Source: Caldifarciminota bacterium
GTDB lineage: Bacteria; Hydrothermota; Tepidihabitantia; Tepidihabitantales; Tepidihabitantaceae
DNA length: 32,684 nucleotides
Assembly (NCBI GenBank): GCA_026397595.1
Contig: JAPLUO010000006.1
Span: 1-32,684 of the forward strand
Direction of reading: 5' to 3'
In this document: one piece after another, positions 1-32,684 of the stretch
How positions within the stretch are numbered: position 1 is the first letter of the stretch
How the letters are laid out: the number at the start of each line of letters is the position of its first letter
Notes under the pieces: model-generated
Seen by the model: only the letters and a program-made list of their open reading frames with translations
The model's database searches: none
What the model was told of the DNA's origin: nothing
Program-made: the position numbers and the translations under genes

Positions 1-1
1 A

Positions 2-598
2 ATCATCTGCACCGCGGCCGGCGACCAGACCGACCCTCGGATTGTCACTGACGGAAGCAGCGGTGCCTTTATCACGTGGGACGACCACCGTGACACCGCA
101 AACTGTGACATCTACGCACAACGCATAGCTGCCGATGCCTCGATAAACTGGTCGGCAGAAGGCTATCCAATCTGCGCCGCGGACAGCAACCAGACCAACC
201 CGGCGATGACCAGCGACGGCAACCTCGGCGCCGTTGTCGCATGGCAGGACTATCGCAACGGCAACTGGGACATCTACACACAGGGGTTCGACATATCCGG
301 CACTGGGATCGAGATTGGGTCACGACCCATCAGGTCCGCGCTCTATCTCGGCCCGGCCTCTCCCAATCCATCAGCGGCCGCGGTCGGAATCTCCTACTCC
401 CTGCCGAAGTCCGGCGAGGTGGAATTGGCAGTGTACGACATTGTCGGGCATAAGGTGGCCACCCTGGCCGCGGGCGTGATGTCCGCGGGAAGACACGAGG
501 TCTCCTGGAACGGAGCTTCGGTTGCGGCCGGCGTGTATTTCTACCACCTCTCTTTCGAAGGTACGACCCGGACCAACCGGATGGCGGTCGTGCGGTAG
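2..598 (+). CDS. C-terminal part of a secreted repeat protein with FlgD-like/T9SS type A sorting domain
   Basis: The reading frame is open from the left edge, so this is the last ~198 residues of a longer exported protein. Two similar ~50-residue units are visible, each with a (T/N)DP/TNP...TWDDHR or AWQDYR core followed by DIYAQ or DIYTQ, like the repeats of large cell-surface proteins in FCB-type and candidate-phylum genomes. The last ~85 residues start at a PNPS motif, continue as beta strands (ELAVYDIVGHKV, then AGRHEVSWNG, then AAGVYFYHL) and end in MAVVR. This is the pattern of the FlgD-like Ig/por-secretion C-terminal domain (TIGR04183-like) used as an outer-membrane secretion and anchoring signal. 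The protein should be exported to the cell surface; its cargo function is outside the window. Stop is TAG at 596-598. Confidence 0.8.
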   Translation: MICTAAGDQTDPRIVTDGSSGAFITWDDHRDTANCDIYAQRIAADASINWSAEGYPICAADSNQTNPAMTSDGNLGAVVAWQDYRNGNWDIYTQGFDISGTGIEIGSRPIRSALYLGPASPNPSAAAVGISYSLPKSGEVELAVYDIVGHKVATLAAGVMSAGRHEVSWNGASVAAGVYFYHLSFEGTTRTNRMAVVR

Positions 599-607
599 GC
601 AGGTTTT

Positions 608-862
608 TTGAAGATAGTAGGAAAGCGAACCGAATCCATGACCAGGACCAGGATTGGGACCGTCACCAAGGCCAAGGTCTCGACTAACGGTGCGCTCCAG
701 GCTGCCCTGGAGCGCACCGAACGCGAGACAGTCGAGAAGGTGCTTGCGCGGGCCAATGGTAACGTTGCCGAGGCGGCCGCCAGATTGGGCATCTTGCGAA
801 CCAGCCTCTACCGAATCATGAAGCGCTGCGGAATCGCTGCTCAGTCTCGGGCATCTAATTAG
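608..862 (+). CDS. Small Fis-type helix-turn-helix protein (HTH_8)
   Basis: Residues ~35-78 match the C-terminal DNA-binding domain of Fis and NtrC-family activators: LERTERETVEKVL, then ANGNVAEAAARLGI as helix and turn, then TSLYRIMKRCGI as recognition helix. No receiver or AAA+ domain is present, so it is either a free-standing Fis-like DNA-binding protein or the surviving tail of a sigma54 activator. The TTG at 608 gives 84 aa; the in-frame ATG at 638 gives 74 aa and has an AGGAAAG upstream at a rather long spacing, so the start is uncertain. A perfect 14-bp hairpin (688-719) lies inside the gene. It starts 9 nt after the preceding surface-protein gene, which suggests co-transcription. Confidence 0.65.
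   Translation: MKIVGKRTESMTRTRIGTVTKAKVSTNGALQAALERTERETVEKVLARANGNVAEAAARLGILRTSLYRIMKRCGIAAQSRASN
688..719. repeat. Perfect 14-bp inverted repeat inside the HTH gene
   Basis: CGGTGCGCTCCAGG (688-701) is followed by the 4-nt loop CTGC and the exact reverse complement (706-719). In RNA this is a very stable hairpin in the 5' third of the HTH reading frame. No T-run follows, so it is not a standard terminator. It could act as an operator-like palindrome, a translation-slowing hairpin or a processing site; the sequence alone does not decide. Confidence 0.7.
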
Positions 863-1344
863 GTAATGGTACAAGACGCCGGCGTTCGCGTCCGCACAAA
901 GGCCCCGTGTCTCTTTAGGGATACACGCCCCCGCGCCGCAGGCGAATACCCAGTGCACTCTCACTTTCCCCTGTCTGCATGTCTCTTTGAAGATACAACC
1001 GTGGCGCTGCTGGGACAGCTCGCCTGCAACGGATCGCACACACAGAAGCGTAATGGCCTGGGCAGCACCACTATCGTGCCAGGGCTTACCATGGCACGCA
1101 ACGTGCAGTACTACCTTCAGGTTGAAGGGAATAAAAACACCTGGGGGCGACAGCGCGCAGTATCCACAGTGCGGTACTACGTTGTTCCACCACCATGCTT
1201 GCTGTCGCGTTCGCGGATGACCGTGAGACGGTCATCCAACGCCTACACGGGGTCGGCTGCGGTCGGAGAACCTACGCCTCCTAACCGGCGGCATGCCGAC
1301 CCCTCGAAAATTATCAACGGGAAGATGAGACGAGAGGATTGAAG
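863..1344. other. Gene-free region with operator-like repeats and hairpins
   Basis: No convincing coding sequence. It holds a pair of 18-bp pseudo-palindromes (908-925 and 980-997), a perfect 10-bp hairpin with a 3-nt loop (1215-1237, GGATGACCGT and its complement) and a 9-bp long-range inverted repeat (1249-1257 with 1295-1303, GGGGTCGGC). The last two lie just upstream of the barrel-like gene and could fold in its leader. No good TTGACA/TATAAT pair was seen here. Confidence 0.5.
908..997. promoter_or_regulatory. Pair of TGTCTC-N6-GATACA operator-like sites
   Basis: Two copies of TGTCTC-TTTRRR-GATACA lie at 908-925 and 980-997, start to start 72 bp apart. They differ at three central positions and both fit an imperfect palindrome TGTMTC-N6-GAKACA. 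Spaced, near-identical pseudo-palindromes in a non-coding region are typical of a dimeric regulator's operators. Which regulator binds is unknown; the HTH protein just upstream is only a neighbourhood candidate. Confidence 0.4.
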
Positions 1345-1359
1345 ATGAAAGGACAGGAC

Positions 1360-1860
1360 ATGAACCACAAAGTGATGACCGCGCTTGCCATCGCGGGCAT
1401 CTGCATCGGCGTTGCCGTCGCCCGGCCTCAGGGCCTCGGCTTGGGTCTTATGGGAGGCAACCCCTCCGGGCTCAGCCTCAAGGTCTGGACCGGCCCCCAC
1501 GTCGCGCTCGACGCCGGCCTGGGCTACTCCTTGTGGTACGGGTATGCGCCCAGCTTCCACGGGGACGTGCTGTGGCACACCAACAGCCTGCTGCAGTCGT
1601 CGGAGGATGGCTATCTACCGCTCTACATCGGCCTCGGTGCCCGCGTCGTGATGGCGGACAACGTGCATTACCCGGACATGAGAATCGGACTTCGGGTTCC
1701 GTTCGGGCTCGAGTACGTGTTCAACAACGTTCCAATCGGCCTGTTCATGGAAGTAGTCCCCACATTTGATGTGTCTGGAGTACCGCCGGACAGAGGGTTC
1801 TTCGGCCCCCAGGGGTCAGTCGGCTTCCGCTACTACTTCAGCGGGTCCTCGGAGTACTAG
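1360..1860 (+). CDS. Small outer-membrane beta-barrel-like protein
   Basis: The ATG at 1360 has AGGACAGG just upstream and gives MNHKVMTALAIAGICIGVAVA, a clean signal peptide ending before RPQG, and about 145 mature residues. ATG 1345 is an alternative start, also with a purine-rich upstream (GAGAGG). The mature part alternates glycine-rich turns with amphipathic strands (LSLKVWTGPHVALDAGLGYSL, then YIGLGARVVM, RIGLRVPFGLEYVF and GSVGFRYYF). This fits a small 8-strand-type outer-membrane barrel or a lipocalin-like periplasmic fold. No catalytic motif is seen. A strong hairpin at 1896-1927 follows it. Confidence 0.65.
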   Translation: MNHKVMTALAIAGICIGVAVARPQGLGLGLMGGNPSGLSLKVWTGPHVALDAGLGYSLWYGYAPSFHGDVLWHTNSLLQSSEDGYLPLYIGLGARVVMADNVHYPDMRIGLRVPFGLEYVFNNVPIGLFMEVVPTFDVSGVPPDRGFFGPQGSVGFRYYFSGSSEY

Positions 1861-1895
1861 ATGCGGGCAGTGCACTTGATGAGTGCTTCCGATAT

Positions 1896-1927
1896 GGGCA
1901 AACCCGGCGCCACGCCGGGATTTGCCC
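1896..1927 (+). terminator. Strong hairpin downstream of the barrel-like gene
   Basis: GGGCAAACCCGGCG (1896-1909), loop CCA, then CGCCGGG, one bulged A (1920) and TTTGCCC (1921-1927): a 14-bp stem with a single bulge. It sits 35 nt after the stop codon of the barrel-like gene and 43 nt before the next start. No U-run follows, so it may act as a terminator, an mRNA-stabilising hairpin or an attenuator. Confidence 0.5.
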
Positions 1928-1970
1928 GCAGGCTGCAGGCAAGCTCGAAATGTTGAAAGGCAGGTAAGGT

Positions 1971-2120
1971 ATGTTCTGGACAATAGCAGTCGTCCTTCTC
2001 GTACTGTGGGCGCTGGGATTCTTCGCGTTCCACATCGGCGGCGGCCTGATTCACATCCTGATTGTAATCGCGCTCATCGTGATCATCTATCGGCTGGTGA
2101 CGGGCAGGAGAATCGACTGA
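1971..2120 (+). CDS. Lmo0937-like small membrane protein (49 aa)
   Basis: This gene encodes 49 residues starting MFWTIAVVLLVLWALGFF, then HIGGGLIHILIVIALIVIIYRL and a short basic tail TGRRID. Two membrane segments flank a conserved H-x-GGG-x-(I/V)-H turn. The order and the GG-LIH signature are those of the Lmo0937/DUF5670 family of ~50-aa membrane proteins, which commonly sit beside stress-type envelope genes. AAGG-rich sequence precedes the ATG. Its biochemical role is not known. Downstream are an ElaB/YqjD-like and a YqjE-like gene in the same direction, so the three probably form one envelope-stress module. Confidence 0.8.
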   Translation: MFWTIAVVLLVLWALGFFAFHIGGGLIHILIVIALIVIIYRLVTGRRID

Positions 2121-2207
2121 GCGTGAAGAACGCGGCGAGCTTGAACGAGTTGTCGCTGAATCAGTGGAGAAAATAGAGAGTCAAACAATCAAATGAAGGA
2201 GCAAATT

Positions 2208-2522
2208 ATGTCACACACAGCAGCCAGTAATGAGAAACTGAACGAAGCGTTGGGCCATTTGAATGAGGCCGCCAAAGAAAGCCGCGAGGAACTGCAGGCA
2301 CTGCTCGCCAATGGGTACACCGACTTGAAGGCAGCGATCGGCAGCGCTGCACATACTTCCGCCGACTGGGTAAAGGAAAAGGGTCAGGAAGCGGGCGAGA
2401 CGGCCACGCTGGCCGCCTCAACCGTTGACCACTCGGTGCGCAAGCACCCCTGGTACTACATCGGTGGCGCGGCGCTGGGCGGCCTGGTCCTCGGGCTCCT
2501 CATCAGTGGTCGACGGCAGTAG
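2208..2522 (+). CDS. ElaB/YqjD-like (DUF883) tail-anchored protein
   Basis: The start at 2208 is chosen because AAGGAG lies 6-7 nt upstream; ATG 2193 would place that box inside the gene. The 104-aa product has a long Ala/Glu-rich amphipathic helical region (residues ~8-70, coiled-coil-like), the family signature VRKHPW at 77-82, then one glycine-rich membrane segment (84-100) and a GRRQ basic tail. That order matches the ElaB/YqjD/DUF883 family, tail-anchored inner-membrane proteins known in E. coli to bind stationary-phase ribosomes. The next gene encodes the YqjE-like partner 12 nt downstream, as in the E. coli yqjD-yqjE pair. Confidence 0.82.
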   Translation: MSHTAASNEKLNEALGHLNEAAKESREELQALLANGYTDLKAAIGSAAHTSADWVKEKGQEAGETATLAASTVDHSVRKHPWYYIGGAALGGLVLGLLISGRRQ

Positions 2523-2534
2523 ACAAGTCGAGGC

Positions 2535-2903
2535 ATGAAGTTCATCCTGGGAATCATATCAGCGCTGTTCAGCCGCTGGATGGACCGCGTGCTCTACAGC
2601 CTCAAGGTCGAGGCGGCCGTGGTCTATGTCGCCGGGGTCAGGAAGGCACGTCAGGCATTCATGGCCCTGCTCGGCCTGGCTGTTTTCCTGCTGCTGGCGC
2701 TGAGCGGGTTCGTGCTCATCCACGTCGCGCTCTTCGCATGGCTGCCCTGGAGCCTGCCGGCCAAGGCACTGGTACTCCTGATTCTCGGCGTGCTCTATCT
2801 CGGTGGCGGGCTCGCGGTCGTTATCGGACTCAGTTCCGACCGGACATGGATGAGATTCGCCAACGTGGACCGTGTCCTCGCCGGCCTATTGCCCCGAAGA
2901 TAG
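2535..2903 (+). CDS. YqjE-like phage-holin-superfamily membrane protein
   Basis: This 122-aa product has an amphipathic N-terminus (RWMDRVLYSLKVEAAVVYVAGVRKARQ) followed by two hydrophobic hairpin segments at ~42-66 and ~75-98, the layout of the YqjE/holin III superfamily. It follows the YqjD-like gene by 12 nt with only a weak GAGG before the ATG, so its translation is probably coupled. The role in the family is not settled; the pairing suggests a membrane-associated complex with the YqjD-like protein. Non-coding sequence of ~140 nt follows before the OmpA-family gene. Confidence 0.65.
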   Translation: MKFILGIISALFSRWMDRVLYSLKVEAAVVYVAGVRKARQAFMALLGLAVFLLLALSGFVLIHVALFAWLPWSLPAKALVLLILGVLYLGGGLAVVIGLSSDRTWMRFANVDRVLAGLLPRR

Positions 2904-3046
2904 CTGATGACATCCCATGCATCGCGTCGCCCTTTGGTGAAGTCAGACTGCAAGCCGGTTGAAATGGAAGACCGGCCACAGTGACATTGCGACAACATAA
3001 ATCCGTCAGGTACATACAGCGGCTCAGAGGAGCCACAGGAGGAATA

Positions 3047-5053
3047 GTGAGAGTAAGAGTGTCCGTACTGGCACTGCTGATGGCAGTGCTTCCCGCGCTC
3101 GTGTTCGCATACCCGGGCTTCGGTGGCGGGAGAGGATTGCTGCGCGTCCAGAACGCGCTCGTGGAAGACGAAGCCGGACTGACCATATCGGCCCACGCAC
3201 TCGGACGCAACGCGATATTCAATAGCCCGACGAATATCTACCAGGAAGGCTACAAAGGATGGGTCCTGGACCTGATTGCGCCGGAGCTGAGCTACGCGCC
3301 GGTTGTCAACAAGTATTTCGGCGTGGAGGTGTTCGGCTCGTGGGGCGGGGTCTTCCAGACACCGACGAGGCCTAACAGTAACAAGTTCACGATGGGCACG
3401 CACGACCTCAAAGCCGGCGGCAAGGTATCCATACCGATTGTGCCGGTTCTGAAAGTGGGCTTCACCAGCTCCTACACGTTCATGTCAGGCAGAAACGACA
3501 CAAACGAAGTGTGGTGGCTCGACAAGTACGCGCTGCCGCAAGCGGGCGATCCGAATCTCCCTCCTGGTGTCGCCAGATCGAAGCTCTCCTGGACCGGCCT
3601 CGTGACCCTGCAGCTTCAGGACGTGCTGGCGACCGCGCCCAACCTCATGTTCAACTACGGCAAGATCAATGAGGAAACCCGGTACGGCATGGGGGTGGAA
3701 CTGGCCGGCCGCGCCTTCGCGCTGTTCGGGGAATTCCTCTCGCGGCAGCCGCCGGGATCCAAAGGCATGTTCGATCTCAGCAAGACCGGCACTGGCGGCC
3801 ACATCTACATCACTCCCGGCGTCGTGTTCGGCAACGTCAGCGATGTCGCGGTGAAGGCCGCATACTCGTTCGCTATGGGCGACCACTCCAACAACGAGTT
3901 GATAGGTGGCATCATCATCGGAACGGGGTTCGGCGCGCGCCCGAAGGCCGAGTACGGCACGATTACCGGTACGGTTACCGATGAGAAGACCGGCGCGGCG
4001 CTCGCCGCGAACGTCGGGTTCCCGGAGAACCCGAAAATGGCAGACATCGCGACCCAGGCGAGTTCCGGCGTCTTCAAGGCGCGCAAGGTGCCTGTGGGCT
4101 CAGTAACCGTTGAGGCCAGCGCTGATGGCTACCAGAAGCAGACCGTGCCGATCGCGGTCGAGAACAATAAGGTCTCCGAGTACGCCTTCAAGCTGCGGCC
4201 GCTCAAGACCTACGGCACTATCGCCGGTACCGTCCTTAACGCTGTAACCAGCGCACCGATGGCCGCCCGCATCGAGTTCCCCGGCTCCCAGATTCAGTCG
4301 ACCAACTCCGACGCCTCCGCCGGCGCGTTCAAGGTCGCCAGGGTTGAGACCGGCGTCTACACCGTGACCGCGAGCGCCGACAAGTACATCAAGGCGACCG
4401 TCACCCTGGCGGTCGAGGACGGCAAGCTGGCTGTCGCAACGTTCAAGCTCACGCCGGCCGCGGGCGCAGTCACAGTCACCGGCAAGGTCTACGATAAGAA
4501 GACGAACGCCCCGCTATCGGCCACAGTCGCGTTCAACGACGCCGTGGTCACCACCGATCCGGCGACCGGCGTCTACAAGGCCCAGTTGAACCCCGGCTCC
4601 TACACGGTCGTGGTCGAGTCGAAAGACTACGTGAAGCAGACCGCTGCGCTCATCATCGAGAAAGACAAGCCGCTCGTGCGTGACTTCGCAATGCTCAAGG
4701 TAGGCATGTCAATCACGCTCAGGGGTATCTACTTCGACTTCGACAAGTCGACCATCAAGCCCGAGTCGCGGCCGGCCCTCGAGGACGCCGCCAAGATGCT
4801 CAATGAGAACCCGACCATCAACGTCGAGATCCAGGGCCACACCGACAGCAAGGGCTCGGACTCGTACAACCTGTCGCTGTCCGACCGGCGGGCCGCCTCA
4901 GTGGTCGCTTACCTCACGCAGAACCTCGGCATCGACCGCTCGCGCCTGACCTCCCGTGGTTACGGTGAGAGCCAGCCGATTGCCACGAACGACACCGACG
5001 CCGGCCGGGCCTTGAACCGCCGGGTCGAGTTCATGATCCTCGGCGAGAAGTAG
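3047..5053 (+). CDS. Large OmpA-family outer-membrane protein with three carboxypeptidase-regulatory-like domains
   Basis: The GTG at 3047 is the likely start: AGGAGG (3037-3042) lies 4 nt upstream, and it yields a signal peptide (RVRVSVLALLMAVLPALVFA) ending before YPGFGGG. An upstream in-frame GTG at 2981 lacks these. The 668-aa product has an N-terminal barrel-like region to ~300 and three ~85-residue domains starting at ~303, 389 and 475. Each domain begins (T)(I/V)xGxV and ends in a (G/S)xxxVxVxxxxYxKxT unit, as in carboxypeptidase D regulatory-like/PEGA folds. An OmpA C-terminal domain (560-668) has FDFDKSTIKPES, GHTDSKGSDSYN and LSDRRAASV. The conserved TD and RRA residues are those that bind diaminopimelate in peptidoglycan. 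It should tether the outer membrane to the wall. Confidence 0.85.
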   Translation: MRVRVSVLALLMAVLPALVFAYPGFGGGRGLLRVQNALVEDEAGLTISAHALGRNAIFNSPTNIYQEGYKGWVLDLIAPELSYAPVVNKYFGVEVFGSWGGVFQTPTRPNSNKFTMGTHDLKAGGKVSIPIVPVLKVGFTSSYTFMSGRNDTNEVWWLDKYALPQAGDPNLPPGVARSKLSWTGLVTLQLQDVLATAPNLMFNYGKINEETRYGMGVELAGRAFALFGEFLSRQPPGSKGMFDLSKTGTGGHIYITPGVVFGNVSDVAVKAAYSFAMGDHSNNELIGGIIIGTGFGARPKAEYGTITGTVTDEKTGAALAANVGFPENPKMADIATQASSGVFKARKVPVGSVTVEASADGYQKQTVPIAVENNKVSEYAFKLRPLKTYGTIAGTVLNAVTSAPMAARIEFPGSQIQSTNSDASAGAFKVARVETGVYTVTASADKYIKATVTLAVEDGKLAVATFKLTPAAGAVTVTGKVYDKKTNAPLSATVAFNDAVVTTDPATGVYKAQLNPGSYTVVVESKDYVKQTAALIIEKDKPLVRDFAMLKVGMSITLRGIYFDFDKSTIKPESRPALEDAAKMLNENPTINVEIQGHTDSKGSDSYNLSLSDRRAASVVAYLTQNLGIDRSRLTSRGYGESQPIATNDTDAGRALNRRVEFMILGEK

Positions 5054-5071
5054 CAGCAGGACCGAGTTATC

Positions 5072-5103
5072 GAAAGGGGAGGCTCCGGCCTCCCCTTTCT
5101 GTT
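5072..5103 (+). terminator. Rho-independent terminator after the OmpA-family gene
   Basis: GAAAGGGGAGGC (5072-5083), loop TCCG, then GCCTCCCCTTTC (5088-5099) form a perfect 12-bp stem, followed by TGTT. It lies 18 nt after the stop codon and separates the envelope block from the restriction-modification island. Confidence 0.8.
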
Positions 5104-5173
5104 CGTACGCCTCGCCGCGGTTCCTCGCTCCCTCCGCTCGCGCGCTCGACCGCCGGGCGGCCTCCTTTTCCTC

Positions 5174-5201
5174 TTGACTTCCGTCGCTTCTTTGGCACAC
5201 T
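5174..5201 (+). promoter_or_regulatory. Weak candidate promoter of the restriction-modification gene
   Basis: TTGACT (5174-5179) is followed after 16 nt by CACACT (5196-5201), 6 nt before the ATG at 5208. The -35 box is good and the -10 is poor (3 of 6). The placement matches the near-leaderless promoters seen elsewhere in this window, and the gene has no Shine-Dalgarno sequence, but the assignment is tentative. Confidence 0.3.
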
Positions 5202-5207
5202 TCGGTT

Positions 5208-8200
5208 ATGCTGGATAAGCGGCCCGAGGCGATTCAGGCGTATCTTGTGGCGCTCCGTCGCGCGCTCGCGCGTGGCGACTCGACCGAACACACCCACCGG
5301 TCCGCGCTGATAGACCTCGTTCACTCGCTGGTGAAGGGCGTGCACTGCGTGAACGAACCCAAGGGCCTGAAGCACGGCCATCCCGACATCAAAGTCACGC
5401 TGGGCGAGACGCCGATCGGCTACATCGAGACCAAAGACATCGGGCTCGACCTTGCCGAGATAACCGAGTCGGCCCAACTCCGGCGCTACCTGCGAGAGAT
5501 TCCCAACCTCCTGCTCACCGACTACCTTACGTTCATCTGGTTCGAGAACGGCCACGAGCGGACGCGGGCGAGCCTCGCGGTGCTTGCGGGCAAGGACAAG
5601 CTGCGCGCGGTCGAAGGCCAGGTTGCCGCCCTCGCCGACCTGCTCGTCGAATTCTGCCGGGCCGAACTCAAGACAATCGCCAGCCCGAAAGAACTGGCCC
5701 AGCGCATGGCCAGCCTTGCCCGCATGACCCGCCGCCTCATCGCCGAGGCGCTGGCCGCCGAACCCGCGACCGGCGACCTTCACGCCCAACTCAAGGCCTT
5801 CCGCGAAGTGCTCCTGCCCGACATCGACGAGACCAAGTTCGCGGACATGTACGCCCAGACCATCTGCTACGGCCTGTTCGCGGGCATCTGCAACTCCAAG
5901 TTTCCCCAGGCCTTTGCCCGCGAGAACGCGGCCGACAACCTGCCGCCGACCAACCCGTTCCTGCGCCAACTCTTCCATCACATCGTCGGCCCGGAACTGA
6001 ACGAGAAGGTCAGAAGCGCGGTGGACCAGATTGTCTTCCTGCTGCGCCACGCCGACGTGCAGGCAATCCTCCAAGACTTCGGCAAGCGCACCCGCAAAGA
6101 AGACCCGGTCGTCCACTTCTACGAAACGTTCCTCGCCGAGTACGACCCCAAACTCCGCAAGAGCCGCGGCGTCTACTACACGCCCGAGCCGATAGTCTCG
6201 TTCATCGTCCGTTCCGTTGACCACCTGCTCAAGACGAAGTTCAACAAGCCGATGGGCGTAGCCGACCCGGCCGTGTTGACCCTTGACCCGGCAACCGGCA
6301 CTGCGACCTTCCTCCATGCCGACGTGAAGCTCATCTACGAGCGGGTCTGTGAGCACGGCCAGTACGGTACGTGGTCCGGCTACGTCCGCGACAACCTCCT
6401 GCCGCGCATCTTCGGCTTCGAACTCCTGATGGCTCCGTACGCCGTCGCGCACCTCAAACTCGGCCTGCTCCTGCAGGAAACCGGCTACGACTTCAGCTCC
6501 GACGAACGCCTCGGCATCTTCCTGACCAATACCCTTGAAGAGGCGGCCAAGAAGTCAGATATGCTCTTCGCCCAGTGGATTTCCGAAGAATCCAACGCCG
6601 CCTCGACTATCAAGAAAGACAAGCCTGTCATGGTCGTCTTCGGCAACCCGCCCTACTCAGGACACTCCGCCAACAAGGGCGACTGGATACGCGGCCTCGT
6701 GCGCGACTACTACTTCGTGGACGGTCAGCCCTTGGGCGAGCGCAACCCGAAGTGGCTACAGGACGATTACGTGAAGTTCATCCGCTGGGGCCAGTGGCGC
6801 ATAGAGAAAACTGGTGCCGGCATCCTCGCCTACATCACCAACAACGGCTATCTCGACAACCCGACCTTCCGCGGTATGCGCCAGCAGTTGATGCAAGCAT
6901 TCACAGAAATCTACATCCTCGACCTGCATGGCAACAGCAAGAAGAAGGAGACCGCGCCAGACGGTAGCAAGGACGAGAACGTCTTTGACATCCAGCAGGG
7001 CGTCTGCATCGGCATCTTCGTCAAGGAACCCGGCAAGACCGGTCCGGCACAGGTGTATCATGCCGACCTCTATGGAGACCGACAGAGCAAGTACAAGTTC
7101 CTGCTCTCCGAAGACATTGCCTCGGTGAATTGGACGAAGCTAACGCCTTCCTCGCCAACGTATCTATTCGTACCTCAGGACGAACGCCGCAGAGCAGAGT
7201 ACGAGACCGCCTGGAAGATATCGGACGTCATGCCCGCGTCGAGCGTGGGAGTCGTCACTGCCCGCGATGAACTGACAATTGCCTGGAGCGCCGACGAGAT
7301 GTGGCGACGCGTCAACGACTTCGTCGGCCTGCCACCGGAGGCCGCACGAGAGAAGTTCCAGCTTGGGCCGGATGTCCGCGACTGGAAAGTGACCCTCGCC
7401 CAGGCGGACATCCGGGACAGCGGGCCAAGTCGTGCCAAACTGGCCCGCATCCTCTACCGCCCATTCGATGTGCGACACACCTACTACACCGGCCGAACGC
7501 GCGGGTTCATCTGTATGCCTCGGCCGGAGAACATGTCTCACATGCTGGCTCGTGCGAATCTTGGGTTGGTGTCAGCGAGGAGCAATAGGTCAGAGTCTCC
7601 CGATCACTTCTTGTGCTCGCGAGAAATCACGGAAGCCAAGACTGGCGAGTCTACGACACAATCCTGCACGTTTCCGCTCTACGTCTACTCCGTCGTTGGA
7701 CGCAAAGGAGAGCAGCGACGGCTGGAAGACACTGAGCTGTCGCCGTGGCCGGCGGGGAAGAATGGGCGGAGGCCGAATCTGAGTCCGAAGTTCGTCGCGG
7801 AGATGGAGGCGAAGCTGGGGCTGAGGTTCGTGCCAGAGGGAGCCGAAGGCTCTTTGGAGTGCGGCAGCAAAGCTGCCGCTTTGTCCCCGTCGCGCTCCAC
7901 CGGAAAAGCGGGAGCTGCGCTCCCGCAGTCCAAAGACGTGTTCACGCCGGAAGACGTGTTCGACTACATCTACGCCGTGTTCCATTCTCCGACGTATCGG
8001 AAGCGGTACGCCGAGTTCCTGAAGATCGACTTCCCGCGCGTGCCGCTGACTTCGGACAAGAAGCTGTTCTGGAAGCTCGTCGCGCTTGGCCGCGAGTTGG
8101 TCGCCCTGCACCTGCTGGAATCGCCCAAGGTCAACGACTTCGTGACCAGGTTCACGGTCAAAGGCAGCGACACGGTCGGAAAGGTACAGTACACGCCCTC

Positions 8201-8561
8201 ACCCCAACCCTCTCCCAAAGGGAGAGGGAGTTCCTCTCTCCTGCCAGCGGGAGGGGAGGCGAAGGCGAAGCGCGGCCGTTCCTCTGTTCCCTCTCCCTTG
8301 AAGGGAGAGGGAGAGGGTGAGGGTGAGTCCGGCCGCGTCTACATCAACGACGAGCAGTACTTCGAGGGCGTGAAGCCGGAGTGGTTCGAGTTCCACATCG
8401 GCGGATACCAGGTACTTCAGAAGTGGCTCAAGGACCGCAAGGGCCGCAAGCTCTCGAACGACGACATCACGCACTACCAGCGCGTCGTCGTGGCTATCAA
8501 AGAAACCATCCGCCTGATGGCGGACGTAGACAAGACCATTCCGAACTGGCCGATAGAGTAG
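5208..8561 (+). CDS. Single-chain type ISP/IIG-like restriction-modification enzyme
   Basis: The 1117-aa product joins an N-terminal PD-(D/E)xK nuclease to an adenine N6-methyltransferase and a type ISP-like specificity region. Nuclease: D60 in GHPDI and E74-T-K76. Methyltransferase: GVYYTPEPIVSFIV, then motif I as DPATGTATF (360-368, usual form DPACGTGTF) and motif IV NPPY (480-483). C-terminal region: blocks like YRPFDVRHTYYTGRTRGF and FPLYVYSV known from type ISP specificity domains. No helicase motifs are seen, so it resembles helicase-free type IIG/ISP enzymes. It should methylate and cut foreign DNA at one recognition site. Two palindromic elements are inserted in frame (residues ~882-909 and ~997-1040). 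No Shine-Dalgarno precedes the ATG. The repeat-protein gene starts 8 nt after the stop. Confidence 0.88.
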   Translation: MLDKRPEAIQAYLVALRRALARGDSTEHTHRSALIDLVHSLVKGVHCVNEPKGLKHGHPDIKVTLGETPIGYIETKDIGLDLAEITESAQLRRYLREIPNLLLTDYLTFIWFENGHERTRASLAVLAGKDKLRAVEGQVAALADLLVEFCRAELKTIASPKELAQRMASLARMTRRLIAEALAAEPATGDLHAQLKAFREVLLPDIDETKFADMYAQTICYGLFAGICNSKFPQAFARENAADNLPPTNPFLRQLFHHIVGPELNEKVRSAVDQIVFLLRHADVQAILQDFGKRTRKEDPVVHFYETFLAEYDPKLRKSRGVYYTPEPIVSFIVRSVDHLLKTKFNKPMGVADPAVLTLDPATGTATFLHADVKLIYERVCEHGQYGTWSGYVRDNLLPRIFGFELLMAPYAVAHLKLGLLLQETGYDFSSDERLGIFLTNTLEEAAKKSDMLFAQWISEESNAASTIKKDKPVMVVFGNPPYSGHSANKGDWIRGLVRDYYFVDGQPLGERNPKWLQDDYVKFIRWGQWRIEKTGAGILAYITNNGYLDNPTFRGMRQQLMQAFTEIYILDLHGNSKKKETAPDGSKDENVFDIQQGVCIGIFVKEPGKTGPAQVYHADLYGDRQSKYKFLLSEDIASVNWTKLTPSSPTYLFVPQDERRRAEYETAWKISDVMPASSVGVVTARDELTIAWSADEMWRRVNDFVGLPPEAAREKFQLGPDVRDWKVTLAQADIRDSGPSRAKLARILYRPFDVRHTYYTGRTRGFICMPRPENMSHMLARANLGLVSARSNRSESPDHFLCSREITEAKTGESTTQSCTFPLYVYSVVGRKGEQRRLEDTELSPWPAGKNGRRPNLSPKFVAEMEAKLGLRFVPEGAEGSLECGSKAAALSPSRSTGKAGAALPQSKDVFTPEDVFDYIYAVFHSPTYRKRYAEFLKIDFPRVPLTSDKKLFWKLVALGRELVALHLLESPKVNDFVTRFTVKGSDTVGKVQYTPSPQPSPKGRGSSSLLPAGGEAKAKRGRSSVPSPLKGEGEGEGESGRVYINDEQYFEGVKPEWFEFHIGGYQVLQKWLKDRKGRKLSNDDITHYQRVVVAIKETIRLMADVDKTIPNWPIE
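7853..7934. repeat. Palindromic repeat element inserted in frame in the restriction-modification gene
   Basis: Terminal inverted repeats TTTGGAGTGCGG (7853-7864) and CCGCAGTCCAAA (7923-7934) match at 11 of 12 positions. Inside are GCGGCAGC-AAA-GCTGCCGC (7861-7879) and CGGGAGC-TGC-GCTCCCG (7909-7925). It encodes a low-complexity Ala/Ser-rich stretch without stops. A 15-nt core, GTGCGGCAGCAAAGC, recurs on the other strand at 31998-32012. From memory this resembles a dispersed palindromic family found in several environmental phyla. Confidence 0.7.
8196..8327. repeat. Second palindromic (CCCTCACCCC-type) element inserted in frame
   Basis: CTCACCCCAACCCTCTCCC (8198-8216) and GGGAGAGGGTGAGGGTGAG (8309-8327) are inverted repeats matching at 17 of 19 positions. 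Between them are further CTCTCCC/GGGAGAG repeats. It encodes the peptide core PSPQPSPKGRG, a hallmark of a widespread dispersed repeat that turns up inside genes and intergenic regions of many bacteria. The reading frame stays open through it. Confidence 0.75.
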
Positions 8562-8569
8562 GAGGTATA

Positions 8570-9661
8570 GTGGCTAAGCGGCAATCAGGTTCCCGGACAG
8601 CACAGCAGGCGAGTGCGCATCCCCAGAGACCGCGCTATCCGAAATGGAGTGAGGCAGAGAGCCGCGTTGCGGACCGTTTCGCCCGGGCCATCGTGAGCGG
8701 CTGGTATCCGAACGTCAATCAGGCGTTGCCCGACTGCCGTCGCGAGTTGGCGCACGTGACTCGGGGGTTGCAGCGGACCGATGATGCTGTTGCATGGAAG
8801 CTCCTGTGCCGTGCATACGATTTCGGTCTGCCGCGCCGTATGCACTTCTGGACCAACCAGGAAAGGCGGTTGCTCGAGCGGCACGCCTCGGCTCTGGCGC
8901 GCGGAGAGTGCCCAAAAAGCAGTGCCGCCGTACGCGAGGTTAAGCGGACGTTCGAGCGGGCCGGACTGGAGGTGCGCCATCCCGACAGCGCCATTCGTGA
9001 CCTGCTCAACGTCCGTTCCCGCGCCCTGGGTCGGCCGTGGTATTTGGTCCCTTTCAGTCCCGAGGAAAACCGTGTCATTGACCGCTTCAGTCGGGCGCTG
9101 GCCCGGAACGAGTACCCACATGGGACAGCGGCGGTCGCTGATTGCCGCCGGGCACTTGATCGGGCCGGCATCACCCGTCGCAGGACAGACGTGGCGATAG
9201 CTAACCGCATCAACGACGGGGCACGCGCCTTGGGCCGGGTGTCCAAGTTCGCGCCCTGGAGCGCTTCCGGCGCTCGGATTATCGACCGTTTCACCCGGGC
9301 ACTGGTATCCGACAGGTATCCAACCATAGTCGCCGCGAGCCGCGCCTGCCGGTCCGCCCTGGAGCGTGCGGGACAGCTCGGAAACCGCACCGAGGGCGGA
9401 CTACGCGCCAAGCTGAGAATCCAGGCCATCCGCATGGGCAGGTCCATATTCTGGCCGCGATGGAGCGACGCGGAACTCCGCATCCTCAACCGCTTCGCAC
9501 GTGCCGTCATCCGCGGCGCATACGCGAACGCGAAGGTGGCAGCGGTGCCCTGCCGGCGTGCTCTTGAACGTGCGGGTCTACCCGGCCACGCGCGCGTTCG
9601 CGCAGTCGAGGACAGGCTCTGCCGCCTCGCGTTTGAACTCCGCCACAAGCGGCAGCCGTAA
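8570..9661 (+). CDS. Protein of five exact 68-residue Myb/SANT-like repeats, coupled to the restriction-modification gene
   Basis: The GTG at 8570 is preceded by GGAGG (8561-8565), whose first G is the last base of the upstream TAG, so translation is probably coupled. After a ~20-residue basic leader, the 363-aa product is five tandem units. The key aromatic residue (W-S-x-x-E, F in unit 3) falls at 26, 94, 162, 230 and 298: a constant 68 residues with no indel. The consensus runs W-S-x-x-E-x-R-(V/I)-(I/L)-x-R-F-x-R-A-(L/I), then Y-P, then A-x-x-x-C-R-R-A-L-E-R-A-G, and ends A-x-x-L-G-R. The tryptophan-led helical unit and the Arg excess suggest a DNA-binding homeodomain/Myb/SANT-like fold, but no known family is recognised. 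Being tied to a DNA methyltransferase/nuclease, it may guide or control it; this is inference. Confidence 0.75.
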   Translation: MAKRQSGSRTAQQASAHPQRPRYPKWSEAESRVADRFARAIVSGWYPNVNQALPDCRRELAHVTRGLQRTDDAVAWKLLCRAYDFGLPRRMHFWTNQERRLLERHASALARGECPKSSAAVREVKRTFERAGLEVRHPDSAIRDLLNVRSRALGRPWYLVPFSPEENRVIDRFSRALARNEYPHGTAAVADCRRALDRAGITRRRTDVAIANRINDGARALGRVSKFAPWSASGARIIDRFTRALVSDRYPTIVAASRACRSALERAGQLGNRTEGGLRAKLRIQAIRMGRSIFWPRWSDAELRILNRFARAVIRGAYANAKVAAVPCRRALERAGLPGHARVRAVEDRLCRLAFELRHKRQP

Positions 9662-9786
9662 GCCGCAACCGCGAACGACACTTCCCAATTCCCTGCGCAT
9701 CAGGCGATAGTCACGCCGACACAATAGGCGCTTCCTGACGCGCGGGCGGGCGGATTCTTGCCTCCACGACAGGCTATGTTGACAGC

Positions 9787-10077
9787 ATGACAGGATGTGC
9801 CAAGCGGCCGGCGAGCGTGCTGTTGCAGGAGCAGGAACGGCTGCTGTTGCAGATGATGTAGCGAGGGCTGGAGCGACTGCTGTTGCAGGACGAGGGCCGG
9901 GTACTGTCGCGGGTGCTGGGGCAAGGGCTGGAGCGAAGGCTGTTGCGAGACGAGGGCCGGGTACTGTTGCGGGTGCTGGGACAAGGGCTGGAGCGAAGGC
10001 TGTTACGAGACGAGGGTCGGGTGATGTTACGGGCGCTGGGACAAGGGCTGCATAGAGGGAAAGGCTCCCCCGGATAG
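9787..10077 (+). pseudogene. Tetrapeptide-repeat reading frame interrupted by one TAG
   Basis: From ATG 9787 the frame runs to a stop at ~10077 with one internal TAG at 9859-9861. After a 10-residue leader it is built of four-residue units of the form x-L-x-(R/Q), for example VLLQ, LLLQ, GLER, RLLR, DEGR, VLGQ. From ~9865 these group into a 20-residue super-repeat, GLER-RLLR-DEGR-VLLR-VLGQ. The interrupted unit reads MM-stop-R where its siblings read xLLR, so a single TTG to TAG change explains it. No family is recognised and expression is unproven. It could be a degenerate gene or a non-coding array that happens to stay open. Confidence 0.35.
9817..10056 (+). repeat. Array of 12-bp units in a 60-bp higher-order repeat
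   Basis: Exactly 20 units of 12 bp, most of the form xxGCTGxxxCGR. From 9865 five different units form a 60-bp block repeated about three times with few changes (blocks beginning GGGCTGGAGCGA at 9865, 9925 and 9985), ending in a truncated copy at 10045. Both strands stay largely open because the period is a multiple of three. Confidence 0.85.
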
Positions 10078-10548
10078 TCCAGGGGACGGGAAGACGAGAT
10101 GGCAGGCGAAGTCAGAAGTCAGAATGCAGATACCAGAAGTCAGAACTCCCGGGGCGGATCAGGAAGGAGAGATGAAGGACAAGTGATGAACGATGAGGGA
10201 GTTACGGAAAACCCGGACCAGTCTCCGGCCTGCCAACGATGCACGATGTACGATGTACGAAGGAACGGGCGATGTTACGTCTTGGGGTTGTGGTTTCTCT
10301 AATACCAGCGGAAGGAACTGCACCATGAAGAGCAACAGACGCAGGAGCATTCGGGGGAAGCGATGAGCGCGGAGCGCTGAATCGCGAGCGTGATCGCATG
10401 GCACGGACGGTCGGAATTGCCGCTCAGTCCTGGGTCTCAATGTGTGCTATAGTGCACATTCCGCTGCGTTCCGAAATGTGCCCTAACTCCCATATTCCCA
10501 ATACCCTAGCCCCGATTTGCCGAGAATACCCTCCCCTGCCCTCCGGGT

Positions 10549-10812
10549 AGCTTTCGACCTAGCTTTCAAAGTAGCCTTGAACGAAGCCTTGAAATGAACT
10601 TTGAGTTGAGCTTTCAGAAGAACTTTGACGAGAGCCTTCGACGGAACTCTGAGCTGAGCGATGTGAGAAGCGATGCGCTGAGCGATGAACCAAGCCTTGG
10701 CCGATGCTTTCAAATGAGCTTTCGATTAGGCTCTTGAATGAGCTTTCTCGCGAGCTTTCCGAGGGACTTTCCGGCGAGCTTTCCAATGAGCTTTGTAGAA
10801 AGCTGTTGCGGA
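10549..10812. repeat. Array of about 22 degenerate 12-bp units
   Basis: Successive units start every 12 bp from 10549 with no slippage. The first half of each is conserved (AGCTTT, AGCCTT, AACTTT or AGCGAT) and the second half varies. In the + frame it reads as S-(F/L)-x-x tetrapeptides, in one - frame as K-(A/V)-x-x. It lies immediately downstream of the pilD stop, on the convergent side. No start and stop pair with a ribosome site frames it clearly. Confidence 0.85.
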
Positions 10813-10857
10813 TTGCGAGTGGCGATTGGCCGGCAGTCTGTGCTTGGACGCTGCCCG

Positions 10858-11655
10858 CTAGGCCAAACCGGCGAAACGGGCGTAGATGTCGAAGAGCTGC
10901 GGGCCGAAGAAGAGACCGGCCAGTGCGCCCAGCGCGAGGAACGGGCCGAACGGAATCGGCTGGCCGCGCTTGTTCCGGCCGGCCGAGCGGGCAATGAGCC
11001 CGATAACAACGCCGAACACGACCGCGGCGGCCAAAGCCACGGTCAGCCCTTTCAACCCGACAAACGCGCCGATCATCGCCGCGTAGGGCAGGTCGCCAAA
11101 GCCCATCCCCTCTTTCTGGTCGACGCCGAACCGGCGGAACACGCCGGCCAGCACATACCGCCACAGTAACCAGGCAAAGAGGATGAACCCGGCACCAACC
11201 GCGGCGCCGGCGAGTGCGCCCTTGAGTTCGGGCGGCGGGGCAACCAGCCCGCCCGCCAGCCCGAGCACCAGTCCCGTGACACTGAAGCCGAATGGGATAA
11301 TCTGGTGGTCGAGGTCAATGAGCGCGGTGATGATGAGCAGCGAGATAAACACGAGGACTTTGACCGTCAGCAGGCTGAAGCCAAACCGGGCGTAGGCCGC
11401 AACAAAAAGCAGCCCGGTGAGTGCCTCAATCAGCGGATAGCGGACCGATATCGGCTTGCCGCAGTCGCGACACCGGCCGCGCAGGATGAGCCAGCTCAGC
11501 ACCGGGATGTTATCGTAAGGTCGTATCGGCTTCCGGCAGCGCGGGCAGTGCGATGGCGGTGAGGAGATTGACTTGTGCAGCGGGACGCGCCAGATAACGA
11601 CGTTGAAGAAGCTGCCGAAAACCAGCCCGAGCAGGGCTGCCAGCGCCCAGATCAC
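10858..11655 (-). CDS. pilD: Prepilin peptidase (type IV pilus leader peptidase/methylase)
   Basis: The 265-aa polytopic protein has every section of the PilD/GspO family. The N-terminal cytoplasmic loop carries two zinc pairs, C37-x-x-C40 and C62-x-x-C65, followed by RYPLIEALTG. First catalytic Asp is in ALIDLDHQIIP (D114), second in GFGDLPYAA (D188), then PFGPFLALGAL. It cleaves the short leader of prepilins at the inner membrane and N-methylates the new N-terminus; five pilin substrates are encoded in this window. In the second motif the usual GD-(V/I/F)-K is GD-L-P, a mild oddity. The GTG start overlaps by 4 nt (GTGA) the TGA that ends the extended pilT frame. Confidence 0.92.
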   Translation of the reverse strand: MIWALAALLGLVFGSFFNVVIWRVPLHKSISSPPSHCPRCRKPIRPYDNIPVLSWLILRGRCRDCGKPISVRYPLIEALTGLLFVAAYARFGFSLLTVKVLVFISLLIITALIDLDHQIIPFGFSVTGLVLGLAGGLVAPPPELKGALAGAAVGAGFILFAWLLWRYVLAGVFRRFGVDQKEGMGFGDLPYAAMIGAFVGLKGLTVALAAAVVFGVVIGLIARSAGRNKRGQPIPFGPFLALGALAGLFFGPQLFDIYARFAGLA

Positions 11656-11819
11656 CGCGAATTGGGCAGGACCGGCTGTCCTTCTTCCGAAGGCGCGAAG
11701 AGCTTCTTATCGGTCGCGATCGCGTGGGCGGTGTCAGCCGAAATCAGCCCTTTGCGCAGGAGCATCGCCAGGCTCTGGTCCATGGTCTGCATGCCGTACT
11801 GGGAACCGATCTGGACCAG
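11652..11819 (-). pseudogene. PilT C-terminal remnant beyond an in-frame TAG
   Basis: Read in the same frame past the TAG at 11820-11822, the sequence stays open for 55 codons, beginning LVQIGSQYGMQTMDQSL and AMLLRKGLIS. This is plainly the conserved C-terminal helix pair of PilT. The frame ends at a TGA (11652-11654) that overlaps the pilD GTG. The stretch is therefore the missing end of pilT, cut off by one nonsense codon, by sequencing error or by a readthrough arrangement. Confidence 0.85.
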
Positions 11820-12779
11820 CTAGGCAACCTGGTGCGACTTGCTCTCGCGAATCAGGTTCTTGACCGCGGGCGTGGCAATCAGCACCTCCATCGCCGAAAC
11901 GCGGCCCCGCTGGTCCTTCCGCGGCAGCAGCGTCTGTGAGATAATGCCGCGAATGACGTTCGCAAATATCTGGCGCACGTAGTCGTGCTGGTCCGGCGGG
12001 AAAACGTCGATGACCCGGTCCACGGTCTGCGCCACGCTGTTCGTGTGCAGGGTCGAGAGCACGAAATGCCCGGTCTCGGCCGCGGTCAGGGCCAACTGGA
12101 TGGTCTCGAGGTCGCGCATCTCCCCGACGAAGATGACGTTCGGGTCCTCACGCAGGCAGGCGCGCAGCGCGTCGGCAAATGACCGGGAGTGGGTGCCGAT
12201 TTCCCGTTGGCTGATCAGGCAGTTCTTGCCCTGGAAGATGTACTCAATCGGGTCTTCAATCGTGATGATTCGCGCCGATTGCTCCGCGTCAATCCGGTCG
12301 ATCATGCTGGCCAGCGTCGTTGACTTTCCGCAGCCGGTGGGACCGGTCACCAGCACCAGCCCGGAAGTGCAGCGCGTCAATTCCAGCACCGACTCGGGTG
12401 CGGGGAGTTCCTCAAGCGACCGGATTCTTGCCGGTATGATGCGAAATGCCCCGCCGACTCCGGACAGGTCCATGAACACGTTCACCCGGGCACGGACCCG
12501 TTCCGGCGTCACGTACTCGAGGACGACGCTGCCCGCCGGGGCGGCGGCCGTGCCCCAGGTGTATGACAGGTCAAGTTCGCGCCTCTGCTCGACCGCGGAC
12601 CGCTGGTCGTCGGTCAGTATCGAATAGAGCAGCGCCTGCGAGTCCTCGACCGTCAGTGCCGGCCCCGGGATCTTCTTCAGTTTTCCGTTGACCCGGATAA
12701 TCGGCGGCGTGCCGACCGTTATGTGAAGGTCGGAAGCTCCGTACTTGGCTGCGTAGCGCAGCAGTTCGTCAATATTCAT
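11820..12779 (-). CDS. pilT: Type IV pilus retraction ATPase PilT, prematurely stopped
   Basis: The ATG at 12779 gives the canonical PilT start MNIDELLRYAAKYGASDLHITVG; a TTG at 12788 is possible. PilT is the hexameric ATPase that powers pilus depolymerisation. Seen in the 319 aa: Walker A GPTGCGKST (146-154), Asp box IEDPIEYIF, Walker B region VIFVGEMRDLETIQLAL, His box STLHTN, and the retraction motif as AVKNLIRE. A TAG at 11820-11822 ends the frame after SKSHQVA, about 55 residues short of the family's usual length. The remainder is intact downstream. The likely ancestral codon is CAG (Gln). Structured sequence of ~100 nt separates it from pilQ. Confidence 0.9.
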   Translation of the reverse strand: MNIDELLRYAAKYGASDLHITVGTPPIIRVNGKLKKIPGPALTVEDSQALLYSILTDDQRSAVEQRRELDLSYTWGTAAAPAGSVVLEYVTPERVRARVNVFMDLSGVGGAFRIIPARIRSLEELPAPESVLELTRCTSGLVLVTGPTGCGKSTTLASMIDRIDAEQSARIITIEDPIEYIFQGKNCLISQREIGTHSRSFADALRACLREDPNVIFVGEMRDLETIQLALTAAETGHFVLSTLHTNSVAQTVDRVIDVFPPDQHDYVRQIFANVIRGIISQTLLPRKDQRGRVSAMEVLIATPAVKNLIRESKSHQVA

Positions 12780-12877
12780 GGCGCGCAAAGCGCCACGCCC
12801 GACGCGGAACCCTGCGGGCGTCCGACATCAGGCGTGGGGCGTCAGTCGTAAAACGTATGGCGTCTCGTCGGCAGTCG

Positions 12878-14473
12878 CTATTCCTCCGTCTGCCTTACGA
12901 TGTGCGGAATGATAAAGATTATCAGGTCGTTCTTGGTGTGGTTGATCGTGGTCTTCTTGAAGAGCAGGTCGCCCAGAATCGGAATGTCTCCGAGCAAGGG
13001 GATCTTGCCGACGTTCCGGGTCTCTTCATCACGCACCAGGCCGCCAATCACCGCCACCTCGCCGTCGCGTACGGCGATGTTCGACTCGGCCGAACGGCGC
13101 GCGATCATCGGCCGCTGGTCGTCGGCCGAGCCCACCCAGCCGGTAATCGCTTCGACGCTCGGTTTGACGTTCATGTTCACCATGCCGTCGGACGTGACGT
13201 GTGGCGTAACTTGCAACTGGATCGGTACCGACTGGGTCTTCCACGTTGCGAGCACCAGCCCGGTCCTGGGATCGGAGCTGATCTCGCGGATCGGCACGTC
13301 GGTGCCCATGCTGACTATCGCGGTGTGGTTATCCAGCGTCATCGTGCTCGGATTGGCCAGCACCCGTGACTTGCCGCGCGACTGGAGGATATCCATCGTC
13401 GCACTGAACTGCCCCAGGTTGAGCTTGCCCAGTACCATGTTGTTGAAAACCAGCGGCAGTCCGAAGTCTTTGGTGCCGTCGAAGCGGCCGCTGGTGGCCG
13501 ACGCGCTCAGGTTCCACTGGATACCATAGATGTCCGTGGCGCTCAGCGTCGTCTCGACGAACTTGGCCTCAATCATGATCTGCGGCACGGGTTCGTCATA
13601 CTCGGCCAGGAACTCGGCAACCCGTTCCAAGGCTTCGGGGATATCAGTGACGACCACGAGGTTCGTCCGGTTGGAGCCGCCGGCGTCCGCTACGCGACGA
13701 TACCCGACGTCCACGGTTCCTATCGACGAGAGCATCTTCGGTATGATCTTTGCAACGTCAACGGCCTCGGAGTAGTTCAGCTCGAATACGCGCACCTGGG
13801 TCTCGCCGAAAATGTCCTTCTTGACCGGCTTGACCACGATGATGCCATCCTTGCCCTCGACCATGTTACACAGACCCGCCTTCAGCACCGCCTCCAGCCC
13901 CGCCCTGAGCGGCACGTCGCTGAGGCGGACCGTTACGAGTGACTTCACGTCCTGCGTCGCCAGCAGGTTCAGGTTGAACTGGCTGGAAATCATTCGCAGA
14001 ATGTCGGTGAGATCCGCGTCCTTGACGTACAGCGACAGCCGTCTGCCGGCAAACTGATCCTTTTGGTCAGCGACCATGGGCGGCGGAATCGACCGTGTGC
14101 CCAGGTCAACGACCACCAGGCCGTTCTCAACCGTCACCTTGTGCTCGACCGGTACGCGCAGTTGAATCGTCACCCGGAGCCCGGTAGCCGCTTCGCTCGG
14201 CTGCACCGTGACGGCCGTCACCGGGTAATGGGCCGATTCGATCCGGTTCTGCTTGAGCTTCGAGACCGCGCCCATGATGTCAACCACCAGGGACGGCGGG
14301 TCGGTGGATAGGAACGAACTGACGTTGGGATTGCCGGTGCAGGCGACGGTTACACGCACGCCCTCAAGCAGCTTGTCGACCGCGATGTCGGTAACGCTGA
14401 CCTGCTCCTGCGCAATCAGCACCGAGCAGAGGCAGACGACTGCAAGGAATGGAATCGCTATTTTCCTGGTCAT
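12878..14473 (-). CDS. pilQ: Type IV pilus secretin PilQ
   Basis: The 531-aa precursor has a signal peptide (AIPFLAVVCLCSVLIA, cut before QEQ), a single AMIN-like domain (~25-125, peptidoglycan targeting), an STN/N0 domain (~146-215, starting LSLYVKDADLTDILRMIS) and an N1-like domain (~226-295). The secretin barrel (~297-525) has IMIEAKFVET, SRVLANPSTMTLDN and the family signature IPLLGDIPILGDLLF (491-505). It forms the multimeric outer-membrane channel through which the pilus passes. It is shorter than proteobacterial PilQ (one AMIN instead of two or three). The GGGGGAG upstream of the ATG and a 4-nt gap from the upstream gene place it in the pilus operon. Confidence 0.93.
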   Translation of the reverse strand: MTRKIAIPFLAVVCLCSVLIAQEQVSVTDIAVDKLLEGVRVTVACTGNPNVSSFLSTDPPSLVVDIMGAVSKLKQNRIESAHYPVTAVTVQPSEAATGLRVTIQLRVPVEHKVTVENGLVVVDLGTRSIPPPMVADQKDQFAGRRLSLYVKDADLTDILRMISSQFNLNLLATQDVKSLVTVRLSDVPLRAGLEAVLKAGLCNMVEGKDGIIVVKPVKKDIFGETQVRVFELNYSEAVDVAKIIPKMLSSIGTVDVGYRRVADAGGSNRTNLVVVTDIPEALERVAEFLAEYDEPVPQIMIEAKFVETTLSATDIYGIQWNLSASATSGRFDGTKDFGLPLVFNNMVLGKLNLGQFSATMDILQSRGKSRVLANPSTMTLDNHTAIVSMGTDVPIREISSDPRTGLVLATWKTQSVPIQLQVTPHVTSDGMVNMNVKPSVEAITGWVGSADDQRPMIARRSAESNIAVRDGEVAVIGGLVRDEETRNVGKIPLLGDIPILGDLLFKKTTINHTKNDLIIFIIPHIVRQTEE

Positions 14474-14477
14474 ATTG

Positions 14478-14945
14478 TCACTCCCCCAGCAGCAAGGTGA
14501 ACGTCCGTCCGCCCTGCTCCAGTGTTACGTTATCACTCTCGATCTTGACGATTCGCTTGCCGCTGATTTCATCCCCCGCTTGCAGGATCTGATCGTTAAT
14601 CAGGGCATACGGGCGGTCGCCGCCGAGCGTGATTGCCTTCAGTTTGAGATTTGCCAGTTCATTCACCATGACCCAGTCGCGGACGAACGGGTCAGTGCCC
14701 CAGGTCTCCGGTGGCAGCACCCTCGGCGTCAGGGCCCCGGGTGTTTCCGCAGGCTTCGCCGCCACATCTTTGACCACCGGTGCCGGCTGGACCGCCTTGG
14801 CCTTGGCCTTGGCCTTGGCGCCCGTCGCCGCAGTCGCCGCCGCGCTGACACCATTGACCTCCCGCTGCGGCTTGTGGATCACAAAGGTGTAGAGGGCCAG
14901 CACCGCCACGGCCATGCCCAAAAGAACAAGAATCCTCTGTCTCAA
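14478..14945 (-). CDS. PilP/GspC-like inner-membrane protein (copy adjacent to pilQ)
   Basis: A TTG start with AAGGGG just upstream gives 155 aa: an N-terminal membrane anchor (RILVLLGMAVAVLALYTFVI), an Ala/Lys linker with AKAKAKAK encoded by tandem GGCCTT hexamers, and a ~50-residue C-terminal domain. In that domain KAITLGGDRPYALINDQILQAGD and VKIESDNVTLEQGG have the fold pattern of the HR/PilP domain. Such proteins link the PilN-PilO inner-membrane platform to the PilQ secretin. It lacks the lipobox of classical PilP and looks more like GspC. Its stop lies 4 nt before the pilQ ATG. Confidence 0.7.
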   Translation of the reverse strand: MRQRILVLLGMAVAVLALYTFVIHKPQREVNGVSAAATAATGAKAKAKAKAVQPAPVVKDVAAKPAETPGALTPRVLPPETWGTDPFVRDWVMVNELANLKLKAITLGGDRPYALINDQILQAGDEISGKRIVKIESDNVTLEQGGRTFTLLLGE

Positions 14946-15002
14946 GATGCCCCTTTCTGCATCAGCATGCCTGCAGACGCCGGATCGAAGTATCGCATAA
15001 AT

Positions 15003-15596
15003 CTACTTCCGTGTCGAACTGTACGCTGGAGGCATCAGGCTTTCGCCGACACGGACTGTGCTGCGCTTGCCGAACGCCTCAATCTCGATGCGGTCCTGAC
15101 CGATTTCGACGATCTTCCGCCCCATCACGACATCGCCGACCCGTGCCTTCCGGCTGTCGATCAGAACGTAGCTCTCGTTGCCGAGGAGGATGATCGCCTT
15201 GAGCACGTACACGCCCGCGCCCTTGGCGCGGCTGTTGCGGCGACCGCCCCGCGCGCTGGCGCTCTTCAGCATGCGGCGCTTCTCCCGCTCCTGCTGTTTC
15301 AGCGCCTTCTTGCGGCGGCGCTCCTCGGCCTTGATCTTCTTCAACTGGGCGCGGCGCTCCGCCTGGGTAGTCGCCTTCAGTGTTCCCGCGACCTTGCCGG
15401 TCTTGGCGCTCTTGCTGCCGGTCTTCGCCACCTTCCCGACCGGCTTCTCCTGAACGTCCTTGCCGGACATGTCGACGCCCGCGACAGTCGAACTGCCCGC
15501 TCCCGCCGGCTTTGCCTTGGGCTTGGGCCGCAGCAGCATGTAGCCGGCAACGACGAACACGACCAGCAGCAACAAGACAAGGACAATCCTTCTCAT
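15003..15596 (-). CDS. Second PilP/GspC-like protein with a long basic linker
   Basis: The 197-aa product has the same architecture as its downstream neighbour: N-terminal anchor (RRIVLVLLLLVVFVVAGYML), linker and a C-terminal domain (LKAIILLGNESYVLIDSRKA, then GDVVMGRKIVEIGQDRIEIEAFG). The linker is much longer and extremely Lys/Arg-rich (residues ~75-125, for example EERRRKKALKQQEREKRR), predicted as a charged helix. The ATG overlaps the pilO stop by 4 nt (ATGA). The two copies probably arose by duplication and may form a heteromeric connector between platform and secretin. Confidence 0.68.
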   Translation of the reverse strand: MRRIVLVLLLLVVFVVAGYMLLRPKPKAKPAGAGSSTVAGVDMSGKDVQEKPVGKVAKTGSKSAKTGKVAGTLKATTQAERRAQLKKIKAEERRRKKALKQQEREKRRMLKSASARGGRRNSRAKGAGVYVLKAIILLGNESYVLIDSRKARVGDVVMGRKIVEIGQDRIEIEAFGKRSTVRVGESLMPPAYSSTRK

Positions 15597-16168
15597 AGCT
15601 TCCCGCCCGTGGCCAAGCTCGAAGCGACAAGGTTGACCAGCAGTTTGGCCTCAACTTCGGGACGGATGTCCTCGCGCGCGGTTACCTCGAAGTCGGGCAC
15701 GCGCACGAAATACGGGAACTTGTCGAGGCTCTCGACGTACTGGCCGATGTCGATATAGCGGCCCTGCACAGTAACCATGAACGGCACACTGCGCAGCGGC
15801 GCGGTCGGCGACTCTTGTAGAAGCAGCGAGTCGAGCGACGGGGGGGCGATCTCCAGGAAACGTACCTTCCGATCGGCCGCCAATTGCGCGAGTTGTCGCA
15901 GCATGGAAAGCATCTGCCCGCGCGGGACGACCCGCGCGATGAACTGGGCATTCGATTGCTGCAACTCGGCCACGTGCGCACGCAGTTGGCCTATGCCCTT
16001 CACCCGCGCCCGCGTGTCATCGAGCTGCTTCTGCAACTGGGCGGCCTGGGCCGCGTTCTGCTGCCGGGCCTTCAGTCGCGGCTGGTACAGAACGAACACC
16101 GCGAAGACAGCCAGGACGACATAGACCGCCAATCCGATAATCAGTACCCGTCTCTCAAGTAGTGCCAT
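15593..16168 (-). CDS. pilO: Type IV pilus inner-membrane platform protein PilO
   Basis: The 191-aa protein has a short cytoplasmic start, one membrane helix (LIIGLAVYVVLAVFAVFVLY), a coiled-coil region (residues ~30-75, rich in Gln/Ala/Arg) and a C-terminal ferredoxin-like domain. That domain contains MLSMLRQLAQLAADRKVRFLEIAP and later FMVTVQGRYIDIGQYVESLDKFPYFVRV, the conserved PilO GxYxxxxxFxxxLxxxxR-type section. PilO dimerises with PilN to form the alignment complex. It begins 3 nt after the PilM-PilN stop (GGAGTGA serves as ribosome site and stop) and overlaps the next gene by 4 nt. Confidence 0.88.
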   Translation of the reverse strand: MALLERRVLIIGLAVYVVLAVFAVFVLYQPRLKARQQNAAQAAQLQKQLDDTRARVKGIGQLRAHVAELQQSNAQFIARVVPRGQMLSMLRQLAQLAADRKVRFLEIAPPSLDSLLLQESPTAPLRSVPFMVTVQGRYIDIGQYVESLDKFPYFVRVPDFEVTAREDIRPEVEAKLLVNLVASSLATGGKL

Positions 16169-16171
16169 GGT

Positions 16172-17791
16172 TCACTCCGTTACGCACTGGATCTCAAACT
16201 CCAGGACCGCCTCGCCCTGGAGCGTACTTCGGTTCTTCGAAACGAGTTGAACCTGCTGGAACGCGGGGCTGTTTTCCAGGTCAATCATGAACTGGGAGAG
16301 GTCGATGTCGAGCAGGAACGGCTCGCTCGACACGACGCCCGTCAGCTTCACGGTCCGCTGGCCGGTCAGGGCCAGAGAATTGAGCTGGATGTTCGCCGGT
16401 ATCATCCTCGTCACTGCTGCAAGCACCGGGACCGAAATAATCTCCTCGCCGACTACCCCGGTCAGGCTGCGTTGCTTCGCTTCCATCTCTTTGATCTGGG
16501 CCTCAAGCGCAAAGTACTCCTTGTTCGCGTCCTCGGTCGCCTTGAGATCGCGCCTCAACCGGCTGACCTGAGTCACCGATGCCTGCGACCAGCCGGCCAG
16601 GACGACATAGATGACGATCAGGAGTCCCACCCAGAGCACGCCGCCGGCAACCGCCAGCCGGATGTCCCGGGCGACGAACTTGCCGGTCTTCATCTCTCCC
16701 GGCAGCAGGTCGACCGACGCGTGATCGTAGACCAGACCCAGCGCCGTCACCAGCCGGTATCCAACCTCGTCCTCCGGAGCCGTCCCCTTCTTGTACAGCC
16801 CGGCCTCCTTGAACGGGTCGAACATCTGGGTAGGAACGCCGAGACTTGTCTGGATGTACTCGCGCAAACCCTTCATCGCCGCCGTGCCGCCGCAGATCAG
16901 GAGCCGGTCGATCTTCGTCTCGCCGAACTCGCGACGGTAGTAGTCGACCGAGCGGTTGACCTCGGCCACGAAACGTTCGAGCGCCGGCCGTTGCAGGGTC
17001 GCCAGCCGCTTCACCATGACTCCCGACGGCAGCCGATCGCTGTTGTCTTCCGACGGCAAGCCATACTTCCGCTTCAGGTTCTCCGCGTCGTAGGCATCGA
17101 GCGCCAACTGCCCGTCCTCGGTCGTAATCGCCACCGTCATCGCCTCGGTGACGGCGTTGCCGGCCGTGGTTATCGTCCGGGCCAGGTCAAGCCGCTCGCC
17201 CTTCATGAACACCATATCGGTGAACTCGGCCCCGATGTCCAGCAGACAGACGGTCTCGTCCGGCCGCACGCGGCCGAACTTCTTCACCGCCGCCTGCAGT
17301 GCGAAGGGGATGACGCTGATGCCGGTCGGTTCGAGACCGGCCTTGCGCAGCGTCGAGATGTGGTCCGACACGATGTCTTTGCGGGCGGCCACGACCATGA
17401 CGTTGTCCTTGATCGCACCGGCCTCGCGCTGCGGGCCCAAGGCCTTGAAATCGAGAATCGCTTCGTCAAGGGTGAACGGCGAGTACTTCTCCAGCCGGAG
17501 GAGGATTGCGTCCTTCAGCTCGCGGCGGTTCATTTTCGGGAACGGAGCCTGGCGCAGACTCACCGACGGCCCGGACACGAAGCTGAACACCTCGCCCGGC
17601 TTATAGTCCTTGACCAGTTCGCGCAGGATGGAGGGAACGTCGAACGCCTCGCCGATCTCCTTGAAACCGTAATCGGTGATGCGGCCGCCTTCCATCTTGA
17701 CGAACTTCACCGAATTGGAACCGATATCGATACAGAGCGTGCCCTTGCCGCCGCTGCCGAATAGATTGCCGAAAAGACTACCGGTTGCCAA
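16172..17791 (-). CDS. Fused PilM-PilN pilus platform protein
   Basis: A TTG start with GGAGG 4-5 nt upstream gives 539 aa. Residues ~15-358 are PilM, an actin-like ATP-binding protein: LCIDIGSNSVKFVKM, LLRLEKYSPF, CLLDIGAEFTDMVF and LLICGGTAAMKGL. From ~359 the protein continues as PilN: VDLLPGEM (the PilN start is normally xNLLP), a membrane helix at ~378-398, a coiled coil to ~440 and a C-terminal domain. In most bacteria PilN's N-terminal peptide docks into PilM as a separate chain; here the two are one polypeptide. It couples the cytoplasmic motor side to the periplasmic PilO. The next gene follows 3 nt later. Confidence 0.9.
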   Translation of the reverse strand: MATGSLFGNLFGSGGKGTLCIDIGSNSVKFVKMEGGRITDYGFKEIGEAFDVPSILRELVKDYKPGEVFSFVSGPSVSLRQAPFPKMNRRELKDAILLRLEKYSPFTLDEAILDFKALGPQREAGAIKDNVMVVAARKDIVSDHISTLRKAGLEPTGISVIPFALQAAVKKFGRVRPDETVCLLDIGAEFTDMVFMKGERLDLARTITTAGNAVTEAMTVAITTEDGQLALDAYDAENLKRKYGLPSEDNSDRLPSGVMVKRLATLQRPALERFVAEVNRSVDYYRREFGETKIDRLLICGGTAAMKGLREYIQTSLGVPTQMFDPFKEAGLYKKGTAPEDEVGYRLVTALGLVYDHASVDLLPGEMKTGKFVARDIRLAVAGGVLWVGLLIVIYVVLAGWSQASVTQVSRLRRDLKATEDANKEYFALEAQIKEMEAKQRSLTGVVGEEIISVPVLAAVTRMIPANIQLNSLALTGQRTVKLTGVVSSEPFLLDIDLSQFMIDLENSPAFQQVQLVSKNRSTLQGEAVLEFEIQCVTE

Positions 17792-17815
17792 TATTCCTCC
17801 TTATCATGTCTGTCG

Positions 17816-18922
17816 TCACGGCTTAACCGTTATCTCCGAGCCGTCACTGAAGCGAAAGAGAAACGTGTCGCCGCCGATATTGCTCGGCATTGTTTCTGCG
17901 ACGGGGTCGGTGTAGAACTTCTGGAACCCAAACCACGCCGACGTGTTCGGCGGCACGGGAAACGTGATTCCGAGCGTCGCCGTGTCACCTTGCGCTAGGT
18001 GGGGGCTGTACGTCTCTCTGAGTGCATACTCAATCCACAGTTCGCTCATGTATGCCGCCGAGTCCGACACGGACTTGAAGAAGATCCACTCTACGGGGAC
18101 TTCCGTCTCACCGTCGTTGAAAACCTGGATTTGAAAACCAGCGCTGTCTGAAGCAATCTGCTGGGCGACCATCCGCAACTGGTTCCGGAACAACTTGCTG
18201 AATCGGAAGTCCACAATCGTTCTCGAACGAGGCGACACCGTTACCCAACGCGTCAGCGAGTCGCCGCCCGCCATCTTTGCGACCAGCCGGTGAGTGCCGA
18301 TTGGCACCGTGTCGCCAGTCGCGAGTGAGAATTGGTAGTACCCGCCCGGGTCGGGGAACTTGAACCTCGACGGGTGACCCGAGCTATAATAGAGTGTTAT
18401 CATTATAGTCGAGTCCTTGTTCCCCGGGGGGTTGTTGTCGCCGTCGGTGATGGTGCCGCTGATGATATTGTTATACAGTTGAGACAGCGAGTCGGCAACC
18501 CGCACGGTCATCGGGAACTTGCCGTTGCCGAGGCTCAGAATCTCCCCGCTCGTGGAGTTGTAGGTGTAAAGATGGCCCCAACCGTCCAACTGGTACCCGA
18601 TCGTGTCGCCGCCGACTGTCTGCCGGACGTATGGACCGTGCCAGTGCGGGTCGCTGTTTTCGTTGTACACCAATTCCCTCATGTTGTTTGGCAGCCGGCC
18701 CATGTCACCAAAGAACCCGAAGTCCACGCGGCGGCCATCATAGGTCAGGTCCGGGTTACCGGTAATCGCCAGGACCAGTTGGTTCATCTCTTTCGTGGTC
18801 TGGTCGAACAGCGACCGATCACGGGTCGCGTCAATCGTCCGGAGCGCCACAGTGCTCAGAATGCCGATGATGAGCAACACGACCATCAGTTCCATCAGAG
18901 TAAAGCCCGCTCTGTCCTTCAT
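17816..18922 (-). CDS. Long minor pilin-like protein (369 aa region)
   Basis: The ATG at 18922 (GGGAGAAG upstream) gives MKDRAG followed by FTLMELMVVLLIIGILSTVAL: a type IV prepilin leader cut after Gly with Glu at +5. An in-frame ATG at 18940 overlaps the previous stop (ATGA) and would add six residues. The 369-aa length is well above a normal pilin. Residues ~55-80 carry DFGFFGDMGRLPNNMRELV, a motif shared with the next two pilins, and a GspG-like core follows (HGPYVRQ, DGWGHLYTY). A C-terminal extension contains carboxypeptidase-regulatory-like strands (GTHRLVAKM). Probably a tip or priming pilin; the extension might bind a surface. Confidence 0.8.
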   Translation of the reverse strand: MKDRAGFTLMELMVVLLIIGILSTVALRTIDATRDRSLFDQTTKEMNQLVLAITGNPDLTYDGRRVDFGFFGDMGRLPNNMRELVYNENSDPHWHGPYVRQTVGGDTIGYQLDGWGHLYTYNSTSGEILSLGNGKFPMTVRVADSLSQLYNNIISGTITDGDNNPPGNKDSTIMITLYYSSGHPSRFKFPDPGGYYQFSLATGDTVPIGTHRLVAKMAGGDSLTRWVTVSPRSRTIVDFRFSKLFRNQLRMVAQQIASDSAGFQIQVFNDGETEVPVEWIFFKSVSDSAAYMSELWIEYALRETYSPHLAQGDTATLGITFPVPPNTSAWFGFQKFYTDPVAETMPSNIGGDTFLFRFSDGSEITVKP

Positions 18923-18936
18923 GTTACACTTCTCCC

Positions 18937-19761
18937 TCATGGCTCGCTGTTCCAGTCGACGTTGAGCCTCAGCGTGACATCATGGGCGCCGAGGGCAGGA
19001 TAGACCGTGACATCGGCAGTCGTCATTGTCGTCTCAGCCGGGTGGCGGAAGACGTTCACGTACATGCCCACAAGCCGGTGCGTTCCCTGCGGGATGATCG
19101 TATATGTGAAGTGGGCGGCCTCGGAACCGAGTTTCTCCAATGGCACCAGTTTGCCCTCGAGTGGATAGTAGAGTATCACCTTGAGGCCGCTGATGATGCT
19201 GTCGCGTCTTGCGGGCGGCTGAGCGTCGAGCGGCGATGCACCCCGAACGTCGACAATCTGACCGTCCAGGGTATTGTTAGTCAAGTCGTTCAGGCTGTAC
19301 GGCAGAAAGACCGTCTGCCACCTCGTCTTGTCCGCGTAGCCGCGTCCGCCGTAGCTGCGGAGGAAGAGACTATCCTTATTATAGATAATCGTATCGCCCC
19401 ACCCGTCAATCCGGAAGCCGTCGGGCGACTCGTTGAAGGTCGCGCGCAGGTACGGCCCACGCCAGCGGCTGCTGTCGCCCCCGGGGAAAACCATGAGTTC
19501 CTCCAGGTTGTTGGGCAGCCGTCCGACGTCACCGACGAACCCGAAATCCGCGCGGTGGCCCGCAACAATGTATTCGGGCTCACCGACGATGACGTTGACG
19601 AGTTGATTCAGTTTCCGGGACGTGGTTTCCGACCGACCCCGCTCCAGGGTCACGTCCCATGTCTTGACCGCGGCCGTGAGGATAATGCTCAAGATCATCA
19701 ACACGACCAGAAGCTCGAGCAGGGTAACGCCGCGGGCGCGACCGCGAGTGGCAGTGAGCAT
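18937..19761 (-). CDS. Long minor pilin-like protein (274 aa)
   Basis: The leader MLTATRGRARG is followed by VTLLELLVVLMILSIILTAAV, a prepilin signal with Val rather than Phe/Met at +1 and Glu at +5. The shared motif DFGFVGDVGRLPNNLEELM lies at ~68-87, then GPYLRATF and DGWGDTIIYN, a GspG-like core. The C-terminal part has a GTHRLVGMYVNV strand like its neighbour, so the two are paralogues. The start codon overlaps the upstream stop by one base (TGATG) and the stop overlaps the next possible ATG. Confidence 0.8.
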   Translation of the reverse strand: MLTATRGRARGVTLLELLVVLMILSIILTAAVKTWDVTLERGRSETTSRKLNQLVNVIVGEPEYIVAGHRADFGFVGDVGRLPNNLEELMVFPGGDSSRWRGPYLRATFNESPDGFRIDGWGDTIIYNKDSLFLRSYGGRGYADKTRWQTVFLPYSLNDLTNNTLDGQIVDVRGASPLDAQPPARRDSIISGLKVILYYPLEGKLVPLEKLGSEAAHFTYTIIPQGTHRLVGMYVNVFRHPAETTMTTADVTVYPALGAHDVTLRLNVDWNSEP

Positions 19762-20303
19762 CAGAACCTCACCCTGACATCATCGCTGTCCCGGGCGCCC
19801 GGCTGGCCGTTGAAATATCCGTCGGCCCCGGAGCTCTCAAGACCCAGCGTCTCGTTGCCGTCCACGTAGAACCGGTACTCCTTGCCCCACTGGTCAGTGC
19901 GATAGCCCATTTCGCCGTCCTCCCGGACGTAGGGGCCGTTCCATCCCCACTTGGTGTACGGGTCCCAGGCCGGCAGTGTCTCCTTGCCGACGTAGAAGAT
20001 GCCTGCATAGATCCCGTCAAAAGGGTGATTGGTGGCAAGCTCGATGAGGTCGCGAGGAAACCGGCCGACGTCGTTCTTGAATCCGGTCACAACCATCTCG
20101 CCGTTCATCGTTTGGCTGGGATCACCGACAATCGCATCGTGGAGCATCCTCAGTTCCTGCATGGTCGCGACCCGACGCGCGTTGGTCGTTATCCGGCCGA
20201 CTATTGTCGGAATGAAAAAAGCAAGCATGATCCCCAACACGGATACCACTACCAGTAGCTCGACGAGCGTGAACCCGCGGTCGCTGCGTGAAGTGCTGTT
20301 CAC
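19761..20303 (-). CDS. GspG-like minor pilin at the head of the pilus operon
   Basis: A consensus promoter lies just upstream, inside the longer open frame, so the GTG at 20303 is taken as start, giving 180 aa: MNSTSRSDRG then FTLVELLVVVSVLGIMLAFFI. The motif TGFKNDVGRFPRDLIELA matches the GDxGRLPxxLxEL of the next two pilins. WNGPYVRE, YRTDQWGKEYRFYVDG and a GSxDxxNxxPGARDSDD-like end follow the GspG core. It is the shortest of the three. As first gene of the 9.4-kb cluster that runs to pilD, it is likely a structural or priming pilin. Confidence 0.8.
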   Translation of the reverse strand: MNSTSRSDRGFTLVELLVVVSVLGIMLAFFIPTIVGRITTNARRVATMQELRMLHDAIVGDPSQTMNGEMVVTGFKNDVGRFPRDLIELATNHPFDGIYAGIFYVGKETLPAWDPYTKWGWNGPYVREDGEMGYRTDQWGKEYRFYVDGNETLGLESSGADGYFNGQPGARDSDDVRVRF

Positions 20304-20310
20304 TGAGGCA

Positions 20311-20339
20311 ATTATAGGAACCCGCCTTGTCAGTGTCAA
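20311..20339 (-). promoter_or_regulatory. Consensus sigma70 promoter of the pilus cluster
   Basis: On the - strand TTGACA (20339-20334), 17 nt, TATAAT (20316-20311): both boxes are perfect. Transcription should begin near 20304, at or one base before the GTG at 20303, giving a leaderless mRNA. It lies inside the longer open frame, which is why the upstream start at 20357 is rejected. Confidence 0.8.
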
Positions 20340-20365
20340 GGATGAAAACCGTATCATCGTCCCCC

Positions 20366-20899
20366 CTAGTTGTGCAGAACGAAAATCACCGCGTTATCAT
20401 CTTGGTCGAAAGACCGGATTGAGATACCGCCCCGACCGATTCCGACGAGGCCGTACCCCATCGGCCAGTCTGCGCCATCCGGCTGCCAGACACTGTAGAC
20501 GATCTCACCGGATTCGTAACCGAACTGGTCGTTCGGTCCACCTTCTTCGGTGTTGCTCATGTCGGTCTCCAGATCATATTCATCCGGGTTGAACTCGTCC
20601 GGGTCCATCTGTCGACCGGTCCAAGGATTGGTGGGCAGTGTGCCCAGTTCGCTGTCGAATACGCCGCCGGGGAAAAACGCCCCGTAGCCGTCCTCGTAGA
20701 AATCATCGGCGTAATAGCCCTTCTCGGCGTGGAATTCCTCGACCACTACCTGGACGTTGTGAAGGGTCATCTTCATGGCGGCCTCGCGGGCCACCTGGCG
20801 CATACCAGCCAGCCTGGGAATGGTCATCGCCATCAGCATGCCCAGGATCAGAATCACTATCAATAACTCGACGATCGTGAAGCCTCTATTATCGCGCAT
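20366..20899 (-). CDS. Type IV pilin-like protein, acidic, ending FVLHN
   Basis: MRDNRG precedes FTIVELLIVILILGMLMAMTIPRLAG, a strong prepilin leader and N-terminal helix. The 177-aa product has a globular domain rich in Asp/Glu (DDFYEDGYGAFFPGG, then DPDEFNPDEYDLETDMSNTEEGG) and ends AVIFVLHN. The same ending (FVLHN) and overall layout occur in the pilin at 23688-24293, so they are paralogues. It has its own promoter (20918-20946) and a GAGGAGAA ribosome site, so it is expressed separately from the pilMNOQ cluster. Acidic loops may bind calcium, as in GspG; this is inference. Confidence 0.82.
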   Translation of the reverse strand: MRDNRGFTIVELLIVILILGMLMAMTIPRLAGMRQVAREAAMKMTLHNVQVVVEEFHAEKGYYADDFYEDGYGAFFPGGVFDSELGTLPTNPWTGRQMDPDEFNPDEYDLETDMSNTEEGGPNDQFGYESGEIVYSVWQPDGADWPMGYGLVGIGRGGISIRSFDQDDNAVIFVLHN

Positions 20900-20917
20900 A
20901 CGTTCTCCTCACCTCAT

Positions 20918-20946
20918 GTTATAGGTTATTAATGCCGGTTTGTCAA
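20918..20946 (-). promoter_or_regulatory. Sigma70 promoter of the acidic pilin
   Basis: On the - strand TTGACA (20946-20941), 17 nt, TATAAC (20923-20918). The predicted start near 20911 leaves a leader of ~12 nt that is almost entirely the ribosome site GAGGAGAA before the ATG at 20899. Confidence 0.75.
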
Positions 20947-20959
20947 GTTAAGCCGTCGG

Positions 20960-21856
20960 CTACTCCCGCTGGCTTGGCGGCGTTGTCGTCGTAACCTTTC
21001 CGTTCCTGAGGACGAACTGACCGCCGTAAGGCTCCTCGGGGATGCGCTCAATGTAGCCGGCGTCGACCAACTCGGACAGATCCACCGGGGGCCGTCGCTT
21101 GTCCTCCTGAAATCGCTGCGCCGCCTTCTGGAGAGTGTCAATCGCCTCCTCGGTGATGAGATTCTTCAGTTGGCGAACGACAAGCGCCTTGAGGGCTCGA
21201 TTCTCGGTACCCTTCAGGATGTCCAACCACATCTCTCGCGCCGTCCGGAAATCGCCGGCCTTGGCCTTGGCGATCGCGGCCCACCGCGCGAGCATGAACC
21301 ATGCATTGGGCATCTTCGAGGCGACCTCAAAGAACGTGCTCGCCCGTTCGTAGTCGCGCAGCACCATGTAGCAGATGAACCCGGCATCAAAGGGAATCTG
21401 CCAGTTCATCGGGTTGGCCTTCATGCCGTCGGTCAGGAAGTCCACGGCTTCGTGCGGCTTGTGGGCGTCCCATGCCAGTGTGATCGCCCCGAAGTGGTAC
21501 GCACCGATGAACCCGGGGTCGAGGGACACTAGGATGTCGAACACGTGACCCAGCCAGTCGTATTTCCGGTCGGACATCAGATGATAGCCGTAGTACTGAA
21601 TGGCCCGGAGCCAAACCAGGTCCGCGGCCAACCCCTGGTACTCAATCGCGGCCTCCTGCACGAACCGGCCGGACGGAAAGTAGGCCATCTCAGCGATCGT
21701 CTTCTCACGCATGCGGTTCTCCCCGGCCCGGTCCAGTGAGAGCTGAAGCAGGTAGGCGCCGACGAACCCCCAGACGATCAAGATCACCGGCAGGATGCCG
21801 GCAAGCGGACCGGGAATCCGCGGAACCGACCGGTGGGGCTTGACCTCGGTCAGCAC
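20960..21856 (-). CDS. Membrane-anchored TPR-like protein in the ABC exporter operon
   Basis: The 298-aa protein (GTG start) has one membrane helix (LAGILPVILIVWGFVGAYLL), then a soluble helical region. That region contains EYQGLAADLVWLRAIQYYG and TPR-like helix pairs such as DPGFIGAYHFGAITLAWDA, NPMNWQIPFDAGFICYMVLRDYERA and FEVASKMPNAWFMLARWAAIAKAKAGD. The C-terminal ~45 residues contain a PVDLSELVDAGYIERIPEEPYGG unit, similar to the C-terminal elements of GspG-like proteins. It follows the permease gene closely, so it probably works with the ABC exporter or the pilins around it. No enzymatic motif is seen; the exact function is unknown. Confidence 0.72.
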   Translation of the reverse strand: MLTEVKPHRSVPRIPGPLAGILPVILIVWGFVGAYLLQLSLDRAGENRMREKTIAEMAYFPSGRFVQEAAIEYQGLAADLVWLRAIQYYGYHLMSDRKYDWLGHVFDILVSLDPGFIGAYHFGAITLAWDAHKPHEAVDFLTDGMKANPMNWQIPFDAGFICYMVLRDYERASTFFEVASKMPNAWFMLARWAAIAKAKAGDFRTAREMWLDILKGTENRALKALVVRQLKNLITEEAIDTLQKAAQRFQEDKRRPPVDLSELVDAGYIERIPEEPYGGQFVLRNGKVTTTTPPSQRE

Positions 21857-21861
21857 CAGTG

Positions 21862-22629
21862 CTAGAACTCCTTACGATTGAATATCGCCGCCGAGATCAG
21901 CAACAGCGTCGCCGTGTAGACAAGGGCGTACAAACCGGAAAGCAGCAGCGCATCCGGGTCCAGTACCGCGCCGTAAACAACCTCCGCCCTGATGTTGAAG
22001 TTTGAAAAGTTGGGCAGCACGTAGTAGAGAAACTGGCTGACGACCTTGACGACCACCGACGGGCTCATCGCGGCCAGCAGCTTAAGGTCTCGCGTCAGGT
22101 TCCCGACGAAGTAGATGGCGAATGTGAAGACCGCGCCGGTAATGGGCGTCGAGAAGGTGGAAAACAACACTGCAACCGCTGTCAGGATTGCCAACTCAAA
22201 GAAGGTCATCAGGATCGCGAGCAACAGGTAGGCCTCGACGCCGACGCCCAGAATAAGCAGGATTGCGTAGAAGGCAGCAGTCATGACGGCCAGGCTGACG
22301 ACCAGCACGGCCATCAGCCCGAGGTACTTGCCCAGAATGAACTCCCAGCGCCGCACCGGCTTAGCCAGCATGATGTAGATAGTGCGCTTCTCGACTTCTT
22401 TGTATACGATCCGGCCGCCCATCAGGATTGAAATCAGCACACAGAACAGCGTGATTGCCGAGAGGCCCATATCCTTGATCACCTTGGCTTCCTCGCCGAG
22501 CGCGAGCGGCTGAATTACGCGGGCGCTGCCCATGACCAGGACCGCGAAGGCGACCAGGGTAACGAGCACCTTGTCCCGGACTGACTCGCGAAACGTATTC
22601 AGCGCAACTCCGGACACGCGTTCGATCAC
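21862..22629 (-). CDS. ABC-2 type transporter permease
   Basis: This 255-aa protein has six hydrophobic segments, starting with VRDKVLVTLVAFAVLVMGSARV, and the loop GRIVYKEVEKRTIYIMLAKPVRRWEFILGKYLG. That loop (E-x-x-x-T-x-x-(I/L)-L-x-K-P-(V/I)-x-R) is the conserved cytoplasmic coupling element of ABC-2/NatB-type permeases. The GTG start overlaps the ATPase stop by 4 nt (GTGA), and the TPR gene begins just after its stop. With the ATPase it should form an exporter; the substrate cannot be told from sequence. Confidence 0.85.
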   Translation of the reverse strand: MIERVSGVALNTFRESVRDKVLVTLVAFAVLVMGSARVIQPLALGEEAKVIKDMGLSAITLFCVLISILMGGRIVYKEVEKRTIYIMLAKPVRRWEFILGKYLGLMAVLVVSLAVMTAAFYAILLILGVGVEAYLLLAILMTFFELAILTAVAVLFSTFSTPITGAVFTFAIYFVGNLTRDLKLLAAMSPSVVVKVVSQFLYYVLPNFSNFNIRAEVVYGAVLDPDALLLSGLYALVYTATLLLISAAIFNRKEF

Positions 22630-23579
22630 GACGCCCTCCCGGCCCGCTCCACGTGAGCCATGAAGTACTCCTCGAGGGTCTTGCGATGCGGCACGAGCCC
22701 GACGACCCGGATGCCGCCGACTTCGCGGCAGATGGCCATTACCTTGTCAACGTCCTCATCATTCCGGACCGTGAGCAGCAGTTCATCCCCGGACTTGATG
22801 GCGTGCTGAGACACGCGTTCGAGGATCTTCTGGGTCTTGCCGGTCACGCCCCTGACCGTAACTTCGATTGAATCGGCGGCGTCGGTCAGAATCTGGTTCA
22901 GACGGCCGACCTCGACCATGCGGCCGTCGATGACGATTCCCACCCGGTCACAGATCATCTCGACGTCCGAGAGAATGTGCGTGGAGAAAAAGACCGTCTT
23001 GCCTCTCTCGCGAAGGTCAATAATGATGTCCCGGAATTCCTTGCGGCCGACCGGGTCCAGCCCGCCCATGGGCTCGTCCAGCACGACAAGCTCGGGGTCG
23101 GCGACCAGCGCCTGGGCGATTCCCACGCGCTGCAACATGCCTCGGGAGAAAGTTCGCATCTGTACGTCGGCTGAATGCTCCATCCGAAGGAGCCGAAGCA
23201 GACCGGTCACCCTGCCGGCAACGTCGGCCGAAGTCACACCCGACAACTGCGCCGCGAGTCGCAGGAATTCGCGGGCGGTGAGGTGATCGTAGAAGTAGGG
23301 CGATTCCGGCAGGAACCCCAGCCTTGCCTTGGCCGCCGCGTCGCGTGGCGGCCGGCCGAACACCAACGCGGTCCCGGACGTCGGTTCCGTCAGCCCCATC
23401 AGGATTTTGATGAGTGTCGTCTTGCCGGCGCCGTTCGGGCCGAGGAATCCGAATATCTCGCCGCGCTCGATTTCCAGGCTGATGTCCTTCAACGCCTGTA
23501 CGCGCTTCATCCGGAATCCGCTGCGGTAAACCTTGCCCAGCCTGGCGACGGCGATCACCGGTTCAGAAAGGTCCGACAT
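22626..23579 (-). CDS. ABC transporter ATP-binding protein
   Basis: The 317-aa ATPase shows Walker [10 protein letters not shown] (47-55), Q-loop replaced by [14 protein letters not shown], signature FSRGM (144-148, the form common in ABC-2 exporters), Walker B LVVLDEP (164-170) with D-loop GGLD, and the switch histidine in FFSTHIL. A ~90-residue C-terminal domain ([17 protein letters not shown] onwards) is the DUF4162-like extension of drug- or lipid-exporter ATPases. It heads a three-gene operon with the permease and TPR protein. The promoter -10 box lies 10 nt before its ATG, so the mRNA should have almost no leader. Confidence 0.92.
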
Positions 23580-23588
23580 GGCAGAGCG

Positions 23589-23616
23589 ATTATAGAAGCT
23601 TACGCAACAGTGTCAA
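23589..23616 (-). promoter_or_regulatory. Consensus promoter of the ABC exporter operon
   Basis: On the - strand TTGACA (23616-23611), 16 nt, TATAAT (23594-23589). Start of transcription is expected near 23582, about three bases before the ATG at 23579. No Shine-Dalgarno is available. Confidence 0.78.
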
Positions 23617-23640
23617 GCTGGCCGCAGCTCCGAAGAACAC

Positions 23641-23669
23641 CTGGGCGGGGCCTCAAAGGCCCCGCCCAG
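23641..23669 (-). terminator. Terminator after the major pilin gene
   Basis: A perfect 13-bp stem, CTGGGCGGGGCCT (23641-23653) with its complement (23657-23669) and a 3-nt loop. On the - strand it follows the pilin stop by ~19 nt and is followed by TGTTCTTC. It separates the pilin from the ABC operon promoter. Confidence 0.75.
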
Positions 23670-23687
23670 ATTCCGCTGACGGAGCGG

Positions 23688-24293
23688 TTAGTTATGGAGC
23701 ACGAAGTAGATGAACGCCTCGTTCACCTCGTCGCGGTCGAACATCGGCTCGGTTACGTCACGACCATAACCGCAGATACCGTACTCCTGGACAACTTCCA
23801 GCGGGTTCTCGTCGGGGATGTAGCCAAGTACCTCAATCGAGCCCTGCAGGTCGTTTTCCGCCTCAAGGTCGAAATACGGGCACATATCGTCGTCGCTACG
23901 AACCGAAGAGTTCATGCCCGGCTCGTCTAGAGCGTCGTACATGTACAGCAGGTCCTCGTCCTCGATGTTGTAGCGCATGCCGGTGTACGGGTTGATCGGA
24001 GCCTGACCGTAGATCGGCGAACCATCGGTGCCGATCGGGTCACCGCCCGGGAAGTACGCGTAGAAGATGTCCTCGTTATCGGTCCAGTCTGCGTCGCTGC
24101 TCGGGTAGTTACCGTTGTGGTCAGTCGCATACGCTTCGAGGCACGTCTGGATGACGTGCATGTTGTTCTTCACGGAGGTACGACGGGCACGCTCCTGGAA
24201 CAGCACGAAGTTCGGGATGATGAGGGCGAGCAGGATACCGATGATGAGGATGACGACCAGAAGTTCTATCAGTGTGAAGCCCTTTTTATTCAT
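23688..24293 (-). CDS. Likely major type IV pilin (GspG-like)
   Basis: MNKKG precedes FTLIELLVVILIIGILLALIIPNFVLFQERARRTSVKNN, a textbook prepilin leader and N-terminal helix with Glu at +5. The 201-aa protein has VIQTCLEAYATDHNGNYPSS, the GspG/PulG-type core, then Asp-rich loops (SDADWTDNEDIF, RSDDDMCPYFDLEAEND) and INPYTGMRYNIEDED. It ends AFIYFVLHN, like the pilin at 20366-20899. A very strong GAGGAGGTGA ribosome site, a consensus promoter with a ~120-nt leader and a dedicated terminator make it a stand-alone, highly expressed unit, as expected for the main pilus subunit. Three cysteines are present. Confidence 0.88.
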   Translation of the reverse strand: MNKKGFTLIELLVVILIIGILLALIIPNFVLFQERARRTSVKNNMHVIQTCLEAYATDHNGNYPSSDADWTDNEDIFYAYFPGGDPIGTDGSPIYGQAPINPYTGMRYNIEDEDLLYMYDALDEPGMNSSVRSDDDMCPYFDLEAENDLQGSIEVLGYIPDENPLEVVQEYGICGYGRDVTEPMFDRDEVNEAFIYFVLHN

Positions 24294-24420
24294 TGGGTTT
24301 CACCTCCTCTCTTTTTTGGATTAGAATGAGCTGGCCACTGCGACACGCTCTGGAACGCCTCCAGACAGTTGAATCCAGTTAGGGTTCTTTCGCACATCTC
24401 AGTCACCATACTCAAGAACA

Positions 24421-24448
24421 ATTGTAGCCCCCTGGATACCCCTGTCAA
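24421..24448 (-). promoter_or_regulatory. Promoter of the major pilin gene
   Basis: On the - strand TTGACA (24448-24443), 16 nt, TACAAT (24426-24421). The expected start near 24414 gives a leader of about 120 nt, unlike the near-leaderless promoters nearby. The -35 box directly follows a T-run that ends a possible terminator. Confidence 0.68.
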
Positions 24449-24822
24449 CAAAAAAAGAAGCCCGGCCGCCACTCCGGAAGCTGCCTCCTGGAATTGACCT
24501 GCGGCAATTCTTGCGCCGGCATCACGCGCGAGGTCAGCGACGACCACACCATTACTTGTGTAAAACCCGGAGATACCAATTGCTGTCCTGCGCACCGCAG
24601 CGTCTGTGTTGCCGGCTGGCACGTCAAGGTCTAGACGTAGTTTGACGGCTCACCGCGTGTCTTCCACGAAAGGACCGGAGAAATCGACACCCACCAGGCT
24701 GCCGGATCCCCGCAGACCACCCGCCGCACCGCAAGAAGACCTATGATGTTTCCGTCAGGATTCGGTATGGATTTACACTGCTGCTTGATACAAGAAAATG
24801 CGTCCCGCGCGGCCGGTTCGCA

Positions 24823-24867
24823 GGCCAGCGTGTCCCGCACGGTCGGCGGGACCGATGCCCGCTGGCC
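24823..24867. repeat. Nested inverted repeat downstream of 5S rRNA
   Basis: GGCCAGCG (24823-24830) pairs with CGCTGGCC (24860-24867), and inside it GTCCCGC (24832-24838) pairs with GCGGGAC (24846-24852). The fold is symmetric on both strands. It could be a processing or termination structure of the rRNA transcript, or part of an RNA element. Confidence 0.5.
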
Positions 24868-24912
24868 CCGACCTCGGCAGACGAACAGCAACACGAGACG
24901 TCAAAAGAAAAA

Positions 24913-25028
24913 CCCGGCAGCGACCTACTCTCCCATGCCGTTGCCAGCACAGTACCATCGGCCCTGGAGGGCTTAACGTCTCTGTTCGGAATGGGAAGAG
25001 GTGTGGCCCCTCCGGTATCACCGCCGGG
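24913..25028 (-). rRNA. rrf: 5S ribosomal RNA
   Basis: On the - strand the 116-nt sequence begins CCCGGCGGTGATACCGG and ends GTCGCTGCCGGG, the two halves of helix I. Between them are the universal ACACCTCTTCCCATTCCGAAC block, the loop C region GTTAAGCCCTCCAGGGCCGATGG and GGGAGAGTAGG. It is followed on the - strand by TTTTTCTTTT, so transcription probably ends right after it. It lies 42 nt downstream of 23S in the same transcript. No 16S or tRNA is linked. Confidence 0.95.
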
Positions 25029-25052
25029 AATTCAAGACTCCAAATTGTAAAA

Positions 25053-25065
25053 GGAGAAGAAGCAG
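25053..25065 (-). promoter_or_regulatory. 3' half of the 23S processing stem
   Basis: On the - strand CTGCTTCTTCTCC pairs with GGAGAAGAGGCAG at 28094-28082 (12 Watson-Crick pairs and one G-U). This 13-bp stem encloses the 23S sequence and is the expected RNase III processing site. Confidence 0.7.
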
Positions 25066-25070
25066 ACCGA

Positions 25071-28070
<3,000 letters not shown>

Positions 28071-28081
28071 TGAATATCAGC

Positions 28082-28094
28082 CTGCCTCTTCTCC
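28082..28094 (-). promoter_or_regulatory. 5' half of the 23S processing stem
   Basis: On the - strand GGAGAAGAGGCAG, the partner of 25065-25053. It lies between the boxA-like element and the 23S 5' end. Confidence 0.7.
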
Positions 28095-28097
28095 AAA

Positions 28098-28110
28098 TTG
28101 TCAAAGAACA
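28098..28110 (-). promoter_or_regulatory. boxA-like antitermination element of the rRNA leader
   Basis: On the - strand TGTTCTTTGACAA matches the bacterial rRNA boxA (TGCTCTTTAACAA) at 11 of 13 positions. It sits just upstream of the 23S processing stem, where boxA would load the Nus antitermination complex. The following ACAATTTGGAG recurs downstream of 23S at 25049-25039. Confidence 0.7.
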
Positions 28111-28177
28111 AGATATATCAACCTGAGAGTCGCCTACGATTGTTCAATAGTCAACCCTCGTTGAAAGCTAACGTGGG

Positions 28178-28205
28178 ATTATACACGCGAATCCGGGCTG
28201 CGCAA
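28178..28205 (-). promoter_or_regulatory. Candidate promoter of the 23S-5S unit
   Basis: On the - strand TATAAT (28183-28178) is perfect, with TTGCGC (28205-28200) 16 nt upstream as a partial -35 box. The start would be near 28171, about 100 nt before 23S, leaving room for boxA. It is the best promoter found in the gap. Confidence 0.5.
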
Positions 28206-28363
28206 GGAAATAATGCAGATGGGGACTGCTCCGTAATCTTTTGGGATAGAACAACTTATGCGTGAAGGCACTCCGCCTCTGTCAACCGGCGTGCGCAGGG
28301 GTCGCTGAGCCCTCTCGCGATGCCGCCTGTCCGACGGTTTGCGCCGCTCCCGCCGCAGCGCGG

Positions 28364-28391
28364 TTGACACGGCGGCGCAGGCCGCTACAAT
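28364..28391 (+). promoter_or_regulatory. Promoter of the surface-modification operon
   Basis: TTGACA (28364-28369), 16 nt, TACAAT (28386-28391), with the first ATG at 28404. Transcription should start near 28398, leaving about 6 nt of leader and no Shine-Dalgarno. It diverges from the rRNA promoter ~160 bp away. Confidence 0.75.
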
Positions 28392-28403
28392 TCCAGCGCC
28401 ATC

Positions 28404-28643
28404 ATGAATAGACCTCGCCGTCCTGCCCTGCCGGCCATAGCCCTGATCGTGCTTATCTCCCCGATTCTGCTTCAGTTAGCGTATGGCTACCTGGATCCGG
28501 GGACCGGCAGTTACATCCTGCAACTCATCATCGGCGGCCTGCTTGGCGGACTGTTCGCGATAGGTCTCCTCTGGAAAAAGGTCATCGCGTTTGTCAAACG
28601 AGTGTTCACTCCCCAGAAGCACGATGCAGGTCCGAGGAACTGA
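28404..28643 (+). CDS. Small membrane protein with LDPGTGSY motif
   Basis: The 79-aa protein has an N-terminal signal-anchor (ALPAIALIVLISPILLQLAYG), then YLDPGTGSYILQLIIGGLLGGLFAIGLLWKKV and a basic tail. The LDPGTGSY-(I/L)-x-Q-(L/I)-(L/I) motif marks a conserved family of small membrane proteins usually found beside sulfatase-like or methyltransferase genes, as here. Function is unknown; a partnership with the sulfatase-like enzyme downstream is inference. It overlaps the methyltransferase start by 20 nt. Confidence 0.75.
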   Translation: MNRPRRPALPAIALIVLISPILLQLAYGYLDPGTGSYILQLIIGGLLGGLFAIGLLWKKVIAFVKRVFTPQKHDAGPRN

Positions 28644-30012
28644 CGCTCCCGTTCCCGGCTCGTTCCGTGACCCAAGCGGGTTCCTATTTCGACGTGACGA
28701 CCGGCTCTACCGTCAAGTCAACAGCAGCTATCGCGCGGACTACGAAAGACTTATGGAATCGGGACTCTACAAGTCCCTGACCGAATCCGGACTTCTGATT
28801 CCACACCAAGAGACAAGCGAGCCAGGAACCTTGGCAGGCATGTTCAAAGTCATCGCGCCCGACGTTATCCCATTTGTCTCGTACCCCTACGAATGGTCTT
28901 TCAGCCAACTCAGGGACGCCGCACTGGCGACGCTGAGTGTCGAGAAGTCGGCGCTCGGGCACGGCATGTCGCTCAAGGACGCGAGCGCCTACAACATCCA
29001 GTTCCGCGCGTGCCGCCCGGTGCTCATTGACACGCTCTCGTTCGAAGAGTACCGCGAAGGTGAGCCGTGGGTCGCCTACCGCCAGTACTGCCAGCATTTC
29101 CTCGCACCGCTGGCGCTCATGAGCCACACCGATGTCCGGCTCGGGCAGCTCATGCGCGTCAACATTGACGGCATCCCCCTCGACCTTGCCAGCCGTCTGT
29201 TGCCGGGAAAGACGAAGCTGGTGCTGGGCCTGGCGACGCACATTCACCTTCACGCGCAGGCCCAACGGAGGTACGCCGACAAACCGGTCAAGCCCGCCGG
29301 CCGCAGGATGAGCCGGATGGCGTTCCTCGGGCTCATTGACAGCCTCGAGTCAACGACCCGAAAGTTCGAATGGAAACCCCAGGGAACGGAATGGGGCAAC
29401 TACTACGACGCTACCAACTACTCGGACGCGTCGCTCGACCACAAGCGGCAGGTTGTGGCCGACTACATGGCCAGGTTGAACCCGAAGACGGTCTGGGACC
29501 TCGGGGCCAATACCGGGCTCTTCAGCCGCATCGCCGCCGACCGCGGCATCCCGACGGTCGCGTTCGACATCGACCCGGCCGCGGTCGAACTCAACTACCT
29601 TGACTGCCGCAAGCGGGACGAGAAGAACATGCTGCCGCTGCTCATCGACCTGACCAACCCCAGTCCGGGTATTGGCTGGCAGAACCACGAGCGCCAGTCG
29701 CTCATCGAACGCGGGCCCTGCGACACCGCCCTGGCCCTTGCCCTGATTCACCACCTCGCCATCGGCAACAACCTGCCCTTCGACCGGATTGTGGATTTCC
29801 TTGCCGGCATCTGCCGAACCCTCGTCATAGAGTTCGTGCCCAAAACGGACTCGCAGGTCCAACGCCTGCTCGCCACCCGCGAAGACATCTTCCCGGGCTA
29901 CACTAAGGAAGGGTTCGAGCAGGCGTTCTCGGCCCGCTTCGCCGTACTAGCCTCTTCCCCGGTCAGAGATTCGGAGCGGACCATATACCTGATGGAACTC
30001 CACCGGCCCTGA
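28624..30012 (+). CDS. Class I SAM-dependent methyltransferase (NoeA-like)
   Basis: The ATG at 28624 is chosen (MQVRGTDAPVPGSFRDPSGFLFRRDD) because it matches the family's start and has AGAAG upstream; an ATG at 28591 lies well inside the previous gene. The 462-aa product has an N-terminal region with RQVNSSYRADYERLMESGLY and PYEWSFSQLRDAALATL, then a Rossmann methyltransferase with motif I VWDLGANTGLFSRIAA (DLGANTG at 292-298) and AFDIDPAAVELNY. A later acidic segment, ALALALIHHLAIGNNLPF, fits the motif IV region. This layout resembles NoeA-type and other surface-polysaccharide methyltransferases. The acceptor is unknown. The sulfatase-like gene follows 37 nt later. Confidence 0.78.
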   Translation: MQVRGTDAPVPGSFRDPSGFLFRRDDRLYRQVNSSYRADYERLMESGLYKSLTESGLLIPHQETSEPGTLAGMFKVIAPDVIPFVSYPYEWSFSQLRDAALATLSVEKSALGHGMSLKDASAYNIQFRACRPVLIDTLSFEEYREGEPWVAYRQYCQHFLAPLALMSHTDVRLGQLMRVNIDGIPLDLASRLLPGKTKLVLGLATHIHLHAQAQRRYADKPVKPAGRRMSRMAFLGLIDSLESTTRKFEWKPQGTEWGNYYDATNYSDASLDHKRQVVADYMARLNPKTVWDLGANTGLFSRIAADRGIPTVAFDIDPAAVELNYLDCRKRDEKNMLPLLIDLTNPSPGIGWQNHERQSLIERGPCDTALALALIHHLAIGNNLPFDRIVDFLAGICRTLVIEFVPKTDSQVQRLLATREDIFPGYTKEGFEQAFSARFAVLASSPVRDSERTIYLMELHRP

Positions 30013-30049
30013 CCGTGACCCGGTCCAGCCTTCCGGTCCTCGTTCGGGA

Positions 30050-31900
30050 ATGAAACGACCCTTCCCGTTCCACCACCTCCTTCTCGCCCTCACCCCCATC
30101 CTGTTCCTCTACTCCCATAACGCTGCGAAGCTACCCATCGCGCCTTCCGAGCTCCTGCTGCCGCTGACGGTGTCTCTTGCGGCGGCACTCGGGCTCTGGC
30201 TGCTGTTCTGGCTGGTGATGCGCAACGGCCGCCGGGCCGCGCTGGTCGTTTCGCTCTTCCTCGCGCTATTCTTCCTTTACGGTCGTGCCCTCGCCGCCAT
30301 CGGCTCGAAGACCGCGCCGGGACTCCTGCCCGCGATAGCTGCTGGCATCCTGCTGCTGGGCTTTCTCGTCTTCGGCCTGCCGCGCAAGGAATTCGGCGGG
30401 CTGACGGTCTTTCTCAACCTTGTTTCCCTGGCGCTGGTCTTCATCAACCTAATCACCGGCATCCCGGCGATGCTGTGCACGGGCGCACGCGCCCCCGCCG
30501 GACAGGCTTTGGAAGCACCAGCCGAACCGGCCCGCCCCGACATCTATTACATCATCCTCGACGGCTACGCCCGCGGCGATATCCTGAACTCGGTATACGG
30601 CTACGACAACTCCGCCTTCACGGGCTGGCTGGCTCAGCACGGCTTCAGGGTAGCGCGGAGCAGCCGCTCCAACTACTCCCAGACCTATCTCTCGCTCGCC
30701 TCCTCGCTCAACATGACCTATCTCGACTCAGTGGCGCGCCGGCTTGGGCCTGAGTCGGACAACCGCTCAGCCCTGCTGCGCATGATTGCCGACAACCGGG
30801 TCATGAAAGAACTCCGACAGCGCGGCTACACAATCGCATCGTTCGCTTCCGGCTACACCGGCACCGACTTCACAAACGCCGACATCCACTTCGCCCCGCG
30901 CTGGGCACTGAGCGAATTCCAGAATGTCCTCATCAGCACGACTGCGCTGCCGCTTCTCCTTGACCGGCTGCTTAGGAAATCCCAGTTCGACCTGCACCGC
31001 GAGCGAATCCTCTACGCGTTCCAGCATCTGCCCGATGTCGTCCGTCTGACTCATCCGGTCTTCGTCTTCTGCCACATCCTGAGCCCGCACCCGCCGTTTG
31101 TCTTCGGCGCACATGGCGAGAAGGTCAACCCGCAAGGTTACTTCACAATGACCGAGGGTGGCAGCTTCCAGTCGGTGGACAAGGAAAAGGTCCGGCGCGA
31201 GTACGTCGAGAAGTACCGGGCCCAGCTTGAGTTCATCACGGGCAAGACGAAGACGATGGTCGAGCGAATCCTAACAACGTCGCCGCGGCCACCGCTCATC
31301 ATCCTTCAAGCCGACCACGGCCCGGGCTCGGTCCTCAACTGGGACGACCCGGAGCCGGACCAGTTGACCGAGCGGATGGCCATTCTCAACGCGGTGCTGT
31401 TACCCGGTGACACCGACCGGTTGTTCTACGACTCAATCACCCCGGTCAACACGTTCCGGATCTTGTTCGACCGCCTGTTCAAAGACACGCTGTCGCTCCT
31501 GCCCGACCGGAGCTGGTTCTCAACCATCATCCGGCCGTATCGCTTCTTCGACGTGGACGCACCGCAGACCTACGCGGCGGCGCGCAATACCGGCGGGGCC
31601 GAACTCTCAATCGTGGCCTTCGTCATTGCCGAGCCAACCGAACCGAAGAACCCTGCGCTCTACGCCCGCCGGCTGGTCACCCTCAAGTATCCCGGTGAGT
31701 CACGCTCAGTTGCCAACATCTACATTCGTCACGTCAGCGCAAGACCGGGAAGTACCGCGGTTTCCGGGGCGGTCGAGTCGTACAAGGAATCGGTCCGGGC
31801 CGGAGAACTGCCGGACCTCGGAGTCGAGTACGACTCCTTCCAGGGCAAAGGACCCGACGGCTGGCCGGTCACCGCCCTCTTCTTCCCAGCAGACCGCTAG
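30050..31900 (+). CDS. Membrane sulfatase/phosphoethanolamine-transferase-like hydrolase
   Basis: The 616-aa protein has about five N-terminal membrane helices (within residues ~10-138), a short linker and a periplasmic alkaline-phosphatase-superfamily domain. Visible motifs are PDIYYIILDGYAR (163-175, metal-binding Asp), SNYSQTYLSLASSLNM (207-222, the probable Thr/Ser nucleophile region), HILSPHPPFVFG (342-353) and QADHGPG (D422-H423). This is the arrangement of membrane sulfatases and LPS/teichoic-type transferases. It probably modifies a surface polymer, with the methyltransferase and small membrane protein of the same operon. The last ~90 residues form an extra beta-rich domain with no family recognised. 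Confidence 0.8.
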   Translation: MKRPFPFHHLLLALTPILFLYSHNAAKLPIAPSELLLPLTVSLAAALGLWLLFWLVMRNGRRAALVVSLFLALFFLYGRALAAIGSKTAPGLLPAIAAGILLLGFLVFGLPRKEFGGLTVFLNLVSLALVFINLITGIPAMLCTGARAPAGQALEAPAEPARPDIYYIILDGYARGDILNSVYGYDNSAFTGWLAQHGFRVARSSRSNYSQTYLSLASSLNMTYLDSVARRLGPESDNRSALLRMIADNRVMKELRQRGYTIASFASGYTGTDFTNADIHFAPRWALSEFQNVLISTTALPLLLDRLLRKSQFDLHRERILYAFQHLPDVVRLTHPVFVFCHILSPHPPFVFGAHGEKVNPQGYFTMTEGGSFQSVDKEKVRREYVEKYRAQLEFITGKTKTMVERILTTSPRPPLIILQADHGPGSVLNWDDPEPDQLTERMAILNAVLLPGDTDRLFYDSITPVNTFRILFDRLFKDTLSLLPDRSWFSTIIRPYRFFDVDAPQTYAAARNTGGAELSIVAFVIAEPTEPKNPALYARRLVTLKYPGESRSVANIYIRHVSARPGSTAVSGAVESYKESVRAGELPDLGVEYDSFQGKGPDGWPVTALFFPADR

Positions 31901-32038
31901 CCGTACACCGTAATCCGTGCTCCGTCTCCGGCTCCGCCATTTTGCCTTTTGCATTCTGATATCTGACTTGGCCTTGGAAAAGCTCCGGGCCCGCGCGGCT
32001 TTGCTGCCGCACGAGCCCGGGACCCTGGTCCGGACGGA
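31901..32038. terminator. Hairpin region between convergent genes
   Basis: CCGGGC (31985-31990) pairs with GCCCGG (32015-32020) around GCGGC/GCCGC (31995-31999 with 32006-32010). Read on the - strand a short T-run (GAGCTTTTCC) follows, so it can terminate the SWIB gene. The inner arm (31998-32012) repeats 15 nt of the element in the restriction-modification gene. Also here is a reverse copy (31950-31967) of a motif at 10111-10128. Confidence 0.5.
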
Positions 32039-32320
32039 CTAGAACAGCTTGTACTTCTTGATGTAGACCCAGAGCAGCTTCATCATTTCGCCGATCTTGA
32101 CGGACGCCTTGGGACCGAACACCGGCTTCATGTCCTCGGTTACCTTGATGGAGCGCTTCATCAGCGGGCCTTCGCCGGTCATCAGCTTGTGCTTCTTGAT
32201 GTAGGCCCAGAGCTTCTTGTTCAGGTCACTGACTTTGATGACCTTGCCCGGGCCGAACACCGGCTGCATCTCGTCGGTCAGTTTCACGGTCCTCTTCATG
32301 AGGGCCTGTCCTCTTGGCAT
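32039..32320 (-). CDS. SWIB-domain protein with internal duplication
   Basis: The 93-aa protein has two similar halves: VKLTDEMQPVFGPGKVIKV then LNKKLWAYIKKHKLM, and IKVTEDMKPVFGPKASVKI then MMKLLWVYIKKYKLF. The KKLWAYIKKHKL helix and the later FGP-x-x-x-(V/I) unit are the SWIB/MDM2-type fold known from eukaryotic chromatin remodelers, chlamydiae and various bacteria. Bacterial SWIB proteins are presumed to act on DNA topology or chromatin. The ATG at 32320 is taken as start; M8 (ATG 32299, AGAGGACAGG upstream) is also possible. A candidate promoter lies ~75 nt upstream. Confidence 0.8.
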   Translation of the reverse strand: MPRGQALMKRTVKLTDEMQPVFGPGKVIKVSDLNKKLWAYIKKHKLMTGEGPLMKRSIKVTEDMKPVFGPKASVKIGEMMKLLWVYIKKYKLF

Positions 32321-32403
32321 ATGCGAGTCCTCTCTGCCCTTCAGGGCAATAACGCTTACCTTCGGACCTCGTGCGGTCGCCTTTGGTCAACCGCCTCCGC
32401 CTG

Positions 32404-32431
32404 ATTTTCGGCCTAGCCGCCTCTCTGTCAA
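32404..32431 (-). promoter_or_regulatory. Candidate promoter of the SWIB gene
   Basis: On the - strand TTGACA (32431-32426) is perfect; 16 nt on is GAAAAT (32409-32404), matching 4 of 6. The leader to the ATG at 32320 would be ~77 nt. Confidence 0.4.
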
Positions 32432-32560
32432 GGATTATTTACAGGCGGACAGAGGCGAGGAGCCCGGCAGCGCGCTCGACGCCGTCGCGCCGCGACTCTC
32501 CGTTCCCACCTTCGCTGCCGCCGTGCGGTCGAGGGAACAGCAGGAAAAGGATGGTTGTGC

Positions 32561-32684
32561 GTGTCTAAAGTAATGATGTTCAGAGCTGGACTGGCTCCAG
32601 GCGGCAAGGTAACATTTCAACCTCGGCCGGAGTCGAGAAAGCAGCAGAGTGCGGCAGAATTCCTGAGCGGGTGGCAGGCAATCC
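32561..32684 (+). CDS. Possible start of a gene running off the right edge
   Basis: From GTG 32561 (or ATG 32573) the frame stays open to the end of the window: MSKVMMFRAGLAPGG, then KVTFQPRPESRKQQS and AAEFLSGWQAI. AGGAAAAGGA lies upstream of the GTG. The fragment is ~41 residues and matches no family known to me; codon usage cannot be judged at this length. The stretch before it (32321-32560) shows nothing but the SWIB promoter. Confidence 0.3.
   Translation, partial: MSKVMMFRAGLAPGGKVTFQPRPESRKQQSAAEFLSGWQAI

What the first reader, a model, noticed from the sequence alone, without database searches (positions are those of the whole stretch)
5208..9661. Restriction-modification enzyme translationally coupled to a five-fold 68-residue repeat protein
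The repeat protein's GTG lies 8 nt after the stop of a single-chain nuclease-methyltransferase, with a ribosome site (GGAGG) that starts on the stop codon. Its key aromatic residue recurs at 26, 94, 162, 230 and 298, so all five units keep exactly 68 residues with no indel while the sequence has diverged widely. Each unit carries W-S-x-x-E and C-R-R-A-L-E-R-A-G-like elements. Constant spacing under divergence suggests a rigid modular array, as in proteins that read DNA one module at a time. An accessory DNA-binding or specificity partner of a type ISP/IIG-like enzyme, built this way, is not one I know.
Basis: partly seen in the sequence, partly recalled or inferred. Interest (0 to 1): 0.8.

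Follow-up and report, generated by a model that had tools for sequence, protein, structure and literature searches.

The report
Tandem three-helix DNA-binding-like repeat protein family
A gene that overlaps the ribosome site at the end of a restriction enzyme gene encodes a very basic protein of five three-helix modules, one of about 45 such proteins in one small branch of uncultured WOR-3 bacteria; it is probably a family of modular DNA-binding proteins found in or near defence and toxin genes, but not a dedicated subunit of that restriction enzyme.

Summary
A 363-aa protein (GTG 8570, end 9661) follows the stop of a single-chain nuclease-methyltransferase (5208-8561). The RBS overlaps that stop, and five 68-residue units are present (28-31% self-identity at shifts of 68/136/204/272 against 8.5% background). 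No Pfam, NCBIfam, PADLOC or PDB family matches. It belongs to an undescribed family: ~190 units in ~45 proteins, in 8 of 147 genomes of the phylum, all in one family of candidate division WOR-3. Members are very basic (pI 10-12) and mostly carry 2-6 units. AlphaFold gives each unit three helices (pLDDT 91), with Myb-like W-S/T-x-x-E and R-T/S-x-x-A-V signatures. The most variable helix positions form one face of helix 3, the face that reads bases in c-Myb. Spacing is not exactly 68 in general (60-85).

The R-M link is real but loose. Three members directly abut an intact methyltransferase gene and two follow a 30-codon scar of the deleted enzyme; 7 of 39 loci lie within 6 kb of a methyltransferase (1.5 expected). 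Most have other neighbours, and one genome has members but no Eco57I/N6-methyltransferase hit. Best reading: modular DNA-binding proteins, probably local regulators, not an enzyme specificity subunit. DNA binding is inferred, not shown.

The parts
5208..8561 (+). Single-chain nuclease-methyltransferase (type IIG-like, with type-ISP C-terminal specificity domain), 1117 aa
   Evidence: PF18135 E 2.4e-89, PF02384 E 7.6e-11; PADLOC REase_MTase_IIG E 1.5e-298; no helicase domain
5385..5435 (+). PD-(D/E)xK-like nuclease motif (D60 ... E74-T-K76)
   Evidence: invariant in three relatives; motif assignment by eye
6285..6314 (+). Methyltransferase motif I, DPATGTATFL, where two relatives have DPACGTGTFL
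6645..6656 (+). Methyltransferase motif IV, NPPY (intact)
7840..7940 (+). In-frame insertion of a dispersed palindromic element (~50 further matches in this genome)
8191..8328 (+). Second in-frame insertion of a dispersed inverted-repeat element (CCCTCACCCCAACCCTCTCCC type)
8481..8561 (+). 3' tail of the enzyme gene (..VVVAIKETIRLMADVDKTIPNWPIE*); related tails occur as scars elsewhere
8560..8565 (+). Ribosome-binding site AGGAGG overlapping the enzyme's stop codon
   Evidence: sequence
8570..9661 (+). Five-unit repeat protein, 363 aa, GTG start, pI 11.5, net charge about +40
8636..8836 (+). Unit 1 (three-helix repeat; helix 3 conserved between relatives)
8843..9040 (+). Unit 2
9044..9244 (+). 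Unit 3 (used for the single-unit structure prediction)
9248..9448 (+). Unit 4
9452..9649 (+). Unit 5

Best explanation
The repeat protein is a member of an undescribed, lineage-restricted family of tandem three-helix (Myb/homeodomain-like helix-turn-helix) repeat proteins. Each ~68-residue unit is a small DNA-binding domain whose third helix reads DNA; an array of 2-6 units binds a longer site; and members differ in what they bind because the exposed face of helix 3 changes fastest. Here it is made together with the restriction-modification enzyme by translational coupling. It most likely acts as a sequence-specific DNA-binding regulator of the defence cassette it sits in, or of other loci, and is not needed for the enzyme's own target recognition. 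Shown by computation: the repeats, the family, its range, the basic charge, the predicted three-helix fold, the variable helix-3 face, purifying selection on the rest, and recurrent placement behind methyltransferase genes or their scars. Inferred: DNA binding, helix 3 as the reading helix, one unit per few base pairs, and a regulatory role.
For: Repeats. Family: 190 units found by an iterated unit model, in 8 of 147 phylum genomes, all in one taxonomic family; WOR-3 named. Fold: unit pLDDT 91 with three helices 6-20, 27-40, 49-62; full protein 15 helices, mean pLDDT 85. Charge: pI 10.1-11.8 and +17 to +80 in all members scanned. Myb-like hints: the unit profile matches c-Myb chains weakly but in register, with W-T-x-E-E and R-T-D-N-A-V; Myb_DNA-bind_6 is hit by 4 units at best E 0.018; one weak structural match is the PBX1 homeodomain, TM 0.51. 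Variable face: positions 49, 50, 53, 54, 57, 58, all in helix 3, are the six most variable of the 43 helix positions in the 135-unit alignment, and rank within the top 7-9 in the 190-unit set, a redundancy-reduced set and three of four single-genome sets (in G004 position 49 falls outside the top 10). 53, 54 and 57 align with the base-contacting K182, N183, N186 of c-Myb (my knowledge); chance of all three in the top 7 is 0.003. dN/dS is 0.57 at this face, 0.28 at other helix positions and 0.39 in loops. Context: three direct abutments to methyltransferases, 0.003 expected; 7 of 39 loci within 6 kb, 1.5 expected (approximate). Other neighbours include MNT/HepT, PIN, Fic, NucS, UvrD, DUF4062 and an XRE-type HTH gene.
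Against: No significant fold match in the PDB or viral libraries, and profile comparison with Myb repeats aligns helix 1 only, at 41% probability, so Myb membership is not established. The helix-3 face is not better conserved between orthologs than other variable positions, so relaxed constraint is an alternative to diversified specificity, and dN/dS there is not clearly above 1. No binding site was identified. Many members have no recognisable defence neighbour.
Confidence: 0.55

Rival explanations
1. One reading: the repeat protein is a dedicated specificity or accessory subunit of the ISP/IIG-like enzyme, tethering it to DNA or reading extra bases.
For: Same coupling in a different genus: G015:C137, TAG then 7 nt then ATG, and a second enzyme type with a TTGA overlap in G002:C64; strongly basic array.
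Against: The enzyme has its own C-terminal specificity domain; a close relative lacks the repeat gene; repeat genes persist where the enzyme is reduced to a scar and in a genome with no Eco57I/N6_Mtase hit; most paralogues are elsewhere.
Confidence: 0.12
2. A non-specific or RNA-binding basic protein (nucleoid-like or RNA chaperone), with variable helix-3 surfaces because they are unconstrained.
For: Very high Arg content; the putative recognition face evolves fastest even between orthologs; units loosely linked (pTM 0.44).
Against: The variable positions form one regular helix face (i, i+1, i+4, i+5, i+8, i+9) with higher dN than the loops, flanked by conserved Arg; unit 1 of the window subgroup keeps its helix 3 nearly unchanged across six relatives.
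Confidence: 0.25
3. A passenger gene of recombining defence cassettes: it hitch-hikes behind methyltransferase genes without acting on them.
For: The same 80-bp enzyme tail stands in front of different genes (repeat protein, three-Cys-type protein, 174-aa and 211-aa genes), and repeat genes occur in many contexts.
Against: Purifying selection on the gene, and retention of a short in-frame ORF that keeps the coupled start in at least two loci. It explains the placement but not the protein.
Confidence: 0.08

Closest known systems
Myb/SANT-like and homeodomain-like tandem DNA-binding repeats (c-Myb R1R2R3, telomere-repeat factors)
   Same: Three-helix unit of similar size, W-S/T-x-x-E at helix 1 and R-T-x-x-A-V at helix 3, tandem copies, basic.
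   Different: No significant sequence or fold match; longer unit (68 against ~52) with a different helix 2 (A-A-x-x-C-x-x-E-L) and Leu in place of the third Trp; variable helix-3 face, where Myb helices are conserved.
C2H2 zinc-finger arrays (KRAB-ZNF type)
   Same: Analogy only: lineage-specific expansion, variable number of tandem units, conserved scaffold with fastest change at presumed DNA-contact positions (compare PMC3126818, PMC5588721, seen as abstracts).
   Different: No zinc ligands; bacterial; three-helix fold.
TALE and TALE-like modular DNA-binding proteins (PMC4066763)
   Same: Tandem modules with a conserved scaffold and variable positions.
   Different: 68-residue three-helix units, not 34-residue two-helix units; units 30% identical rather than near-identical; no one-base-per-unit code; 2-6 units.
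Type ISP restriction-modification enzymes LlaBIII/LlaGI (the upstream gene; PMC4666363, PMC4872093)
   Same: Single chain, nuclease-like N-terminus, adenine-type methyltransferase, ISP C-terminal specificity domain.
   Different: 1117 aa, no SF2 helicase/ATPase domain found, so IIG-like.

Membership tests
Type ISP restriction-modification enzyme (upstream gene) | SF2 helicase-like ATPase in the single chain | tested here: not met
   No helicase family at E<=1 in Pfam; definition from PMC4666363 abstract
Type ISP restriction-modification enzyme (upstream gene) | Type ISP C-terminal specificity domain | tested here: met
   PF18135 E 2.4e-89
Type IIG restriction enzyme-methyltransferase (upstream gene) | Single-chain nuclease + N6 methyltransferase + specificity domain | tested here: met
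   PADLOC PDLC03610 E 1.5e-298; PD-ExK and NPPY present, motif I altered; activity not testable
Myb/SANT-like DNA-binding domain (repeat unit) | Three-helix bundle of Myb type | tested here: inconclusive
   Three helices, pLDDT 91, but no significant PDB fold match
Myb/SANT-like DNA-binding domain (repeat unit) | Significant profile match to a Myb family | tested here: not met
   Pfam best E 0.018 in 4 of 135 units; hhalign 41% over helix 1 only
Myb/SANT-like DNA-binding domain (repeat unit) | Sequence-specific DNA binding by helix 3 | not testable with these tools
   Indirect only: charge and variable face
TALE-like proteins | 33-35-residue two-helix repeats with a repeat-variable di-residue | tested here: not met
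   68-residue three-helix units
Specificity subunit of an R-M enzyme | Consistent co-occurrence with the enzyme gene | tested here: not met
   7 of 39 loci within 6 kb of a methyltransferase; repeat genes without Eco57I/N6_Mtase hits in G007; enzyme without repeat gene in G004:C31

The most novel reading that the evidence does not exclude
A bacterial counterpart of zinc-finger arrays: a clade-specific, rapidly expanding family of tandem three-helix modules with a conserved scaffold and a diversifying reading helix, deployed as DNA-targeting or regulatory proteins in defence and toxin loci, with a decipherable unit-to-sequence code.
Probability: 0.3. Interest if true: 0.85.

Novelty: new variant of a known kind. 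Interest (0 to 1): 0.58.

Why it matters
Modular DNA readers with a diversifying recognition surface are rare outside eukaryotic zinc fingers and TALEs. A ~45-member bacterial family of this design, absent from the family libraries searched, with natural variants at a small set of positions on one helix, would make the unit-to-sequence relation testable by standard binding selections. It would also show how an uncultured phylum's defence and toxin loci are regulated.

Tried and rejected
Database naming of the repeat protein: no Pfam, NCBIfam or PADLOC hit; PHROGs only weak. PDB sequence search: top profile hit is a microcompartment shell protein (E 3e-4, two weak 12.8-bit pieces), judged chance. 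Foldseek of unit and full model: nothing significant. Virus or plasmid origin: no match in viral contigs, phages or plasmids. The idea that recognition residues are kept between orthologs while differing between units: not borne out except for unit 1.

Full report
OBSERVATION. The window holds an 1117-aa enzyme gene (5208-8561) and, 8 nt after its TAG, a GTG-started 363-aa gene (8570-9661) whose ribosome site overlaps that TAG. The 68-residue period is strong and unambiguous. The aromatic series W26, W94, F162, W230, W298 is as stated.

UPSTREAM ENZYME. Pfam finds N6_Mtase, Eco57I and the type ISP C-terminal specificity domain, but no helicase; PADLOC calls it type IIG. True type ISP enzymes are single chains with a helicase-like ATPase (PMC4666363), so this one is IIG-like with an ISP-type recognition domain. 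Two relatives (61-62% identical) show that the window copy has an altered methyltransferase motif I (DPATGTATFL against DPACGTGTFL) and two in-frame insertions of dispersed palindromic elements. Whether it is still active cannot be told here.

FAMILY. The repeat protein has no named family. The same genome holds at least a dozen paralogues. An iterated unit model finds 190 units in 47 ORFs at about 36 loci, mostly 2-6 units each; the genome-wide scan adds a few, giving 39 loci. In 147 genomes of the phylum only 8 have it, all in one family, including one single-contig genome (G007), so it is not an assembly artefact. Named records are candidate division WOR-3. No match in viral contigs, phages or plasmids.

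FOLD AND SURFACE. A 135-unit alignment gives a three-helix model with pLDDT 91; the whole protein gives fifteen helices with confident units but uncertain relative placement (pTM 0.44). All members are very basic. Hints of a Myb relation are weak, and neither profile comparison nor Foldseek establishes it. In the 135-unit alignment the six most variable helix positions all lie on one face of helix 3; the pattern holds in the 190-unit set and a redundancy-reduced set, less cleanly in single genomes, weakest in G004. Three of these positions align with the base-reading residues of c-Myb. That face has dN/dS 0.57 against 0.28 for other helix positions and 0.39 for loops. This fits a conserved scaffold with a changing reading surface, as in zinc-finger arrays, but relaxed constraint is not excluded.

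SPACING. In this protein the units are exactly 68 apart. In the family the spacing runs from 60 to 85, so constant spacing is a feature of the subgroup and not evidence for a rigid array in general.

LINK TO RESTRICTION-MODIFICATION. In G015:C137 (another genus) the same arrangement recurs: enzyme stop TAG, 7 nt, ATG of a six-unit protein. In G002:C64 an Eco57I-type methyltransferase stop overlaps a TTG start of a six-unit protein. In G000:C136 a different IIG enzyme and an MNT/HepT pair precede the repeat gene, separated from it by a 29-codon scar of the ISP-type enzyme's 3' end. In G005:C207 the enzyme's leader (43 bp, 93% identical) is fused directly and in frame to its 3' tail, making a 30-codon ORF in front of the retained repeat gene. 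Direct abutment to a methyltransferase is far above chance, and proximity within 6 kb is about five times the expectation (genome sizes rounded, contig ends ignored, loci counted by hand). But most loci have other neighbours: PIN, Fic (8 nt downstream in G015:C251), NucS, UvrD, DUF4062, an XRE-type HTH gene, PAP2 and DUF3108-like genes. G004:C31 has the enzyme without a repeat gene, and G007 has repeat genes without Eco57I or N6_Mtase hits.

CONCLUSION. A new family of modular, probably DNA-binding repeat proteins, frequently but not obligatorily placed in defence cassettes. The most likely role is sequence-specific regulation; a dedicated subunit role is unlikely. DNA binding itself remains to be tested.

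Noticed in passing
window:8481-8561; L083:529-609 and 2217-2297; L009:4010-4090; L044:2435-2494; L058:2976-3029; L119:221-286 and 4688-4759; L120:3255-3301; L121:3680-3754: The last ~60-80 bp of the enzyme gene recur as scars behind or between unrelated genes, with varied left ends and the enzyme's stop codon as the right end. At least five form ~30-codon in-frame ORFs with an ATG (e.g. MLQRVVVAIKETIRLMSDIDKAIPNWPIE, MARRPRVVVSIKETIRLMSEIDKAIPKWPIE), and several are followed within 10 nt by the next gene's start. Recombination scar, coupling leader or small-peptide gene: not resolved.
   Followed up: partly
window:7840-7940 and 8191-8328: Two dispersed palindromic elements inserted in frame in the restriction enzyme gene, absent from two relatives; ~50 and ~30 matches elsewhere in the genome.
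   Followed up: partly
window:6285-6314: Methyltransferase motif I altered from DPACGTGTFL to DPATGTATFL in this copy only, which may impair cofactor binding.
   Followed up: no
window:9818-10050: 60-bp minisatellite just behind the repeat gene, which would encode a 20-residue amphipathic repeat (GLERRLLRDEGRVLLRVLGQ) with a stop in the first unit; about 15 related loci in the genome, one next to the C386 repeat-gene cluster.
   Followed up: partly
L014:4364-5807, L065:5219-6645, L068:1248-2685: A two-unit member keeps the same downstream neighbour (210-211-aa gene, DUF3108-like in the two tested) in three genomes: a conserved, non-defence context.
   Followed up: partly
L011:6515-11650; L054:6964-11804: Clusters of three repeat-protein genes in G000:C386 and G004:C7, suggesting local duplication.
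   Followed up: no
window:10858-14473: Downstream genes on the other strand are type IV pilus/type II secretion components (prepilin peptidase, secretion ATPase, secretin), so the pair lies at the edge of a housekeeping cluster.
   Followed up: no
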